A stretch of 64,000 nt of DNA from Candidatus Thorarchaeota archaeon (GTDB lineage: Archaea; Asgardarchaeota; Thorarchaeia; Thorarchaeales; Thorarchaeaceae). Position numbers and translations under genes: made by a program. Each line of letters opens with the position of its first letter. The stretch's first letter is position 1. The notes beneath the pieces are model-generated. The model was given only the letters and a program-made list of their open reading frames with translations. It searched no databases and was not told the DNA's origin. This document shows positions 1 through 64,000 of this stretch, in pieces. The stretch is taken from NCBI GenBank assembly GCA_018335335.1, contig JAGXKG010000006.1:1-64000 (forward strand), written 5' to 3'.

Positions 1-540
1 GGGATAGTAACTCATGGACATGGTGACCATTTCGACGGGAATCTCATTAACAATATATGCACAGACGATTCGATAGTTGTGGTACCCAACTCGTTGAAAG
101 ACAAAATAGCTAGTGGAAAAATCTGGACCATAAGCCCTGGAGAGAAGAGGGTAACCGATGACGGGATTCTTGTTCGGGCTACTGTGGCCTACAATGTAAA
201 GCGGTTCCGCTCTTCGGGAGAACCGTACCATCCGCGCGAACTAGGCCTCGGTTACGTCATCGAAGTAGATGAGAAGAAAGTCTATGACGCAGGTGACACA
301 GATTTGATTCCCGAGATGGAAGAGCTTCCCGAACTTGATGCGGCTCTGCTGCCAAGTGGAGGTACATATACGATGGATATGAATGAGGCTGCTGAGGCTG
401 CATTTCTAATCCAGCCAAAGGTAGCTATTCCGATGCATCTTCGGGGGGCTGATCCACAGGCATTCAAGAATGATGTCGAGAACAAATCTTCGACCACGGT
501 TGTCATACTTGAAGAGGGCGAAGAATACAAGCTTGAGTAG
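1..540 (+). CDS. Metallo-beta-lactamase-fold metal-dependent hydrolase, 3' part (UlaG-like)
   Basis: The frame is open from the first base of the window, so the gene starts upstream and about the last 179 residues are present. The visible part begins with the metal-binding motif THGHGDH, followed by AGDTDL near fragment residue 99 and IPMHLRG near residue 146, which are the usual later metal ligands of the fold. The order and spacing fit the short UlaG/UPF0173-type hydrolases of about 220-240 residues, so roughly 50 residues are missing. These enzymes use one or two metal ions to hydrolyse esters, lactones or phosphodiesters; the substrate here cannot be told. An internal GTG at 79 could be mistaken for the start, but it would remove the metal site. 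Confidence 0.85.
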   Translation, partial: GIVTHGHGDHFDGNLINNICTDDSIVVVPNSLKDKIASGKIWTISPGEKRVTDDGILVRATVAYNVKRFRSSGEPYHPRELGLGYVIEVDEKKVYDAGDTDLIPEMEELPELDAALLPSGGTYTMDMNEAAEAAFLIQPKVAIPMHLRGADPQAFKNDVENKSSTTVVILEEGEEYKLE

Positions 541-678
541 TAATTGATTAGAATATCTTCAGTTGTCGGATTTTTCGCTGCATCTGAATGACGATATCGC
601 GATATAGAATTGGAACACGTGTACCAAATCCATCCGCCCTCATAAATGTGAAAAACGGAACCGATCTAGAAAAGGAGA

Positions 679-713
679 TGGGTCAGCATTTCGGAAGAGC
701 GACTGCTGACCCA
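679..713. terminator. Hairpin between convergent genes
   Basis: Ten-base arms TGGGTCAGCA (679-688) and TGCTGACCCA (704-713) are perfectly complementary around a 15-base loop. The hairpin lies 18 bases from the stop of the membrane protein at 732 and also downstream of the hydrolase that ends at 540, so it could act in both directions. There is no long T run, so the terminator role is inferred from position. A separate 12-base palindrome, ATATCGCGATAT, sits at 594-605 in the same gap. Confidence 0.45.
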
Positions 714-731
714 ATAGAGAGACCAAGTTTA

Positions 732-1619
732 CTATTCCCAATCCAAATCGTCGATTGAGTCTCTTTGGTTTCTCAGATAGAGATAGCCAATTCCCGCAAA
801 CAGCATCATAGATGCAAGGAATACAGCTAGGTTTTGATATCCACTGAATGGTGCAGCAAAGAACCAGAACCACACAAAGAGGACGGCTATCCACGCAAAT
901 AGTATGCCTATCGGCACGTACGGATTTACTGTGCCGGTAGATGTACCTATGTCCGACCGGAATATTCCCGTTTCAATCATAAGCACGATCAAGAGCGAAA
1001 GCAATCCGAGGCCGAAATTCTGCTCCCATACATATGTTTCAGCTTCAAACCAAAGCCAGTATATGCTCAGAATAATCCAGACTAGGAATACTGCAGACCC
1101 CGCAGTTGTTCTTCTTTTGATATTACCCGCTCCTGGAGCTGCGCTGACCCAAGAACTGCTATTTACGAGCAATAGTAGCAGCGTTGACCCAATCATTACA
1201 GCTATGTTTCGATAGAGACTGAATTCTTCCATGAAGAAAGGCAACCACAGAATAATGAACGCGAGCCAAAGTACTCCGCTTATTATTGATATGTTGATTC
1301 GCCAACCGGTTCCTTGAGGTCCGGCGTCACTTGGAGACCAGATAGCGCCCATAACACCACCAACTAGAATGAATGATGAAAGCGCTACGGCAATATTCTC
1401 AAAAATCCCGAAATCTCCGGCAAAGAAGAATAACCATATAATCACGAAGGCAGCCCAAGCTATGAATCCCCCAAAAGTGGCGTTGCTCTTGTGACGCGTG
1501 CTTTTACCTCTCCTGCTTGATTTCTCCTGTTTTACCTCAACTACGTCTTCAGGTCCCCTCAATACTTCCTCCTCTTCTGATGAATGGTTCTCTCTGGAAT
1601 TGTCTGACAATGTAATCAA
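732..1619 (-). CDS. Membrane protein of four tandem two-helix repeats
   Basis: This 295-residue protein has a basic, charged N-terminus of about 45 residues, predicted to be cytoplasmic, followed by eight hydrophobic segments. The segments form four similar units of about 55-65 residues. Each has a Trp/Phe-rich helix, a short acidic loop with an aromatic residue and Asn, and a second Leu/Val/Ile-rich helix. Units one, two and four share the pattern NIAV or NLAV at the start of the second helix (for example IFENIAV, LYRNIAV, GYQNLAV); unit three is more divergent (WEQNFGL). I do not recognise a named family. A TATA-like box lies about 35 bases upstream at 1651-1660. The role is unknown; a structural or sensory membrane function is possible. 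Confidence 0.75.
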   Translation of the reverse strand: MITLSDNSRENHSSEEEEVLRGPEDVVEVKQEKSSRRGKSTRHKSNATFGGFIAWAAFVIIWLFFFAGDFGIFENIAVALSSFILVGGVMGAIWSPSDAGPQGTGWRINISIISGVLWLAFIILWLPFFMEEFSLYRNIAVMIGSTLLLLLVNSSSWVSAAPGAGNIKRRTTAGSAVFLVWIILSIYWLWFEAETYVWEQNFGLGLLSLLIVLMIETGIFRSDIGTSTGTVNPYVPIGILFAWIAVLFVWFWFFAAPFSGYQNLAVFLASMMLFAGIGYLYLRNQRDSIDDLDWE

Positions 1620-1650
1620 CTCCTCTTGTTTTGTGTTCTTTTGAACAATT

Positions 1651-1660
1651 GACTATATAA
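1651..1660 (-). promoter_or_regulatory. TATA box for the four-repeat membrane protein
   Basis: On the minus strand the sequence reads TTTTATATAG, a good archaeal TATA element, 32-41 bases upstream of the ATG at 1619. With start sites usually about 25 bases downstream of the box, the leader would be very short. The call rests on sequence and position only. Confidence 0.5.
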
Positions 1661-1803
1661 AACAGTCATATTATGTGTATCTTGCTCGAGTCATAAAGGC
1701 ATATGCAATAGCGTCGGTCGATTGCTTCTGTACATTTCTCTTCTTGAGTGCGATTTGGTTGTTGTTCATGCGTGCCATTTTCTTTCACAGGATATCTTGG
1801 TCA

Positions 1804-1817
1804 TATTTAGTATATAA
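1804..1817 (+). promoter_or_regulatory. TATA-like promoter upstream of the CooC-type gene
   Basis: The plus-strand sequence TATTTAGTATATAA at 1804-1817 resembles an archaeal TATA element. A start site about 25 bases downstream would fall near 1840, inside the repeated GTCAC elements at 1823-1866. That arrangement suits repression at the start site. Confidence 0.4.
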
Positions 1818-1822
1818 TAGAA

Positions 1823-1866
1823 AGTCACTATATGGGGTCACAATCGGTAGTCACAATTTGTGACTA
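1823..1866. promoter_or_regulatory. Operator-like element: three GTCAC repeats at 13-base spacing plus a 19-base palindrome
   Basis: GTCAC occurs at 1824, 1837 and 1850, exactly 13 bases apart; the last two copies continue as GTCACAAT. The third copy is half of a perfect 19-base palindrome at 1848-1866, TAGTCACAATTTGTGACTA, with nine-base arms around a central T. The element lies between the likely TATA box at 1804-1817 and the CooC-type start at 1915, so a bound protein would block initiation or early elongation. The regulator is not identifiable from this window. Confidence 0.6.
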
Positions 1867-1914
1867 TGTTCAAGGTTCAATACATTCAAAATGACCTCCA
1901 GATACACACCATGT

Positions 1915-2712
1915 ATGAAGATAGCAGTAACTGGAAAAGGCGGCTGTGGAAAAACCACTATAGCTGGCACTCTTGCCCGAATGATAGGTCGGGATGGTGT
2001 CAATCTGCTAGCGGTAGATGCTGATCCCAACTATAATTTGTGGATGTCTCTGGGACTAGATGAAAACACAGCAGACTCTATAGTCCCTCTTCTAGAACAG
2101 GAAGAGCTTGTAAAGGAACGCACCACAACCGAATGGGTGAAGGCGCTGGGCGGGTTCTTCAGAAAGAATCCTCGGGTGGCAGATCTAGCGGAGAAGTTTG
2201 CTGTTTCTTGTCCGGATAATGTGCGGTTACTAGTTGCAGGAACAGTCAATGTGGGTGGCTCGGGTTGCATGTGTCCTTCAGCAGCGTTGCTTAAGGCTCT
2301 GATTAGGCATCTGTCCATAAGGAGTAATGAGGCCTTTCTGATGGATATGGATGCTGGCATAGAGCATTTGGGGCGTGGTACAACAACGAATATGGAAGCT
2401 CTAATAGCTGTGGTGGAACCAAGTAGGAGTTCGATAAGGACACTTGACAGAATCGGTGGTCTCGCGGGAGATATTGGCCATAGCAATGTTTTCGTAATTG
2501 GCAACAAGGTTCGTAGTCATGAGGATCGGACCTTCATCGAGGAAGAGGTTACTGCTAGAGATTTCTTGCTTATTGGAATGCTACCAGACGACGAAAAGGT
2601 ACGGACCGCCGGCAGGAACGGAGAAGCCCCACTTGATTATGCCCCCGATTGCGAAGCAATAGAACAGATTCGCGCGGCGAAATCTAAGCTGGAGAAACTG
2701 GTTGCAAAATGA
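1915..2712 (+). CDS. cooC: CooC-type ATPase for CO dehydrogenase nickel insertion
   Basis: This is a MinD/ParA-like P-loop ATPase. Counting from an upstream in-frame ATG at 1891, the deviant Walker A motif GKGGCGKTT is at residues 15-23, a CMC motif at 126-128 and MDMDAGIEHLGRGT at 141-154. The CXC pair and the last motif are hallmarks of CooC/AcsF proteins, which bind nickel and ATP and help assemble the nickel-iron-sulfur cluster of carbon monoxide dehydrogenase. I prefer the ATG at 1915, since family members begin directly with MKIAVTGKGG. No CO dehydrogenase gene is in view, so the target enzyme must be encoded elsewhere. The upstream palindromic repeats suggest dedicated control. Confidence 0.88.
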   Translation: MKIAVTGKGGCGKTTIAGTLARMIGRDGVNLLAVDADPNYNLWMSLGLDENTADSIVPLLEQEELVKERTTTEWVKALGGFFRKNPRVADLAEKFAVSCPDNVRLLVAGTVNVGGSGCMCPSAALLKALIRHLSIRSNEAFLMDMDAGIEHLGRGTTTNMEALIAVVEPSRSSIRTLDRIGGLAGDIGHSNVFVIGNKVRSHEDRTFIEEEVTARDFLLIGMLPDDEKVRTAGRNGEAPLDYAPDCEAIEQIRAAKSKLEKLVAK

Positions 2713-2796
2713 TTTTATAGACTGTAGCCGACGTGCCCAAACCGCAGCATCGTCATCCTTATGAAATGAACTGAGTACCCTCCATTAAGAGTTCCT

Positions 2797-4284
2797 ATGA
2801 AGCGACGCGTTGTATCAACTCTCTTGATTCTTCTGTTGGTAATCGGTTCTACACCGGTTCAACAAACATGCTTGGAACCAGATAATCCGGTAACTTCACA
2901 GACGGGTTCATCTGAATTACTTTCTGGCGTTCCGTATGTTTGGCAGGAAATCAACGGGTTTTGCGCTTGGGCTTCCTTGACGAGTGTATTAAACTATCTT
3001 GATGTGGATTTGGATTTGTACGACTTATTTTCAGTGACGGGGACTGGATTCTCTTTCATTTACATACAATACAATGATACGTTGACAATGTTTCCAGGTG
3101 TGCTCTATAAGCAAGTTGAACCAACCCAATTCGTAGCTGATCTTTACGGTCTGAACCTTAGCGTGTATCTTTCTGGGGAGTTGGCAGGAGCTGAAGACCA
3201 GGCGGAGGTTTGGAGGAACCAAGGAACATCAGTTGGTTTACTTGAGGGGCAGTCTGCGGCTTTTGACCTTATGCGTCGAGCTATTGATAGTGGATATCCT
3301 GTTGTGGCAAGTGTTGACCCGTCGTGGTTGCCAACAGCTGATTATGATGTTCTGCGAGAACAGGGTTTAACAGGTGGTGCACATGCTGTGGTCATAGTTG
3401 GCTACGATGACGCAGAAGGGAAGGCAACGATTCTGGATCCTGGTGTAGGTTCCTTTGGTGAGAATCGTAGTTATCCTCGGGACGGAAGGGGCAACTATTC
3501 CGAAATCACGTATACATCTCTTAACAAAGCGTGGAGCAACAGGTATTACGTAAGCATGTTACTCAAACCGGATCAGGATGATGCCCCTTCCGATTTTGCA
3601 GACCGCCTTGGACCTTACGTCCGCGACCGTCTGCTTGGTGTGGGGTCATCATATGACCCTAACAGTGCAGGTGCCTATCTGTTTGACTATGGTACCAAAG
3701 CGTTCTCACAGTTGGCGGATGATCTAACAGCAGAAGGCCTATCTGAGTTTCTTGGTGTTTTCTCCGAGGCTTCAAACGCCCCGGAATTGCAGTCTCAAAT
3801 TTTGAGATTCATAGGTCTCGGATTGCAGACACAGGTGACCTTGCAGTACCTTTCGTATCGCCAAGCATTGTCGACCCTTCCTTCCTTTCTTGGTCAATAC
3901 AATCTTTCTGCTTTTACCAGTTTTGCAGACGATGCATTGGACAATTTCAAAGCATTATCCGACAATTCTACTCTCATATTTCCGGGAAATGAGAGTGCTG
4001 CTGAGGGCTACGTTGTGGACGTATTTCGTAGCATTTCGATGGAGCTCAATGAATCGGGTGATTTGGAGGGCACACTGGCGGCCTTTCAGGAGGATCTAAC
4101 AAATATCACAACTCATCTGCAGGGAATAGCTGACTCATGGCTTGCTGCAGGTGAAGCCCTTGCTGATATATGGCCCAACAACCCGCTGATTATCTATACA
4201 CCTTTCATAATTGTGGGTATTGCCGCTTTGGTATCAGTTATCCTGACTGTCTATTGGTGGTCCAAGAACCGCAAAACGGGCTAG
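2797..4284 (+). CDS. Secreted, membrane-anchored C39-like cysteine protease
   Basis: This 495-residue protein starts with a signal peptide (basic MKRR, then a Leu/Ile-rich stretch to about residue 20) and ends with a transmembrane helix at about 467-488 followed by a basic tail, so the enzyme faces outside. The papain-like C39 domain fills residues 45-255: Cys56 in GFCAWAS, His196 in GGAHAVVIVGYDD and Asp214 in ILDPG form a likely triad. Residues 260-460 are a helical region I do not recognise. C39-like enzymes cut peptides, often after Gly-Gly, but the transporter-fused bacteriocin type is not seen here. It is convergent with the solute-binding protein gene, with one base between their stops. 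Confidence 0.8.
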   Translation: MKRRVVSTLLILLLVIGSTPVQQTCLEPDNPVTSQTGSSELLSGVPYVWQEINGFCAWASLTSVLNYLDVDLDLYDLFSVTGTGFSFIYIQYNDTLTMFPGVLYKQVEPTQFVADLYGLNLSVYLSGELAGAEDQAEVWRNQGTSVGLLEGQSAAFDLMRRAIDSGYPVVASVDPSWLPTADYDVLREQGLTGGAHAVVIVGYDDAEGKATILDPGVGSFGENRSYPRDGRGNYSEITYTSLNKAWSNRYYVSMLLKPDQDDAPSDFADRLGPYVRDRLLGVGSSYDPNSAGAYLFDYGTKAFSQLADDLTAEGLSEFLGVFSEASNAPELQSQILRFIGLGLQTQVTLQYLSYRQALSTLPSFLGQYNLSAFTSFADDALDNFKALSDNSTLIFPGNESAAEGYVVDVFRSISMELNESGDLEGTLAAFQEDLTNITTHLQGIADSWLAAGEALADIWPNNPLIIYTPFIIVGIAALVSVILTVYWWSKNRKTG

Positions 4285-4285
4285 T

Positions 4286-6433
4286 TTACCTTCTACGCTT
4301 CAGAGCTACTGCCATCACGGTAACAGCTATGACCCCAACAATGGTTATCGCAATTAGAAGACCAGTTTGAAGCCCAGTGTTATCGCTTCCAGTATCACGT
4401 GTATATGATCCCTTGAGAACAATCGCAGAATTTTCCCAAGAGTCTATGGCCCTTATTTCGTAGAATACTGATGTCGCTGTTGCTCGTGCAGGAATTGTTC
4501 CTTCAAAGCCAGAAGGAGTTTCAATCATTGACTTTGATTCTGTGAAATTGAGGGTACCAACTTCGTAGGTAAATTCCAATGTCACATTGGTGATTCTGCT
4601 CTCGTCATCGATAATTACGCGAATAAGGACGCTTTCTGTGGGTATCGGATTATTTGGAAGCAGCGTTTTGGACCTAAGCACGGGTGGCTCCGTATCAACT
4701 CTGGGATAGTAGTTCGCGTTCCTCTCAAGTTCTAATGATTCTCCAGGGGTAAAACTAGAAATCATGTAAGGACCTGAGCCAACAAAGGACTCAACGGATA
4801 GGTTCCAGTCATTTGGCGGCTTTCCTTCAATAACATGTCGCGGAAGAATTGGCAGTTCACCAAGTTTTCGATATGCAAAAACGTCCTTTGCATTGTAGGT
4901 TACTCCCGCCTTGAAATCTCCAGATACTTTCACTGAATCGATCATCTCAGCGTTTTCTACAAGTGAATAGTTTGAGTAGTAGGAATAGGTGAAACTGTAA
5001 TCTTGTCCATTGATTTGTTTTCCGTCGGTCCAGTTTGCGGATGAATCCAAGTAGTACCGGGCTCTCGCTTGGCTGCTGTTGATATCTGGAATCTGACCTA
5101 GAAAGCGCATTTCCCAGAATACAGCATGTCTCGGAACCGCATCTCCATTTGGTAATGTAGCAATGGGGCTATCAAGAACAAGCATATACGGATTAAAGCA
5201 GTCGCGTGCAATCCAGTTATGATCAATAGGAGAGCTTGATTCGAATGGATTGGACGACACAAAGAACTCGTCAAAGAATGACGGAAGTACTGCTATCCGC
5301 AACTCATTTCGGGAACCAGTTGGTTGCACTGAAACTGGATTCCACTTGCTGAAACTTCCACTCTTGGTTTCATTCATCCAGCCATCGAAGTTTGCATCGG
5401 AATAAACTGAAAGCCACTGTTCTTCAAAGAGCGGAACAACCGGACACAAATCTCTAACGGCTCTCATGGCGTTCTGACCGATTCTTCCTGCTTGGGATAG
5501 TTCAAGATTGTCTTCGTATTCTTCGGCTATATCATTCAGTTGACTGTTGTCGATATTTGCAATGTTTTCTTCTGGTACAAAGCGGTTTTCTTCTTTGAAA
5601 GTGGTTGAAATCCATTGAAGACTATACGGAGGAAGCTCTTGATGATAGAGCGCAAGATTGTATGTCTGATTATGATTTTTGATTTCGGACTGCAAAATCG
5701 ATTTGCTCATACCAATTGGAGTGTTGTTAATGCCTATGTCTAGCAAATTATTCGAAATTAGGAGCGCCGTATCAACAAGACCTGGTACATCATTAGGATA
5801 CCAAAGCTCTAAGCAAAGCTCGCTACCGTTTGGGGCCTCAACTAACGCGTCATCATCTACGTCCAACATACCCGCAGAAGCAAGCATATCTGTTGCGTTT
5901 GCCAAGTCGTGTTCATAGTATCGACCGCCTTCTCCACGCTCTATGGAGTACTCGTTGGTGATGGGAGTGGCAAAATCTACTGGCTCGACAGTGTTGTTCA
6001 TGGCGTCTTCGGCGATGTCTAGTTTGGAAATACCGTAGGCGATGGCCCTTCTAAGATATACGTTCTCCATTGGATAGAACTGGGTATTGATGGCCAATGT
6101 GTAAATCCAGTTCTCGTATGCCCACTGCTTCTTAATATTGGGATATGAATCCACAAGCGTGTAGTCAGAAGCATTAATCGGATGACCGAAGATGTCTGCT
6201 TCGCCATTATTGAGTGCTGTCAACGCTTCGTCAATCGACTCATATTCCTCTACTGCTATTCTTTCGACCGTTCCTTGATGATATATGAGCGGCAAATCCG
6301 AGTCAGCAGGATGATTCTTCGCAGTGTGTATTTGAGGGACGAAATGGCTATGGATAGTCATAGAAGTTATCAGAGGATGAAGCCCCATCATTACAAGAAA
6401 GAAAGATACCATTGTAATCCTTTTGCTTGTCAT
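4286..6433 (-). CDS. Family 5 solute-binding protein with its halves in reversed order
   Basis: This is an extracellular dipeptide/oligopeptide-type binding protein (SBP_bac_5 family). Numbering from a possible ATG at 6472, a hydrophobic signal segment lies at 20-36, an Ig-like region at 593-690 and a C-terminal anchor helix at 703-724 with KRRR after it. The usual late motif of the family, with NTQFYPMENVYLRRAIAYG at 129-147, comes first, whereas the usual early motifs come later: NWTDGKQINGQDYSF at 480-494 and GSGPYM...ERNANYYP at 565-590. So the C-terminal half precedes the N-terminal half. I chose the ATG at 6433 because it begins directly with the signal peptide. No permease or ATPase gene is adjacent, so the transport partner is unknown. 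Confidence 0.75.
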   Translation of the reverse strand: MTSKRITMVSFFLVMMGLHPLITSMTIHSHFVPQIHTAKNHPADSDLPLIYHQGTVERIAVEEYESIDEALTALNNGEADIFGHPINASDYTLVDSYPNIKKQWAYENWIYTLAINTQFYPMENVYLRRAIAYGISKLDIAEDAMNNTVEPVDFATPITNEYSIERGEGGRYYEHDLANATDMLASAGMLDVDDDALVEAPNGSELCLELWYPNDVPGLVDTALLISNNLLDIGINNTPIGMSKSILQSEIKNHNQTYNLALYHQELPPYSLQWISTTFKEENRFVPEENIANIDNSQLNDIAEEYEDNLELSQAGRIGQNAMRAVRDLCPVVPLFEEQWLSVYSDANFDGWMNETKSGSFSKWNPVSVQPTGSRNELRIAVLPSFFDEFFVSSNPFESSSPIDHNWIARDCFNPYMLVLDSPIATLPNGDAVPRHAVFWEMRFLGQIPDINSSQARARYYLDSSANWTDGKQINGQDYSFTYSYYSNYSLVENAEMIDSVKVSGDFKAGVTYNAKDVFAYRKLGELPILPRHVIEGKPPNDWNLSVESFVGSGPYMISSFTPGESLELERNANYYPRVDTEPPVLRSKTLLPNNPIPTESVLIRVIIDDESRITNVTLEFTYEVGTLNFTESKSMIETPSGFEGTIPARATATSVFYEIRAIDSWENSAIVLKGSYTRDTGSDNTGLQTGLLIAITIVGVIAVTVMAVALKRRR

Positions 6434-6592
6434 TGAAATCAGCACTCTGGCTTCGTATCCATGCAATCGCAAATGCGACTTTTTTGTCCTGAGTATTAAG
6501 GCTAGTGCTATCAGTCAGAAGGATGGTATAATTAACCCATACTCTTCAAGCAAGACGAATGCTAGATTGTTTTGTATGTCCCTTAGTTCACT

Positions 6593-7729
6593 TCAACCGA
6601 CTATATCATATCCGAATTCTTTTGCAGTACTACTAGTTGCCTCTATGATATCCTTCTTCTCCCCGTGAGAGAATTCAACACTGTAGTACCCGGGTTCATG
6701 TAGTAGTTCTGCATAGTCCTCTCTCACTCGTCTGAAGTCTCTATCATTGATTTCTATATGCTTGAAAATGCCATCTATCATATGCTTTGGTGATTTGCAG
6801 AGTGCTTCGTAGTTGACAACCAATGAATTCCTGTTCAACTTCTCATCATTCTGGAGTCTGTTGTGAATGTGTCGATAGATATAACTCCAGTATAAGGCCC
6901 ATCCCTTGACATATGTGCCATTCTCACTCCATAGTTTTCTAATTGATTTTACAGTATCTCCATCGTCCAAGTTGATGCATATCTTCCACGATCCTAGGTC
7001 TCTATGCCCGATTATTTTGGTCCAATCTTGAAGAAAGGGGTTTTCATGCTTGAGTCGTTCCAAGACCATATCTTGTTTTACTAGTGACGCAATATGGCTA
7101 AATGGATTCCTTACAAGAATGACAAATTTCGCATCAGAAAACAGACTCTGGATGTATTTCATTCTAGCGACGTTGTAGTTGTTCTTGCAGGCATACCTAC
7201 TAGCTCCATGAGACAGCAGGAGTTTCTTAATGTGACTCATGTAGAATCTCTCAAATTTCGTATTGTCCCCGTTATGGTTGATAATGCTGGATTCATTCTC
7301 TTCCAGTGTCTCTTGGAAGTATCTCTGCCAAAATATCTCTTCAACCGCTTCTGAACTATCCCGCGTTACCATAAGTCCATCCTTGTGTAGTCTTTCAGTT
7401 GGCTTTGTCATGATTGACGTATTGCTCACCAGTCTACGAAACCAGTAGGGAAGATATGGCATAGGCATGTTCAGATATGTGTGGGTTGCTATCTTGTTAT
7501 GTTCACCTAGCATCTGTGTAGTAATTGTTGTGCCAGCTCGTGCGAGTCCCACTACATAGATTGGTTTCTCGATCCTAGTTTTGTTCAATTTGGAATTCAA
7601 ATATCGCGATTCTAAACCATGCAAGGCATCTCCGATTTGGGGATTACTATGCACGAGTTTAGCAAGGAAATACGTTGGCAATGGAAAGGTGAATCCCGGT
7701 TTTCCATCGCTTTTCCGACGGATTTTCAC
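6593..7729 (-). CDS. Sulfotransferase-family protein
   Basis: This 378-residue protein carries the 5'-phosphosulfate-binding loop GLARAGTT at 61-68 and the 3'-phosphate-binding motif FVILVRNPFSHIASL, with Arg207 and Ser211. These are the signatures of PAPS-dependent sulfotransferases of the Sulfotransfer_3 type, which move a sulfuryl group to hydroxyl or amino groups of glycans, lipids or peptides. No signal peptide or clear membrane helix is seen. It lies upstream of the solute-binding protein on the same strand with about 120-160 bases between them, so shared transcription is possible but not required. A role in decorating surface glycans or lipids is an inference. Confidence 0.78.
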   Translation of the reverse strand: MKIRRKSDGKPGFTFPLPTYFLAKLVHSNPQIGDALHGLESRYLNSKLNKTRIEKPIYVVGLARAGTTITTQMLGEHNKIATHTYLNMPMPYLPYWFRRLVSNTSIMTKPTERLHKDGLMVTRDSSEAVEEIFWQRYFQETLEENESSIINHNGDNTKFERFYMSHIKKLLLSHGASRYACKNNYNVARMKYIQSLFSDAKFVILVRNPFSHIASLVKQDMVLERLKHENPFLQDWTKIIGHRDLGSWKICINLDDGDTVKSIRKLWSENGTYVKGWALYWSYIYRHIHNRLQNDEKLNRNSLVVNYEALCKSPKHMIDGIFKHIEINDRDFRRVREDYAELLHEPGYYSVEFSHGEKKDIIEATSSTAKEFGYDIVG

Positions 7730-7913
7730 TGGATATCACATCTGATGGGAGATTCCATTTGCTGACCTGTTGTTAGATAACAAATGATTAGTCTCAGCGT
7801 AAACCACCGCCCACATACTTATCCGTTCAAATTTTGAGTCCACCCAATATATCTTGTGGATTTAGAGAAACTGAACCGGACTTACCGCTACACTTTCCTA
7901 GATATCTGCAATG

Positions 7914-10016
7914 TTATTCGACTCTTACTGAGGACAGCATCTCATCGAGATTGGTTGTCGGAAGCTTACAATTCTGATCAATACAAACGTGGGCTGTTGC
8001 CTGCTTATTGACAGAATCAAAGTGTTCTGTAAATGGGGCAACCGAAGCAAGCTTTTCTGAGATGCTTTCATCATCCTTGACGAGTACCGAAACTGAAGGC
8101 AAGAATTCTTGTTGAAGTGCGCTAATCATCGCCTGTAGATCTTGGCTATTGCGTGTTCCAACCAAAACTACTTCTCGTGACACGCCCCGAAGATACTCGA
8201 GAGCGACCAGCATCATTGTGTGTGAAGTAGGTCTTGTCTCTATCTGCTTTCCAAAAGCAGATAGAATCTCTTCTGCGACATTCTCCAATTCATAATTACC
8301 CAGCAGTCTTGCAAGGCGCAGGAAGACATAGGCTGCAACGGAATTAGCTGAGGGCAGTGAACCGTCAAATGCTGGTTTCTGTCTTACCATAAGATCCTCT
8401 GAGAAATCAGCACTCAAGTAGAAACCTCCATTGTCATCATCCCAGAAATGTGTTTCCAAAAACGTCAGAAGCTGCTTTGATATCGAGAGGTAATTTGGGT
8501 CGAACGTGCTTTCATACAACTCAATCAAGCCCCACACTAGAAATGCATAATCAGTAGAGTAAGCATCTATGTCAGCTTCGGATTCACGATACCGATGATA
8601 TAGCCCTCGTTCTTCTGTTCTCATCTCCTTCAGTATGAAATCTGCTGCTTTTCTGGCTGCTTCTAGATATTTCGAATTGTTCAGTACTCGTCCGGCTTTA
8701 GCCATTGCAGCAATCATAAGCCCATTCCAGTCTACGAGTATCTTGTCATCCGTGAGAGGGGCAACTCTCTCTTTTCTACGACGTAGTAGCTTTGTGTTTA
8801 TCGACTGAATAGTATCTTGAATCTCGTTTTCGTCGATTCCGAGTTCCTTTGCCACTTCCTTTGACTCTTTGTTGACATGGAGAATATTCTTACCGGTTTT
8901 CTTTCGGGTGGCCTCGTCGAGAAAATTACCTTTTTCCTGAATCCCGTATAGCTTCGTGGCAACTTCGAATTCTTGTTTGTCTAGTACCGATTCTACCTCA
9001 TCAATTGACCAAATGTAGTATTTTCCTTCTTCTCCTTCACTATCTGCATCCTGAGCCGAGAAGAAACCCCCCTCCTCTGATGTCATTTCTCTTAGTACAT
9101 ACTCGATGGTTTCTGCTGCTGTATCGGCATAGTATCTATCCTTTGTTGCTTGATACGTCTCAACTAAAGCATAGACTAGCATCGCTTGATCGTAGAGCAT
9201 CTTCTCGAAATGAGGAATCAGCCATTCCTTATCCGTTGAATACCTGTGAAAGCCAAACCCAATCTGATCATAGATGCCTCCCTTTCTCATTCCCTGCAGT
9301 GTTTTCTTTACCATATGCAGCTGCCACTCATCTCCACTATCTTTCCAAGACCGCAGGAGTAGCATTAGATTCTGGGCAGATGGGAACTTTGGGGCTCCTC
9401 CGAACCCTCCATGCTTTTCATCGAATCTGCTGGAGAGTTCACCTGTTGTAGTGTCGACTATGCTCATCTCTGGAATTTCACTTGAAACCCCCTGTTGCAT
9501 CTGATTAAGACGAGTTTTCACCTTCGCTATCGTGGACTCTACCTTCTCATTATCACTCTCGTAGATTTCAGCAAGTCTTGGAAGAAGATCGACCATTCCA
9601 AGTCTGCTGTGATGTGATTTCTTCGGAATATAGGTGGCAGCAAAAAACGGTTCCTTGTCTGGCGTCATCACTATTGTCAATGGCCATCCTCCTCGACCAG
9701 TCATCATTTGAGCTACCTGCATATACAGTCCGTCAATGTCAGGTCTTTCCTCGCGGTCTACTTTGATTGCTACGAAATCCTTGTTTAGTAGATGGCTCAC
9801 TTCTTCATCCTCGAATGACTCTTCTTCCATTACATGGCACCAGTGACAGGTCGAGTATCCAATTGAAAGGAAAATTGGTTTGTCCTCTTCTCTGGCTTTC
9901 GTGAATGCTTCTTCACCCCAAGGATACCAATCTACAGGGTTGTGGGCATGTTGCTGTAGATACGGGCTCGTCTCATTGATGAGTTTGTTGGCTGCTTTGT
10001 GTTGTTTGGTTCTCAA
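7914..10016 (-). CDS. YyaL/SPATA20-type protein (thioredoxin-like DUF255 plus six-hairpin domain)
   Basis: The N-terminal third is the conserved DUF255 thioredoxin-like domain: [18 protein letters not shown], then the CxxC pair in [16 protein letters not shown], then [12 protein letters not shown] and GRGGWPLTI. The remaining ~500 residues resemble the alpha/alpha six-hairpin (N-acylglucosamine epimerase-like) fold seen in YyaL and human SPATA20. The biochemical role of the family is not settled; a redox or sugar-related function has been proposed. The frame is open to an ATG at 10109, but I prefer the TTG at 10016, which has GGGGATG just upstream and leaves the usual short leader before [11 protein letters not shown]. 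About 700 residues is normal for the family. Confidence 0.85.
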
Positions 10017-10229
10017 TGCTTCATCCCCACATGATTTAACAATAGTTAACACACACAAATAAACGTTTGCTCTTCGTGACGACTGATTATACGGTTTGAT
10101 ACAGTACACTGAAATAGTAGAAATTCTTGGTTACGAAAATAGGGCTAAATGCAATAGGTTGGATTTATTCGAACAAATTCTACAGCTGGCGTGAGTGATA
10201 ATCATGGACTCAGCTGGAGCCCAATGATA

Positions 10230-10245
10230 CCGGCTAGAAAGCCGG
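10230..10245. terminator. Short perfect hairpin downstream of the three-helix membrane protein
   Basis: CCGGCT (10230-10235) and AGCCGG (10240-10245) form a six-base GC-rich stem with an AGAA loop. It starts 18 bases beyond the stop of the minus-strand gene at 10264. No T tract follows, so the terminator role is tentative; it may equally be a structured leader or trailer. Confidence 0.3.
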
Positions 10246-10263
10246 CTGTGGTTGCCGGAATTT

Positions 10264-10653
10264 CTATGTTGAAGATCTGATTTTTACATCTGACTTCGCT
10301 CTAACAGCTTGACGCCAGGCTCTGAATCTACCCCACATTACTGGGAGCATCATGGCCAAGATGAGAAACATAAGGAGAAGAGTATTCACAACAAATGTGT
10401 TTCCGGAAGGTAAATTACCGCTTATGAATCGATCAATCCAGAATCCCTGCATCATACCAAGCACAGATGGAACGCTCAGTATGGTCAGAACGAGAAAGGT
10501 GAAGAACCCCCGTGCCGCTGACGCCTGAATGAATCTTGCAAATGGACCCAGATATGGATGCTTCTGCCAAGTTGACCCTTCCTGTACGATAAAGAAGATA
10601 ACGAACAGCACGATGATTATAACGAACGGGATTAAACTAATTTCGAACCACAT
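10264..10653 (-). CDS. Small three-helix membrane protein, unknown
   Basis: I do not recognise a family. The 129 residues show three hydrophobic segments at about 5-25, 48-68 and 86-107, a middle loop with KHPYLGPFARFIQ, and a basic C-terminal tail (WGRFRAWRQAVRAK and KIRSS), predicted to be cytoplasmic. It lies downstream of the transglycosylase-like gene on the same strand, with a 136-base gap that may hold its own promoter. No catalytic motif is visible. It is probably real because of its consistent membrane-protein composition and start near TTTTCGGTCACACC, but function is open. Confidence 0.6.
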   Translation of the reverse strand: MWFEISLIPFVIIIVLFVIFFIVQEGSTWQKHPYLGPFARFIQASAARGFFTFLVLTILSVPSVLGMMQGFWIDRFISGNLPSGNTFVVNTLLLMFLILAMMLPVMWGRFRAWRQAVRAKSDVKIRSST

Positions 10654-10789
10654 TTTCGGTCACACCAGCTATACATGATTTTGCGGACAAGAGAGACCTA
10701 TAAAGCCTACGGTCTGCGTTTTGTCCCCTCTTTGGAATCTAGTTTCTTCTTGTTACTCTTCTGTTTTCTTCGATGGAGAGTCTTAGCGT

Positions 10790-11842
10790 TCATCCATGGG
10801 TTTTGCGGTATTTTTCCTTCTGCCGAGTCTCTTTCTTCTTTTGTCGCTTTTGTCTATACTCTGCAACTTTGTCGATATACTTGTCCAGTTTGGACTTTTC
10901 ATGTGCTTCCAAAGTCAAGTTTGTCGCAGCGTGGATGTTATGGATATAGAGGTTTATGAAGAACTGATAGCTGTAGGCAACTGGTTTTTCCTTCATATTA
11001 GCGCATCCGGGACACTGCCATGTGCTGAAATCGGCTTTCCGAACGGGAATAACTTTCAACCCATCTATGTAGCGCTTCTTGGCTGATAGATAAAGCAACA
11101 TGCTACTATCAACAGAATTAATGCCAATTATATGGATGTAATAAGGCAGTAACCTGATTCGTGGGAGTCCGAAGGCATGGAGCCAGTATCCATCAGTGAG
11201 TTTTCTGATGTACTTCAACATATCTCGAAGCTTCTTAGCGCTGGATTTCCACAAAGGGATCAGTCCACCAGCAGCAAATGTTGTGACTCCATGTGATTTG
11301 TAGAAGTCGAACAGTTCTGCAGCGGTTGGCTTGTCCGGGGCCTGAATCACTGCTAGAACTTTGGAGGGGGGTACAACTTCCAGTAGGTCAAGGAAATTGT
11401 CTTTGATTATTGATACCTTCTTCTTACCTTCTTCCTTCCTATCATCAGGAACAACAATCTCGTCTGGCGCCACAAAGAGATCCGCACCAGATACTGAATA
11501 GGCATGAAAAATCTGTTCATTTCTTAGTTCAATTTCGGGTTCAATACCCAACTCCCTAGCAATTCCAGCTTTTCTGGCCTCTATCGAGAACACTCCAGTA
11601 TCAGCCAGCAATCTGTTCTCTTTAGGAAAGCCCATATCGACCAGAGCTTCCTTGAGAGTCATCCCTTGGCGGATCACTCTTTCTATCCAGAAACTGCTTG
11701 TTCTATAGAAATCGTAAGCAGTGAAAAGAACAGAATCGGTGAATTCCCAGTTTACCAGCGGAGGTTGTCGGAAGAAATTGAGACCGACAAAATGATGCTT
11801 GGGGACGAGCGAAGAGAGAGGGGTTTTTCCCTTTTTGCCCAT
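10790..11842 (-). CDS. tRNA-guanine transglycosylase-like protein
   Basis: This 350-residue protein resembles the catalytic barrel of the TGT family. ADTGVFS (Asp81) sits where TGT enzymes have DSGGFQ, AGGLIPLWKS at 191-200 matches the substrate-pocket Gly-Gly-Leu loop, and LHAFGLPR with INSVDSS (Asp245) matches the region that carries the nucleophilic Asp. A CPGC pair at 277-280 could be part of a metal site, and the last ~30 residues are very basic, which suits RNA binding. Archaeal TgtA inserts preQ0 at tRNA position 15 and normally has a PUA domain, which is absent here. It may be a specialised or divergent relative acting on another base or RNA. Confidence 0.65.
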   Translation of the reverse strand: MGKKGKTPLSSLVPKHHFVGLNFFRQPPLVNWEFTDSVLFTAYDFYRTSSFWIERVIRQGMTLKEALVDMGFPKENRLLADTGVFSIEARKAGIARELGIEPEIELRNEQIFHAYSVSGADLFVAPDEIVVPDDRKEEGKKKVSIIKDNFLDLLEVVPPSKVLAVIQAPDKPTAAELFDFYKSHGVTTFAAGGLIPLWKSSAKKLRDMLKYIRKLTDGYWLHAFGLPRIRLLPYYIHIIGINSVDSSMLLYLSAKKRYIDGLKVIPVRKADFSTWQCPGCANMKEKPVAYSYQFFINLYIHNIHAATNLTLEAHEKSKLDKYIDKVAEYRQKRQKKKETRQKEKYRKTHG

Positions 11843-12246
11843 TAATTTCCTCCTACGCGCAATCTAAAGCATATTGATAAGTACAGCCTTGAAGTTATTA
11901 AACGGCTCCATTTTCTAGTCTGTTGTCTCAGAATCTACTCCGAACCCGATTTAGCATAAGTCATTTGAACGCAGTTTTCGGTTTTCTGCTGATATTCTAG
12001 TTCCATTCTCTTTTGCTGTCCAACGGAGTTTACGACACTAGTTCTATCAACGTCTCGAAAACACCTCTTCCACCTTTCGCAACAAGATGCTCCCCGAGCC
12101 GGTTACCTTGAAAAGTCATGCGTATGGTATCATGGTGACTGAAAGGCTGGAGCTAGATCTAGTGGAGGAAAGACTTGATTTCAATGCTTCATCACGGCGT
12201 TCACCAAGATTAAATGTTCACTCTACATCAAACCACCTGATTACTG
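11843..12246. other. 404-base gap with a possible 55-codon reading frame
   Basis: No recognised gene lies here. The only frame of note runs from ATG at 12087 to TAG at 12252-12254 and overlaps the next gene's start (ATGAGTAG) by eight bases. It would encode 55 residues, including SHAYGIMVTERLELDLVEER, with a plausible amino-acid mix, but there is no strong ribosome site and I know no homologue. The rest is AT-rich, with stop codons in all frames, and may hold the promoters of the divergent neighbours. Confidence 0.3.
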
Positions 12247-12828
12247 ATGAGTAGCCGGATTAACAAAGTAAAGGCATTCTTGTATTTTGGTGGTGCCTTT
12301 GTGATTCTGCTGGGTGGAGCAATCGTATTATCGGCTCCTTATCACTACGTGGGGTTAATGGCACGAGAAGGACACGTTGGCACCTTTGAAATTTGGGATC
12401 GACCTGGCTACTATCCAGAGTTTGAGGCCTCAGTAAGCATCAATGCTGAAAATGTTACATCCAATGTTATGCATGTGGATTTCTTGATTGTTAATAACGT
12501 AACTTCAGAGACGAAAGTAATCAATATGACTCTGGATGATGAAGACCGGATAGAAGATAGTGATCCGCCCAAGTACGTCGACCGTTCTGTCGTTTCTTTG
12601 GAACCTGGAAACTACACCATCATCCTTGCGAATGTTGATGGTCCTACGATCATAGATATTGGATACAAGCAAGTAAGCGACTCACGATTGTTCATCGTGA
12701 CAGGTGGATCTCTGAACATCATCGGGCTTGCGATGTGTATGATTGGTTACTGTGTCGGTGGCAGCTTGATGAAATCAGGGGAAGAGGCTATAGTCGACTG
12801 GGGTTATGAGGAAGGCATGGAAGCTTAG
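12247..12828 (+). CDS. Two-helix membrane protein with extracellular beta-rich domain, unknown
   Basis: This 193-residue protein has a membrane helix at about 10-30 and another at about 150-172. Between them is a soluble stretch with several Asn-X-Ser/Thr sites (NVT, NMT, NYT) and alternating hydrophobic residues, which suggests an extracellular beta sandwich. The C-terminal tail is acidic. No named family is recognised. It may be co-transcribed with the PRC-barrel and thioredoxin-like genes that follow on the same strand, 84 bases downstream. A surface or sensor role is only an inference. Confidence 0.6.
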   Translation: MSSRINKVKAFLYFGGAFVILLGGAIVLSAPYHYVGLMAREGHVGTFEIWDRPGYYPEFEASVSINAENVTSNVMHVDFLIVNNVTSETKVINMTLDDEDRIEDSDPPKYVDRSVVSLEPGNYTIILANVDGPTIIDIGYKQVSDSRLFIVTGGSLNIIGLAMCMIGYCVGGSLMKSGEEAIVDWGYEEGMEA

Positions 12829-12912
12829 CATCACACACTTAGTGTTATTGCGGCCTAATCCCTGTCTTACATAGGCTCTTAGTCTTGTTCCTTATCCAGA
12901 TGATGAGGAGCA

Positions 12913-13146
12913 ATGAAAAGGGACGACACCAACTGGCTTCTAAAAGATAAGCTCGTTTGCGATTTTCGCGGGTTTCCAATTGGCCGAGTAAAACGCGTAT
13001 GGTATGATGAAGAACATGGCCCATTGGTTATTATTGAACGCCCTTCAACAAACAACAACAGTATGAGCTGGGAGACCATACCTCTCCGCTCTGTACACTC
13101 AATCAAACAAGAAGTTCGCCTAAAGCCTCCTAAGTTCGCCGAATAG
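12913..13146 (+). CDS. PRC-barrel-like small protein
   Basis: The 77 residues fit one PRC-barrel domain: a strand with KLVCDFRGFPIGRVKRVWYD, then GPLVIIE, then WETIPLRSVHSI and a final VRLKPP strand. Archaeal stand-alone PRC-barrel proteins of this size are common and have been linked to RNA processing and cell division. A clear ribosome site (GAGGAG) precedes the ATG by a few bases. The thioredoxin-like gene starts 17 bases after its stop, so the two are probably translated from one message. Confidence 0.6.
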   Translation: MKRDDTNWLLKDKLVCDFRGFPIGRVKRVWYDEEHGPLVIIERPSTNNNSMSWETIPLRSVHSIKQEVRLKPPKFAE

Positions 13147-13163
13147 AAACGGAGTGCATTCCT

Positions 13164-13499
13164 ATGAGAATGGAATCATCGGTCTATGTATCAAATAAAA
13201 TATCCCAAATGAGGTCTACTATGGGTGAGGACCCAATCGAGATTCAATTGTATACTGATAAGGCTTGCATGTTTCATAAGGAAGCAATAAAGCTGACGCG
13301 ATATGTCGCCCAAGAGATGTCCTGTTATGGTCGCAAAATTAGGGTGATGGAAAAATCCATTGAAGATTGTGAGGAGCAGAATATCTACGCCTTGCCAACT
13401 TTCGTCATCGGCGGTGTTCAGATTACTGGGCTCCCGACTCGAAGCAAGCTATTCCAAATCCTTCGGTATTGCATACATTCTTCGCATCTGGATCTTTAG
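13164..13499 (+). CDS. Thioredoxin-like fold protein lacking a CxxC pair
   Basis: The core from about residue 27 reads IEIQLYTDKACMFHKEAIKL, typical of the first strand and helix of thioredoxin or glutaredoxin folds, and ALPTFVIGG carries the cis-proline that follows the third strand. The active site has one Cys (ACMFH) and no second Cys, so it is either monothiol or not a redox enzyme. A ribosome site CGGAG lies shortly before the ATG, which follows the PRC-barrel stop directly. The first ~25 residues are poorly conserved, so an internal ATG at MRSTMGED is possible. Confidence 0.6.
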   Translation: MRMESSVYVSNKISQMRSTMGEDPIEIQLYTDKACMFHKEAIKLTRYVAQEMSCYGRKIRVMEKSIEDCEEQNIYALPTFVIGGVQITGLPTRSKLFQILRYCIHSSHLDL

Positions 13500-13538
13500 T
13501 ATCTGGTTGAGTGAAGCCCAAATAGTTTCTTGGTGAGG

Positions 13539-13559
13539 CCTCTCCCGTGATGGGAGGGG
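13539..13559. terminator. Hairpin between convergent genes
   Basis: CCTCTCCC (13539-13546) pairs with GGGAGGGG (13552-13559) around GTGAT, giving an eight-pair stem with one G-U pair. It lies between the thioredoxin-like gene ending at 13499 and the V4R gene ending at 13601, and could end transcription from either side. The G run that follows is not a T tract, so the role is inferred from place and shape. Confidence 0.45.
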
Positions 13560-13600
13560 GGGAGAGTGGATGCCGCACCAGTGCTCTGTTTTAGTTGCTA

Positions 13601-14156
13601 TTATTCTTCCCATTTACCCTTGATTTTTCCTTCGAACATGCATCTATCATCACCCTTTGCTCTGCACAAAGGCTCACGAACGTCGATTTCTTGACCAAAT
13701 ACCTCACTGGCGTAGCCTTTTGCGTAGCCAGTCAGGAACGAACATACTGGCTCTTCACTCTCGCCAAAACGTTCTAACCACTGATCGGCAATGAACGACT
13801 TTTCCCAGTCTCCTTTCATGTAGAAATGCCCTTCGTCACGATTCATTTCAATCTCTTTCATACTCGCTTTCACGATACCCTCCCATGAGTGAATTGTTGG
13901 ACCCAGTCCAATCCATATCTGTATCGGGAAGAAATTCCCGCTTCAGGTTTTCAGCGTCCCTCCGCCCCGCTTCTTCTCCCATTTCAAAGAGAAACATATG
14001 AACCATATTTTCGTCACCAATTCGCATGATAAACCCAATCAACTGGCCGATTGAATCAGCCGGCATGATGACCATTCTTTGACCACCTAGTTTGAGGATA
14101 CCTTCTTCCGGATTGAAGTTGAGCTGTTCTTTCAAATTCAGACTTTCCACTTTCAT
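13601..14156 (-). pseudogene. V4R (4-vinyl reductase) domain protein split by a one-base frameshift
   Basis: Two overlapping minus-strand frames together make one V4R domain. The first, from ATG 14156, carries LKLGGQRMVIMPADSIGQLI and the central helix GDENMVHMFLFEMGEEAG. The second carries FIADQWLERFG, PVCSFLTGYAKGYASEVFG and CRAKGDDRCMFEG, the usual end of the domain. Removing one base of the CCC run at 13902-13904 joins them as MDWTGPTIHSWEGIVKASM, with no gap in sense. V4R domains bind small hydrophobic or aromatic ligands and often act as sensors. A sequencing error in a homopolymer is as likely as a true mutation. A GTG at 13873 could start the second half alone. Confidence 0.7.
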
Positions 14157-14190
14157 CTGGATTTTTCTCCATCTTGTTATTTACGTTCTA

Positions 14191-14200
14191 TTATATAATA
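14191..14200 (-). promoter_or_regulatory. TATA-like element upstream of the V4R gene
   Basis: An AT-only stretch, TTATATAATA, lies 35-44 bases upstream of the ATG at 14156, at the expected distance for an archaeal promoter with a short leader. The surrounding 50 bases are strongly AT-rich. The call rests on sequence and position. Confidence 0.4.
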
Positions 14201-14327
14201 TTAAATAGTATGAATCTATACAAAATTTCTGTATTAATAAAAAGATAACCCTATTGAGAAAGATGAACGAAGATTCTATAGAGTTGTAGCTTGTGATAAT
14301 TATCAGGAAACATCCGTTGATCTGATT

Positions 14328-15083
14328 CTAATAGGCTGCCAAACCAATAATCTCGCGGGCATTCTGCTTTCGTATTGCACGATTCGTTTCAACATTTAGG
14401 TCAATCATATTCATGGCGGCAGATAGATTCGGATATTCGCTCCAGTGTTCGGACCCATATACTAGGCTTCGAACGCCCATGTCCTGAATGAGTGCATCAA
14501 GAAATACTCGAAGCGGCGACTCTACTAAACGTGCGAGGGTGACTGATATTTCAAGCCAGATGTTTTTTCTACGTATGATCGGAAGGAGATTCTGAAAACC
14601 AAAGATTCCTCCCATATGTAAGACAACAAATTTGCCATTCTCATAGGTTCTGGATACCTCATCAATGAATCCTGCAGTTTTCGAAGTTACAGCATCTTGA
14701 TGAAAAAAGATGGGCAGATTGAGTTGGATTGCCTTTTGAATCAATACGTGGACTGCCGGGTCATCAGGATGATACTGCGATTCATCTAAGACGAGCGCCG
14801 TACAGCCCTCCTCTTCGTATTCTCTAAGCTTAGTCTGTGCACGATTCAATGGCCTTGGAAGAACTGAACACGCCCAAAAGAAACGATCAGGGTATATTGC
14901 CGCAGCCTCTCTGTAGAGATTGGTTGAGATGAGTGGTTCGACAGGTGTCAAGACGGCCTGTTCGATACCAAAAAGGTCCATGTATTGGATGTGTGTATCA
15001 ACATACTCGGCTAGATTATGCTTATCCACACTGGCGTACTCCATGCGGTTCTTACCTAAGTGCGTGTGAATATCGGTGGTCAT
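14328..15083 (-). CDS. Amidohydrolase-related metal-dependent hydrolase
   Basis: The protein is a TIM-barrel hydrolase of the amidohydrolase-2 type. The first metal pair is IHTHLG at the N-terminus, FFHQDAV and VVLHMGG provide the later histidines, and YGSEHWSEYP near the end matches the conserved Ser/Thr-Asp region, although Glu stands where Asp is usual. About 250 residues is short but normal for this subfamily, whose members decarboxylate or hydrolyse small acids. The frame reaches an ATG at 15158, but the ATG at 15083 puts IHTHLG next to the start and has a GGTG ribosome site. It diverges from the SCP2-like gene with about 85 bases between the starts. Confidence 0.75.
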   Translation of the reverse strand: MTTDIHTHLGKNRMEYASVDKHNLAEYVDTHIQYMDLFGIEQAVLTPVEPLISTNLYREAAAIYPDRFFWACSVLPRPLNRAQTKLREYEEEGCTALVLDESQYHPDDPAVHVLIQKAIQLNLPIFFHQDAVTSKTAGFIDEVSRTYENGKFVVLHMGGIFGFQNLLPIIRRKNIWLEISVTLARLVESPLRVFLDALIQDMGVRSLVYGSEHWSEYPNLSAAMNMIDLNVETNRAIRKQNAREIIGLAAY

Positions 15084-15169
15084 ACACCTGACTAGGCGCA
15101 ATGATTGATAAACAATGTGTGTAATATCCACTTGAGCCGTGAATACCATTGAATGCATCTGAACAGTCT

Positions 15170-15757
15170 ATGAGTCTAAAGGAGAGCTTGAAAACCCTCT
15201 CAGTTGAAACAAACGAGGATTCATACATGCTCATGGAATACTTGGGGCCTGTTATTGATGGATGCAAGGCTGCAATGAATGTCAGTGTTGAAGATGCCAC
15301 CACAATCGACAAAATGCCTGATTCCACATTTGAACATTATATGCATTTAGCCGACGACTCGTTTCGGGACTTGAATATCTGTTTTAAGACAATAGACACA
15401 TCCAAGAAATATGCATTCGTGTTCACGGGGGGACAGTCCGATGTCTACAAGGAATGTACCGATCCTGAGGTAACAATTGAATGCCCTGAAGATATACTCA
15501 TTGAACTGCTTGATCCCGATTCAAAGTTACTACCTGTTAATGTCTTGGGGGAAGAATTGAAAGTTACAGGAGAAGATCCTGCTAAGATTATTGAGGCTCT
15601 TGGTCTTCTATGTTTGCCTACCCTCCTCCGAACCGCTCGATCGGGCGTAGATCCTACTTCGCTCCTGTCAGAGGATGCTGATTCTGTCATAATGGCAGCT
15701 GCTTCAGATTTGGCAACGAAGATGGTAAAGAAATGGATTGACACTCGGTTAGGGTAG
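15170..15757 (+). CDS. SCP2-like (sterol carrier type) protein, tentative
   Basis: The middle part shows a pattern close to SCP2 domains: DPEVTIECPEDILIELL, then VLGEELKVTGEDPAKIIEAL, where SCP2 proteins have a beta strand, the lipid-pocket loop and the gain-of-structure GKLKIKG segment. Such domains bind lipids or CoA esters. The N-terminal 60 residues and the C-terminal helix (SVIMAAASDLATKMVKKWI) are not recognised. I chose the ATG at 15170 over an upstream in-frame TTG at 15149. It converges with the AcuC-type gene, with one base between the stops. Confidence 0.5.
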   Translation: MSLKESLKTLSVETNEDSYMLMEYLGPVIDGCKAAMNVSVEDATTIDKMPDSTFEHYMHLADDSFRDLNICFKTIDTSKKYAFVFTGGQSDVYKECTDPEVTIECPEDILIELLDPDSKLLPVNVLGEELKVTGEDPAKIIEALGLLCLPTLLRTARSGVDPTSLLSEDADSVIMAAASDLATKMVKKWIDTRLG

Positions 15758-15758
15758 A

Positions 15759-16907
15759 CTAGTCCAGACCATGATGTGGGAAGACCATTTCTCTTACCCT
15801 TCTTAGAGCTCTCTCTAAATCCAGCTCAATGCTTTCTCTGGAATTGTACATCTGAACCACTTTTTCTTCATCCCGCATTGAGGTTGGGCAACGGTCAAAT
15901 CCCATTTCCGAGCACTTCTTCTTGAAATCTTGGGGAATGTCTGCTGAAATCTCTTTGTCCACTATTATTGACAAGAAGAGTGTCCAGAGTCGGGCTACAT
16001 TGATTGGGTGATAACCACCCCCGCCAACTGCCAACCAACCTATATCACAGCATTCCTCCTGTAGGGCCTTGAGTTTGCTCAGAACTGTTTCATAGCCGTA
16101 GGTCGTATATGTCAGATGAGCCAATGGATCCATGTAGTGTCCATCTACGCCCAGTTGACTGACCAGCAAGTCGGGCTCATATGATTCAAAAAGAGGAACA
16201 ACAACCTCGTTGAGCACCTCGATTAGCTCGGACGACCCTGCTCCTGGTAGGAGAGGTATATTGACAGAGTATCCAAAACCATCGCCAGCTCCAATCTCGT
16301 AGACATAGCCTGTTCCAGGAAAAAGTGTCTTTCCCGTTTGATGTATCGAGATTGTGAGCACATCATCTTGTCGATAGAACGCATTTTGTACACCGTCACC
16401 ATGGTGTGCATCAAAATCGAAGTATAACACCTTACAGTCCCTTTTCTTCAGTAGATGCTTGATGGCGATAACGACATCGTTGAAAATGCAGAATCCGGCG
16501 GCTTCGCTCCTCTGTGCATGATGAAGTCCTCCAGAGATACAGAATGCCTTTCTATACCCTTCGATTATGTGTTTCATCCCTTCGAGGGTTGCACCTACGT
16601 ACCGGGAAGCTGCTTCATAGATTTTTGGAAAAACAGGATTATCGGCAATACCCAGCCCATATCTGGCGTTCCTACAAGAGCCAACACTACATTTCTTTAC
16701 GGCTTCAATGAAATCACTGGTGTGAAACAACTCCAGAGCACTTCTTGAGGCCACCCTTGGTCTGATAAGATCCACACTATCCAGTAATCCCTTCATTTTT
16801 GAAAGAAGGTAAGTAAGCTTGAGTCTCTCAGGCTTCAATGGGTGGGTTCTGCTAAACTCGTAACGTAGGAGTTCATCTGAGTACGGATAGGCCAGATTGC
16901 TCGTCAT
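15759..16907 (-). CDS. acuC: AcuC/histone-deacetylase-family enzyme
   Basis: This is a zinc-dependent deacetylase of the arginase/HDAC fold. GGLHHA gives the paired histidines 129-130, FDFDAHHGDGVQNAF carries zinc ligands Asp166 and His168, QLGVDGH gives the third ligand Asp255, and GGGGYHP holds the catalytic tyrosine at about 299. The length (382 residues) and the STHPLKPERL-like opening fit the AcuC group, which in bacteria deacetylates acetyl-CoA synthetase. In archaea the substrates are less certain and could include chromatin proteins or polyamines. With the Sir2 enzyme at 43919 the window encodes two unrelated deacetylases. Confidence 0.85.
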   Translation of the reverse strand: MTSNLAYPYSDELLRYEFSRTHPLKPERLKLTYLLSKMKGLLDSVDLIRPRVASRSALELFHTSDFIEAVKKCSVGSCRNARYGLGIADNPVFPKIYEAASRYVGATLEGMKHIIEGYRKAFCISGGLHHAQRSEAAGFCIFNDVVIAIKHLLKKRDCKVLYFDFDAHHGDGVQNAFYRQDDVLTISIHQTGKTLFPGTGYVYEIGAGDGFGYSVNIPLLPGAGSSELIEVLNEVVVPLFESYEPDLLVSQLGVDGHYMDPLAHLTYTTYGYETVLSKLKALQEECCDIGWLAVGGGGYHPINVARLWTLFLSIIVDKEISADIPQDFKKKCSEMGFDRCPTSMRDEEKVVQMYNSRESIELDLERALRRVREMVFPHHGLD

Positions 16908-17013
16908 CTCAGGGCCCCGTTAACGACATTGCCCTTATTTCTTGTGCAGTAGCTGCATTGATTTCGAGTTTTTCAGCAACACTCAATTGCTCCTGTTTTT
17001 GTTTGTTCAATTC

Positions 17014-17532
17014 CTAGAAGAATTCTCGCAATAACAACCCGATGAAAGCTCCTAGTAGCGACGCCATGCTTACGAAAAAGAAGTAGCCAGCAGTTATCGC
17101 ACCAGCGGATATGAAGAAATCGCCTATACCCGTACCGGGATCATAGAATGCAGGACTGACTAGAAAAAGGATGTATATTATTGCGAAGTAAACTGCAGAT
17201 AGGAAACCCCCAATCAAGGCCCTACCAGCTCTATGGAGTAATAGCCCAATGGGAATGGCAGCAAGCATCGGCATTGCAAATATGTAGATTTGGCTGTCTG
17301 GAAGGACATCCGTTGTTACCCTTGCATAGATTGCCGCATCTGCAAGCGCTGTTATTATTGGCGTTATGATAAACACAATCATATCTCTTCGGTCTTCAGT
17401 TATGGAAAATCCAAGGAAATTAACTATGGCTTTTCTCCCTCTTTTTGGTTTCTCTGGAAGGGGTTTCGAGATTCCTGTCTTTTGTTGTTTTTCATCGGTC
17501 TCCTCTAACCGATATTTTTCTTCTTCGTCCAT
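17014..17532 (-). CDS. Four-helix membrane protein with basic N-terminus, unknown
   Basis: About 172 residues from the ATG at 17532; the frame stays open to 17631, but the internal ATG gives MDEEEKYRLEE and a sensible hydrophilic leader. That leader is charged (KPLPEKPKRGRK) and followed by four hydrophobic segments with small loops. No family is recognised. It diverges from the isopentenyl-diphosphate isomerase gene, with about 145 bases between the starts. Possible roles include a membrane scaffold or a small transporter component, but nothing in the sequence decides. Confidence 0.6.
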   Translation of the reverse strand: MDEEEKYRLEETDEKQQKTGISKPLPEKPKRGRKAIVNFLGFSITEDRRDMIVFIITPIITALADAAIYARVTTDVLPDSQIYIFAMPMLAAIPIGLLLHRAGRALIGGFLSAVYFAIIYILFLVSPAFYDPGTGIGDFFISAGAITAGYFFFVSMASLLGAFIGLLLREFF

Positions 17533-17678
17533 AGTTGACTCCCTGATGCATCTGTCGGCAATCTTGGATAAAGGCTTCGCATGGCGCAAGTTTAACTCTA
17601 CAGTTACTGAATCCTGGTTCGCTAGAACCAAAATTGCTATCTATGAGTATATTGAGTAGGTTGTTAGGAGAATCGTGA

Positions 17679-18809
17679 ATGGCGAAAGACCAATCCACAC
17701 ACAAAGACAGTATGAAGTTGGATTCACCTGAAGCTAGAGCAACACGAAAAAGGAAATTGGAACATATCGAAATCTGTCTGGAGAAAGATGTTCAATACGC
17801 TCGCTCAACTCTACTGGAGGACGTATCATTTATTCATAACGCTGTTCCGGAAATCAACAAGGCAGACATCGATTTGACAATCGATTTCATTGGTGTTGAA
17901 GCAGCAGCTCCGATTGTGATAGCGGCCATGACTGGCGGCCACCCAGATACTTATGATATCAACAAACGACTTGCTGAAGCCGCTGAAGCAGTAGGCTTGC
18001 CAATTGGTGTTGGAAGTCAACGTGCCGCCTTGGAAGACCCATCACTGGTAGATACTTTCAGAGTTGTCAGGGATGAGGCACCCTCTGTTCCGATTATTGC
18101 AAATATCGGAGCTACACATGTTCGTGAAGCCCCTGCTGCAGTTGACATGATTGACGCGGATTTTTTGGCTATTCATCTCAACACGCTCCAAGAAGCTGTC
18201 CAGCCAGAGGGCGATTGCGATTCACGTGGTGTTCTTTCGAGTATACGTGAGATAGTCGATGCTGTTGATGTTCCAGTTATCGCGAAGGAAACAGGTGCCG
18301 GTGTTTCTGCTAATGCTGCTCGATCACTTCAGGAAGCAGGGGTAGCAGCTATCGATATTGGTGGTGCGGGAGGTACAAGTTGGTCCGCTGTGGAGTATTA
18401 TCGGGCCTTGCGCGATGGAGAGCCTACAAAGGCACATCTTGGACAGGAATTCTGGAACTGGGGAATTCCGACTGCTCTGAGCCTTGTGATGGCTCAAGAA
18501 GCAACAGAGATTCCTGTTATGGCAACAGGAGGGATTAGGAGCGGCTTGGAAGTGGCGAAGTGCGTTTCTTTGGGAGCTGTCGCAGCTGGATTGGCCTATC
18601 CACTCCTTGAAGCTGCTGTGAATGGAACTTCTCAAGATATCATTCAGCTTCTGGACCAAATGATTGAATCTGTACGGGTCAGCATGTATTTGATTGGCAC
18701 TAAGACAGTAGAAGAGCTGAGGGGATGCCGACTGATTGTTGGCGGTACCCTTCTAGAGAGGTTACAGGCTCTGGGTCTCGACTATCGTAGTTACTCGCGC
18801 ATTTACTGA
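17679..18809 (+). CDS. fni: Type 2 isopentenyl-diphosphate delta-isomerase
   Basis: This FMN-dependent TIM barrel interconverts isopentenyl and dimethylallyl diphosphate, the entry to archaeal lipid synthesis. The typical motifs are present: RKRKLEHIEICLEKDVQ near the start, IAAMTGGH at about residue 81, GVGSQRAALED, ANIGATH, the substrate loop LNTLQEAVQPEGD, VIAKETGAGVS, GGAGGTSW, and ATGGIRSGLEVAK for phosphate and flavin binding. At 376 residues it has the expected length. Type 2 enzymes are standard in archaea, which supports the archaeal assignment. Confidence 0.93.
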   Translation: MAKDQSTHKDSMKLDSPEARATRKRKLEHIEICLEKDVQYARSTLLEDVSFIHNAVPEINKADIDLTIDFIGVEAAAPIVIAAMTGGHPDTYDINKRLAEAAEAVGLPIGVGSQRAALEDPSLVDTFRVVRDEAPSVPIIANIGATHVREAPAAVDMIDADFLAIHLNTLQEAVQPEGDCDSRGVLSSIREIVDAVDVPVIAKETGAGVSANAARSLQEAGVAAIDIGGAGGTSWSAVEYYRALRDGEPTKAHLGQEFWNWGIPTALSLVMAQEATEIPVMATGGIRSGLEVAKCVSLGAVAAGLAYPLLEAAVNGTSQDIIQLLDQMIESVRVSMYLIGTKTVEELRGCRLIVGGTLLERLQALGLDYRSYSRIY

Positions 18810-18835
18810 TCAATTCCGCCAACGAGAGGTCTAAG

Positions 18836-20239
18836 TCATAGCTTGCCGATTCGCTCCAAAAACTTGGAGTGCTGCCTGATGCCGTCTAGCATTTGAACCG
18901 ACTCTTCAATTGTGTCCCCGCAGGGAATCCCGTTCAGTTCGAACCCTCTAATTATGACCTCGTACTTCTCTAGGTTAGGAACATAAGCGACAACGGTTTT
19001 CTCATGCTTCTTTGCCACGTTAGCTACTCTTGCACCGATTTGAAGTGAAATTCCTGGAGCGTACGGCAAAAGAAGCAAAAGGGCTGCATCGATATAGTCG
19101 ATTTCTAGCATTATCTCCAGTACGCGTTCATAATCGATGTCTGAAGCGCTTCCAGTAAGATCACAAGGATTGTTGAAGGAAGAGATATCCCGGTATGCCT
19201 CAGTCATGACTTCTCTCATGGCTTCTTGATGCTCTTCCTTGAATCTTGGAAACTCCAGTCCGTAATGTTCAGCTTCATCTGACGCTATGACTCCGTGCCC
19301 ACCACTTACACTAAGAACACCAACCCGGGATCCTTTCATGTAACTTGGTTCGAATGAGAACGCCTTTGAATAGGCCATAACTTCATCTTCGTCTACTGCG
19401 TCGAGTACGCCATATTGTTTGAACGCTGATATTGCAATCCGGCTGTTGCCTGCAAGAGACGAAGTGTGACTTTGAGTGGCTCTTTGGCCTGCATCCGAAT
19501 CCCCACTTTTGAGCACGATGACTGGCTTGTCAGGAGAGACCTCTTTGCACTTCTTGACAAATTCCCTTCCACCATTTGGACTGAAACCTTCGAGATATGC
19601 AAGGATTGTGCTGACTTCTGGTTTTGTGCCAAAATGGGCTACCAAATCTGTCACGTTCGTTTGTGCTGCATTTCCGATAGAAACAGCTGCTGCTATGCCA
19701 ACATCTCGATGGGCGAACTCTTCCAGTCTTTCTATCAACCAACCTCCAGACTGAGATACAATTGCGACGGATCCTTCACGTGGCCGAGCTACTCGTTCAG
19801 AGGGTAGGAAGAATGTATCAAGTTTGCTTGGAACGAAGACACCGATACAGTTTGGCCCAACCATTGTAATATTATGCTTTTCTGCAATGTTCACAATTTC
19901 ATGCTGAAGAGCCTTGCCAGATTCTCCTGTCTCACTGAACCCTCCAGAAACCACTATCACGGACTTTGTTCCCTTTTTTCCACAATCCTCAAGTGCTGAT
20001 GGAACATACTTCGCGGGAATGGATATGACCGCCAAATCAACCTCGGGTGCGTCTGCAATATTCTTGTAAACATCTCTGCCTTCTACCTTTCCGCCCTTAG
20101 GATTTACTGGGTAGGTAGGAAGCCCATTTTCAAATGCCAGTTTTCTGAAGATCACATTTCCTGGGGAAAAAGGATTGGTTGTGGATACCCCGAGTACCGC
20201 TGTAGACTTTGGGTTAAGCATAGTTTCCAGATTAGACAT
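18836..20239 (-). CDS. ADP-forming acyl-CoA synthetase, alpha subunit type
   Basis: The protein has the CoA-binding Rossmann domain (LNPKSTAVLGVSTTNPFSPG, YPVNPKGG), then two ligase-CoA domains. NITMVGPNCIGV, IVSQSGG and the QSHTSSLAGN segment, whose histidine would be phosphorylated, are typical of the alpha subunit of ADP-forming acetate-CoA ligases. These enzymes make ATP from acyl-CoA in fermenting archaea. The ATP-grasp beta subunit is missing from the chain and from the neighbours, so it must be encoded elsewhere or this protein acts differently. The start is set at the ATG at 20239, directly before SNLETMLNPKS; the frame extends to 20317. It diverges from the comD-like gene. Confidence 0.82.
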   Translation of the reverse strand: MSNLETMLNPKSTAVLGVSTTNPFSPGNVIFRKLAFENGLPTYPVNPKGGKVEGRDVYKNIADAPEVDLAVISIPAKYVPSALEDCGKKGTKSVIVVSGGFSETGESGKALQHEIVNIAEKHNITMVGPNCIGVFVPSKLDTFFLPSERVARPREGSVAIVSQSGGWLIERLEEFAHRDVGIAAAVSIGNAAQTNVTDLVAHFGTKPEVSTILAYLEGFSPNGGREFVKKCKEVSPDKPVIVLKSGDSDAGQRATQSHTSSLAGNSRIAISAFKQYGVLDAVDEDEVMAYSKAFSFEPSYMKGSRVGVLSVSGGHGVIASDEAEHYGLEFPRFKEEHQEAMREVMTEAYRDISSFNNPCDLTGSASDIDYERVLEIMLEIDYIDAALLLLLPYAPGISLQIGARVANVAKKHEKTVVAYVPNLEKYEVIIRGFELNGIPCGDTIEESVQMLDGIRQHSKFLERIGKL

Positions 20240-20397
20240 GGTTCTTCCTCTTGTTATGGTGTACCACGTATGAAATCTTCCCTTTATATCAAATGTGCTC
20301 TCTAATCTGTAGACCACAAACAGCTAGCTGAATACTCACCAAATTGGGACTTTTGAAACACTACGTTTAAAGAATAGCCGGCTCATATCATGGAGTA

Positions 20398-20892
20398 ATG
20401 ATTGATTCGACTGACTTCTTGGCATATCTTCGTAAGAATGGATTTTCATTTGCTAGTGGAGTTCCGTGCTCATATTTCTCTGAAGTAATCCGTGAACTTT
20501 CTGCTTCGGATTCCATTAAGTATGTTCCGGCTACAAGGGAGGACGAAGCAATTGGAATTGCATCAGGGGCAGCTTTTGGAGGCGAAATGGCCTTTGCAAT
20601 CATGCAGAATTCTGGGTATGCTACAATAGGCGATGCATTGACTTCATTAGCTCAGCTCTACAGACTACCAATGTTGATTATTGTCAGTTATCGAGGTCTT
20701 GAGCCTGACAAGGACTTCCCTGAACACTCCTTGATGGGGAAAGTGATGGAAGACGCATTGGATTGTTACCGTGTGCCATACTGGTTCTTGAAAGAGGGAG
20801 AGTGGAAGCAAATCTTGGATAAGGCAATTTTGAAGATGGAAGAAACGTCAAGACCTGTTGCTCTTTTGGTGAGAAAGGGGGTTTTGGACTAG
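20398..20892 (+). CDS. comD: Sulfopyruvate/phosphonopyruvate decarboxylase, alpha-type subunit (ComD-like)
   Basis: The 164 residues form the pyrimidine-binding domain of a thiamine-diphosphate decarboxylase. FASGVPCSYFSEVIREL and TREDEAIGIASGAAFGG, with the glutamate that activates the cofactor, and MQNSGYATIGDALTSL match the ComD group and the N-terminal half of phosphonopyruvate decarboxylase. The partner subunit follows after two bases. ComDE makes sulfoacetaldehyde for coenzyme M, yet no ComA, ComB or ComC gene is nearby, so a phosphonate or other 2-oxo-acid role is possible. The ATG follows a GGAG at close spacing. Confidence 0.75.
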   Translation: MIDSTDFLAYLRKNGFSFASGVPCSYFSEVIRELSASDSIKYVPATREDEAIGIASGAAFGGEMAFAIMQNSGYATIGDALTSLAQLYRLPMLIIVSYRGLEPDKDFPEHSLMGKVMEDALDCYRVPYWFLKEGEWKQILDKAILKMEETSRPVALLVRKGVLD

Positions 20893-20894
20893 TT

Positions 20895-21458
20895 ATGTAT
20901 GGCTATGAGCTCATTCAAGAACTTGCTGATCTGCTGACTGGCGATGAAGTACTAGTCAGTACTAATGGCAATATCAGCCGACAAGTGTATCACTACTTGC
21001 CGCGCCCTCAAATCTACTTGCGTGGGAGTATGGGGCTTGGAATTCCAGTTGGAGTTGGCGTGGCATTATCCCGTCCTGAAAAACAAGTTCTTGTCATAAC
21101 TGGAGATGGCAACCTTTTGATGGGATTAAGCTCCTTATCAACTACTTCGTTCATTGGCCCGAAGAACCTGAGGATTCTGATTCTCGATAACAATGAATAT
21201 GCTACGACTGGACATCAGCGAACAACTTCCGGCATTTTGAATTACACCTCTCTATTCGAAGGCTTTGGAATTCCGAATCTTCCGCCTATTCAAAGAGATG
21301 ATTCGGTTGAAGATATTAGAGAGAGGATGCAATCACTGTTAGATGCTGTGGAGTTGTGTGTGCTTCCCGCATTGGTGAATTCCGATCCGCCCAGTCTAAA
21401 CAATATTCCTTGGCACCCAGAAAAAATAGCGGCACTACAAAGAGAGAAACGCGAATGA
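20895..21458 (+). CDS. comE: Sulfopyruvate/phosphonopyruvate decarboxylase, beta-type subunit (ComE-like)
   Basis: This 187-residue protein is the diphosphate-binding half of the same thiamine enzyme: GSMGLGIPVGVGVALSRP, then GDGNLLMG through DNNEYATTG, the classic magnesium and thiamine diphosphate motif. The ATG lies two bases after the comD-like stop, consistent with coupled translation of a two-subunit complex. The C-terminal part is shorter than in fused phosphonopyruvate decarboxylases. Substrate choice between sulfopyruvate and phosphonopyruvate cannot be settled from the motifs I can see. Confidence 0.75.
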   Translation: MYGYELIQELADLLTGDEVLVSTNGNISRQVYHYLPRPQIYLRGSMGLGIPVGVGVALSRPEKQVLVITGDGNLLMGLSSLSTTSFIGPKNLRILILDNNEYATTGHQRTTSGILNYTSLFEGFGIPNLPPIQRDDSVEDIRERMQSLLDAVELCVLPALVNSDPPSLNNIPWHPEKIAALQREKRE

Positions 21459-21550
21459 ATCTATTCCTTCTGAGTGCTTGTTAAGCTGCAACTTGAAGCC
21501 TCAATATCTAGCATCCATGGCGTTAGACTGTATTCGAACATCAACAAAGA

Positions 21551-21958
21551 TTAAGATTCTGTTAGAGAAGACATGAGTGAAAGGAGGGGTTCAAGAACAT
21601 CCTTCACTCTTGCTCTAATCTGCTGCTGTAGGTCGTCCAAATACCTCTTACCTTCTTCCGCAATCTTGTATTCGCGTCTCCGTCGCCCTGAATCCTCTTG
21701 TTCCGATGTAACTAGACCCATTTCTTCCATGGCTCGCAGCTCTCCATAAACTGTCCCTGACTGAATTTCTACATTGAATCCCGTCAATTCTGAGGTCAGC
21801 TTCATAAGGTCATACCCTGAGGATTTCGGATTGTCCCAGATTTCCGAAAGTAGGATTGCTCGAACGAGTGGTAATGGGTCAAGGGAAGTCCGCGATTCCG
21901 TTGTTTCTGTATTCATGACATACAAGTCCATGTGTGGCTCTTTAGCTGTTTCTGCCAC
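21551..21958 (-). CDS. PadR-family transcriptional regulator
   Basis: A winged helix-turn-helix of the PadR type: LVRAILLSEIWDNPKSSGYD, then the recognition part FNVEIQSGTVYGELRAMEEM, then GLVTSEQEDSGRRRREYKI and a C-terminal dimerisation helix. PadR proteins repress transporters, membrane or stress genes in response to small ligands. The upstream gene, on the same strand and 26 bases away, encodes a four-helix membrane protein that is the probable target or partner. Confidence 0.85.
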   Translation of the reverse strand: MAETAKEPHMDLYVMNTETTESRTSLDPLPLVRAILLSEIWDNPKSSGYDLMKLTSELTGFNVEIQSGTVYGELRAMEEMGLVTSEQEDSGRRRREYKIAEEGKRYLDDLQQQIRARVKDVLEPLLSLMSSLTES

Positions 21959-21984
21959 ATTCTAGTTTGTCTGCTTGGTCTTAT

Positions 21985-22476
21985 CTAATTTAGATTTGCC
22001 TGCATTGCTGTAAGCGCAGCTGTCCATGCACTCAAGAAGAGGACAAGTATGCCGATTATTATATTCACAATCAACAGAAGTGCTGTAATTTTTTGTTGCT
22101 TCTTACGTGCTTTGGATTTCAGATTTGAAAGCATTCTATTCCTCACAAGTGTGATTATAACCATGACTCCTACAGCTACGTGCTTAATACTGAGTATAGT
22201 CGAGTACTGATTGGCCAAAGAAAGATAACCTTCAAACGATGGTGATGCGTTGCTCATGAAGAGCCCTGTGAGAAAGAGGCCAATGATGCTCATAGCCACT
22301 AACTTGTTCATCCTGATCCTTATCGCCTCAACCATCTTCATTCTCTCTCCCTTCTCTACGGTAGTTTGAATAACAGGGAGTATTCCTATACCCAGCACAA
22401 TCATTCCACCAATCCACATTACAGTGAACAGATTGTGAAGGAATCTCATCAGAATCATAACTATCAAATTCGCCAT
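21985..22476 (-). CDS. Four-helix membrane protein, CopD-like, paired with PadR
   Basis: From the ATG at 22476 the protein has about 163 residues with four hydrophobic helices. The first (FLHNLFTVMWIGGMIVLGIGILP) resembles the opening of CopD/DUF2269-type membrane proteins, with a His and Trp near the membrane face. Two basic loops (KGERMKMVEAIRIRMNK and RNRMLSNLKSKARKKQQK) suggest cytoplasmic sides. It is followed at 26 bases by the PadR regulator, so the two probably form one operon. The transported or bound substrate is unknown. Confidence 0.6.
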   Translation of the reverse strand: MANLIVMILMRFLHNLFTVMWIGGMIVLGIGILPVIQTTVEKGERMKMVEAIRIRMNKLVAMSIIGLFLTGLFMSNASPSFEGYLSLANQYSTILSIKHVAVGVMVIITLVRNRMLSNLKSKARKKQQKITALLLIVNIIIGILVLFLSAWTAALTAMQANLN

Positions 22477-22702
22477 CACAAATTCTCCAATATGTAGTTC
22501 ATACACATATTAAGCCGTTATATATGCTTCTGCCATATTACCTTTTGCGTGGAGGCGCTTCGGATTATGGAATCGAAGTATTGACAAATCATGTGGAAAC
22601 TAGCAAATTCTACTCCGAAAACGTGTTGCGTGGATTTGTTGTTCAAGAGTAGTCTCAAGAGATAAATGGACCTTTGCTTATGCAAGAGATAGGCAGATAG
22701 CT

Positions 22703-24265
22703 TTGACCGATTTGAAAACAAGGGTTACAGAGGTCAGCGTCTTGTTGGGCGGTGCGATAGTAACCAGAACTGGAAGAGCCAAACTCGAAACTGGTTCGCG
22801 TGAGATTTGGGTGCGCGGGATTACTAGCAACGCATCACGTGACAGCTTTCGAATTACTGGAGAAGGAGCCGCGACAATTACCAACTTCGATGTTATCAAA
22901 CAGACGAAAGCCATCATTCCTGAAGCAGATGTATCTGCGCTCAGAGATGAGCTTGATGAACTTGAGCAGAAGCTCGATGAAATCGATGACCAACTGAAAA
23001 TCAACGAAGATCGTCTGAATGCGGTTGAAGATGTTGCTGGAGATTTCTCGGAGACATTTGGGCGGACTTTCGCTGGCGGTGACATAGAAATTCAGAAGCT
23101 TACGCAGATGGATACCAAATCTCTGGAACTAATCCGATCTATCAAGAAGAGAATCAGAGAATTATTGGATGAGAGAAAAGATATTGTTAACCAAATTCAG
23201 GTTCTTAAACATCAAATCGCTGAGAAGTCGGAAAAGCAACTAATCAAAAACACATACGATGTCCGAGTTAGCCTTGACGTAAGAAAGACAACAGAGATTA
23301 CTCTGAACGTCGTCTATCAATGTTCTTCTGCGTCTTGGGAACCAACCTATGATATCAACCTGACAGCTACTGGGGCAAAAGTCAGGAGAATCGCAGTAGT
23401 AAGGAATCAAACTGGTGAAAACTGGAATGAAGTAGACATGGTTGTTTCTAGCGCAAGAGCTGGACCCGTAGAAGCCGTAGAAGGAACCCCGCTCATCTTG
23501 AGGGAATATGTGCCCCGACCATCAAGAAGAATGAAAGAATCTAGTGGAGGAGGCGCTCCCATGGCATTACACGCAGCTGCACCTATGAAGAAGCGTGCAC
23601 CTCCTCCTGAACCAGAAATGGAAATCGAGGAGGCAGAAGTTGAGGAATTAGAAGGCGGTATCTCGCGCTATGAAGCTCCTGCACCTGTAACCGTCAAGTC
23701 TGGTAATAAAAGGCCTGTAGATCTCATCAGAGAAGAATTGCTTTCAGAAGTCCAGTACTATTGGTATCCTGATAGTATGATGGAAGTTATCGCAGAAAAC
23801 GAAGTTACCAACGGGGATAGCGCATTGATGGCTGGAGAAGCTAAAATCTATGCAGACGGCGAATATATTGGGGAAACAAGTATTCCGTTCACTTCTCCCC
23901 GTGAGAAACGGACTCTTGGTACACGAATTGCTCACGACGTAAAAGCTGAGAAGAGGCTAATTGACAAAACAATAGAGAAGGCCGGTTTGACCCGGGGTAA
24001 GCTGAGAAGAAAATATGTCTATAGGCTTTCAATAGAGAATCTATCCAAAAAGGGAATAAAAATCGAGGTTGTCGATAGGATTCCGCACAGTAACGAACCT
24101 GACCTCAAGGTGGAAGCGAATATCGATAAAATCAATGCGGATAAGCATCATCTCGGAATCTTAACGTGGAACCTCAGGATACCTAGTGAGAAGAAGCATA
24201 CTATTGAGTATGAATATGAGGTAGAATGGGAAAGTGCTAGGGCTATCTATCCACCACTGCCATAG
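22703..24265 (+). CDS. DUF4139-family coiled-coil protein (first of a tandem pair)
   Basis: The 520-residue protein has an N-terminal beta domain (DUF4140-like, with VLLGGAIVTRTGRA and WVRGITSNASRDSFRITG), a long coiled coil at about 75-175, and a C-terminal beta domain (DUF4139) with SSASWEPTYDIN, GENWNEVDMVVSSARAGP and, near the end, DRIPHSNEPDLKV and YEYEVEW. A Pro/Glu-rich linker at 270-320 separates parts of the last domain. The start is a TTG. The family is found in bacteria, fungi and animals and is linked by name to mucoidy inhibition in bacteria; its molecular role is unknown. There is no signal peptide. The paralogue starts within 13 bases of its stop. Confidence 0.75.
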   Translation: MTDLKTRVTEVSVLLGGAIVTRTGRAKLETGSREIWVRGITSNASRDSFRITGEGAATITNFDVIKQTKAIIPEADVSALRDELDELEQKLDEIDDQLKINEDRLNAVEDVAGDFSETFGRTFAGGDIEIQKLTQMDTKSLELIRSIKKRIRELLDERKDIVNQIQVLKHQIAEKSEKQLIKNTYDVRVSLDVRKTTEITLNVVYQCSSASWEPTYDINLTATGAKVRRIAVVRNQTGENWNEVDMVVSSARAGPVEAVEGTPLILREYVPRPSRRMKESSGGGAPMALHAAAPMKKRAPPPEPEMEIEEAEVEELEGGISRYEAPAPVTVKSGNKRPVDLIREELLSEVQYYWYPDSMMEVIAENEVTNGDSALMAGEAKIYADGEYIGETSIPFTSPREKRTLGTRIAHDVKAEKRLIDKTIEKAGLTRGKLRRKYVYRLSIENLSKKGIKIEVVDRIPHSNEPDLKVEANIDKINADKHHLGILTWNLRIPSEKKHTIEYEYEVEWESARAIYPPLP

Positions 24266-24277
24266 GATGTGACAAAC

Positions 24278-25819
24278 ATGACTACAAGAATTGACGCACC
24301 GGTCAACAGTGTTACAGTATTTGTAGACGGCGCTCGGGTGACGCGAAAGGGAGCGGCACCACTTGCCCCAGGAGAGCAGGATATCATAGTGCGTGGAATA
24401 ACGAAATTTGCCCAAGATGATAGTTTTCGGGTGAAGGGCACTGGCAGAGCTAGTATACGGGGAATCAATGTAGAGACCCACAAGGAGGTTTTCGAGCCAG
24501 AAGGGGATACTGAGACGCTAAGAAGCAAGCTGAGAAAGCTGGAAGATGAACGAGATGAAATCAATGATGAACTGAGTATCCAAGAGACCAGGGTAGAGCG
24601 GATTCAGACTGTACTTACCAACTTCTCTGGTGAGTTTGGCAAACGTTATGCTTTCGGTGATAGTGAAATAAGCGCACTAGCAGCTTTAGATGAAGAAACC
24701 ACTACCATGCGAGAAGAAGCATATGAGAAGATAAGAGAACTGCAGCGAGAACTGGAGAAGGTGGAAGCCAAGATATCCGAGGTCAAATCCTCCCTGCAAC
24801 GAATTGAGGGCGAGCGAAGAATAGAAGCAACAAAGGAAGTGAAGATACGTCTGGATGTAAGAGAAGAGTGTACAGTAAACTTGGAGGTAACATATCAGAT
24901 TCAGGAGGCTCGTTGGATACCTCAGTATGACATTGATGTAATGGATAACAGAACTACCCTGAAACGGCTTGCTCTAATATGGAATCATAGCATTGAAGAC
25001 TGGATTGATGTGGATTTGGTGGTGTCAACAGCGTCAGCCAAACCTGTCAGGAAGATTGAACCTGAGCCTTTCTACATACAAACAAGACGTGCCGATACAG
25101 TAACAAGTCGTGGTGAGACTGAGGATGTCATTGCCAAAATTGAACGAGCCTACGAGACTGCTGGAGATATGAAAGCTGCCCCGGTGAGAGTTACTGAAAC
25201 TACGAGCGGAGGTATGGTATTTCAGGTTCCGGGTAGGGTGACAGTTCCGGCGGATAGAGATCAGCATCCAATCACTCTGCTGGAGGAAGAGTTCGAAAGC
25301 GAAGAAATCTACTATTGGAACGCCTACGCGATGGACACCTTTGTGATTCAGAATCGGATATCCAATGGGGATTCACTGATTCTTCCCGGAAAAGTAAAGG
25401 TTTACGCGGATGGTGACTTTCTCAGCGAAACAGCAATATCAACAGTTGCTCCCCGAGAGGAATTCTATCTAGGAACTCGAGAAGCCTATGATATCAAAGG
25501 CGAAAAGAAGATGTTTGAGAAGGAGACCGAAAAGGCTGGCCTAACAAGGGGGAAAAAGCGGCGGATATACAAGTATCATCTAAAGACTGAGAGTTTCGCC
25601 AAGGAACCTGTCACTGTTCGCCTAGTTGACCGGATTCCACACAGTGACTCGGAGAGAATCAACGTGGAACTCAAGAATCTCACTCGAGACTACAAAAGCA
25701 TGGAGCTTGGGGTTATTGTCTGGGAATTTGAGATACCACCTGAAGAAGAAATGAAAATAGAATATTCATATTCGGTAGAGTGGGAGAAGGATATTGAGAT
25801 TACTCCACCTCTTCCATAG
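24278..25819 (+). CDS. DUF4139-family coiled-coil protein (second of a tandem pair)
   Basis: This paralogue of the preceding gene has the same three-part layout: N-terminal beta domain with VTVFVDGARVTRKGAAPL and IIVRGITKFAQDDSFRVKG, a coiled coil at about 70-180, and a DUF4139 domain with EARWIPQYDIDV, EDWIDVDLVVSTASAKP, DRIPHSDSERINVE and YSYSVEW. The sequences differ throughout, so the duplication is old. I chose the ATG at 24278; a GTG at 24269 is also in frame. Two such proteins from one message suggest a heteromeric filament or complex, which is an inference. It converges with the 354-residue helical gene of the tubulin cluster. Confidence 0.75.
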   Translation: MTTRIDAPVNSVTVFVDGARVTRKGAAPLAPGEQDIIVRGITKFAQDDSFRVKGTGRASIRGINVETHKEVFEPEGDTETLRSKLRKLEDERDEINDELSIQETRVERIQTVLTNFSGEFGKRYAFGDSEISALAALDEETTTMREEAYEKIRELQRELEKVEAKISEVKSSLQRIEGERRIEATKEVKIRLDVREECTVNLEVTYQIQEARWIPQYDIDVMDNRTTLKRLALIWNHSIEDWIDVDLVVSTASAKPVRKIEPEPFYIQTRRADTVTSRGETEDVIAKIERAYETAGDMKAAPVRVTETTSGGMVFQVPGRVTVPADRDQHPITLLEEEFESEEIYYWNAYAMDTFVIQNRISNGDSLILPGKVKVYADGDFLSETAISTVAPREEFYLGTREAYDIKGEKKMFEKETEKAGLTRGKKRRIYKYHLKTESFAKEPVTVRLVDRIPHSDSERINVELKNLTRDYKSMELGVIVWEFEIPPEEEMKIEYSYSVEWEKDIEITPPLP

Positions 25820-25902
25820 TCATCAGTTGAATCTACAATATACCGAAGAAGTGGAATCGAGTCTAAGGAACTGGATTGCTAGTACACTAAGGTATTGGGA
25901 TT

Positions 25903-26967
25903 CTAGGGTTTCATCTGCGCTAGAATTTCCCGGAATCGTGGTTCAGCAAGAATGGCAAGCTGTAGCTTACATAGAAGCTTTGATGTCTCAGCGTAGATCA
26001 CCTGTCGAGTTGCATCACTATCGGTTTCTGCGTTCCTCAAGCTTTCCTCACAGCGTTGGTTCAATCGCTTGATGATTCGCTTCTCCAACTCAGGACCGCC
26101 CCAATCAAATGAATCGAAAGTGGTCTGTGCTTCCAATACCTTCTCCTGCACATTTACCTTTTCTTCTGCAAGAACTGGTTCTACACCTGAGAAGTACTTC
26201 GCAACTGCACGTTCTATTCGTTCAAGCTCATCGGGCATAAGCTCCCTTTCGGGAGGTCTTTTCTTGTGAAGATCTTGGAGCAATCTGGCACCAGGTGCTT
26301 CAGTGAGTAGTCCTCGTATGATTCGCACTATGACTTTCGCTGGCATTTCGATTACATCGCCAATGTATGGTGAACTCGATCTGTACCGATGTAACTCCTT
26401 TAGGACTTCTAGCCAGAACATTGGAAGGAGAATATGGCACCTTTTGGCATATTGATTGATCATGCGTTGAGTAGTGCCAATCAGCCCCCATTCATCATCC
26501 TCAATATCCACTTTCCTATAAGGTTCTTCTTTCGGTGTTTCGAATTCCTGAGTGACCTGTCCTGTTTCTGGAGCTGGTGTAACCTGCGTTTGAACTCTTT
26601 CTACCTCACCGGGGATTGTGGCAGTTTCGCCCTCAAGCAGGGATAGTATTTCAGTAGCAGGCCTTCCCCTAATCTTTGCCAGCTTCTCACGTTCTGCTAG
26701 CCTTGGCAGTAGATTCTCTATTTGCGATAGCCGCTTTATGATGAGACCCATGATGTTAGCTTCTGAATCAGAAATCCCATTCGCTGTTGTGGCATTCTCC
26801 ATCCACTTACGTGTGCGCTGGAGGCCTTGGGTCAACGAATCAACCCGATCTGGGTCTATTCTGCCCTCAATCTCCGAGCTAAGGAGAAAGTGTATCAAGG
26901 TTGAGTTGAGCGTCGAGATAACTAGGAGTCTCTCGACGAGTTCATCTGTTCTCAGTGGTTCACTCAC
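25903..26967 (-). CDS. Helical protein of the tubulin cluster, unknown
   Basis: I do not recognise a family. The 354 residues fall into two helical parts, at about 1-115 and 155-354, separated by a Pro/Glu/Thr-rich linker (TPAPETGQVTQEFETPKEEP). The second part contains DDEWGLIGTTQRMINQYAKR and GLLTEAPGARLLQDL, and ends with a helix-rich tail. No signal peptide, membrane helix or enzyme motif is present. It is the last gene of a same-strand run with the tubulin-family GTPase, 158 bases away, so it may be an adaptor or regulator of that filament. That link rests on position only. Confidence 0.6.
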   Translation of the reverse strand: MSEPLRTDELVERLLVISTLNSTLIHFLLSSEIEGRIDPDRVDSLTQGLQRTRKWMENATTANGISDSEANIMGLIIKRLSQIENLLPRLAEREKLAKIRGRPATEILSLLEGETATIPGEVERVQTQVTPAPETGQVTQEFETPKEEPYRKVDIEDDEWGLIGTTQRMINQYAKRCHILLPMFWLEVLKELHRYRSSSPYIGDVIEMPAKVIVRIIRGLLTEAPGARLLQDLHKKRPPERELMPDELERIERAVAKYFSGVEPVLAEEKVNVQEKVLEAQTTFDSFDWGGPELEKRIIKRLNQRCEESLRNAETDSDATRQVIYAETSKLLCKLQLAILAEPRFREILAQMKP

Positions 26968-27125
26968 TCGCAGCTTCCTCCAAAATAGTTAGTTAATAAA
27001 CTGCCTCGGCTATGCATCAGGGTATGACCACCAATATCAAGATTTCTAGCTCATGGTTAGGTTCCGACGCAAGTCTTGGAACTTGTTTCACCTTATTATG
27101 GATACTTCTCTTTCAAATCTGGCGC

Positions 27126-28517
27126 CTATTCAGTGGGTTGGGTAGAGAAATCTGCGTAGTAGCCAAAAAGCTCGCGAATATCGTTGATTGCATTCACCAA
27201 CTCTCTGCGCTCAACACCCTTTGAACGCTTGAACCACGACTGCTTAAGGGGAGATTTGCCACTGTGCAGGTTCACGAGTTGCGTAGCTTCCTTGACAATC
27301 TGGACGAGTTCGGGTATTTTTGGTAGGCCAAACAGAATCAATAGGTCCGTGGGGGTTTCGTTGTCATATTTCACGTAGCAGGGAGTAACTGCTGCGCCGG
27401 GTGCTGTGAACTGGTTGAGGGACTCCTTGAGATATGCACCGTATTCTGCCTTTGCTATTCTTCGTGAACCCTTAAGGACATAGAAGACCGATTCTGCGTT
27501 TGGCTGTTCTCCAATATCTGCGTAAGATCGTTCTGTTGCCGCATAGTTGACCATTGCCTTCAGCTGGTTTTGCATATTACCTGCATCAGGAATCAGGCCT
27601 GCATCCCGGTAAAGAGCTGGTATGACTACTGGGTCTAGGCGCCTGCTGTAGTCTGCTAGGTCCGTGGTTGGGAAAACGTCCTTTTCTGGTTCATATACCC
27701 CCGGAGAAAGCATGGCATCGATGACTTCAAGTGCAAGTGGGTTTACAAGTTCAACGAAGGCTTGCTCAGTTCTCACATCTTGTGGAGCTGCAGATTCAAG
27801 TGTAGATGGAACCATTCTCTCGATAGAATTCACATTTGCAATATCGACTTCGAGTTCCCTCTGAAGATAATCCACGCTGTCTGTTCTCCTCGACTGGAGA
27901 ATGCGCTTCAGCATAGTTCGATTGCTGAGAAGAATGGTGAGATCAGCGCCGCGCTCCTGCAGCTGTTCTCGAAGAAGTTTTGACATCCCCCACAGCGAGT
28001 TAAGTGCTTCGCTTGATTGACCTTCAAAAGGCAACACTCCAATAACATAGACGAATATTCGCCTACCCTCTTCCTCTTGGAATCTCTGCTTCAGAAGCTT
28101 GATGAGCGCAGGAGTGCCACCGCATCCGGTACCTCCACCAAGACTGGTGAAAATACAGAATCCAGAAACCCCTTCAAAGCCCAGCCCGGCCAGCTGGTCG
28201 AAAATGATGTCCTTGGAATCCATGACAGCTTCATATCCGTCCATGAAACGGCCACCTACACCAATTTCACTTGCTCCATACAAGAGAGTGTGTTCTTTTG
28301 GAATTCCATACTTGTCCCTGACTTTCGTTAGGTCAGCTCTATCTGTATTGATGAGCATGTAGCCCCTCACTCTGGAGGGCAGTTTCTTGTCTCTGCTTGA
28401 TTGCAGGTAGGAGCCAACGATATTCGAACCACATTCGCCAATTCCTATAGCGAATACTTCGGCAGCTCGAGCTGATTCTCCTTCAGTTCCTGCTGATCCC
28501 ATTCCTTGCATAGTCAT
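27126..28517 (-). CDS. Divergent tubulin/FtsZ-superfamily GTPase
   Basis: The 463-residue protein keeps the nucleotide-binding features of the family: IGIGECGSNIV at 24-34 (phosphate loop T1), NTDRADL at 57-63, GGGTGCGG at 127-134 (the tubulin signature), and VLPFEGQ at 161-167. The catalytic T7 loop appears as TTDLADY at 284-290, with both acidic residues that the next subunit uses to hydrolyse GTP. So it is likely an active, polymer-forming GTPase. Sequence between motifs differs clearly from FtsZ1, FtsZ2 and eukaryotic tubulin. The C-terminus is basic, then ends in FGYYADF. The start has a strong ribosome site (AAGGTGG) and follows the 912-residue coiled-coil gene by 12 bases, so the two are probably translated together. 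Confidence 0.85.
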   Translation of the reverse strand: MTMQGMGSAGTEGESARAAEVFAIGIGECGSNIVGSYLQSSRDKKLPSRVRGYMLINTDRADLTKVRDKYGIPKEHTLLYGASEIGVGGRFMDGYEAVMDSKDIIFDQLAGLGFEGVSGFCIFTSLGGGTGCGGTPALIKLLKQRFQEEEGRRIFVYVIGVLPFEGQSSEALNSLWGMSKLLREQLQERGADLTILLSNRTMLKRILQSRRTDSVDYLQRELEVDIANVNSIERMVPSTLESAAPQDVRTEQAFVELVNPLALEVIDAMLSPGVYEPEKDVFPTTDLADYSRRLDPVVIPALYRDAGLIPDAGNMQNQLKAMVNYAATERSYADIGEQPNAESVFYVLKGSRRIAKAEYGAYLKESLNQFTAPGAAVTPCYVKYDNETPTDLLILFGLPKIPELVQIVKEATQLVNLHSGKSPLKQSWFKRSKGVERRELVNAINDIRELFGYYADFSTQPTE

Positions 28518-28529
28518 CGTCCACCTTGT

Positions 28530-31268
28530 CTATTCTCGTTTTTCTACCATAGTATCGGCTATTACACGCATCGCCCAGGAGAGATAGGAAACAATATCTT
28601 CTTTGCTGTAGTTGTCCTTAATCTCCCTTATAGCGTCCTCAATGAACTTGTTTCTATCATCAACTGGGGCTGCTGGTGTGAATCCGGACATATACATGCG
28701 CAACGACTTGTGCCAATCATCCATTTTCTTGGCTTGCTGTACCCATCCGGTTTGAAGCTCCTTCATTTCCTTGAACTTTGTTATTGCAGTATCAAGTATT
28801 TCGGCATTTTGTAGTTCTTCTTGTAGTTTTTCCATACGGTTAAGCGGATAGACTTTCTGGCTGAATTCCTTGGGGTGCTTGTCGTAAACCCGACGAATCG
28901 TGGAGTAGTATTTGCTCTCCTCTGAAAGCTGCTCATGCAATCCTGTTTGATTCTTCCTTGCAATTTCCTTGATTACATCAAGCATTTCCTCTTGGATATT
29001 GGCCATGGTAAGGCATACATCAAGAGCCTCTGTGATTTCTGTGTCATCATTGGCTATCTCTTCAGGAACCTGATCAAGCAGGTTGTTTAAGCGTTCTACA
29101 AAATCTGTCATACCTTCTTGTTCGAAGATGGATATTGCTCCCTTAAGCTGCTCATATGCTTGATCTGCCCTACTGCCTATCTTCTGCTGAAGTTCATTTG
29201 AAGAAGTCAAAGCACGTAGTTCATCATATGTCTCTGCTGCAGCTTCTAATTCACGAGGTGGATTGTGCTTGATGGTTCGCAATCTTGCTAACTCTTCATC
29301 CATCAGCACACCGACCTTCGCAGCTTGTTCAAAGGATTCTATGAGTTCATCGACTTCATCTACTAGAAGTTCGACGATTTCATCGGTGATATCGTTCTCG
29401 TAGATGTCAATCATTTTCCGAGCTCTGGCTGGCAATTTGAACACGGAATCAGCAGCGACTCCGACATTGTTTAGTTTGCTGATTGAATCTTGGACCTCAG
29501 CGGGCATCTTGACTCCAGCACCCATGAGTTTGGCTGCTGCGAGTCGAATTTTGACTCCAAGTCTATAGCGCAAGTTCTCAATGGCTTCTTTTGCCTTCAC
29601 AAGGATGCTATCCTTTATTGTCCTCATCTCGGAGCGAATTGCACCGAATTCGTCAAGCTCTTCTATTGTGGATACGCCATCTTCTAAGTCCACAATTATC
29701 GGTAGGAATAGCTCTGCGTACTCTGGCTTGATAGTTTGGAGATCGTTGATAATAACCTCGAGTTCCTGCTTAGCGGCGTCTCTGAATGTAGCCACGCCGC
29801 TCTCAACAGCATCGCGGAGATTATCCAGAGACTCCAGCAAATACACTAGCCCGCCCTGCAATTCATCTACTTCTGGAGCTTTCTTGCTAAGTTGAGCGTA
29901 GTCAAGCACACGATCTGCTGAGGTTGCTAGTTCATTGAATCGTTGCAAGTAGCCTCGGATTTCTTCAGTAACTGTATTCCGATATCTCTCTTGCATTTTA
30001 CTAGCTTTCAAGTGGAGCTTGATCATGTCATTGATTTCTGCTTTATCGAGCTTCTTTTTCGCATCTGCGATGAATTCCCTGACTTTGAGTATATTCTTGA
30101 TACCTGTGTCTTCAGGACGTTCAGTAGCTTTTTCAATCTCTTCTAACACTTCTTGGATTTGATCCTTTAGGGCTATTTTGACTTGTCCTCGCCATTCAAT
30201 CATCTCTTGGTATGATGACAAAAGACCAGCTACATCTTCACTTTCTGAGATTGCTGTGGGTGGTTCGGGAATCATATCCGAGCTAGTTGGTATGCCCCCT
30301 TCCACAACTTTTGATGTAACACTATGTTTAATGTTGATAATCTTGTCTCTGAGCATGTTTGCCATTTTCTGTTTGGATGACCGTAGTTGGCTTTCCAAAC
30401 TTACGAGAGAGGTGAGATTATCTGTTTTGGTGGCATCTCTGGCTATGCTTCTGATTTCTTTTGAGTAATCTATTGGCAGATCTAGCCCTAATCGAGACGC
30501 CGTATCAACTGAAGCTTGAAGTGATTCTACTTCAGAAACAAGCGAGGCTGCCAGCATTCGACTCACTTCGTCCTTTCGACCGTCAAGATAGGACTTTTCC
30601 GCCTTGAGTTTCTCCATGGATTCAACAAGGTCATTGATGGGTTGGCCTTCTACGCCATTCATAGAAACCGTTGCGGAAACCTCTCCTCTGTCAATTGTTA
30701 TGTGTCTCTCGTAAGTTTCTAAGGTGCGCTTGTTTTCATCGAGTAAAGAACCTACTTGTCTTGCAACTTCTCTGTGCAATGCTGAATATTTATCGGAATA
30801 CTCCTTCAGGAATTGGTAGAGCTCTTTGAAATCCTTTACATCTCCAGCTCCTACCGGAGGGAATTCAAGCGCTTGTAATGTGTTGGTTTTTGCTGATGAT
30901 ATAATCTGGAGCCGCTGCCCGAGCTGAATAGTCTGTTGATATTCGTGTCGTACCTCGTCAGCCAAATCTCTTACTACTCTCATGAAACCTTCTCTGAGTT
31001 CACCTTGTGTTTTCTCAAGTTGATCTGAAAGTTTTCTTTTCTTGAGAAAGTTTATGCCTGATGTCCCTTCCAGTTCCTCCTCAATTTGCGTTAGCTTGGC
31101 AAATACATCGTACAAGTGACGCATTGGCCGTTTGAGTTTTTCATCAGTCTTTGGATTCAAGCGCACAAGTATGCTTTTTGCTTCAGAGAGCCTGTCTAGT
31201 TCTCTCCTCCATTTTGTAGTATTCAAAGGGCCTACCTCCAGATAGTCTTCTTCAAAGTTGTCAACCAC
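28530..31268 (-). CDS. 912-residue coiled-coil protein linked to the tubulin-family GTPase
   Basis: Almost the whole chain is helical with heptad-like hydrophobic spacing and very high Glu/Lys content. It has no signal peptide, membrane helix, ATPase motif or known domain. Short Gly/Pro-marked segments recur at about 260, 323, 583 and 651 (LGLDLPIDYSKEI, GGIPTSSDM, GAGVKMPAEVQDSI, VGVLMDEELARL) and may mark breaks or hinges between helical repeats. The chain ends only 12 bases before the GTPase start, so a structural partner of the filament is a reasonable inference. Alternatives are a scaffold or a cytoskeletal crosslinker. The ATG at 31268 follows a gap of about 190 bases after the TPR gene. 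Confidence 0.7.
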   Translation of the reverse strand: MVDNFEEDYLEVGPLNTTKWRRELDRLSEAKSILVRLNPKTDEKLKRPMRHLYDVFAKLTQIEEELEGTSGINFLKKRKLSDQLEKTQGELREGFMRVVRDLADEVRHEYQQTIQLGQRLQIISSAKTNTLQALEFPPVGAGDVKDFKELYQFLKEYSDKYSALHREVARQVGSLLDENKRTLETYERHITIDRGEVSATVSMNGVEGQPINDLVESMEKLKAEKSYLDGRKDEVSRMLAASLVSEVESLQASVDTASRLGLDLPIDYSKEIRSIARDATKTDNLTSLVSLESQLRSSKQKMANMLRDKIINIKHSVTSKVVEGGIPTSSDMIPEPPTAISESEDVAGLLSSYQEMIEWRGQVKIALKDQIQEVLEEIEKATERPEDTGIKNILKVREFIADAKKKLDKAEINDMIKLHLKASKMQERYRNTVTEEIRGYLQRFNELATSADRVLDYAQLSKKAPEVDELQGGLVYLLESLDNLRDAVESGVATFRDAAKQELEVIINDLQTIKPEYAELFLPIIVDLEDGVSTIEELDEFGAIRSEMRTIKDSILVKAKEAIENLRYRLGVKIRLAAAKLMGAGVKMPAEVQDSISKLNNVGVAADSVFKLPARARKMIDIYENDITDEIVELLVDEVDELIESFEQAAKVGVLMDEELARLRTIKHNPPRELEAAAETYDELRALTSSNELQQKIGSRADQAYEQLKGAISIFEQEGMTDFVERLNNLLDQVPEEIANDDTEITEALDVCLTMANIQEEMLDVIKEIARKNQTGLHEQLSEESKYYSTIRRVYDKHPKEFSQKVYPLNRMEKLQEELQNAEILDTAITKFKEMKELQTGWVQQAKKMDDWHKSLRMYMSGFTPAAPVDDRNKFIEDAIREIKDNYSKEDIVSYLSWAMRVIADTMVEKRE

Positions 31269-31457
31269 ATATTAAAGTGTATTTCGCGAATATTCGGAAC
31301 TATTCCAAATTGATGCATTAGATTGCATTATTTCGAAATAGCTGGTTGCCGCTGCGGTTTCCTTCTATCCCTTAGTTATAATAACCTTGTATTGCAAATC
31401 ATGACAATTCCAAGTGACAAACTTCTAAATCTGTTCTTTGACAGAAATACGGCTTTG

Positions 31458-32093
31458 CTATGACGCTTCGCCCAACTTCTCAACCTCATCATCTACATCA
31501 GACCATTCCTCAATAAGGTCCTCGAAATTCGGGTCTAATGATGTAGCATAGTCAAGTGCTATCGCAGCAGCCTCTTCGTCCCCCAACATCAAATAACATA
31601 CTGCGCAGTTATACCAAGCCTCAGCATGATTTGGGTTGAGACGCAGGACTTTTTCCAGAGCTAGAAGGGCTTTTCTCCACTCCTCTTCAATAAGGTGTGC
31701 TGCAGCCAGAAGTAGCCAGTGCCGCCAGTTTCTTGGTGATAATTCTAAGCTTTTCCTCAGAGATTCTACACTTTCCGATTGCTGATTTAAAAGAAGATGA
31801 AGATAGCCCTTATCTGCCCATGCTCGCTGTGCTCCCGGCTCGATTCTCAGTAAATTCTCTAGGGCGTCAATTGCTTGGTGTGGCTGTTTCATCTCGATTT
31901 GACAGGCGATGAGTGTTTTCCATGCTTCAGCATTGTTTGGATGGATTCTCAGAGTTTCTTGAAGTGCATCTACTGCCTCGCTATATCTTGCTCTATTGAT
32001 GAGAGCTGTTGCCTTCTCCAGGGAATCCCCTGTTTGTTGGCTCCGAGGTGTATTATTGGTCATTAATTCGTTTGCTCCCTGTACTTGTGGCAT
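31458..32093 (-). CDS. TPR-repeat protein
   Basis: About five tetratricopeptide repeats cover residues 22-195: for example ARYSEAVDALQETLRIHPNN, HQAIDALENLLRIEPGAQ, SESVESLRKSLELSPRN and WRKALLALEKVLRLNPNH. The tail is acidic (EEWSDVDDEVEK). Such solenoids bind other proteins, so it is likely an assembly or adaptor protein. It is encoded just upstream of the coiled-coil and tubulin-family genes on the same strand, with about 190 bases between, which suggests, but does not prove, a shared role. An internal ATG at MTNNTPRS is a possible alternative start. Confidence 0.8.
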   Translation of the reverse strand: MPQVQGANELMTNNTPRSQQTGDSLEKATALINRARYSEAVDALQETLRIHPNNAEAWKTLIACQIEMKQPHQAIDALENLLRIEPGAQRAWADKGYLHLLLNQQSESVESLRKSLELSPRNWRHWLLLAAAHLIEEEWRKALLALEKVLRLNPNHAEAWYNCAVCYLMLGDEEAAAIALDYATSLDPNFEDLIEEWSDVDDEVEKLGEAS

Positions 32094-32215
32094 CTACTGT
32101 TTGGGCCAAAGTGGCAATCATTCACAAAAAAGGGTTGTTCTGAATGCAATCGTGTCAAAATAGTGGAACGAGGGATAGGAACGGGGAAATCCGCTCCGAA
32201 TTCCATTAATGGAAT

Positions 32216-32626
32216 CTATTCTTCCCAACCGACCATCTCAATCTTGACGATACCACCAAGGACGGCTGTTGCATTCGGAGTGACAAGCTTGATGGGCCAT
32301 TCATCTCTTTCAAGAAGCTTGTCATTTTTCCAGCCAGCAACTATTGTGCTCATATTGTCTGCAATTTGGTCGATTGATAGTGTAACATTCATCCCTTCAC
32401 CATCGTAGAGTGTCACATTATAGTGCGTTGCTAGTGCTAGACTTGAATTGAAGGTAAAGTGGGTATCATTGCCGCCATCGGTCGCTGCAACGAGTACGTA
32501 AAGTGTCAATCCGTTGTATGTATCACCGTTCATTTTTATCTTAGTCCGATGGTGATTACATGATGCGCCAGCGTAGTAATCATCATGGCTCATGTTGAAG
32601 TGATCTACCCCGTCCAGCTCAACCTG
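32216..32626 (-). pseudogene. Third domain of the molybdopterin-oxidoreductase-like protein, beyond an in-frame TAG
   Basis: This stretch continues the upstream gene in the same frame; only the TAG at 32627-32629 separates them. Reading on gives VELDGVDHFNMS, which matches the start of the second domain (LTVEREEGTTEFSMS), then NGDTYNGLTLYVLVAATDGG and further strands like those of the other two domains. An ATG at 32593 would start after the first strand, so this part is unlikely to be a free-standing gene. It may be a decayed domain, a readthrough extension, or the result of a sequence error. Other genes here use TAG as a normal stop. Confidence 0.6.
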
Positions 32627-33694
32627 CTAGTCCGGTACTTCTTCAATTAGCGTTAGCCTAACAACATCTTTATTCCAAAAATGGCCATCGGTGAAATTGC
32701 CGTCTTCATTGATTAGGACGGCACGAAGTGGACCGACTCCTGAAGGAAGACTTCCGCCTTCATCAGCCCATGCCAGTGAGAGATTGCAGGCTATTGTTCC
32801 GATTTCATCTCCTGTCTCGGGGTCGTAACCGGGGAAATATCCGGGTTCAACCTGCGTTGTGTTGTAGTACGTCGTGTAGCCATCACTTGCCATGGCTTCT
32901 ACTGTGTAGTTTGTAGGTATTAGACCCGTAGCACTCAGGACGGTCTCAAATGTTATCCCTGTGTAGGTATGTGGCCCTTCCATGGTACCTGAAGATTTGA
33001 CATAACCCCCTGTTCCTGTTATCGTATCCATTTCTTTCAATTCACTCATGCTGAATTCTGTTGTTCCTTCTTCTCGTTCAACAGTGAGTGCTGTTGGTTC
33101 GGGTGTCTCAACTTTTAGCGTATCGACCATCCGGATACAGGTTGGTCCCGCTGATCCCATGAAATACTCATCAGGAGTTGTTTGATTGGCATCTTCATTT
33201 GAATAGTACCCGTCCTCAGTAAGGAAGATAATCCTGTAACCATCTTCCCAGTCGGGAACTTCAGTTCCGTTGTATTCGTAACCAAGAATCATATCTCCTT
33301 GGATTGCCTGAATTGTCTCGTTGGGGTATACCTTGGAATATGGAAATGTGACAGCATAGCCATCGGTGGCGTTTATTGTAAGTATCTGGTTACTTTCCAT
33401 GCCGCCAACGAGTTCATCAAGCAAATAGGAAACTTTGATTCCGCTGTAGTTTCCTTGACCTCTTATATTTCCGTAAGAGTTCTGGAACGAAGCAAACCCC
33501 TCTATGGTTTCCATTGCTTTGATCTCATTCAATGAGATATTCGTGGCCTCATCTGGTGTAGCAATTCCTATTTCTGGACCGCCAGGCTGTACACTCGGTT
33601 GCATCAACATGATAACACCGAACGCAGCCCCTGCTATGACAATTACAACAGCAATAAACGCTGCAAGTTTCTTCGTGTCTGGACTGCTCGACAT
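32627..33694 (-). CDS. Membrane-anchored protein with two oxidoreductase-molybdopterin-like domains
   Basis: After a short cytoplasmic leader, one helix (AFIAVVIVIAGAAFGVIMLM) anchors or exports the protein. Two repeats follow, at about 45-200 and 205-355. Both begin with a strand and the phrase SLNEIKAM or SMSELKEMD, then a G-rich loop with YSGIKVSYLL or YTGITFETVL, then ATDGYAVTF or ASDGYTTYY. This resembles the fold of the molybdopterin-binding domain of sulfite-oxidase-type enzymes, but the cofactor-ligand cysteine is not evident, so catalysis is doubtful. Many Asn-X-Ser/Thr sites suggest an outside location. A third copy lies beyond the stop. Confidence 0.65.
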   Translation of the reverse strand: MSSSPDTKKLAAFIAVVIVIAGAAFGVIMLMQPSVQPGGPEIGIATPDEATNISLNEIKAMETIEGFASFQNSYGNIRGQGNYSGIKVSYLLDELVGGMESNQILTINATDGYAVTFPYSKVYPNETIQAIQGDMILGYEYNGTEVPDWEDGYRIIFLTEDGYYSNEDANQTTPDEYFMGSAGPTCIRMVDTLKVETPEPTALTVEREEGTTEFSMSELKEMDTITGTGGYVKSSGTMEGPHTYTGITFETVLSATGLIPTNYTVEAMASDGYTTYYNTTQVEPGYFPGYDPETGDEIGTIACNLSLAWADEGGSLPSGVGPLRAVLINEDGNFTDGHFWNKDVVRLTLIEEVPD

Positions 33695-33876
33695 TCTCTA
33701 ACACCCTAACGTTATGTACAGCCAAACATTTCGTAATGTGATATATAGCTTAGGGAATAGCTCTAGAACAGTCTAGCATGCCCTCTTTGCTCAAAGAAGA
33801 AACGACAAACAAGAAAAGCGTCACTACGGTGGGTATTTGTCAGTTTGATTTCTATGATAGTCTATCAAATATGATT

Positions 33877-34635
33877 CTAGGTCTGGCTATCCCGTTCCTC
33901 TTCAAATGACCCATGGCATGGGACCAAGTCGCGGCCTGCCTTCACTGGGGTTTCTCCTGCTTGTGAACTTATCTGAAGGAGCATGTGATTGTTTGAAGGT
34001 TCGCAAAAATACTGGAACACTTCGAAGTAGTAACCATCGCTGCTGGTTCCCCTGAACGACTTGGCTTCGTGGCTATAGATTTCGGTTGTCGTCGAGCTGA
34101 TATCCTCACTTCGAGGCTCCATTACCTCTTTCCTGATTTTGCTGAATGCCTCTATGACAGGTTCCTGCTCGTTGTCCCACATCAGCAAGTAAACAACGAG
34201 ATCGTTGTCAACGAAGGTTGCTGCTTGGAGACTACCCTGTTGCTTATCGCCACGGGTATTCCGAAAGTGCCAATCATTTGTTAAATCGAAATTGAATGGA
34301 GTTTCTGGTGGGCTGTGTCTTCCGACAAAGCCTGCTGACATGAGAACGGCTCCTGAAGCTAGGGCGAAAACAGATACAATGAATGGGTGGACTAAATAGA
34401 GAGAAATCGCAATGACAACAAGTCCGGCTGTTATGAGTAGTGACCGATCCTGTAGTTGAACATTGAAACAAACGGTCCCTCCAAGTATGAAAATGAGAGC
34501 AGCCACAATCATGAAGGGAATCTGTGCTCCAATGACATCAATGCCAAGCATGACATCAGCTACGACAGCAAACGCGACTACGAAACCTGACACTATCACA
34601 AGTATAGTGCCAATCTGGGACAGTTGCTGTCTCAA
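33877..34635 (-). CDS. Membrane protein with four helices and a soluble C-terminal domain, unknown
   Basis: The 252 residues have four hydrophobic helices in the first ~105 residues (starting IGTILVIVSGFVVAFAVVADV), then a soluble part with alternating strands and helices (LVVYLLMWDNEQEPVIEAFS, YYFEVFQYF). The C-terminus is acidic. I recognise no family. It is followed on the same strand, further down, by the molybdopterin-like gene after 182 bases and preceded by RidA at 27 bases. The close spacing with RidA suggests joint transcription, but no shared function is visible. Confidence 0.55.
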   Translation of the reverse strand: MRQQLSQIGTILVIVSGFVVAFAVVADVMLGIDVIGAQIPFMIVAALIFILGGTVCFNVQLQDRSLLITAGLVVIAISLYLVHPFIVSVFALASGAVLMSAGFVGRHSPPETPFNFDLTNDWHFRNTRGDKQQGSLQAATFVDNDLVVYLLMWDNEQEPVIEAFSKIRKEVMEPRSEDISSTTTEIYSHEAKSFRGTSSDGYYFEVFQYFCEPSNNHMLLQISSQAGETPVKAGRDLVPCHGSFEEERDSQT

Positions 34636-34662
34636 GGGATTCTCTCCTTACGCATTTTCGAT

Positions 34663-35040
34663 TTACTGAAGTGCTATAGTCTCGATTTCTATACCCACAT
34701 GCTTTGGAAGCCTTCGAACTTCTACTGCTGCTCTGGCTGGAGGCTCATCACCAAACCATTTGGCATATTCTTCGTTCATCTCGCCGAAATCATCCATGTT
34801 CTTTAGGAAAACTGTAACCTTCACAACCTTATCCATGGATGAGCCTGCTGCCTCAAGTACTGCCTTGATGTTACTCAGGCATTGTTTTGTTTGGTTGGTA
34901 ATTGTGCCTGTTACTATCTCACCTGTGTCAGGCTCCATGGGTATTTGACCCGAACAGAATATGAGCTCTCCGGTTTTGATTGCCTGTGAATAAGGTCCAA
35001 CCGCCTGCGGCGCGTCTTTGGTGTGCACTACTTCTCTCAT
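34663..35040 (-). CDS. ridA: RidA-family reactive intermediate deaminase
   Basis: This 125-residue protein matches the RidA/YjgF family: [54 protein letters not shown] and the final [18 protein letters not shown], which carries the conserved arginine near residue 107. RidA trimers hydrolyse reactive enamines and imines formed by pyridoxal-phosphate enzymes, protecting metabolism. It lies about 105 bases downstream of carbamate kinase on the same strand; in fermenting microbes both often serve arginine or amino-acid breakdown. Confidence 0.92.
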
Positions 35041-35144
35041 TTTTCTTCACCTTTTAATTCACAAATCTATGTATTAATTTATCCTCTTACGTCATCAGGG
35101 TTTTAAGACATATCTGAGCTTTTCGCTCTTAATGAAGACCTCTT

Positions 35145-36104
35145 CTATTCGGGGACAATTCGAGTTCCTGTTTTGCCTTCTAGAGCGTTGGTGATATTTG
35201 CTGGATCGGTGATTATCGCGAGGTCTCCGCCTTTTTTGATGAATTCCACACAGGCTTCTACTTTTGGTAGCATACTTCCTGCCGCAAAATGATTTTCTTC
35301 AATGTATTTTTCTGCTTCCGAGGGTGTCATCTCATCAATTGGTTCTTGATCTTCTGTTCCAAAATTGAGATAGGCCTTCTCAACGGCGGTTGAGATTAGC
35401 AGAAGATCTACACCCATATCGCTAGCAAGCAAACTAGAGGCTCGGTCCTTATCTATTACTGCCTCAACACCTTCAAGGGTGCCATCTTCATTTCTGATTA
35501 CGGGGATGCCGCCTCCACCAACCGCGTAGGTAACAATACCTTCTTTGATGAGCGCATTGATGGCTGGTTGCTGGATGATTTCTTTTGGAATCGGAGATGG
35601 AACAACTCTTCTCCAACCGCGACCAGCATCCTCAATTATTTCCCAACCTTGCTTCTTGGCTCTCTTTTCTGCTGTGTCTTTGTCCATGAAGGTGCCTACT
35701 GGCTTTGCTGGATTTTTAAAAGCTGGATCATCTTTGTCAACGAGCGTTTGTGTGATTATGGTTGCCGCATGTTTGTCTATATCTCTTCGCTTGAATTCAT
35801 TATGCAGGGCTCTCTGAAGCATGTATCCTATTGCACCCTGAGTATCGGCTCCCGCGTAATCCATCAGGACCTCATGCAGCTCATGCTTGGCAAGCTCCGA
35901 CCGCCTCATAATGAAACCTACCTGAGGTCCGTTTCCAGAAGTTAGTACAACATCCCAACCTTTCGATATCATATCCGCAATATGCTTACAGCTCTCTGCT
36001 GCAGCTGCATACTGATCTGGAATGGATTGATGTTGCTTGTCTTTGATTAGAGAATTTCCACCTATTGCTACAACTGCTCTGCGACTCGTCGTGATCAACT
36101 CCAT
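35145..36104 (-). CDS. arcC: Carbamate kinase
   Basis: The 319 residues carry the amino-acid-kinase fold of carbamate kinase: VVAIGGNSLIKDKQ at the start, LTSGNGPQVGFIMRR for carbamoyl phosphate binding, GAIGYMLQRAL, AVGGGGIPVI, AVIDKDRASSLLA and a closing LEGKTGTRIVPE. It makes ATP and carbamate from carbamoyl phosphate at the end of arginine deiminase or purine fermentation. No arginine deiminase or ornithine carbamoyltransferase gene is in view. The gene diverges from ligA with about 120 bases between the starts. Confidence 0.94.
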   Translation of the reverse strand: MELITTSRRAVVAIGGNSLIKDKQHQSIPDQYAAAAESCKHIADMISKGWDVVLTSGNGPQVGFIMRRSELAKHELHEVLMDYAGADTQGAIGYMLQRALHNEFKRRDIDKHAATIITQTLVDKDDPAFKNPAKPVGTFMDKDTAEKRAKKQGWEIIEDAGRGWRRVVPSPIPKEIIQQPAINALIKEGIVTYAVGGGGIPVIRNEDGTLEGVEAVIDKDRASSLLASDMGVDLLLISTAVEKAYLNFGTEDQEPIDEMTPSEAEKYIEENHFAAGSMLPKVEACVEFIKKGGDLAIITDPANITNALEGKTGTRIVPE

Positions 36105-36198
36105 ATTACACTAAGAGGTGACCGGTGCCTTTTTCCTCCTAATTAAAGCGTTTGTTATCGTACATTGGGGACCTTGATATACTCCTTTGCAGCAATAG

Positions 36199-38280
<2,082 letters not shown>

Positions 38281-38309
38281 CTAGAATAGAGCTTGGCAGG
38301 AAGTGGTGT

Positions 38310-38918
38310 ATGATGGACGAAGAAGATCCCCTTGCAGAATACCGCAGTAAGAGAGACTTCTCAAAGACTCCAGAGCCTGAAGGTGGTACTGTCCGCTCAT
38401 CAGACAAGCCGATTTTCGTCATCCAAAAACACGATGCCAGCAACCTACATTACGATTTTCGGCTGGAAGTTGAAGGGGTGCTGAAGTCATGGGCTGTTCC
38501 AAAAGGACCATCTACTGACCCTTCCACCAAACGTTTAGCCATACCTACGGAAGACCATGCCTTGGAGTATGCGGATTTTGAAGGGAATATTCCCGAGGGG
38601 GAGTACGGTGCAGGAACTGTGATGGTATGGGATCACGGCACCTATCGGAATCTGCGGGCGGAGAAAGAAGACGCAGAAGCCCGTATGACCATGACTCAAA
38701 GTCTTGAGGACGGAAAGGTGGAAATTTGGCTGGAGGGCAAGAAACTCGAAGGCGGCTATGTATTGATACGGACTGGAAGCGGAAAGGGTGCAAGATGGTT
38801 ACTCATCAAGATGCGGGATAAAAGAGCACAACCCGAACGTAGCGTTGTGGAGGAAGAGCCAAAGTCAGCAATAACTGGAAGAACTTTACAGGAAATCCGC
38901 GAGTCGACAATTGACTGA
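38310..38918 (+). CDS. LigD-type DNA 3'-phosphoesterase
   Basis: The protein is a stand-alone PE domain as found in bacterial LigD and some archaea: FVIQKHDASNLHYDFRLEVEG with the two histidines and the Asp-Phe-Arg cluster, then LKSWAVPKGPSTDP, HALEYADFEGNIPEGEYG and KLEGGYVLIRTG. PE removes 3' phosphates and ribonucleotides at DNA ends so that a ligase can seal them. The gene follows ligA by 29 bases, suggesting a shared operon for end repair. There is no polymerase or Ku gene next to it. The length of 202 residues is normal. Confidence 0.9.
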   Translation: MMDEEDPLAEYRSKRDFSKTPEPEGGTVRSSDKPIFVIQKHDASNLHYDFRLEVEGVLKSWAVPKGPSTDPSTKRLAIPTEDHALEYADFEGNIPEGEYGAGTVMVWDHGTYRNLRAEKEDAEARMTMTQSLEDGKVEIWLEGKKLEGGYVLIRTGSGKGARWLLIKMRDKRAQPERSVVEEEPKSAITGRTLQEIRESTID

Positions 38919-38922
38919 TTGA

Positions 38923-40203
38923 CTATTCTGAATCCATATCCGCTTCTGCATTTTTCTCTTTCCAGTACTCTACAAATTCAGCTGGAAGGTCCTCTTCTGG
39001 GTTTGTTCTGTCAATAATCTCCTGAAGATGCTTAGTGTGTTTTTTGATTTCTCTTTCAACAGCTTGTTGTCCAGTTTTCCTGCTGGCGAGCCTATAGATA
39101 ATGTCTTGGTGCTTAGCCACAATGGATTTGAACTCTCTCATAGCTCTGTCGAACCTTTTTGATAATGCTCGATTTTGTTTCTCTCTAATCCACCAGTATG
39201 ACTCTCTGGAATACTTCTCTGAGGCATTATCGAAACCATTGTATACACTCGGAGAATTGAACGTGAATGGCCAGTAAACACTGGTACAAGGATTAGAAGA
39301 ACCGGTGAACCAGTGCAGAACATCGTCACCAAGCTCAGATATTTGACTGGCTGCTGTCACATACGAGTTCTGATGCCCTGCATGCTGACAAATGGCTGCT
39401 TTTGGTTGGTTCCAAGGTTTCCAGTCATCAGGATGATTTCTCAGAAGATTCGTCAAAGTGACGAAGTCCATCTTACCGAAGTTGTTCTTCAGGAACGTTG
39501 TGGATTTTGAAAGCCTGTCGTCACAACGAGCAATGTATCTCATGGCTTCGTTTCCATACGCAGCGGCAAAAGAGAACTGATTCTCGCCATCGTACCACCC
39601 CATCTTGATAGCATGTTCAATGAGGTCTTCCGAGGCTCTATCCCATTGGTTCGTAATTGTGTAGCCATTTGATATGGCTCGTACACCCTCGACTTTTTGC
39701 GCTACCCATTGTCGCCCCGAAGTTTCGAGTACCCAGGCTTCTTTAGAATCTGCTATGATGTAGCTATTGTGATATGTTAGTGCTTGATTTCTTGCACATA
39801 TCCCACCTTGGCCATGTTTCTCCAGTAAATCCACCATGATGCTAAGGGCTTGATCTGCCGTTTCTCCTCTTTCAAGGCCAAGTCGAAGAAGATCCATTCC
39901 GAGTAATCCGGTTTCGGGAACTTCTTGTTTTGAAAACACTGCTTCGTTTCCTATCACTACGCCCTTCTCATTGGCCCCCATCTCAGCTCCCCACATCCAG
40001 GAAGGTCTAGAGATGTACATCGCAAGCGTCTCTTCAACCTGAGGAATACTCATATGGGTGCATTTGACTCGCTTATCATTGTGGATTTTGCTAGGTACGT
40101 ACTCAACAACTTGGGCCTCGTTTGGAGGCCTGTCCGAATTTTTACCAAATAGCATCACTGAATCAGCTGAAGCTTCTGGCAAGATTACTATCGTATCACA
40201 CAT
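38923..40203 (-). CDS. Secernin-like family C69 peptidase
   Basis: This 426-residue protein begins MCDTIVILPEASADSVMLFG, with Cys2 as the expected N-terminal nucleophile, and FGKNSDRPPNEAQVVEYVP. SRPSWMWGAEMGANEKGV and GNEAVFSKQE follow, the stretch shared by eukaryotic secernins and archaeal C69 proteins. Family members are Ntn-type hydrolases; bacterial ones are dipeptidases, and secernins in animals regulate secretion by an unclear route. The basic, helical C-terminus (from about 340) is unique to this protein. The gene overlaps in convergence with the phosphoesterase gene, with four bases between stops. Confidence 0.82.
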   Translation of the reverse strand: MCDTIVILPEASADSVMLFGKNSDRPPNEAQVVEYVPSKIHNDKRVKCTHMSIPQVEETLAMYISRPSWMWGAEMGANEKGVVIGNEAVFSKQEVPETGLLGMDLLRLGLERGETADQALSIMVDLLEKHGQGGICARNQALTYHNSYIIADSKEAWVLETSGRQWVAQKVEGVRAISNGYTITNQWDRASEDLIEHAIKMGWYDGENQFSFAAAYGNEAMRYIARCDDRLSKSTTFLKNNFGKMDFVTLTNLLRNHPDDWKPWNQPKAAICQHAGHQNSYVTAASQISELGDDVLHWFTGSSNPCTSVYWPFTFNSPSVYNGFDNASEKYSRESYWWIREKQNRALSKRFDRAMREFKSIVAKHQDIIYRLASRKTGQQAVEREIKKHTKHLQEIIDRTNPEEDLPAEFVEYWKEKNAEADMDSE

Positions 40204-40285
40204 CTGTATCTAGGTATCGAATATTATCTTGGCATTTATTCTTACTCTTGTAAAATACACTTATACAGTAAGACGGCGAATGGAT

Positions 40286-41026
40286 TTACTCACAGTTTTC
40301 TTTCATTTCATTCAGAAGCCATTCTTCAAGGTATGCAGCTTCAAGCTCAGCAGCATCACCGTAATCTTTGCCGGTCATAGCGTCGACCAAGTTTTTCGTG
40401 TTCAGGAGAATCCGACAGTCCTTTTCTAGAAGATCCTTCAGAAACTCCTTGGCCTGTGCCATCAGTTGCGCCTTGGGATAGATACGATTTGCTAGTCCCA
40501 TTGATTTTGCCTCTCTCGCCGGGACTGAACGGCCAGTAAGCAAGATATCTTTCGCATGAGATGGACCAACGAGACGTAGTAGATTTGACGCTGCACCTGC
40601 ACCCGGAAATATGCTCAGTTGGATTTCCGGAAGACGGAGTTTTGCGTCCTCAGAGAAAAATCTGAAATCACAGGCAATCGCAACTATGGATCCGAAACCA
40701 ACGGCATAACCATTTACTGCTGCCAGTGTGATACAGCTTTTGGCTGTCCTAATCACTCGCACAACATCCTCCAAGGCCTCGAAGAAGTCCTCCTTGTCTT
40801 GCCCTTTCAGGCCTTTGACAGTGTCCATATCAAAGCCGGCAGAAAACGCTCTATCCCCTTCTCCAGTGAATATTATTGCGGTGACTTTGGGATCGTTTGT
40901 GTAACGTTCAACTTTCTTGCTGAAATCGTTCAACATAGGTCGCGTTACAGAATTAAGCTTGTCTGGTCTTGAAATCGTAAGGGTCACAATAGACCCGTCT
41001 CTGCTTTCATTGATACTTCCTGTCAT
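40286..41026 (-). CDS. Enoyl-CoA hydratase/isomerase family protein
   Basis: A crotonase-fold protein of 246 residues: SRPDKLNSVTRPMLNDFS, IFTGEGDRAFSAGFDMDTV with the first oxyanion glycine region, AAVNGYAVGFGSIVAIACDF with the second, LRLPEIQLSIFPGAGAASNLLRLVG, and TGRSVPAREAKSMGLANRI. One catalytic glutamate of classical hydratases is in LPEIQLSIFP; the other is not obvious, so isomerase or hydrolase activity is also possible. It stands alone, with no neighbouring fatty-acid genes. Confidence 0.85.
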   Translation of the reverse strand: MTGSINESRDGSIVTLTISRPDKLNSVTRPMLNDFSKKVERYTNDPKVTAIIFTGEGDRAFSAGFDMDTVKGLKGQDKEDFFEALEDVVRVIRTAKSCITLAAVNGYAVGFGSIVAIACDFRFFSEDAKLRLPEIQLSIFPGAGAASNLLRLVGPSHAKDILLTGRSVPAREAKSMGLANRIYPKAQLMAQAKEFLKDLLEKDCRILLNTKNLVDAMTGKDYGDAAELEAAYLEEWLLNEMKENCE

Positions 41027-41125
41027 TACCTAACACTTTCCAGAGGGCTATTGATGCCTTATTCCCTCTTCCTGATATAGGCTTTCCTTGTGTTAGTGCC
41101 ATTCAAAATATCTACAATGATGTGT

Positions 41126-41548
41126 CTACTTGCAAGCTTTACAGTCTTCAACTACATTTTCGCAATGCTCTCTGTGAATCTCACAGATGATACCCTCATC
41201 TCGCATGATATCGATGATGCGATTGATTTCTCGAGTCATCAGCTCATATACATGCTCATCCTCTTCTTTTTCCAGCCATGCTTCATGTATCCGATTTGCA
41301 GATGTTTCAATTTCGGCTTGGACATTTGGAGGTATCTCGACCTGATCGCCTCGTGACCTCTTCGATTTTTCAAGCTTGTACTGTGTGACGGCAGGCTCAG
41401 TCACTCCCAGCATATCAGCTATGTTTTTCTGCGCTATGCCGTTGTCTATCATTATACGCGTGAGTTCTCTACGTACAGCGGGAATTATGTACCATACTTC
41501 GACTTCCTGCGGCATCAACCAAGTTCTCGTTTTTCGTCGTCGTGGCAA
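41126..41548 (-). CDS. Helix-turn-helix regulator with a Cys-rich tail
   Basis: The 140 residues have an HTH in the middle of the chain: GIAQKNIADMLGVTEPAVTQYKLEKSKRSRG is a textbook recognition unit of Xre-like archaeal regulators. The C-terminal part (TREINRIIDIMRDEG) is helical and ends in four cysteines (IICEIHREHCENVVEDCKAC), which could bind a metal or sense redox state. Possible targets include CutA just downstream in the same direction, which has a role in metal tolerance; the link is inferred. The N-terminus is basic (PRRRKTR). Confidence 0.8.
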   Translation of the reverse strand: MPRRRKTRTWLMPQEVEVWYIIPAVRRELTRIMIDNGIAQKNIADMLGVTEPAVTQYKLEKSKRSRGDQVEIPPNVQAEIETSANRIHEAWLEKEEDEHVYELMTREINRIIDIMRDEGIICEIHREHCENVVEDCKACK

Positions 41549-41696
41549 GGCGATTCATCTCTTCCTGTTGCTATTCACTATAGTGAAGAAGAACGACCTA
41601 ATAAGGGTGCTGTTCTGATAAATCAGTGACGAGGTTGAATCTAGTTACGTTGACTCGTTTATGCACCTAGATTTCAACAATCATTGACCACTGATT

Positions 41697-42011
41697 CTAC
41701 TTCACGACTTCTGATATCCATTTCAAATAGCTATCGGTTCCGCCTTCGATCGGCAGGATGACGAATTCGGGGACTTCATAGGAGTGAGCCCGCTTTACGA
41801 CAGATTGCAGATCTGAGATGAGATCCGCAGTTGTTTTCATGATGAGTATGGATTCCCTTGCAGTGTCAACCTTGCCTTGCCAATGGTAGATGCTGAATAC
41901 ATCTTCAATAACATTCACACAAGCAGCCTTTTTCGATTCGACAATAGTCTTCGCTAGGTCATGGCTCTCATTTGCAGGACAGGTTGTCATAGCGAGCTTG
42001 TAGCTAGTCAT
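41697..42011 (-). CDS. cutA: CutA divalent-cation tolerance protein
   Basis: The 104 residues match CutA1 across its length: TTCPANESHDLAKTIVESK, KKAACVNVIEDVFSIYHWQG, ESILIMKTTADLISDLQSVV and HSYEVPEFVILPIEGG with the final KWISEV. CutA forms very stable trimers and is linked to copper and other divalent metal tolerance, though its exact action is unclear. A Cys-rich HTH regulator is encoded about 150 bases upstream in the same direction. Confidence 0.93.
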   Translation of the reverse strand: MTSYKLAMTTCPANESHDLAKTIVESKKAACVNVIEDVFSIYHWQGKVDTARESILIMKTTADLISDLQSVVKRAHSYEVPEFVILPIEGGTDSYLKWISEVVK

Positions 42012-42100
42012 GATTCTCCAATACGATTGATATCATATATACGGTTGGTGAAGCTAAGAAAGATATCTAGGCCTGATGGACTGATATTAGAATAGACACA

Positions 42101-42523
42101 CTATCGTCTTCTTTGGTGGGTGCCCATAATAGCTTCCGAGACATCTTCAATAAATTCTGATGACCCCTGAATTTTGAATTTCTGACCGGGACAGTATATC
42201 ACAGTTGCTTCTCGATTCAGAAGGAGCACGAGAAAGACAAGGAGGATGCCTCCAAGAAAGACTACTATACCGGCTGGATATGCTGTAGATAAATAAGCTC
42301 CAAACATCATAATTACGAGTCCGAGGCCAAGGAATCTGTCGCCAAAGCGTCGCCATCTTTTCATCCATAAGCCCCCGATGAACGATATCAGTAGCTCAAA
42401 CCTGGTGTCTTCACCTATTGCGACGATCTTCCTATCGTTAACTCTGATTTCATCGAACTCTTCTTCTTCGATTTGAAAAGATTCTGTGCGAATGAATTCC
42501 GTATTTCTGCTATGCATTTCCAT
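42101..42523 (-). CDS. Small two-helix membrane protein, unknown
   Basis: I recognise no family. The 140 residues have an acidic N-terminal region (TESFQIEEEEFDEIRVNDRK), two close hydrophobic segments at about 75-115 with a short loop (GLGLVIMMFGAYL and AGIVVFLGGILLVFLVLLL), and a soluble tail including CPGQKFKIQGSSEFIEDV. The bases TTTATATA-like upstream at about 42565-42575 could serve as its TATA box on the minus strand. It diverges from the creatininase gene. Confidence 0.55.
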   Translation of the reverse strand: MEMHSRNTEFIRTESFQIEEEEFDEIRVNDRKIVAIGEDTRFELLISFIGGLWMKRWRRFGDRFLGLGLVIMMFGAYLSTAYPAGIVVFLGGILLVFLVLLLNREATVIYCPGQKFKIQGSSEFIEDVSEAIMGTHQRRR

Positions 42524-42564
42524 ATGTGAAACTCCCTGTGCTTAGGAATGTTATTGATAATTTC

Positions 42565-42575
42565 CTTATATATTT
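42565..42575 (-). promoter_or_regulatory. TATA-like element upstream of the two-helix membrane protein
   Basis: On the minus strand an AT run reading AAATATATAAG lies about 42-52 bases before the ATG at 42523, in the divergent space shared with the creatininase gene. Spacing fits an archaeal promoter with a short leader. Confidence 0.35.
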
Positions 42576-42662
42576 GTTTGACAAGATAGGTGCTTCCGCA
42601 GATCAATCGCTTTTCGAAGCATGTATCAGGGATGGTCTTCTCAATATGACCATGGGATATCT

Positions 42663-43424
42663 ATGGAAAAGCAGTATTTGCTCTCGAAAATGACATGGCC
42701 TGAAGTAGAGGAGCGCTTGAACGAATGTACGACCGTTGTAGTTCCAGTCGGATCCACGGAACAGCATGGACCGGCTCTCCCAGTGGATAATGACCATTTC
42801 GTTGCAACTCAGTTCGCCTATAGATTGGCTGAACGTGTCTGGGACGAAATGAAACTCGTCGTAACACCGACGATAGTATTTGGACAATCTCAACATCACA
42901 TGGATTTCAAGGGTACCATTACCCTGAAGGAATCGACACTTGCCAGCGTGATTGTCGATGTGTGTGAGTCCCTTGCTCATCATGGATTTGAGAACATTGT
43001 GCTGCTGAATGGGCACGGTGGAAACGAGACCGCTATTCAGAATGCACTTCCCATCCTGCATGATGAGATAGATGCGAGGGTATACAGCATGAACTGGTGG
43101 AGTCAGGTTATGGACAAGGTTCCTGAAACAGTCGAAGGGCCGATATTCCACGCCTGTGATATGGAGACCTCAGTTTCGTGGTATCTCGGGCAGAGGGTGT
43201 TAGCTGACAAACGAGTTGATGAGCCTGGAAGGAAACCTGTGCCTGGCTATATTGAGCCTGATATGCGGAAGAAAGCACCAACTGTATCTTCTGCCTTCAC
43301 TATGAAGGATTTCACCGACTCGGGGGCCGTCGGTCTTTCTACCAAGGCGACCATGGAGAAAGGCCAAGAGATAGTTGAGCTGGCGCTGGACCGCATGGCT
43401 GGTTTTTTGGTTAAAATCCCTTAA
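42663..43424 (+). CDS. Creatininase-family amidohydrolase
   Basis: The motifs of the creatininase family are present: VVPVGSTEQHGPALPVDNDH gives the metal ligands Glu, His and Asp, GTITLKESTLASVI follows, and VLLNGHGGNETAI and HACDMETSVSW carry the remaining ligands. The enzymes cut cyclic or linear amides; relatives act on creatinine, formamidopyrimidines in coenzyme F420 synthesis, or mycofactocin peptide. The exact substrate is open. I chose the ATG at 42663 (MEKQYLLS) over 42621 because GGGATATCT provides a site. A short reading frame of 17 codons with a good ribosome site (GGAGGGG) follows the stop and may be a remnant. Confidence 0.8.
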   Translation: MEKQYLLSKMTWPEVEERLNECTTVVVPVGSTEQHGPALPVDNDHFVATQFAYRLAERVWDEMKLVVTPTIVFGQSQHHMDFKGTITLKESTLASVIVDVCESLAHHGFENIVLLNGHGGNETAIQNALPILHDEIDARVYSMNWWSQVMDKVPETVEGPIFHACDMETSVSWYLGQRVLADKRVDEPGRKPVPGYIEPDMRKKAPTVSSAFTMKDFTDSGAVGLSTKATMEKGQEIVELALDRMAGFLVKIP

Positions 43425-43591
43425 CGGAGGGGCAAGAAATGAGAATTGAATCCGTTGTATGGACTATGCTAAATCGACCATCTAAGAAATGAAAGCCCAT
43501 ATGGTTACCGAAAGGAAAGAAGCCCTAGTGAATTGCGGAAAGATTCGGCGTGAATCAACTGCCAATTTCTTCTTTTAGACGACCACCCAGA

Positions 43592-43801
43592 TCACGAACG
43601 ATTGTGTTGCCTTCTTTGTGCTCTGTAAATTAGAATATAGAAAACTGCGAAGATTCCAACACCCACAACACCCAGAATAGGAAGAGCATAAGCTCCTGGA
43701 TCAACAGGAACCCAGAAAGGCTCGCCCAGCTCTATATTCGTGTCTTCAAGATGCATGAATCCATGTGCGTAGGAGATATTCGCCATCCCAAGAAGTGTCA
43801 A
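43592..43801 (-). CDS. Small secreted/membrane protein, tentative
   Basis: This frame of 69 residues starts at a TTG and has a short hydrophobic opening that could be a signal peptide (LTLLGMANISYA), a small acidic outer part (HLEDTNIELGEPFWVPVDPG), one membrane helix (ALPILGVVGVGIFAVFYILIY) and a basic tail (RAQRRQHNRS). The layout is sensible for a membrane-anchored small protein, but there is no family match and the start is weak, so it may be spurious. Confidence 0.4.
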   Translation of the reverse strand: MTLLGMANISYAHGFMHLEDTNIELGEPFWVPVDPGAYALPILGVVGVGIFAVFYILIYRAQRRQHNRS

Positions 43802-43918
43802 ACCGCTAATCGGAAAATCAGCCTTGCATAGCTATGAGGTATGTGTAGATCCCATTTTCCATTGATTGAAACAGAACATAAATCTGTAATCGGACAAATC
43901 TAGTTCCAGCTGGTATTC

Positions 43919-44659
43919 ATGCCTGACGAAATTGCCTCTGCAAGCAAAATCATTGAAAACGCTGAGTATTTTGTTGCACTGACAGGAGCAGGGATTTCCA
44001 AAGAATCGAACATCCCTACTTTCCGTGGTGAAGATGGCCTATGGAAGGAGTACGACGCCACAGATTTGGCTACACCTACAGCCTTTGCAAAGGATCCCAA
44101 ATTGGTTTGGGAGTGGTATTCGTGGAGGCAGGACTTGATTGCTGATTGCGAGCCAAATCCTGCCCACCTTACTCTTGCAGAGTGGGAAGAGGAGGGATTA
44201 CTTGATTGTGTCATTACCCAAAACGTTGACGGGCTCCACCAAAGGGCAGGATCGAAGAGAATTCTCGAGGTCCACGGAGATATCTGGGCTGTCAAGTGTA
44301 CGAAATGTGGTTACCACAGGCGTCTTTATGAGCCCACAGTTGGAGTGCCGCATTGTGAAGAGTGTGGTTCGATGTTACGACCAGATGTCGTTTGGTTTGG
44401 TGAAAGCTTGGATCAAGATGTCATGGGTCAAGTCTACTCGGAGCTTCAACAAGCCGACACTTGTATCATAATTGGTACGTCTGGAATTGTACAGCCTGCA
44501 GCATCATTCCCCCTTATTGTCAAACGGTCGGGTGGTTTCGCAATCGAAGTGAATATCGAAAAGACTCCTTTGACTTCCGCGGTTGATGTACACATAGACG
44601 GAAAGGCAGGTGCTGTTCTCCCAAAGATTGATTCGCTGCTGAACAAATCTGATGTGTAA
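43919..44659 (+). CDS. Sir2-type NAD-dependent protein deacylase
   Basis: The sirtuin core is complete: ALTGAGISKESNIPTFRG for NAD binding, TQNVDGLHQRAGS, the catalytic histidine in VHGDIW, a zinc site built from CTKCGY and CEECGS, DVVWFGESLD, and IIGTSGIVQPAAS with VNIEKTPL near the end. It removes acyl groups from lysines, releasing nicotinamide. In archaea a known target is the DNA-binding protein Alba. Together with the AcuC-type enzyme, acyl-lysine removal in this organism has both zinc- and NAD-dependent routes. Confidence 0.93.
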   Translation: MPDEIASASKIIENAEYFVALTGAGISKESNIPTFRGEDGLWKEYDATDLATPTAFAKDPKLVWEWYSWRQDLIADCEPNPAHLTLAEWEEEGLLDCVITQNVDGLHQRAGSKRILEVHGDIWAVKCTKCGYHRRLYEPTVGVPHCEECGSMLRPDVVWFGESLDQDVMGQVYSELQQADTCIIIGTSGIVQPAASFPLIVKRSGGFAIEVNIEKTPLTSAVDVHIDGKAGAVLPKIDSLLNKSDV

Positions 44660-44736
44660 TCCATTTTAGCTGTTTTGTATTGCAGATAAGAGATAAATGG
44701 GGGACCAATGAATGCCTTTGTTAGGGTGGCAATCCT

Positions 44737-45729
44737 TTGGATATATTGGTAACTGGCGGAACAGGATTCATAGGCCAAAACTTGGTCAAACGACTTCTAT
44801 CTTATGGTCATCACGTAAGCGTTCTTGTTCGAGAAAGTAGCGATACATCAGTACTACCTGATGCTGTCAATTTGGAGCTAGGTAATCTACTTGATAAGGG
44901 CTCTCTAACAGATATTGTCGAAGGCAAGGAAGTAGTTTTTCATCTTGCGGCTTACTTCGATTTCTATCCTAGTGACAAGGATCTCATGTATCGGGTAAAT
45001 GTCGATGGGACAAGAATGCTGGCAGAAGCTAGTGCTGATGCTTCAGTTAGCAAGTTCATTTACTGTTCAAGTACTGAGGCAATTGGGCCAGTTGACGATC
45101 CTCCTGCTGACGAAGAGACGGAACCGCAACCTGCATTTGACTATGGTAAGAGCAAAGTCTTGGCAGAAGAAGCTGTTAGGGAAGTCTCTTCTGAAAGAGG
45201 CCTGATTCATACCATAATTCGGCCAACTGGTGTGATGGGTGAAGGTGATCTCTACACCGCATATGAAACCATTCGAGCTCTCAATAGACAGGAAGTCCCG
45301 GTACTACCAGGTGATGGCGAGAAACACATCATGTACACGCATGTTGATGATGTAGCTTGGGGATTCGAGGCCACCATGGTTCCTGCTGCAAATGATGAGA
45401 CCATCATTATCTGCCCCGATGATCCTATGAAATACAATGACCTAGTCGAATACATTTGTGACCTGCTTGGGGTTGAACCGCCTAAGAGACATGTTCCCAC
45501 GGCGCTTGCAAAACTTGGAATAGCCTTGATGAGTCCGTTCAAGAATTGGAAAGAGAACACATTTCTATGGCACCCTCAGACGATACAGAGTATGGATGAA
45601 GAACGCTGGTATAGCAATGAGAAGGCGAAACGGCTACTGGATTGGAAACCACAGATAAGCATGAAAGAGGGGCTAAAGAGGGCCATTGAATGGTACTATG
45701 AGAACGGCTATCTAGAACGGAGGAAGTAA
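44737..45729 (+). CDS. NAD-dependent epimerase/dehydratase-family protein
   Basis: An extended short-chain dehydrogenase of 330 residues: GGTGFIGQNLVKRLLSYG for NAD(P), a helical VFHLAAYFDFYPSDKD, then YCSSTEAIG and YGKSK (the YxxxK catalytic pair). IRPTGVMGEG and HVDDVAWG follow. These enzymes alter nucleotide sugars, sterols or flavonoid-like alcohols; the long C-terminus (WHPQTIQSMDEERWYSNEKA) resembles the dihydroflavonol reductase/sterol dehydrogenase subgroup. The start is a TTG at 44737. The lactate permease follows after 3 bases, so they form an operon. Confidence 0.85.
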   Translation: MDILVTGGTGFIGQNLVKRLLSYGHHVSVLVRESSDTSVLPDAVNLELGNLLDKGSLTDIVEGKEVVFHLAAYFDFYPSDKDLMYRVNVDGTRMLAEASADASVSKFIYCSSTEAIGPVDDPPADEETEPQPAFDYGKSKVLAEEAVREVSSERGLIHTIIRPTGVMGEGDLYTAYETIRALNRQEVPVLPGDGEKHIMYTHVDDVAWGFEATMVPAANDETIIICPDDPMKYNDLVEYICDLLGVEPPKRHVPTALAKLGIALMSPFKNWKENTFLWHPQTIQSMDEERWYSNEKAKRLLDWKPQISMKEGLKRAIEWYYENGYLERRK

Positions 45730-45732
45730 CAA

Positions 45733-47337
45733 TTGGAGCCAGTCATCGGCCTGATCCTTGTAGTGTTGCCGATCATTCTTGCTTTTGTGATGCTGGTGGG
45801 CCTTCATCGAGCTGCTGATGTGACCGGAGTAGTTGTTTGGCTCGTAACACTAGGCATCGCGGTTGTTGCCTTTGGCACGGATATAGGAATAGCTCTCACA
45901 GCAAGCCTCGCGGGCATCATCAAATCATTCCCGATTTCCTTGATGGTCGCTTCGTCGATTCTCATGATGACGTACATGCAGGAGACAGGAGCACTTCAGC
46001 GTCTCATCGTTTTCTTCAAAACATTAGGCGGTGGAAACCGACCGATGCAAATCATGCTGATCAGTTTAGGCCTGGGACTGTTTCTGGTCGGTATCGGGGC
46101 AACTCCTGTGTCTATGCTCCCACCCGTTATGCTAGCGCTTGGTTTCTCCCCTCTTGTTTCCGTAGCTCTGCCGTCGATAGGATATGACCCGCTGACGACA
46201 TTCGCTCTCCTTGGTGTTCCGGCAGTAGTTTTCCAAGGTGAATATGCGGCAGTGTCTGGAATCAGTTTGCCTCTATGGGAGGTTGGGACTACATTTGCGA
46301 TGTACATGCCTATAATCACAACAATGATTGCCATATCCATGCTCTGGATTGCAGGTGGTCGAGAGCTCCTAGCCAGTAAAGAAGGGCTGTTTCTGGCCAT
46401 ACTCAGTGGTTTAACAGCCGGTGGTATTGCTATTCTCAGCAATCTCGCCTTCGTCAATCAAACCACACTCACCAACGTTTTTGCAGGAACTGGAGTGATG
46501 GGAGTCCTTTTCGTGTATTCGAAGATACGGGGTCGTCCAATACTTGACCAATCTTTTTTGAACGAAGATGATAGGCTGATTCAACAGTCTATGAATCTGA
46601 GAAAAGCAAGCATTCCTTGGATTATTCTTGTTGCCCTCTGTTTGATTACGAATCTGATTCCGCCTGTGAAGGACCTGCTTTTTACACAGCTGACTTTTCC
46701 AGTGAACCCGCCTGGCTATCCCTATGGCATTAAGACAAGATTTCTCTGGCAAGCATATACCCTCATGCTCATTGCTACAATTGTCTCAATTCCCCTCCTA
46801 GGGAGTGACAAGAAAACGCTTGCCAGCACTTTCAAGAAGTTTCTCAAGAGGGCGCCCAGGCCAGTCCTAGCTGCTGCTGTTTTCTTCGCAATGGCGGAGG
46901 TTATGAACTTCAGTGGTTTCACGTTTGCAGCCGATGGGACATGGGCATTTCCTGAAGCTAATCCAACCAACAATATGATTCATCTCCTGGCAACAAGCAC
47001 CTCATCAGCCTTGGGTATCTTCTACCCAGTCACAGCATCTTTTCTCGGTCTTCTTGCTGGCTTCATATCCGGATCTGAGACCTCTGCTATCGCACTTTTC
47101 ACCGGGTATCACTATCAGGCCAGTACAATGATTGGTGCTGACTCGCTGGTGGTATCGGCGTCAAATGGAATTGGCGGTGGGCTGGCCAGTGTATTGAGCC
47201 CTGCAAAGGTGCAAAACGCTGCAGCGGTTATAGATGAAATAGGCATTGAAGGGAAAGTCATTCGATACGGAGCTATCATCGCGATACTCATTACTGGAGT
47301 TGTGGCTGGCCTAACGATGCTATGGGCTTTCGCATAG
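45733..47337 (+). CDS. lctP: LctP-family lactate permease
   Basis: This 534-residue protein has about 13 hydrophobic segments and the LctP hallmark near the end: GFISGSETSAIALFTGYHYQ, then SASNGIGGGLASVLSPAKVQ, where the family keeps a serine-rich loop and the NVVAAS-like region. It opens PVIGLILVVLPIILAFVML as the family does. LctP carries L-lactate or glycolate with protons. The start is a TTG four bases after the epimerase stop, indicating a coupled operon. Lactate use or export fits a fermentative archaeon. A hairpin terminator follows. Confidence 0.85.
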   Translation: MEPVIGLILVVLPIILAFVMLVGLHRAADVTGVVVWLVTLGIAVVAFGTDIGIALTASLAGIIKSFPISLMVASSILMMTYMQETGALQRLIVFFKTLGGGNRPMQIMLISLGLGLFLVGIGATPVSMLPPVMLALGFSPLVSVALPSIGYDPLTTFALLGVPAVVFQGEYAAVSGISLPLWEVGTTFAMYMPIITTMIAISMLWIAGGRELLASKEGLFLAILSGLTAGGIAILSNLAFVNQTTLTNVFAGTGVMGVLFVYSKIRGRPILDQSFLNEDDRLIQQSMNLRKASIPWIILVALCLITNLIPPVKDLLFTQLTFPVNPPGYPYGIKTRFLWQAYTLMLIATIVSIPLLGSDKKTLASTFKKFLKRAPRPVLAAAVFFAMAEVMNFSGFTFAADGTWAFPEANPTNNMIHLLATSTSSALGIFYPVTASFLGLLAGFISGSETSAIALFTGYHYQASTMIGADSLVVSASNGIGGGLASVLSPAKVQNAAAVIDEIGIEGKVIRYGAIIAILITGVVAGLTMLWAFA

Positions 47338-47354
47338 TCAGCTGTAAAAAACCC

Positions 47355-47372
47355 TTGTTCTTCAAAGAACAA
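47355..47372. terminator. Hairpin between the permease and the OB-fold gene
   Basis: TTGTTCTT (47355-47362) and AAGAACAA (47365-47372) are perfect complements around a two-base loop, with AACCC and GGGT outside extending the pairing. A GGGCCC pair follows at 47386-47399. It lies between two convergent genes, so it probably ends transcription on either side. Confidence 0.55.
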
Positions 47373-47410
47373 AAAGAAAGGGTGTGGGCCCAAGGGCCCT
47401 GCTAATCCAA

Positions 47411-47923
47411 TTAGTCAGTTGACTCTGCTCTATTATTGCGCTTGTAGTTCCCTACGTAACCGCCGAAGCTACGGTTTGGACGGCCATAACCCTCCGATTT
47501 CTTCTTTTTCTTCTTTGGTCGGGATTTTTTCTTGTAGCTACGCTTTCGCTTATCTCGGTGCTCTTCTTCTGACATATTGACATCGTAGTTGACTTCTTCG
47601 ATCTCCTCATCAGCTTCTTCAAGCTCACTATATTTTCCGATTTTCAGTCGTAGTTGGTTATGGAACGTGCCAGTATAGCCGTTTTCTAATTCGTAGGTCT
47701 TACCCGTTTTCATCTCGTCAATGGAGTCATCCCAAAGAGGTACAACTACTGTACCCGTGCTATCTCCAACGGTTGCATCTAGGACTCTGTGTTTGGAGCC
47801 ATCACTCCTTGATGTTACTTCTCGGGCTTCTCCCTTGTCAACGACCTTGAAGCGAATATTTACATTTTTCATACCAGGCTTCAGCTCAGAAACAGTTGCA
47901 TCTACAGGTTCAGGTTTAGTCAT
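47411..47923 (-). CDS. OB-fold nucleic-acid-binding protein with basic tail
   Basis: Residues 1-100 form a SOSS-B/RPA-like OB fold: VSELKPGMKNVNIRFKVVDKG, KHRVLDATVGDSTGTVVVPLWDD and TYELENGYTGTFHNQLRLKIGK. The acidic stretch (EEADEEIEEVN) and a strongly basic lysine-rich tail (KKSRPKKKKKKSEG, then Gly/Arg/Asn) follow. Archaeal proteins of this plan bind single-stranded DNA or RNA. The tail would add nonspecific affinity. No upstream gene is closely linked. Confidence 0.8.
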   Translation of the reverse strand: MTKPEPVDATVSELKPGMKNVNIRFKVVDKGEAREVTSRSDGSKHRVLDATVGDSTGTVVVPLWDDSIDEMKTGKTYELENGYTGTFHNQLRLKIGKYSELEEADEEIEEVNYDVNMSEEEHRDKRKRSYKKKSRPKKKKKKSEGYGRPNRSFGGYVGNYKRNNRAESTD

Positions 47924-48119
47924 AATGAATCAAACTCTTCTAACATAGGCTTTTTCTAATACCGCTCAATCAACAAAGACAAATCTACTCTACCAGATGA
48001 TTTTGGGTAATGCCTTCTTTTACATCTTTTTAAGATACACACTTTCAATTGCGTATATAAAGTTCAGCCTTTGTAAGTGCCAGATCCCAAACTGAACATT
48101 TCCGTGTTCTTGGGTACTA

Positions 48120-48992
48120 CTAAGGTGGTGCCTCTTCCATTATTGATTGGTAAAGCAAATTCAGAGCAATAATGTAGAATGGCAGTATTAAAACAATATC
48201 CACAAAGACTCCGATTACAGCAAGTGCAACTACGGCAATTGCAAGTGGATTACTCATCGGCGTCATAATGGTTCCAAACAGCATATTCCAGATGGCCAAG
48301 GGAGCGAACCAGATAGCAAACAGAAACAGAAATACCATCCATGACGTAAATGTCCACAATGGATGCTTGGCAGTGGTACGAATCGCATGCTTCAGTGCTT
48401 CTATTGGTGACTTCCCCTCTATAAGGCTGGGAACGTACATCGTCTGTACCCCGCCAGCAAAGAATACCCACCCAAAGCCAATTGCTCCGAGTATGACATT
48501 TGCAGGACCGCTTACAGTTCCACCAAAGGCAAAGGAGAATGCGGCGGCCGTTAGTACAGCTGGTCCGAGTACAGTAGTAGCGATGGTAATGCCACCTAGT
48601 GCAAAGTTGACAAGATGGCTCGTGAACCAACTGAATGGCGTATCTGCCTCTCTACCTTTGCTCTCTGTCAGTTGCTTAGACATTCCAAACACAGGCGTCA
48701 TTACCCACGCACCAATTGCAAAGACAGGAATAACAATCAGAATGAACACACTAGTAAGAATGAAGATCAAATCTCCGGAGGAAATAAGGGGTAACCATGT
48801 TTCCATCAAATCCCTGAATACTGCATAGGGGTGCAATCCGGAGAAAATCGATGAAATGATACCTGCCAAACCTGCAAGTCCAGCAGTCATAAAAACCAAG
48901 ATCACAGCCATCTGCGAGACTGCTATGGCATAGGTCATGAAATTCTCTTCTAGATGCTCTGCTGATTTTCGTAAGATATCCATCACTCTCAA
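48120..48992 (-). CDS. Polytopic membrane protein, DUF4013-like
   Basis: This 290-residue protein has about six hydrophobic helices and a cytosolic start (MRVMDILRKSAEHLEENF). Repeated YDVADLLP-like helices, and VLGAIGFGWVFFAGGVQTMYVPSLIEGKS in the middle, remind of the DUF4013 and glycerophosphodiesterase membrane-domain families, in which a polytopic module may shape or serve membranes. No catalytic motif is found. It diverges from the radical SAM gene, with 132 bases between the starts. Confidence 0.6.
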   Translation of the reverse strand: MRVMDILRKSAEHLEENFMTYAIAVSQMAVILVFMTAGLAGLAGIISSIFSGLHPYAVFRDLMETWLPLISSGDLIFILTSVFILIVIPVFAIGAWVMTPVFGMSKQLTESKGREADTPFSWFTSHLVNFALGGITIATTVLGPAVLTAAAFSFAFGGTVSGPANVILGAIGFGWVFFAGGVQTMYVPSLIEGKSPIEALKHAIRTTAKHPLWTFTSWMVFLFLFAIWFAPLAIWNMLFGTIMTPMSNPLAIAVVALAVIGVFVDIVLILPFYIIALNLLYQSIMEEAPP

Positions 48993-49124
48993 ACAAACAC
49001 CTCACATATATGGTGAATAAGCAATAGCATGTTCGTTATACAATCCCCAATTTAGTAGTTCTATTGGAACCAAGTTCAAGTTAAGTCTTTTTCAACCGCC
49101 GCTGATTCCCAGATAGCAAGCTAT

Positions 49125-49823
49125 TTGGTGGCTTCTGAAGCCTTATTTGTTGCTTCCCTAAGCCAACCTCAGTTGATCTTGTTGGATCTTACATACTGGC
49201 GAGAAAACAAGTTCTATGTGAACCCCTGCATTGAATGTACCAATGACTGTTTGTTCTGCGTAAGAAACTTCCAGGACGGTGTATATGGTTTCAACCTGGC
49301 TAGTGAGAGAAATCCCACTCCGGAAGAAGTCAGAAATGCCGTCGAGAACACATGGAATGGAATCTTCACGGATGCTGCGATAGTTGGATTTGGAGAACCG
49401 TTGTTGAATCTGAAAGCCTCACTTGAAGCTATAAGAACAATAAAACGCCTTTCAGATATACCGGTGCGTATGGACACGAACGGGCAGGCATCTCTAATCC
49501 ATCCTAGACGCGATGTAGCTGCTGAGCTGAAGAACGCCGGGCTAGAAGAGATTCAGATATCATTGAACGCTTCATCTGCTGAGGTATATGATGCACTGTG
49601 TCAATCAGAATTTGGCCTCCCTGCTTACGAGTCTGTACTACAGTTTGCTCGAAGCTGCAAAGGGTTGATGCGGGTCGTATTGTCGGTTGTAGATATCCCC
49701 GGAGTAGATATTGAAGCATGCAGGCGAGTAGCTGATGAACTACAGGTCAATCTCCGTGTGAGGGGGTTCAAGGGTCCTCCGGCCGTTGCGGACAGTATTT
49801 CTCAAAAATTGAATAAATCTTGA
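49125..49823 (+). CDS. Radical SAM protein of the TatD-linked type
   Basis: The iron-sulfur motif is CTNDCLFC (three cysteines of CxxxCxxC) preceded by FYVNPCIE, then VRNFQDGVYGFNLA, GFGEPLLNL and RMDTNGQ. This pattern fits the radical SAM family found near TatD nucleases; the reaction is unknown. An S-adenosylmethionine radical is the expected chemistry. The frame begins at a GTG, and the first ~20 residues are not conserved, so a later start is possible. The metallo-hydrolase follows on the same strand, 75 bases downstream. Confidence 0.8.
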   Translation: MVASEALFVASLSQPQLILLDLTYWRENKFYVNPCIECTNDCLFCVRNFQDGVYGFNLASERNPTPEEVRNAVENTWNGIFTDAAIVGFGEPLLNLKASLEAIRTIKRLSDIPVRMDTNGQASLIHPRRDVAAELKNAGLEEIQISLNASSAEVYDALCQSEFGLPAYESVLQFARSCKGLMRVVLSVVDIPGVDIEACRRVADELQVNLRVRGFKGPPAVADSISQKLNKS

Positions 49824-49898
49824 AAACGCATTATCCTGAAGAATCGGTTGTCGAAAGCTATGACCAAATATATCTGATGTAATGCAATCACGTAGAAT

Positions 49899-50738
49899 AT
49901 GAAGCTGACTCAAGTCACAGATCGGGTATATGTCGATACAACTGGAGAAAATGCTGGCAACTACGGTATTGTGGTTTTGGATGATCAAGTGGTTGTTGTT
50001 GATAGCGGTATGTACCATACGCTTACTTCTGATTTCAGAGAAGAAGTCGAGAACGAATTCGGGCTTCCTATCTTGAAGATGGTCTTGACTCACTATCATC
50101 CTGACCATCTGTTCGGAGCACAAGCATTGAGCCCTGTAAGCGTCATAGCTTCTGCTCCTACCCTTGCCATATGCAAAGAGCTTGTGGGGAGTGAATGGCG
50201 AAAAGAGAAACTCGTAGCACAGGCCAAGAAAAACAAGGATGAACGTCCAGAAATGTGGAGGGCTGTACAGGACCTCGATCTTAAGCTTCCTGATATCATT
50301 TTCAGCGAGCGACTCCAAATCGGTTCTGGTAATGATATGACTGTTGAACTGACTGGGGGTCATACCAAGGGGTCATCTATAGTCATTGTCGAGCCCGACC
50401 ACATCATTTTTGCTGGAGATCTGGTTTTCCAGGGATCCTTCCCATACGCTGGGGATCCCACATGCAATCCCGATGACTGGCTTGATGCTTTAGAAGGAAT
50501 CAAAGATGCAGAAGTGGAGCAAATCGTGCCCGGGCATGGTGATGTTTGTGGTATTGAAGAAATCAAGCGACACATCAAGTTTCTTAGAAGTTTGAGAGGA
50601 GAGATATTGCGGGCAATAGAGCAAGGATTGAGTCCAGAACAATTCATAGAAGAAGGCCGTACTCCCAGCTATTATGATGAAAAATCCGAAGGACGCGAAA
50701 AAAGTGCAGTAGAACATTGGTTCGAGTTCTACAAATAG
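49899..50738 (+). CDS. Metallo-beta-lactamase-fold hydrolase
   Basis: The zinc motif LTHYHPDHLFG is at about residues 66-76, with YGIVVLDDQVVVVDSGMY before it, GGHTKGSSIVIV at 150-160, FAGDLVFQGSFPY with the bridging Asp, and VPGHGDVCG near 213. These give the two-metal site of the family, which includes glyoxalase II and quinone-associated hydrolases (PqsE-like, SoxH-like). The substrate is unknown. Length 279 is normal. It stands between the radical SAM and site-2 protease genes. Confidence 0.87.
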   Translation: MKLTQVTDRVYVDTTGENAGNYGIVVLDDQVVVVDSGMYHTLTSDFREEVENEFGLPILKMVLTHYHPDHLFGAQALSPVSVIASAPTLAICKELVGSEWRKEKLVAQAKKNKDERPEMWRAVQDLDLKLPDIIFSERLQIGSGNDMTVELTGGHTKGSSIVIVEPDHIIFAGDLVFQGSFPYAGDPTCNPDDWLDALEGIKDAEVEQIVPGHGDVCGIEEIKRHIKFLRSLRGEILRAIEQGLSPEQFIEEGRTPSYYDEKSEGREKSAVEHWFEFYK

Positions 50739-50800
50739 ATAGTCTCTGAAACTGTGCCACCTACAAGACTGCCAAAGAACATAGCCTTATAGGTGGACAT

Positions 50801-52015
50801 TTGAGAAATTACCTCAAAGACGCACAAGGAAAGAGGATTTTCGATTTGGCTATTGACCGAGACTACCCGAACCGCGTAATCAGCTACCCGACTTTTGGGG
50901 AGCTGAGTGAGATTCTGGCAAAGGATTTTGATTTGATAGAAAGCTCGATGCAATATGGTATGCCAACCTTCGTGGTCCGCTGGCCCGGCTACGAGATTCC
51001 CTCAATTGAACACCAGTGTGAAGTTTTCGACAAACTCGAGCAACAAGCAGACAGATATCGGCTTTGGCCGGTGGTTCGTTGGAAAGACGAGGAATCAGGT
51101 GAATACTTCATTCGTTTTGCCCCTCAACAAGAGGAAGAGAAGGGGGATATGCGCATCAATTATGCTCTTTTCGTGGCAACGCTAGCCACTATCAGTCTTG
51201 CTGGGTTCCTACAGGCTACAAGCCCGGTGTTTCTAACCTTGTTCTACCCTAATGGTTGGAACATATGGGACCTTGTGTTTGTAACCGGAACATTTCTGCT
51301 AGCTCTTATGGGCATAGTGTTTACACATGAAATGGGACACTATCTGACTGCCAAAAGACGCGGCATTGATTCTTCGGCTCCCTATTTCATACCTGGTTTA
51401 CCTCAGATTGGTGGAACCTTTGGTGCCTTCATTCAACAGAAAAGCCCTCCACAGAACCGCAGGGATCTTTTCGATCTCGGGATTGCAGGACCTTTAGCCG
51501 GATTTGCTGTAACACTGGTTGTTCTTGTCGCTGGTTTCCTGATGTCGGTTCCCGTAACTGCTGAGCAGCTAGAAGCAATAGATGCAGCCTTTCCTAATAT
51601 GACCGGCTCCTTGCCGGTACCCTACTTGTTCGTAATATTGGAGATGATTTTCTCTGGCTTTATACCTCCAGGCGGAACCATCTACCTTCATCCGATAGCC
51701 TTTGCTAGCTGGGTGGGTTGCCTTGTAACAGCATTGAATCTCTTTCCAGCAGGTCAGCTTGACGGAGGGCACGCTCTACGAGCCATTGTAGGACCTAAGA
51801 AGCACAAGTACATCGGGTATGCCGCTATTGCAGTGATGTTCTTGATGGGCATCTATCTTATGGCCATATTGGTGCTATTTATGTCCCGCGGAGAGCATCC
51901 TGGGCCACTTAATGATACGGTACCTATATCAAAGACCAGGGTTGCCCTGTTTGTGTTTGCAATCATTGTTGTTGCGCTATCTATTCCTCCATTGTGGCAG
52001 ACCTTCACTTTCTAG
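50801..52015 (+). CDS. Site-2 protease family M50 metalloprotease
   Basis: After a soluble N-terminal ~120 residues (helical, no known domain), several membrane helices begin. The zinc motif HEMGH is at 176-180, in GIVFTHEMGHYLTAKRRG, and the third ligand Asp321 is in NLFPAGQLDGGHALRAI, the signature of site-2 proteases. The loop FGAFIQQKSPPQNRRDLFDL lies between them. Such proteases cut regulatory proteins inside the membrane. The start at a TTG follows a spacing of about 60 bases after the metallo-hydrolase. The target is unknown. Confidence 0.9.
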   Translation: MRNYLKDAQGKRIFDLAIDRDYPNRVISYPTFGELSEILAKDFDLIESSMQYGMPTFVVRWPGYEIPSIEHQCEVFDKLEQQADRYRLWPVVRWKDEESGEYFIRFAPQQEEEKGDMRINYALFVATLATISLAGFLQATSPVFLTLFYPNGWNIWDLVFVTGTFLLALMGIVFTHEMGHYLTAKRRGIDSSAPYFIPGLPQIGGTFGAFIQQKSPPQNRRDLFDLGIAGPLAGFAVTLVVLVAGFLMSVPVTAEQLEAIDAAFPNMTGSLPVPYLFVILEMIFSGFIPPGGTIYLHPIAFASWVGCLVTALNLFPAGQLDGGHALRAIVGPKKHKYIGYAAIAVMFLMGIYLMAILVLFMSRGEHPGPLNDTVPISKTRVALFVFAIIVVALSIPPLWQTFTF

Positions 52016-52547
52016 GGCTTCTGAGCAAGAATGCAGGGACGAAGGCTTTGGAGAGCACAACTTCCAGTCCTAGTACTTCTAGTTCGATGGTTGCAAACGG
52101 ATGGCCTAGCTTAGCAATCAGTCATAGTAAACTACACCCATTTCAGAGTAGTCATATTCGTCTTCGGAATCTTCATCGACCTCCTTTTCGCTACCTCCAA
52201 ATACTATACTGTTGATTCATTTAATCAAATATCAAAGAAGAGCGAAAAGAGAGAATAGCATTGAATATCCCGCGAGTAGCATAGTCTTTGGAAATGCCCA
52301 GTTGGAAGTATCTGGCAAATCCTCATAGATTAGGACATCCTAATAGTCTCCTTTTCCCCGGGAGGATTCATTTCTTCTCTCGGGTGCACTATTTGCATAA
52401 CAGAATATAGAATTCACAGGCCATTCGAAAAATCTGTACGAGAAAAAAGTAACATTTGAAGCAGAGATAATCGACAAGAAAGTGAGCAAGGACAACGCGA
52501 AGTTGTCCTCACTTCTGATTTGTTATTGAACCAGACTCAGATTTGCT
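52016..52547. other. 532-base gap with a coding-like acidic fragment and hairpins
   Basis: No complete gene is visible between the protease and TBP. On the minus strand, 52122-52220 is an open frame without a start codon that ends with SEDEYDYSEMGVVYYD and a TGA; its acidic composition looks coded and could be the end of a decayed or very short gene. An overlapping ATG (52212-52214) is out of frame with it. A palindrome ATTAGGA-CA-TCCTAAT lies at 52329-52344, and a long hairpin (52481-52513) near TBP. The rest is AT-rich without sense. Confidence 0.35.
52481..52513. terminator. Bulged hairpin downstream of TBP
   Basis: AGGACAAC (52489-52496) and GTTGTCCT (52502-52509) are perfect complements around the loop GCGAA, and AGTG (52481-52484) pairs with CACT (52510-52513) beyond a four-base bulge. 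It lies 34 bases past the stop of the minus-strand TBP gene, a good place for a terminator or mRNA-stabilising element. No T tract is seen on the minus strand. Confidence 0.5.
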
Positions 52548-53153
52548 TTAGAATTCGAGGACTATCTCTTCCTCCTCTTCTTCCTCTAACCGCATTACAC
52601 CAAGCTCAAGCAAACGGTCCATAACTTTGTGTGCAGCTTCGTCGATCTGAGGTTCGAACTTGGCTCCAGTGATGACAAGCTTGCCTGACCCAAAGAGGAG
52701 AATGACCACTTTTGGGTCCCGCATTCTGTAGATAAGACCCGGGAATTGTTCGGGTTCATACAAAGTGTTTTCCAAAGTCATTGCTGCAAGCTCAAGATTA
52801 AGCTCGTATCCAAGACTGGCACTGGCAACTATGTTTTGTACAACAATGATTGGCTTTCCAGTGATTTCGATACCTGCTTCGCGGATATTTTTGACGATTT
52901 TGTGTACCGCTCTTTTTGATTCCTTCTCGCTCTTAGCTCCAGTACAAACCATCTTACCGCTATTGAAGATTAGAGTGGCAGTCTTTGGTTTCTTGAGTCT
53001 GTATACAAGACCTGGGAACTGCTCAGGGTCGAACTCGACATTGGGCATGGTAGCCGCGATTTCGTCGAGATCAAGTCTTTGATTCAAGATTACTGACGCA
53101 ACAACGTTCTCGATTTTCGTAGTTGGCTCTGGTTTTGGCTTATCTTCTGCCAT
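52548..53153 (-). CDS. tbp: TATA-binding protein
   Basis: Two ~90-residue repeats (about 13-97 and 102-188) form the saddle: both have a VVASVILNQRLDLDEIAA or IVASASLGYELNLELAA start, then EPEQFPGLIYRMRDP or DPEQFPGLVYRLKKP, and LIFNSGKMVCTGAKS or LLFGSGKLVITGAK. A short acidic tail (EEEEEEIVLEF) follows. It recruits TFB and RNA polymerase to TATA boxes. The 5' side has two inverted TATA elements, discussed separately, which may allow self-control. The protein is of normal length (201). Confidence 0.97.
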   Translation of the reverse strand: MAEDKPKPEPTTKIENVVASVILNQRLDLDEIAATMPNVEFDPEQFPGLVYRLKKPKTATLIFNSGKMVCTGAKSEKESKRAVHKIVKNIREAGIEITGKPIIVVQNIVASASLGYELNLELAAMTLENTLYEPEQFPGLIYRMRDPKVVILLFGSGKLVITGAKFEPQIDEAAHKVMDRLLELGVMRLEEEEEEEIVLEF

Positions 53154-53170
53154 TATGATGATCCTCCGCC

Positions 53171-53208
53171 TTTATATATGGGATGCGACTGGTTCAGTCA
53201 TATATAAA
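53171..53208. promoter_or_regulatory. Paired inverted TATA boxes in front of TBP
   Basis: TTTATATATG occurs on the plus strand at 53171-53180 and again, inverted, on the minus strand at 53199-53208, a perfect ten-base inverted repeat 18 bases apart. The minus-strand box, with a purine-rich AAAGGGA before it (BRE-like), is about 50 bases from the TBP start at 53153. A start site 25 bases downstream would fall on the other box, so TBP binding there could block its own transcription. Confidence 0.6.
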
Positions 53209-53273
53209 TCCCTTTTTAAATGCCACGAAAGGAAACAGTAGGTTTTGTCGTGAAATACTCTGCATTGTTCATT

Positions 53274-53945
53274 TCATGGTACATTTGTGCTTCGTGGTCG
53301 AGTCGTACCTGCATTCTTTTTCAGATAGGTGTGAACTACATTCCAGACTCTCTTTGTAACATCTTCTACAGGCGGGGTTGCATCGATTATCTGAGCATTG
53401 CCTAGATTCCTTTCTATCCATCTGAAGATCTTTCTGACTTCAGTGAGGTATTCTGGATCTTCGAAGTAATTTGGCTTTCCATTTTCCCTGTCGTTTATTC
53501 TGCTCAAGCCGATTTCAGGAGCAACGTCTAGAATCAGTATGAGATCGGGACGTGGCGCAAAATCATTCAACTCCATAATTTCCTCTGGGTCGATTCCTAA
53601 TGCACCTTGATATGCTACATTTGAAAGATAGTATCGGTCCAAGATGACCACTTTGCCTGCAGAAAGAGCTGGTTTGATGTATTCCTCAACATCGATTTTT
53701 CTATCTTCAATAAAGTAATTTAGTTCTTCTCTAGGGTCTACAGAACGGCCGTGTATCGCCAGATTCCTGATTTTTTTCCCCCACTTGCTGTTCGTTGGCT
53801 CATGCAATCTGACGGGATCATAGCCCTTTTTTTCAAGCCGGTATTCCAGCTTTTTTGCTTGAGTGGTTTTCCCTGTTCCATCAATCCCTTCTATAACGAA
53901 GAGGAAACCAGTGCTATGGTCTTCTCTCCCATCATGATTGCTCAT
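53274..53945 (-). CDS. tmk: Thymidylate kinase
   Basis: The P-loop EGIDGTGKTTQAKKLE is at about 19-34. LHEPTNSKWGKKIR gives the DRX-like substrate region, VVILDRYYLSNVAYQGA is the dTMP-site motif, and RPDLILILDVAPEIGLSRINDR the lid and base region. It phosphorylates dTMP to dTDP for DNA synthesis. The 223 residues are typical. The gene lies upstream of TBP on the same strand, but the gap of 120 bases with TBP's own promoter argues for separate control. Confidence 0.92.
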   Translation of the reverse strand: MSNHDGREDHSTGFLFVIEGIDGTGKTTQAKKLEYRLEKKGYDPVRLHEPTNSKWGKKIRNLAIHGRSVDPREELNYFIEDRKIDVEEYIKPALSAGKVVILDRYYLSNVAYQGALGIDPEEIMELNDFAPRPDLILILDVAPEIGLSRINDRENGKPNYFEDPEYLTEVRKIFRWIERNLGNAQIIDATPPVEDVTKRVWNVVHTYLKKNAGTTRPRSTNVP

Positions 53946-54232
53946 TCAATAATCCTCTTGGGCCGGGGTAACTGAATTTCATATTAAGCGTTTGGTGAAA
54001 CTACTATGTCTGTGTTCTCGTTTCTATTCGATTTTTCAACTATCCGAAAGTTAATAGAGTGTCTAATACCCGAATTTCGTGAGACTCGTTGAAGCTAAGG
54101 TTTCAAGACCGCTGCCGTTGGTGGCGTTTCTTAGTGGACACTGGGAAACCCTTTTATGGTGTATAAGGTTTCGACGCCGCCAAGCGATTCAGCAGTCTAT
54201 TTCATCATCGTGGCTCAGAGAGTGACACCTGA

Positions 54233-56158
54233 ATGATTTCAAGAAGAAGAACCATCGCATTTGTTCTGGCGTTTCTAGTATTCGTGAACTTAGTAGGCAC
54301 CGCTTCATTACTTGAGCGAGGAGGAGTTGAACCAACAATTTCACCATCCTCGGGTTTTGAGGTTTCCGCGACCGATTTGCTTGTTCTCAATGAGACTTGG
54401 GATGACATGGATTTCGACGATGATGACTTGGTGTTCCACGTCTACAACCATTCAACTGCGTTTCCAATTGCAGACGCAAATGTATCGCTTTACAACACGA
54501 CTGATATGACGCTATACCAGTCAAAAGCCACAGACGGACTCGGGGAAGCTCGCTTTGAAGATATTCCGATTGGAGACTATACGTGGAATGTAACCCTTGA
54601 AAATGCCCAAGGTGATTATGACCCGACTGCCTACGAAACGGGCGTTTTTCATTCTGATGGTCCCGAAGCGATTACAAATGTAGAAATTGGGAATCTTGAC
54701 TGGGACAATGACGATGACGATCTCAATGCCACTATTCATGCTAAGAATGGCGACCCTGCTGAAGGCCTGAACTTCACTGTGTATAACCGAGATGCGTCTA
54801 CAGTCTATAATGAGACAACAGTAGATGCAGATGGTGTAGTATACATAGAAGATATCCCCGAAGCGAACTATACGTGGTATTTGACAGTTGCATCAGGTGA
54901 CTACGACGGATATGTGCTGAATCAAGAGAACTTCACAGCAGATGGAACTACAATCATGATTAATCAGCATATTGGACCTGTTGCAGGTAATCCTGACTAT
55001 TATGATTTAGATATATTCATCTACTATGAGAACACGTTGACTCCAATTGAAGGAGCACTTGTCAACGTTACATACAAAAACGGAACCGTCATTGAGGCAA
55101 GATTGACGGGAGCAAATGGGACTCTAGTCTTTGAGGATCTACCCGTCGCATTCATCAACTGGACAATAACACTCTCAGGTGAGCACTTGGGACTAAGCCC
55201 GTATTCATACAATTTGACTCAGGTTTCAGCAGACATTAGAACTCCTGAGTTGAACTCACCTGGTGACCAAGAGTTTCTGGTTGGAACACCCAATATGACA
55301 TTAACATGGCATCTTGAGGATGAGTATCCTCTAAACATTAGTCTCTACGTTGATGGTTCCTTAGAAGATAATGAAACATGGAACAGCAGCTCCTATGACT
55401 ACACCTTCAATATGACCGGCTATGAACTGGGAACGTATGATGTTACTATAGAGGCCTTGGACCAGAATCAGAATTTGGCTAGCGATAGTGTTTCAGTATT
55501 GGTATATGAGAACATAAGTCCGGTTGTTGAAGGCCCGAATGAAACCATTGAGTTCTACTATACTGAAACAGGATATTCGATTACCTGGGATGTAACAGAT
55601 GAACATATGGACGGCTATCGAATACTCCGCAATGGTACCACAGTGAAATCTGGAACTCTTAATCCCGACAGACCCCGAGTCACAATTCCTCTTGATGGTC
55701 TGGGTATTGGGCTCTATGAATACTCTCTAATTGCCAATGATACGAGCGGCAATACAGGTATGGATAATGTGACTGTGAATGTTAAGAGGGATGATATAGC
55801 TCCAACAGTTGTATATGCCCCACCAGAGATTCACTACTTCAGAGGCAAGCTAAATCTGGTTCGGAACTGGACCGTTACGGATAATTTCAAATCAAACTAT
55901 TCCATTGAAGTTAATGGATTCATTACTGAATCTGGAGCTTGGGAATCGGAAACAATCGAGTTTGATTTCGGCGGCTTATCTGATGGTGTCCATTGGGTTG
56001 TTCTCATAGTTGAGGACCTCGGTGGCAATACCGTACGATCGTCTGTGAAGGTAGTCGTATCTCCACCTTTGGTTGAAACCTACTTGCTCGGTGCTGGCGT
56101 AATTGGCGGTATCACCCTTATTGCGGCTGTGATTATCTGGTATGTCCGATACAGGTAA
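54233..56158 (+). CDS. Large surface protein with repeated beta-sandwich domains and membrane anchor
   Basis: A signal peptide (MISRRRTIAFVLAFLVFVN) starts the 641 residues and a helix (TYLLGAGVIGGITLIAAVII) with a short basic tail ends them, so the body lies outside. Three repeats of about 95 residues (about 50-340) resemble carboxypeptidase-regulatory-like domains (IPIGDYTWNVTLENAQGDYD, IPEANYTWYLTVASGDYD, LPVAFINWTITLSGEHLG). Three further Ig-like repeats (about 345-600) share a WDVTDEHMDGYRILRNGT-type pattern. Asn-X-Ser/Thr sites are very frequent, which suits S-layer or adhesion proteins. No enzyme motif is seen; adhesion or a structural role is the best guess. Confidence 0.7.
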   Translation: MISRRRTIAFVLAFLVFVNLVGTASLLERGGVEPTISPSSGFEVSATDLLVLNETWDDMDFDDDDLVFHVYNHSTAFPIADANVSLYNTTDMTLYQSKATDGLGEARFEDIPIGDYTWNVTLENAQGDYDPTAYETGVFHSDGPEAITNVEIGNLDWDNDDDDLNATIHAKNGDPAEGLNFTVYNRDASTVYNETTVDADGVVYIEDIPEANYTWYLTVASGDYDGYVLNQENFTADGTTIMINQHIGPVAGNPDYYDLDIFIYYENTLTPIEGALVNVTYKNGTVIEARLTGANGTLVFEDLPVAFINWTITLSGEHLGLSPYSYNLTQVSADIRTPELNSPGDQEFLVGTPNMTLTWHLEDEYPLNISLYVDGSLEDNETWNSSSYDYTFNMTGYELGTYDVTIEALDQNQNLASDSVSVLVYENISPVVEGPNETIEFYYTETGYSITWDVTDEHMDGYRILRNGTTVKSGTLNPDRPRVTIPLDGLGIGLYEYSLIANDTSGNTGMDNVTVNVKRDDIAPTVVYAPPEIHYFRGKLNLVRNWTVTDNFKSNYSIEVNGFITESGAWESETIEFDFGGLSDGVHWVVLIVEDLGGNTVRSSVKVVVSPPLVETYLLGAGVIGGITLIAAVIIWYVRYR

Positions 56159-56266
56159 TAGGAACGGTAGTCTGTTTCAATGCCGTCATCCTTTTATTCG
56201 GACCAGACAGCGCTTGATTAGAGGAAAGCCAATTCATCTGATGCTCAACTATTCCTGGTGTTCATT

Positions 56267-57562
56267 ATGAAATTCACTCCTGTCGAAGAGATTCTTGAAG
56301 GCAAGCTCACTGACAAAGAAGTCCATCTGAGAGGATGGATTCATAGAATTCGGAAACAGAAAAATATGGTCTTTGCTATTGTGCGGGATCATACCGGAGT
56401 TATTCAGACAGTTATCAAGCACAATGCAGTTTCCGAAGATGAATACGAATATGCCCAGAAGATGCTAATCGAATCTCTTGTTAAGATTCATGGAACTGTG
56501 AAGGAGGATCCAAGGGCTAAGGGTGGTTACGAAATCCAAGCATCGAAACTGGAGGTCCTTCACTTCGCTGACGAATTCCCCATTACAGAGGATCAAAGCA
56601 TAGAATTTCTGAATGATAACCGCCATCTATGGATGCGGTCGAGGGCCATGACCAATGCCCTCAAAGTCAGGGATGAAGTTTTTCGATCATCAAGAGAATA
56701 TCTGCGAAACAATGGATTCTTTGAAACTACATCTCCCATGTTTGTATCTACAATGGGGGAAGAGGGCGCCGAGCTGTTTGAGGTGGATTATTTCGGCGAC
56801 ACAATGTATCTAACTCAGACTTCTCAGATGCACCTTGAACCGCAACTGTACGCGTTAGAACGGGTTTTCACTCTAGCACCCTCTTTCCGTGGTGAGAAAT
56901 CACGAACTCGCAAGCATCTTACCGAATTCTGGCATTTGGAAGCCGAGGAAGCATGGTGCGACCATGATTGTAACATTAAACGTCAGGAAGAACTCATTTC
57001 GCACATTTGCCATTCAGTTGCTGAGAATGAAGAGAAAGCACTGGATACGATGGAGGTCTCGAAGAACAGGCTTCTCAAAATCGAACCTCCCTTTGACCGG
57101 ATTACATATTCAGAAGCGATCGAGCTCTGCCAGGAAGCCGGTGTCGAAATCAGCTGGGGTGAAGATATTCGAACGGAAGCAGAAGATGCTCTAACTGAAG
57201 GAAGAGAGACGTTTTTGTTCATCGAGTATTACCCGAAGGAAATCAAAAGCTTCTATATGAAAAGCAATGAGAAAGACCCTCGCACATACAAGAATAACGA
57301 TTTGTTAGCTCCCGAAGGATTTGGAGAAATCATAGGCGGAAGCCAGAGAGAAGACGATTCTGACATCCTTGTTGAGAACATCAAGGCAACTGGTGATGAC
57401 CCTTCCAAGTACGATTGGTTTGTAGACATCCGGAAATACGGAAGTGTTCCACACTCTGGTTTTGGAGTTGGAATAGATCGACTTATTCGATGGATGCTCG
57501 ATTTGGATCATATTCGAGATGTTATCCCCTTTCCGAGAACCGTACGAAGAACATACCCCTGA
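56267..57562 (+). CDS. asnS: Asparaginyl-tRNA synthetase
   Basis: The N-terminal OB fold (VHLRGWIHRIRKQKNMVFAIV) binds the anticodon and the class II core follows. ITEDQSIEFLNDNRHLWMRS, the long TSPMFVSTMGEEGAELFEV, LTQTSQMHLEPQLYALERVF, SFRGEKSRTRKHLTEFWHLE (motif 2) and GFGVGIDRLIRWMLDL (motif 3) fit archaeal AsnRS and the closely related AspRS/AsnRS group. AsnRS is more likely from the LTQTSQ and EAEEAWC parts, but a non-discriminating AspRS cannot be excluded. I chose the ATG at 56267, with GGTG before it. Length is normal. Confidence 0.85.
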   Translation: MKFTPVEEILEGKLTDKEVHLRGWIHRIRKQKNMVFAIVRDHTGVIQTVIKHNAVSEDEYEYAQKMLIESLVKIHGTVKEDPRAKGGYEIQASKLEVLHFADEFPITEDQSIEFLNDNRHLWMRSRAMTNALKVRDEVFRSSREYLRNNGFFETTSPMFVSTMGEEGAELFEVDYFGDTMYLTQTSQMHLEPQLYALERVFTLAPSFRGEKSRTRKHLTEFWHLEAEEAWCDHDCNIKRQEELISHICHSVAENEEKALDTMEVSKNRLLKIEPPFDRITYSEAIELCQEAGVEISWGEDIRTEAEDALTEGRETFLFIEYYPKEIKSFYMKSNEKDPRTYKNNDLLAPEGFGEIIGGSQREDDSDILVENIKATGDDPSKYDWFVDIRKYGSVPHSGFGVGIDRLIRWMLDLDHIRDVIPFPRTVRRTYP

Positions 57563-57795
57563 ACCTGATCCTTTACTTGTTTTAATGGGATATACAATAA
57601 TTATGGATTGTATCTATTGCTAACGTCGTGTGGGAGCATCAGGGCATCTAAGAACATACGAAGGCATAAATCCTCGGAGAATATAGCTGAATGAGGTAAA
57701 CGCTAATGATTCAAGTCAGTTTCTTTGAGCATCCTGTTTAATTCATTATCAACCTGTTTACCGACTTTCAGAATCTGATTTTTCTAATCATCGAG

Positions 57796-58752
57796 TTGTT
57801 CCTCCTGCTTATTGTTTATGCAGTGGTCACTCGTGGACTCAGTTCCAGATTGGAAAAAGTGGGCCTTTCAAGCCAAGCATCTACGGGTATTACTCTGTTT
57901 GTTCGGATGATTTTCTCCATAATTGCAGCATTCTTGATGGTGGATACGATTGGCCCCGCTTATACTGAACTGCTTTCACTCGCCACACTCTTCGGAACAG
58001 CTCTTGGCCTTGCCTTCTCGCAAGCTGTCGGAGAGATAGTTAATGGGCTTTACATTCTGATAGCCCGCCCATTCAGGGTAGGTGACTATGTCAGAATTGC
58101 TAATGACAAAGGAATTGTTACAGATGTTGCTTTGAGTTATACCCGAATACAACAACCCGACGAAACAAGACTAAGAATTCCGAATTCGATGGTCCTTGAA
58201 AGCGACGTTGTTAATCTCCGGGCATATCTTGGCGATGTCATCAAGGACGTAACTAGTGAGCGATTGCAGACCAAGGACTCTGCTGAGAGAGGAACTCTGG
58301 GTACGGTGATTTCCAAGATCAAGGCTGTCACTTATACAGAGACTGCCTATCGCTATACATTGGACTTAACTGTGCAGTACAGTTTTGATCACCGTGCTCT
58401 AAGAGAGGATTTCGACAAAGTATGCGAAGACTGGGAAGAGGAATTTCTCGTCAAGCCAAGCTTTCAAGTTTGGGATACTGTCACTACTGCGATTGTCTAT
58501 CGGGTTACTGTCATCGTAGATGAACCGAGAGAACTACTGATTCATGTTGCTGATTTCATGGATGATATGCTTCTGCCATACCGTCAAGATAGTTCCGAGA
58601 GAGGGGGACAGAATCAGTCTTCTATGATTTCTGTTCTTTCCTTTGCTTCGAGCAACTGCTGCTGGTGCTTCCTAAGCATCCAGACTGAATATATTAGTGA
58701 AGCTAAACCCCCGAAAATACCAATCAACCACAACTCACTCGCAAAGGGATGA
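57796..58752 (+). CDS. MscS-family mechanosensitive channel with run-on C-terminus
   Basis: The pore-lining and beta domain are clear: LATLFGTALGLAFSQAVGEIV, NGLYILIARPFRVGDYVRIA, then ALSYTRIQQPDETRLRIPNS. Three helices precede the pore. MscS opens under membrane tension to relieve osmotic shock. The start is uncertain (a TTG at 57796; the open frame reaches back to about 57730 without a standard start). The homologous part ends near residue 270; the last ~48 residues (SSERGG through SLAKG) run into the 3' end of the opposite-strand gene and look like non-native sequence after a lost stop. Confidence 0.8.
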   Translation: MFLLLIVYAVVTRGLSSRLEKVGLSSQASTGITLFVRMIFSIIAAFLMVDTIGPAYTELLSLATLFGTALGLAFSQAVGEIVNGLYILIARPFRVGDYVRIANDKGIVTDVALSYTRIQQPDETRLRIPNSMVLESDVVNLRAYLGDVIKDVTSERLQTKDSAERGTLGTVISKIKAVTYTETAYRYTLDLTVQYSFDHRALREDFDKVCEDWEEEFLVKPSFQVWDTVTTAIVYRVTVIVDEPRELLIHVADFMDDMLLPYRQDSSERGGQNQSSMISVLSFASSNCCWCFLSIQTEYISEAKPPKIPINHNSLAKG

Positions 58753-58910
58753 GAAAGCCATTTAGTCAAAATGTATACATTGAGACTGAAGAAGAAAATA
58801 CCGAATGAGATTATTATCGCATGATATGACCATGGTAGTCCGTCTTGTTCCATCCTTAGCCCGGGTTTCTCTCGAAGATGGAACTTTATAGAGATTACCA
58901 TCTCACTCAT
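58614..58910 (-). CDS. Small two-helix membrane protein, unknown
   Basis: The 98 residues have a cytosolic basic start, two hydrophobic segments (AIIISFGIFFFSLNVYILTK and ELWLIGIFGGLASLIYSVWM) and a charged helical tail (RKHQQQLLEAKERTEIIED). There is no known family. It is antisense to the end of the MscS gene by 139 bases. It is 81 bases from the ABC ATPase gene on the same strand and may be the last gene of that operon. Confidence 0.5.
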   Translation of the reverse strand: MSEMVISIKFHLREKPGLRMEQDGLPWSYHAIIISFGIFFFSLNVYILTKWLSHPFASELWLIGIFGGLASLIYSVWMLRKHQQQLLEAKERTEIIED

Positions 58911-58991
58911 CTGTTTTCCGCAATCTCTACTTTTGCCCCTACCGTGCTGCTAAACAACCTGTATTCAGGTCAAGAAGGGGATTTGGGCGGT

Positions 58992-59864
58992 CTAGGATTT
59001 CTGATTATTCTCCTCTTCCATTTCCAATGGAGTAACAAGTAACCCATCGGATGTCGCTTTCAGTACTACGCGTTTCTCAATTCCAGCCATCCGCCGGATA
59101 GCTTCAGGAATGACCATGCGACCTTTTGCATCTACTTCTGATATGTCACCATAGAGTACATGCTTCTGCCCCTCAATGAGACCATCTCTGATACGCAAGA
59201 TTCGATCTGCATATTCAGCAACACGAGGATTGTGCGTGACATTTACAATCGTTGTTCCAAATTCGCGGTTAGTTTTTCGCAAAGCTTTCATGACGATGTC
59301 GGCTGTTTCAGTATCGAGTTCGCCCGTAACCTCGTCCGCGAGTAGAAGCTCAGGTTGGTTTGCAAGCGCTACACAAATGGCTACCCGTTGATTCTCTCCT
59401 CCTGATAGCTGGTTTGGCTTATGGTCCATTCTGTGCTCCATATTGAATGTCTCCAGTAATTCCTTGGCTCGTTTGTCTGTTTTGTCCTTTGGAGCATTGG
59501 CTAGTTTCATCGGGACTTTCACATTCTTCAGGGCGGACAACCCTGGGATGAGATTCCCAACCTGCCAGACAAAACCTACCTTCTTTCGTCTGTATAACAT
59601 TGCACGCCTATCATCGAGTAGGGTGATGTTATGGCCGTCAAAGATTACTTTTCCGGCTGTTGGCTTGTCGAGAGCCCCGATTAGTTTCAAGAGCGTTGAT
59701 TTTCCTGAACCCGAGGGCCCCACAATTGAGATAAACTCGCCATGACCGACCTCAAAATCCATACCCCTCAAAGCGATGACTTCTTTTCGCCCTCGGCGAT
59801 AAACCTTCATGAGATCTCGTACCACAAGTTTGTTCTCTTCCGCAATTTGTTCTAAATCTTCCAA
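58992..59864 (-). CDS. ABC transporter ATP-binding protein fused to an AbrB-like domain
   Basis: Residues 1-235 are a LolD/MacB-type ATPase: Walker A GPSGSGKST at 49-57, Q-loop VWQ at 99-101, signature LSGGENQRVA at 153-162, Walker B LLLADEVTGELD at 173-184 and the H-loop NVTHNP at 208-213. Residues 240-281 (YGDISEVDAKGRMVIPEAIR, then GLLVTPL) match the swapped-hairpin AbrB/SpoVT DNA-binding domain. Such a fusion is unusual. It is the ATPase for the two permeases upstream (14 bases from the end of the second). The AbrB-like part may bind DNA or serve for dimerisation. Confidence 0.9.
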   Translation of the reverse strand: MEDLEQIAEENKLVVRDLMKVYRRGRKEVIALRGMDFEVGHGEFISIVGPSGSGKSTLLKLIGALDKPTAGKVIFDGHNITLLDDRRAMLYRRKKVGFVWQVGNLIPGLSALKNVKVPMKLANAPKDKTDKRAKELLETFNMEHRMDHKPNQLSGGENQRVAICVALANQPELLLADEVTGELDTETADIVMKALRKTNREFGTTIVNVTHNPRVAEYADRILRIRDGLIEGQKHVLYGDISEVDAKGRMVIPEAIRRMAGIEKRVVLKATSDGLLVTPLEMEEENNQKS

Positions 59865-59878
59865 GTTATTCCCTCCAC

Positions 59879-62704
59879 TCAGCTAACGTACTGGATTTCC
59901 TCCGCGATATTTTTCTCCAATGTTTCTTTGGTGATGAAGTAAGTTGTAATGAGCACTGCTGCTATCGTTACCAAAAAGATGAGTCCGATGGTAACAACCG
60001 GCACAGCTGGAATCACTCGGAGCCTCAGCCAGGGTAAGGTGATTGATGTACCCAAGTAACTCAATGGAATTTGAATTGCAAATCCCGTTAGTGCGAGACC
60101 TATCAGCCCTCCTATTGCTGCGGCAACAACCGTGGTAGCCAACGAGTCTACGAGCATCGGAATCATGATGGATTGACGTTCTGTTCCAAGGGCTCTGAGC
60201 ACTGAAAGTGGCCGCCTAAGATTTTGAATCCTGACGACAGTAACTATTGCAATGCCTGCTGTCAAGTAAATCAATGAGAAAACCACATTCAGAGTATAGA
60301 CACCGTATATGGTCTGAGCGCCCCTTGAATCGAGTGACTGATCAAGATTCAGGAGTCCGGAATCAATGCTTTCGAACGAGTACTCAGATAGAACTGAGAT
60401 TTCGTCCATGACTCTTGTATAGTTAGCCCCGTCATTCAGTTTGATGTAGAAGCTGGAAACCCTTCTAGTGTCCATACAGCTATGGACATAGTCTAGATTC
60501 ATAATGGCAAACCGACTCAATTCGGGTCTCCCTGGGAAGTAGGTATTCTCTATCCCATATTGACTCTGCAATCCTAGAATATCAACAATTTCACAATCGG
60601 ACTTATTCTGCCAGCTAGGACCATGCAATGTGATTTCAATTTCATTGGAATATATTGGTACTCTTCCAGCGACACCTGTTTCGTAATGATCAATTGGTTT
60701 GAATGAGGTAATCACATTTTGGTTGTTGAGTGACATCTGGTTTAGTGATTGTGCAGGCGTTCGATCGTTGGCAAAATAGTCTAGCCAGAATGCTGTTTCA
60801 GCCCAGGCGTTTGCTTGGACACCGAAAATATCTATATCTTCTGTCACGTATCGGTAGCTGCCATCCCACTGTACTTGTCTGTATTCCACCTCACCACTCG
60901 TCTGGAACACAGCAGAGCCCTTCTTGACACCATCAATGCTGGTAATCTCATCCAACGTATCCAAGGTGACGTTGCTCATTTCTGGCCGCACCCTGACAAC
61001 AATATCTCCACCAGCTTCAAACATAGTTAGAGATTGAGTATGATTATAGCCTGTCTCAGCTGAAATGGAACAGAACACACCGGCAGCAAACACAAGACCA
61101 ATGAATACGACAGCTAGTGACTCACTCTTCTTGAACATGGTAACAGTCCGGGATAAGAGACGAGAACCCGGTGCGTACTCCTCTGTCTTCAAGCGCGATA
61201 CGATATTTGCTTTTACGTTGGGCCCCCCTCTGGATAATAATCTAGCAATTCCCAAAACAAAGATGCCCATGAAAACGATTGTGACAATGCTGAAGTAAAT
61301 GTTCCCTCTGCCGTATCCTATTCCGACATATCCAAGCATAGAGAACATTGGATACAGAAAGAACGCAGAAATCCCCACAGCGGCAAGATCAATGAATGGA
61401 TTACCGAGATCGCTTTCTTCTTGTAAGACCTCTCTTTCAAGCCACGCATGAGCTTCCTCTGGTGACATAAGGAGGGCTTGAACCGCTGTGGGAATCGATA
61501 CCACTACTCCCACTCCAAAGGCAAAAAGAAATACCCATGTAAGAGCATCTTGTTCAAGGAGCAGAGTGAAATCAACCATCCTTTCAAAACTGAATTCCAG
61601 CAGAGTACGAACTGAACCAGATAGATAAGACGAGAGTAGTCCAACCAAAACAGCACCGAAGCTTCCAACTAGTGCAACGGTGATGGCTTGCAACAAAACC
61701 CATTTGAAGGCTTGCCAACCAGATGCCCCTCTGGTTTTGAGAGTACCAACGTTTTTTCTTCTCTGGTCCGCGAGAAGCTCGGAATTGTAGTAAACTAGCA
61801 TGATGCCCATTGTCAGGGCGGGTACGGAGAAGGCTAATGAAATCGATGTGACAGTTTGAGCCCATCCCGAATATGAAATTAGTGTGTCTTCCAGTTCGTA
61901 GTCAGATAGAAACGCATAGGGAAGGGTATCCTGCTCTATCTGTTTCCCAATATCCTCGGCCCTATCTGCAGGTGAAATATCTGGATAGGAAAGTATAGCA
62001 GATTCATCTAAGTCTACCCAGATAACCTCAGATTGACTGACATAGCCCCGGTGCTCTAGCTGGGAGAAGCCCGCATCTAAACCGTCTTTAGTCGTTAACA
62101 TTCGGAGCATTGAAGCCCCTTCCCCGGGGGAGTACCAAGATTGACCGAATAGATTGGTTTCGAACGTTCCAACAACGATGAAGTCCTTTTCTAAATCGAT
62201 TCTTGTTTCATTTTCATAGATTCTTGCCTTAGCCGTAAAATTGTCTCCTAGGGACAGTCCATAGTGTTCAAGGGTTGAGGCTTCAACATAACACGAAGAA
62301 CCGTTCAGATTGCCTATAGTGGCTGTGATTTCGAAAGCCTTTGGAAATAGCGAGAGTGTGTTTTCAGAGAGTCCAAGATAGACGTGTTCTTGGTAGATGT
62401 ATTCGTCGGCGTCCCAATCGTACGATCTTACCTTACTGAGGAGGTCAGCACGTTCTACGTCTTGTTGCTGATGGATTATATCTTGGATGTCCTCTGGTGT
62501 TGTTTCATTCTGTTCGTAGAATTGATAGGACATTGCAACCTGCATATCAACCGAGATTTCTGTCGTCATCTCATTGAGCACGTCAGGCCGAATGCTATCC
62601 ATATAGAACAGGACACCGCCCAACACGCCTGCTGATAGGGAGAATACAAGTAATGTAGCAAGTACCTTTCGCTTGTCTGCTGATAACCTGGCTAACATGT
62701 ACAT
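59879..62704 (-). CDS. FtsX-like ABC transporter permease (large)
   Basis: The 941-residue permease has a cytosolic start, an N-terminal helix (ATLLVFSLSAGVLGGVLFYM), a large outer domain at about 45-280, several helices (SIPTAVQALLMSPEEAHAWL is a typical cytosolic loop), a second outer domain at about 530-760, and three final helices (about 790-920), with VVRIQNLRRPLSVLRALGTERQSI before the last pair. This is the double-FtsX layout of MacB/LolCE-like exporters. The ATG follows directly on the upstream stop (TAAATG), so the two are translationally coupled. Confidence 0.85.
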   Translation of the reverse strand: MYMLARLSADKRKVLATLLVFSLSAGVLGGVLFYMDSIRPDVLNEMTTEISVDMQVAMSYQFYEQNETTPEDIQDIIHQQQDVERADLLSKVRSYDWDADEYIYQEHVYLGLSENTLSLFPKAFEITATIGNLNGSSCYVEASTLEHYGLSLGDNFTAKARIYENETRIDLEKDFIVVGTFETNLFGQSWYSPGEGASMLRMLTTKDGLDAGFSQLEHRGYVSQSEVIWVDLDESAILSYPDISPADRAEDIGKQIEQDTLPYAFLSDYELEDTLISYSGWAQTVTSISLAFSVPALTMGIMLVYYNSELLADQRRKNVGTLKTRGASGWQAFKWVLLQAITVALVGSFGAVLVGLLSSYLSGSVRTLLEFSFERMVDFTLLLEQDALTWVFLFAFGVGVVVSIPTAVQALLMSPEEAHAWLEREVLQEESDLGNPFIDLAAVGISAFFLYPMFSMLGYVGIGYGRGNIYFSIVTIVFMGIFVLGIARLLSRGGPNVKANIVSRLKTEEYAPGSRLLSRTVTMFKKSESLAVVFIGLVFAAGVFCSISAETGYNHTQSLTMFEAGGDIVVRVRPEMSNVTLDTLDEITSIDGVKKGSAVFQTSGEVEYRQVQWDGSYRYVTEDIDIFGVQANAWAETAFWLDYFANDRTPAQSLNQMSLNNQNVITSFKPIDHYETGVAGRVPIYSNEIEITLHGPSWQNKSDCEIVDILGLQSQYGIENTYFPGRPELSRFAIMNLDYVHSCMDTRRVSSFYIKLNDGANYTRVMDEISVLSEYSFESIDSGLLNLDQSLDSRGAQTIYGVYTLNVVFSLIYLTAGIAIVTVVRIQNLRRPLSVLRALGTERQSIMIPMLVDSLATTVVAAAIGGLIGLALTGFAIQIPLSYLGTSITLPWLRLRVIPAVPVVTIGLIFLVTIAAVLITTYFITKETLEKNIAEEIQYVS

Positions 62705-64000
62705 TTAGACCCCTCCTCTGTAAGGGCCAGCTTCAGCCCAATGTGCGTTCAGGGCTTCCTGAAGATTTACACGTGAATTTGTTACAGCCACAATGACAAT
62801 CATGCCCACCATAGAAACCACAAAGAAGATGAGTATCGTAAGAAGGGTTAACCATGGGACGGATGGAAATATCCCTACAGGGAATATGAAACTGCTTGTG
62901 GAAATCGTTGCAAGTGTGTTTGCTATGAAAACCGGGGAGAACAGCAGAAGCAGCATTAGGGCAGATAGTGTTATTATGAACAACTCGGCAACTTGTGTTC
63001 TAACCACATCTCTTGTCTCGGCTCCCATAGCCCGCAAGAGAGCCACTTCACGTTTTCGTGAGCGCACATCTTCGGCTGCGTAGACTGAGAACCCTCCAAA
63101 CATAACAAGAACCATGCCCACTGTTGTCATCGTATCGACTGCGCGGTTCATACTATATCCCGGTTGTCTAACATATTGGGAGAGTTCATATTCTACAGTT
63201 GTCCAGCCATCGTTGGCATACAAGATTCCAATTCGTTCTGGATTCTCTCTTACTGCGTTGCCACAGCTATTCATGAGCTCCTCAGCCATCGCTGTGGAAT
63301 TCCCGTTTTGTTTGACATTTATACAAAGGACGCTGCGTGCCGACCGCGTGAAATTGATTCCACCTGCGAGGTATTCTCTATTCGCATATATGACATTTCT
63401 TCCGAAAGGCCGCAGGTAGTAGGAATCGTGTTCAGTTTTCAAAAGGCTTGCATCAGAAAGCCCTTCTACAATGGCGAGAACTGAAAAAACATAGACTTTT
63501 TGACCTTCGTCTGTTTCGATCGATGTCCTCATGGAATTCCCCACAACCAAATCGTATTCTTCAGCTATGCCTTGAGTTATTATGGCGCCATTGGGGGTAT
63601 CTTCCAACTCCTCCATTTTCTGGGCAAGTATGGCTGATTCATTCAACAATGTTCCAGTATAGTCATATCCTACTTGACTAAACTCGCTTGGATCGAAAGT
63701 TGCTAGCCTGAGATCTCCCCCATATTGTGTTGAGAGCATTACGTCCAAAACAGACAAGAGAGCCGTATTCTCGGTCATCGGATGAGAGGACACATTGTTG
63801 AAGAAGGCTTCCCAGTCTTCCGGGTATTGTTCATCTAAATGGAATGTCACATCTCCGGCAAATGCGAAACGGGCATGATTCTTCTTGGTCATGGGCAGAG
63901 AGGCATCTATTACCGCCATGTTCCACGCCAAGCTTATAGCAAGTACCAAAACTAGTATGGTTGGGGCTGCTGATGAGGCACTTTTTCCAACTCTTCGAAC
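62705..64000 (-). CDS. FtsX-like ABC transporter permease, 3' part
   Basis: The frame is open to the right edge of the window, so the gene begins beyond it. The visible 431 residues start in a segment VRRVGKSASSAAPTILVLVL typical of the middle of a double-FtsX permease, then an outer domain (about 60-300), then three helices and the loop RSRKREVALLRAMGAETRDV, the hallmark of the FtsX domain. The frame was read directly: no start codon is needed at the TTG at 63949. The partner permease follows at the stop (TAA then ATG). A macrolide/lipoprotein-type exporter is likely. Confidence 0.85.
   Translation of the reverse strand, partial: VRRVGKSASSAAPTILVLVLAISLAWNMAVIDASLPMTKKNHARFAFAGDVTFHLDEQYPEDWEAFFNNVSSHPMTENTALLSVLDVMLSTQYGGDLRLATFDPSEFSQVGYDYTGTLLNESAILAQKMEELEDTPNGAIITQGIAEEYDLVVGNSMRTSIETDEGQKVYVFSVLAIVEGLSDASLLKTEHDSYYLRPFGRNVIYANREYLAGGINFTRSARSVLCINVKQNGNSTAMAEELMNSCGNAVRENPERIGILYANDGWTTVEYELSQYVRQPGYSMNRAVDTMTTVGMVLVMFGGFSVYAAEDVRSRKREVALLRAMGAETRDVVRTQVAELFIITLSALMLLLLFSPVFIANTLATISTSSFIFPVGIFPSVPWLTLLTILIFFVVSMVGMIVIVAVTNSRVNLQEALNAHWAEAGPYRGGV

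Follow-up and report, generated by a model that had tools for sequence, protein, structure and literature searches.

A conserved three-gene cassette of Asgard archaea encoding a divergent tubulin-superfamily GTPase and two helical partner proteins

The stretch of DNA analysed here (64,000 nucleotides, referred to as the window) belongs to contig 6 of a thorarchaeal genome of 2.94 Mb (97 % complete). The four open reading frames of the original prediction, proposed as a cytoskeletal gene cluster, are all present and all located on the minus strand. The genes and their relevant features are as follows:

25903..26967, minus strand: HEL gene, helical partner protein of 354 aa, orphan family
27126..28517, minus strand: GTPase gene, 463 aa, tubulin superfamily (PF00091, 69 bits), Asgard family
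27156..27239, minus strand: C-terminal segment SWFKRSKGVERRELVNAINDIRELFGYY of the GTPase (residues 427-454), resembling tubulin H11-H12 by HMM
27648..27671, minus strand: T7 catalytic loop PTTDLADY of the GTPase (residues 283-290) with invariant D286 and D289
28119..28466, minus strand: GTP-binding loops T1 (GIGECGSN) to T4 (GGGTGCGG) of the GTPase (residues 18-133; MAFFT alignment)
28530..31268, minus strand: CC gene, predicted modular helical rod protein of 912 aa, orphan family
31458..32093, minus strand: TPR gene, 211 aa

Intergenic distances are 189 nt (TPR-CC), 12 nt (CC-GTPase) and 158 nt (GTPase-HEL), and a purine-rich ribosome site lies ahead of both the GTPase gene (AAGGTGG) and the HEL gene (GGAGG). 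The predicted start of the GTPase 12 bases past the 912-residue protein, on the same strand and behind a ribosome site, was thus confirmed. The gap of 158 nt ahead of HEL is special to the source genome, the median elsewhere being 12 nt. Two further PF00091 genes of the host genome are placed by tree in the FtsZ1 and FtsZ2 groups; therefore, the GTPase represents the third tubulin-superfamily gene of this genome.

The GTPase exceeds the cut-off of the Pfam Tubulin family PF00091 (69 vs. 33 bits), fails the NCBIfam FtsZ model TIGR00065 (33 bits vs. a cut-off of 295) and stays below the Pfam cut-off for Tubulin_2 (PF13809; 16.9 vs. 27 bits). Its T1-T4 loops align with those of FtsZ, CetZ and tubulin. 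Alignment with MAFFT L-INS-i placed PTTDLADY over the T7 loops of FtsZ (NLDFADV), tubulin (N.DL.EL) and CetZ (VVDSSE), indicating that the catalytic T7 acids are kept; HHalign did not place T7 globally. Comparison of 35 relatives from five Asgard lineages revealed G25, G27-E28-C29-G30, N57-T58, G127-G133, N199, D286 and D289 to be invariant. Both catalytic loops originally recognized in the protein, i.e., GGGTGCGG and TTDLADY, contain such invariant residues, and by its PF00091 domain, its T4 loop (GGGTG[CST]G in the family) and its T7 acids the GTPase is a member of the tubulin superfamily. Past the conserved part it has only a short variable tail, whereas FtsZ carries a linker and tail after the fold.

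The 912-residue CC protein had been described as a long coiled coil. Its AlphaFold model is indeed all-helical (about 30 helices; pLDDT 85, pTM 0.40), but this description is inaccurate, since no predicted helix is longer than about 44 residues and tandem repeats are present. A unit of about 120-130 aa recurs in a copy number that differs between lineages. An HMM built from residues 232-365 clearly detects three consecutive copies in the CC proteins of two loci (L112, with E-values of 3e-34, 4e-10 and 3e-11, and L102), two to four copies in hodarchaeal CC proteins, up to three or four tandem units in Hodarchaea and related lineages, and a second copy near residues 608-704 in some thorarchaeal CC proteins; the profile of CC compared with itself finds the repeat weakly (21-24 % probability at an offset of 128-135). 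Between lineages the protein ranges in length from about 900 to about 1300 aa, in part owing to added units. Judging from the predicted structure and the repeats, CC is more aptly described as a helical rod of modular build, the length of which may be adjusted by the number of units. Neither Pfam, NCBIfam, PADLOC nor PDB sequences yielded a consistent match to CC, and the best Foldseek hit has an E-value of about 0.3; a relationship to dynein tail, vinculin or Exo70 was rejected, as the respective matches were not significant.

The HEL protein consists of less confidently modelled N-terminal helices and a helical C-terminal domain (residues 150-354; AlphaFold pLDDT about 96), connected by a disordered linker (about 110-144). 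No fold match was obtained in the PDB (Foldseek, best E-value 0.33), nor any consistent match in Pfam, NCBIfam, PADLOC or PDB sequences.

Protein searches across 228 Asgard genomes detected the GTPase in 70, CC in 70 and HEL in 68 of them, with profile searches adding no further genomes for CC and HEL; correspondingly, none of the 228 genomes outside the range of the cassette has either of the two partners. The genome sets of the three proteins are nearly identical, and several mismatches are due to a contig ending in or beside the cassette. Lineages harbouring the cassette are Thor-, Hermod-, Borr-/Sif-, Hod- (some labelled Heimdall-) and Baldrarchaea, and within the Thorarchaeia it is near-universal and vertically inherited. 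Among the 228 genomes it is absent from a large family with two FtsZ and from a family with alpha/beta-tubulins, which we infer to be Lokiarchaeales and Heimdallarchaeales, respectively. A scan of GTDB contigs relying on family-specific peptide patterns provided 66 confirmed loci, all of them from Asgard archaea or archaeon MAGs of the same kind.

Among the named genome loci, CC and GTPase adjoin on one strand in all 62 loci containing both, and GTPase and HEL in all 54, with HEL directly following the GTPase. The median gap is 12 nt for either pair and the genes overlap in many loci; exceptions are two CC-GTPase pairs that lie 513 nt and 4.3 kb apart, the latter interval containing an ORF of about 1200 aa. 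The genes flanking the cassette differ between lineages and are stable within each of them, indicating that the three genes were kept together against rearrangement. The expectation that the neighbourhood is retained in related genomes was therefore borne out in five lineages, and the linkage is far beyond chance. CC, GTPase and HEL are also co-inherited, their pairwise protein distances being correlated across 44 complete cassettes (Spearman 0.88-0.93) as predicted by joint vertical descent. The Hodarchaeales possess a second CC-GTPase pair with a different gene upstream and without HEL (loci L100, L101 and L104), pointing to CC and GTPase as the minimal core. At least five major Asgard lineages share this unit of exactly three genes. 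Conservation of the operon shows that the genes are functionally linked, which need not imply binding among their products.

Operon membership had been proposed for both outer genes. This proved correct for HEL (54/54 loci, median gap 12 nt) and had to be abandoned for the TPR gene, because the latter occurs near the cassette only in Thorarchaeia and is nearly always separated from CC by an opposite-strand gene of about 640 aa. In the source genome this intervening gene is missing; among the loci examined, TPR directly adjoins the cassette only in the source genus and in one other thorarchaeal genome (L080).

In a phylogenetic tree of 44 proteins, members of the GTPase family make up a separate clade (support 100/99) with a stem length of 2.7 changes per site. 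This clade excludes FtsZ, CetZ and Asgard tubulins, and the 19 FtsZ rows form one group without the GTPase, in agreement with the original view of a protein unlike FtsZ1 and FtsZ2, which are both present elsewhere in the genome. None of the divergent tubulin-like genes of Heimdallarchaeales type that were tested joins the family. The family is probably identical to Asg.Tub, a small non-FtsZ group of tubulin-like proteins from Heimdallarchaeia and Lokiarchaeia with unstable tree position, the gene neighbours of which include unknown genes with coiled-coil regions (Santana-Molina 2023; PMC9871819); the two agree in taxonomic range and coiled-coil neighbours.

Two affiliations of the GTPase within the superfamily come into question. 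It may possibly be an intermediate, tubulin-side Asgard family that shares tubulin ancestry after the split from FtsZ/CetZ. The clade joins the Asgard tubulins at 98/94, a placement for which long branches were flagged and long-branch attraction has to be considered. In PDB profile searches tubulins, including OdinTubulin and gamma-tubulin, scored 28-33 bits and FtsZ proper did not score, since the only FtsZ-named entries at 1e-5 (4b46 and 4b45) represent CetZ1 and CetZ2 (PMC9856176). The conserved end of the GTPase (WF.RSKG...EEL..A..D...LF.YY) can furthermore be compared to that of tubulin (HWY...G....D...AR.....L..EY). Built from the last helices (H11-H12) of only three Asgard tubulins, an HMM ranked members of the GTPase family in places 1 to 27 of 1853 ORFs from the retrieved loci (best E-value 0.0018), and none of 200 column-shuffled HMMs reached the observed score (12.4 vs. 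at most 5.9 bits in the alignment set). The C-terminal HMMs of FtsZ and CetZ did not find the family among the top of these ORFs. However, the reverse search across the PDB with the GTPase C-terminal profile returned no tubulin, and the weak resemblance of the C-terminus to the last helices of tubulin is therefore regarded as suggestive. Indels have also been used to argue against a tubulin affiliation of Asg.Tub (PMC9871819).

Alternatively, and rather doubtfully, the GTPase could be a divergent CetZ, i.e., a cell-shape tubulin that has gained Asgard-specific partners. CetZ proteins are its best PDB sequence matches (54, 37 and 34 bits) and also align best with its N-terminal domain in local HHalign comparison (E-value 1.6e-12); the unstable position of Asg.Tub is either with tubulins or with CetZ (PMC9871819). 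This stands against the tree, in which enforced grouping with CetZ is worse, though barely so (AU p = 0.047, with long branches meeting), based on four CetZ sequences, all haloarchaeal, and with artubulin left out. Moreover, the T7 loop is TTDLADY in the GTPase vs. VVDSSE in CetZ, and the CetZ C-terminal HMM fails to find the GTPase C-terminus.

Whichever affiliation applies, CC, GTPase and HEL probably form a single operon that encodes a dedicated cytoskeletal system of Asgards, existing beside FtsZ1 and FtsZ2. Superfamily proteins with such loops and T7 acids stack head to tail and hydrolyse GTP at the interface. The GTPase would bind GTP and assemble head to tail into protofilaments, where D286 and D289 of T7 would complete the GTPase site of the next subunit, such that hydrolysis would drive turnover. 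The CC rod, its length set by the number of units, would attach to the filament, where it could crosslink protofilaments, set their spacing or tie them to another structure. HEL may be an adaptor that binds the GTPase and/or the rod and controls assembly or attachment. Since no clear transmembrane segment is found in the three proteins of the window, the system would be cytosolic or attached via another protein. By such polymerisation and mutual binding of its products, the cassette may help to shape the cell or to organise its interior.

Lasting filaments may not be formed by all proteins of the tubulin fold, and the rod could also be part of a different structure, with the GTPase acting only as its regulator. 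The cassette is unlikely to be a spare ring system for cell division that partly replaces FtsZ1 or FtsZ2. Among the genomes inspected, besides the GTPase, Hodarchaeales have a single FtsZ of the FtsZ2 type and Hermodarchaeia a single one of the FtsZ1 type, as would suit such a replacement, but two further PF00091 genes are present also in Thor-, Borr- and Baldrarchaea, the GTPase is devoid of the FtsZ-type linker and tail, and no division gene was recognized in the partly annotated flanks of the cassette. A filament for DNA or plasmid partition on a mobile element, a function served by the tubulin relatives TubZ and PhuZ, is highly improbable, considering that searches of viral contigs, plasmids and defence models gave no match to the cassette proteins (a mobile or viral origin was rejected on this account), that inheritance is vertical with flanks stable within each lineage, and that no gene for a DNA-binding partner was recognized at the cassette.

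A dedicated cytoskeletal operon, as favoured here, would be of interest because few Asgard genomes are known to encode tubulins proper, so that internal organisation besides FtsZ and actin is a question for most Asgards; the GTPase, accompanied by an unchanged pair of partners in Thor-, Hermod-, Borr-/Sif-, Hod- and Baldrarchaea, provides a specific, expressible candidate. The C-terminal helices of tubulin bind motors and MAPs in eukaryotes, and the Hodarchaeales are often placed near eukaryotes; the C-terminal likeness, if real, would bear on the origin of tubulin. One may tentatively speculate that the cassette represents a third tubulin-type cytoskeleton, old in Asgards and equipped with its own rod crosslinker and adaptor, the GTPase of which would, with its tubulin-type C-terminal helices, possibly bridge FtsZ/CetZ and tubulin.

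Compared with known systems, the cassette most likely specifies a filament system of the tubulin superfamily whose dedicated partners are novel; CC and HEL match no known domain or fold. For Asg.Tub few members were found, and the range of the GTPase family is wider here; the main text of that study mentions no invariant three-gene cassette, repeat rod, HEL family or H12 likeness (PMC9871819). Likewise, the open-access literature searched yielded no description of the invariant cassette, of the repeat rod or of HEL. CetZ, like the GTPase, is an archaeal tubulin-superfamily protein separate from FtsZ. The GTPase differs by its own clade, its T7 loop, its tubulin-like C-terminus and its association with CC throughout and with HEL, whereas none of five plasmid CetZ loci examined shows such an arrangement.

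AtubA/B, OdinTubulin and the Heim alpha/beta-tubulins share with the GTPase the fold family, the C-terminal motif WF/WY...G...L..A..D...L and the occurrence in Asgard archaea. In contrast to these, the GTPase is very divergent, has an FtsZ-like T2 loop (NTD) and the DxxD signature in T7, and is present as a single type per cassette that is widespread in its own lineages, while Asgard tubulins proper are reported to be sporadic (PMC13371889, PMC12993045).

A further archaeal tubulin relative with an operon partner is artubulin, which is thaumarchaeal and the partner of which is Snf7-like (PMC9871819), thus differing from the present cassette in both respects. Artubulin was reportedly described by Yutin and Koonin in 2012.

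A functional parallel for the rod may be FtsZ with EzrA in Bacillus, where a tubulin-family filament likewise has a helical-repeat rod partner. EzrA is membrane-anchored, whereas CC lacks a clear membrane segment and shares an operon with the GTPase; among solved rod proteins, neither sequence nor fold comparison gave a match to CC. Dedicated rod partners of variable length would represent an archaeal counterpart of microtubule- or FtsZ-associated linkers.

The GTPase-HEL gap of 158 nt in the window exceeds every gap measured among the 54 named loci, and in G219, the sole other genome of the window's genus in the comparison, ~8 kb with five ORFs (L046:8642-16858) separate the gene of the tubulin-superfamily GTPase from that of the helical protein HEL. 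Between the genes of the rod protein CC and the GTPase, two Hodarchaeal MAGs (L095:2145-5753; L096) harbour a ~1200-aa ORF (F43), which is also present in L118. Two further genes in the window are outside the cassette:

22703-25819, convergent with the HEL gene: a tandem pair encoding DUF4140/DUF4139 proteins of 520 aa and 516 aa

Two MAGs (L072, L079) are labelled Lokiarchaeota, yet their cassettes are of the Thorarchaeia type (77-80 % identity), and the labels are therefore probably wrong.

An additional CC-GTPase pair, lacking HEL, is encoded in Hodarchaeales (L100, L101, L104), with a co-directional gene (~311 aa) upstream and an opposite-strand gene downstream, the product of the latter resembling an Arf/Rag-type GTPase.

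Genomes of family f8, probably representing Heimdallarchaeales, contain further, very divergent tubulin-like genes distinct from that of the cassette GTPase, often as a pair (~460 and ~390 aa) near each other:

L160, L167 (G041:C4:490946-493883), L154, L161, L159, L169, L153, L168: f8 tubulin-like genes

They fall into two groups of their own and may represent another undescribed system.

With respect to FtsZ (L128, L136, L129), the inspected Hodarchaeal genomes possess a single protein of the FtsZ2-type and one Hermodarchaeal genome a single protein of the FtsZ1-type. Other Asgards, by contrast, possess both the FtsZ1- and the FtsZ2-type.
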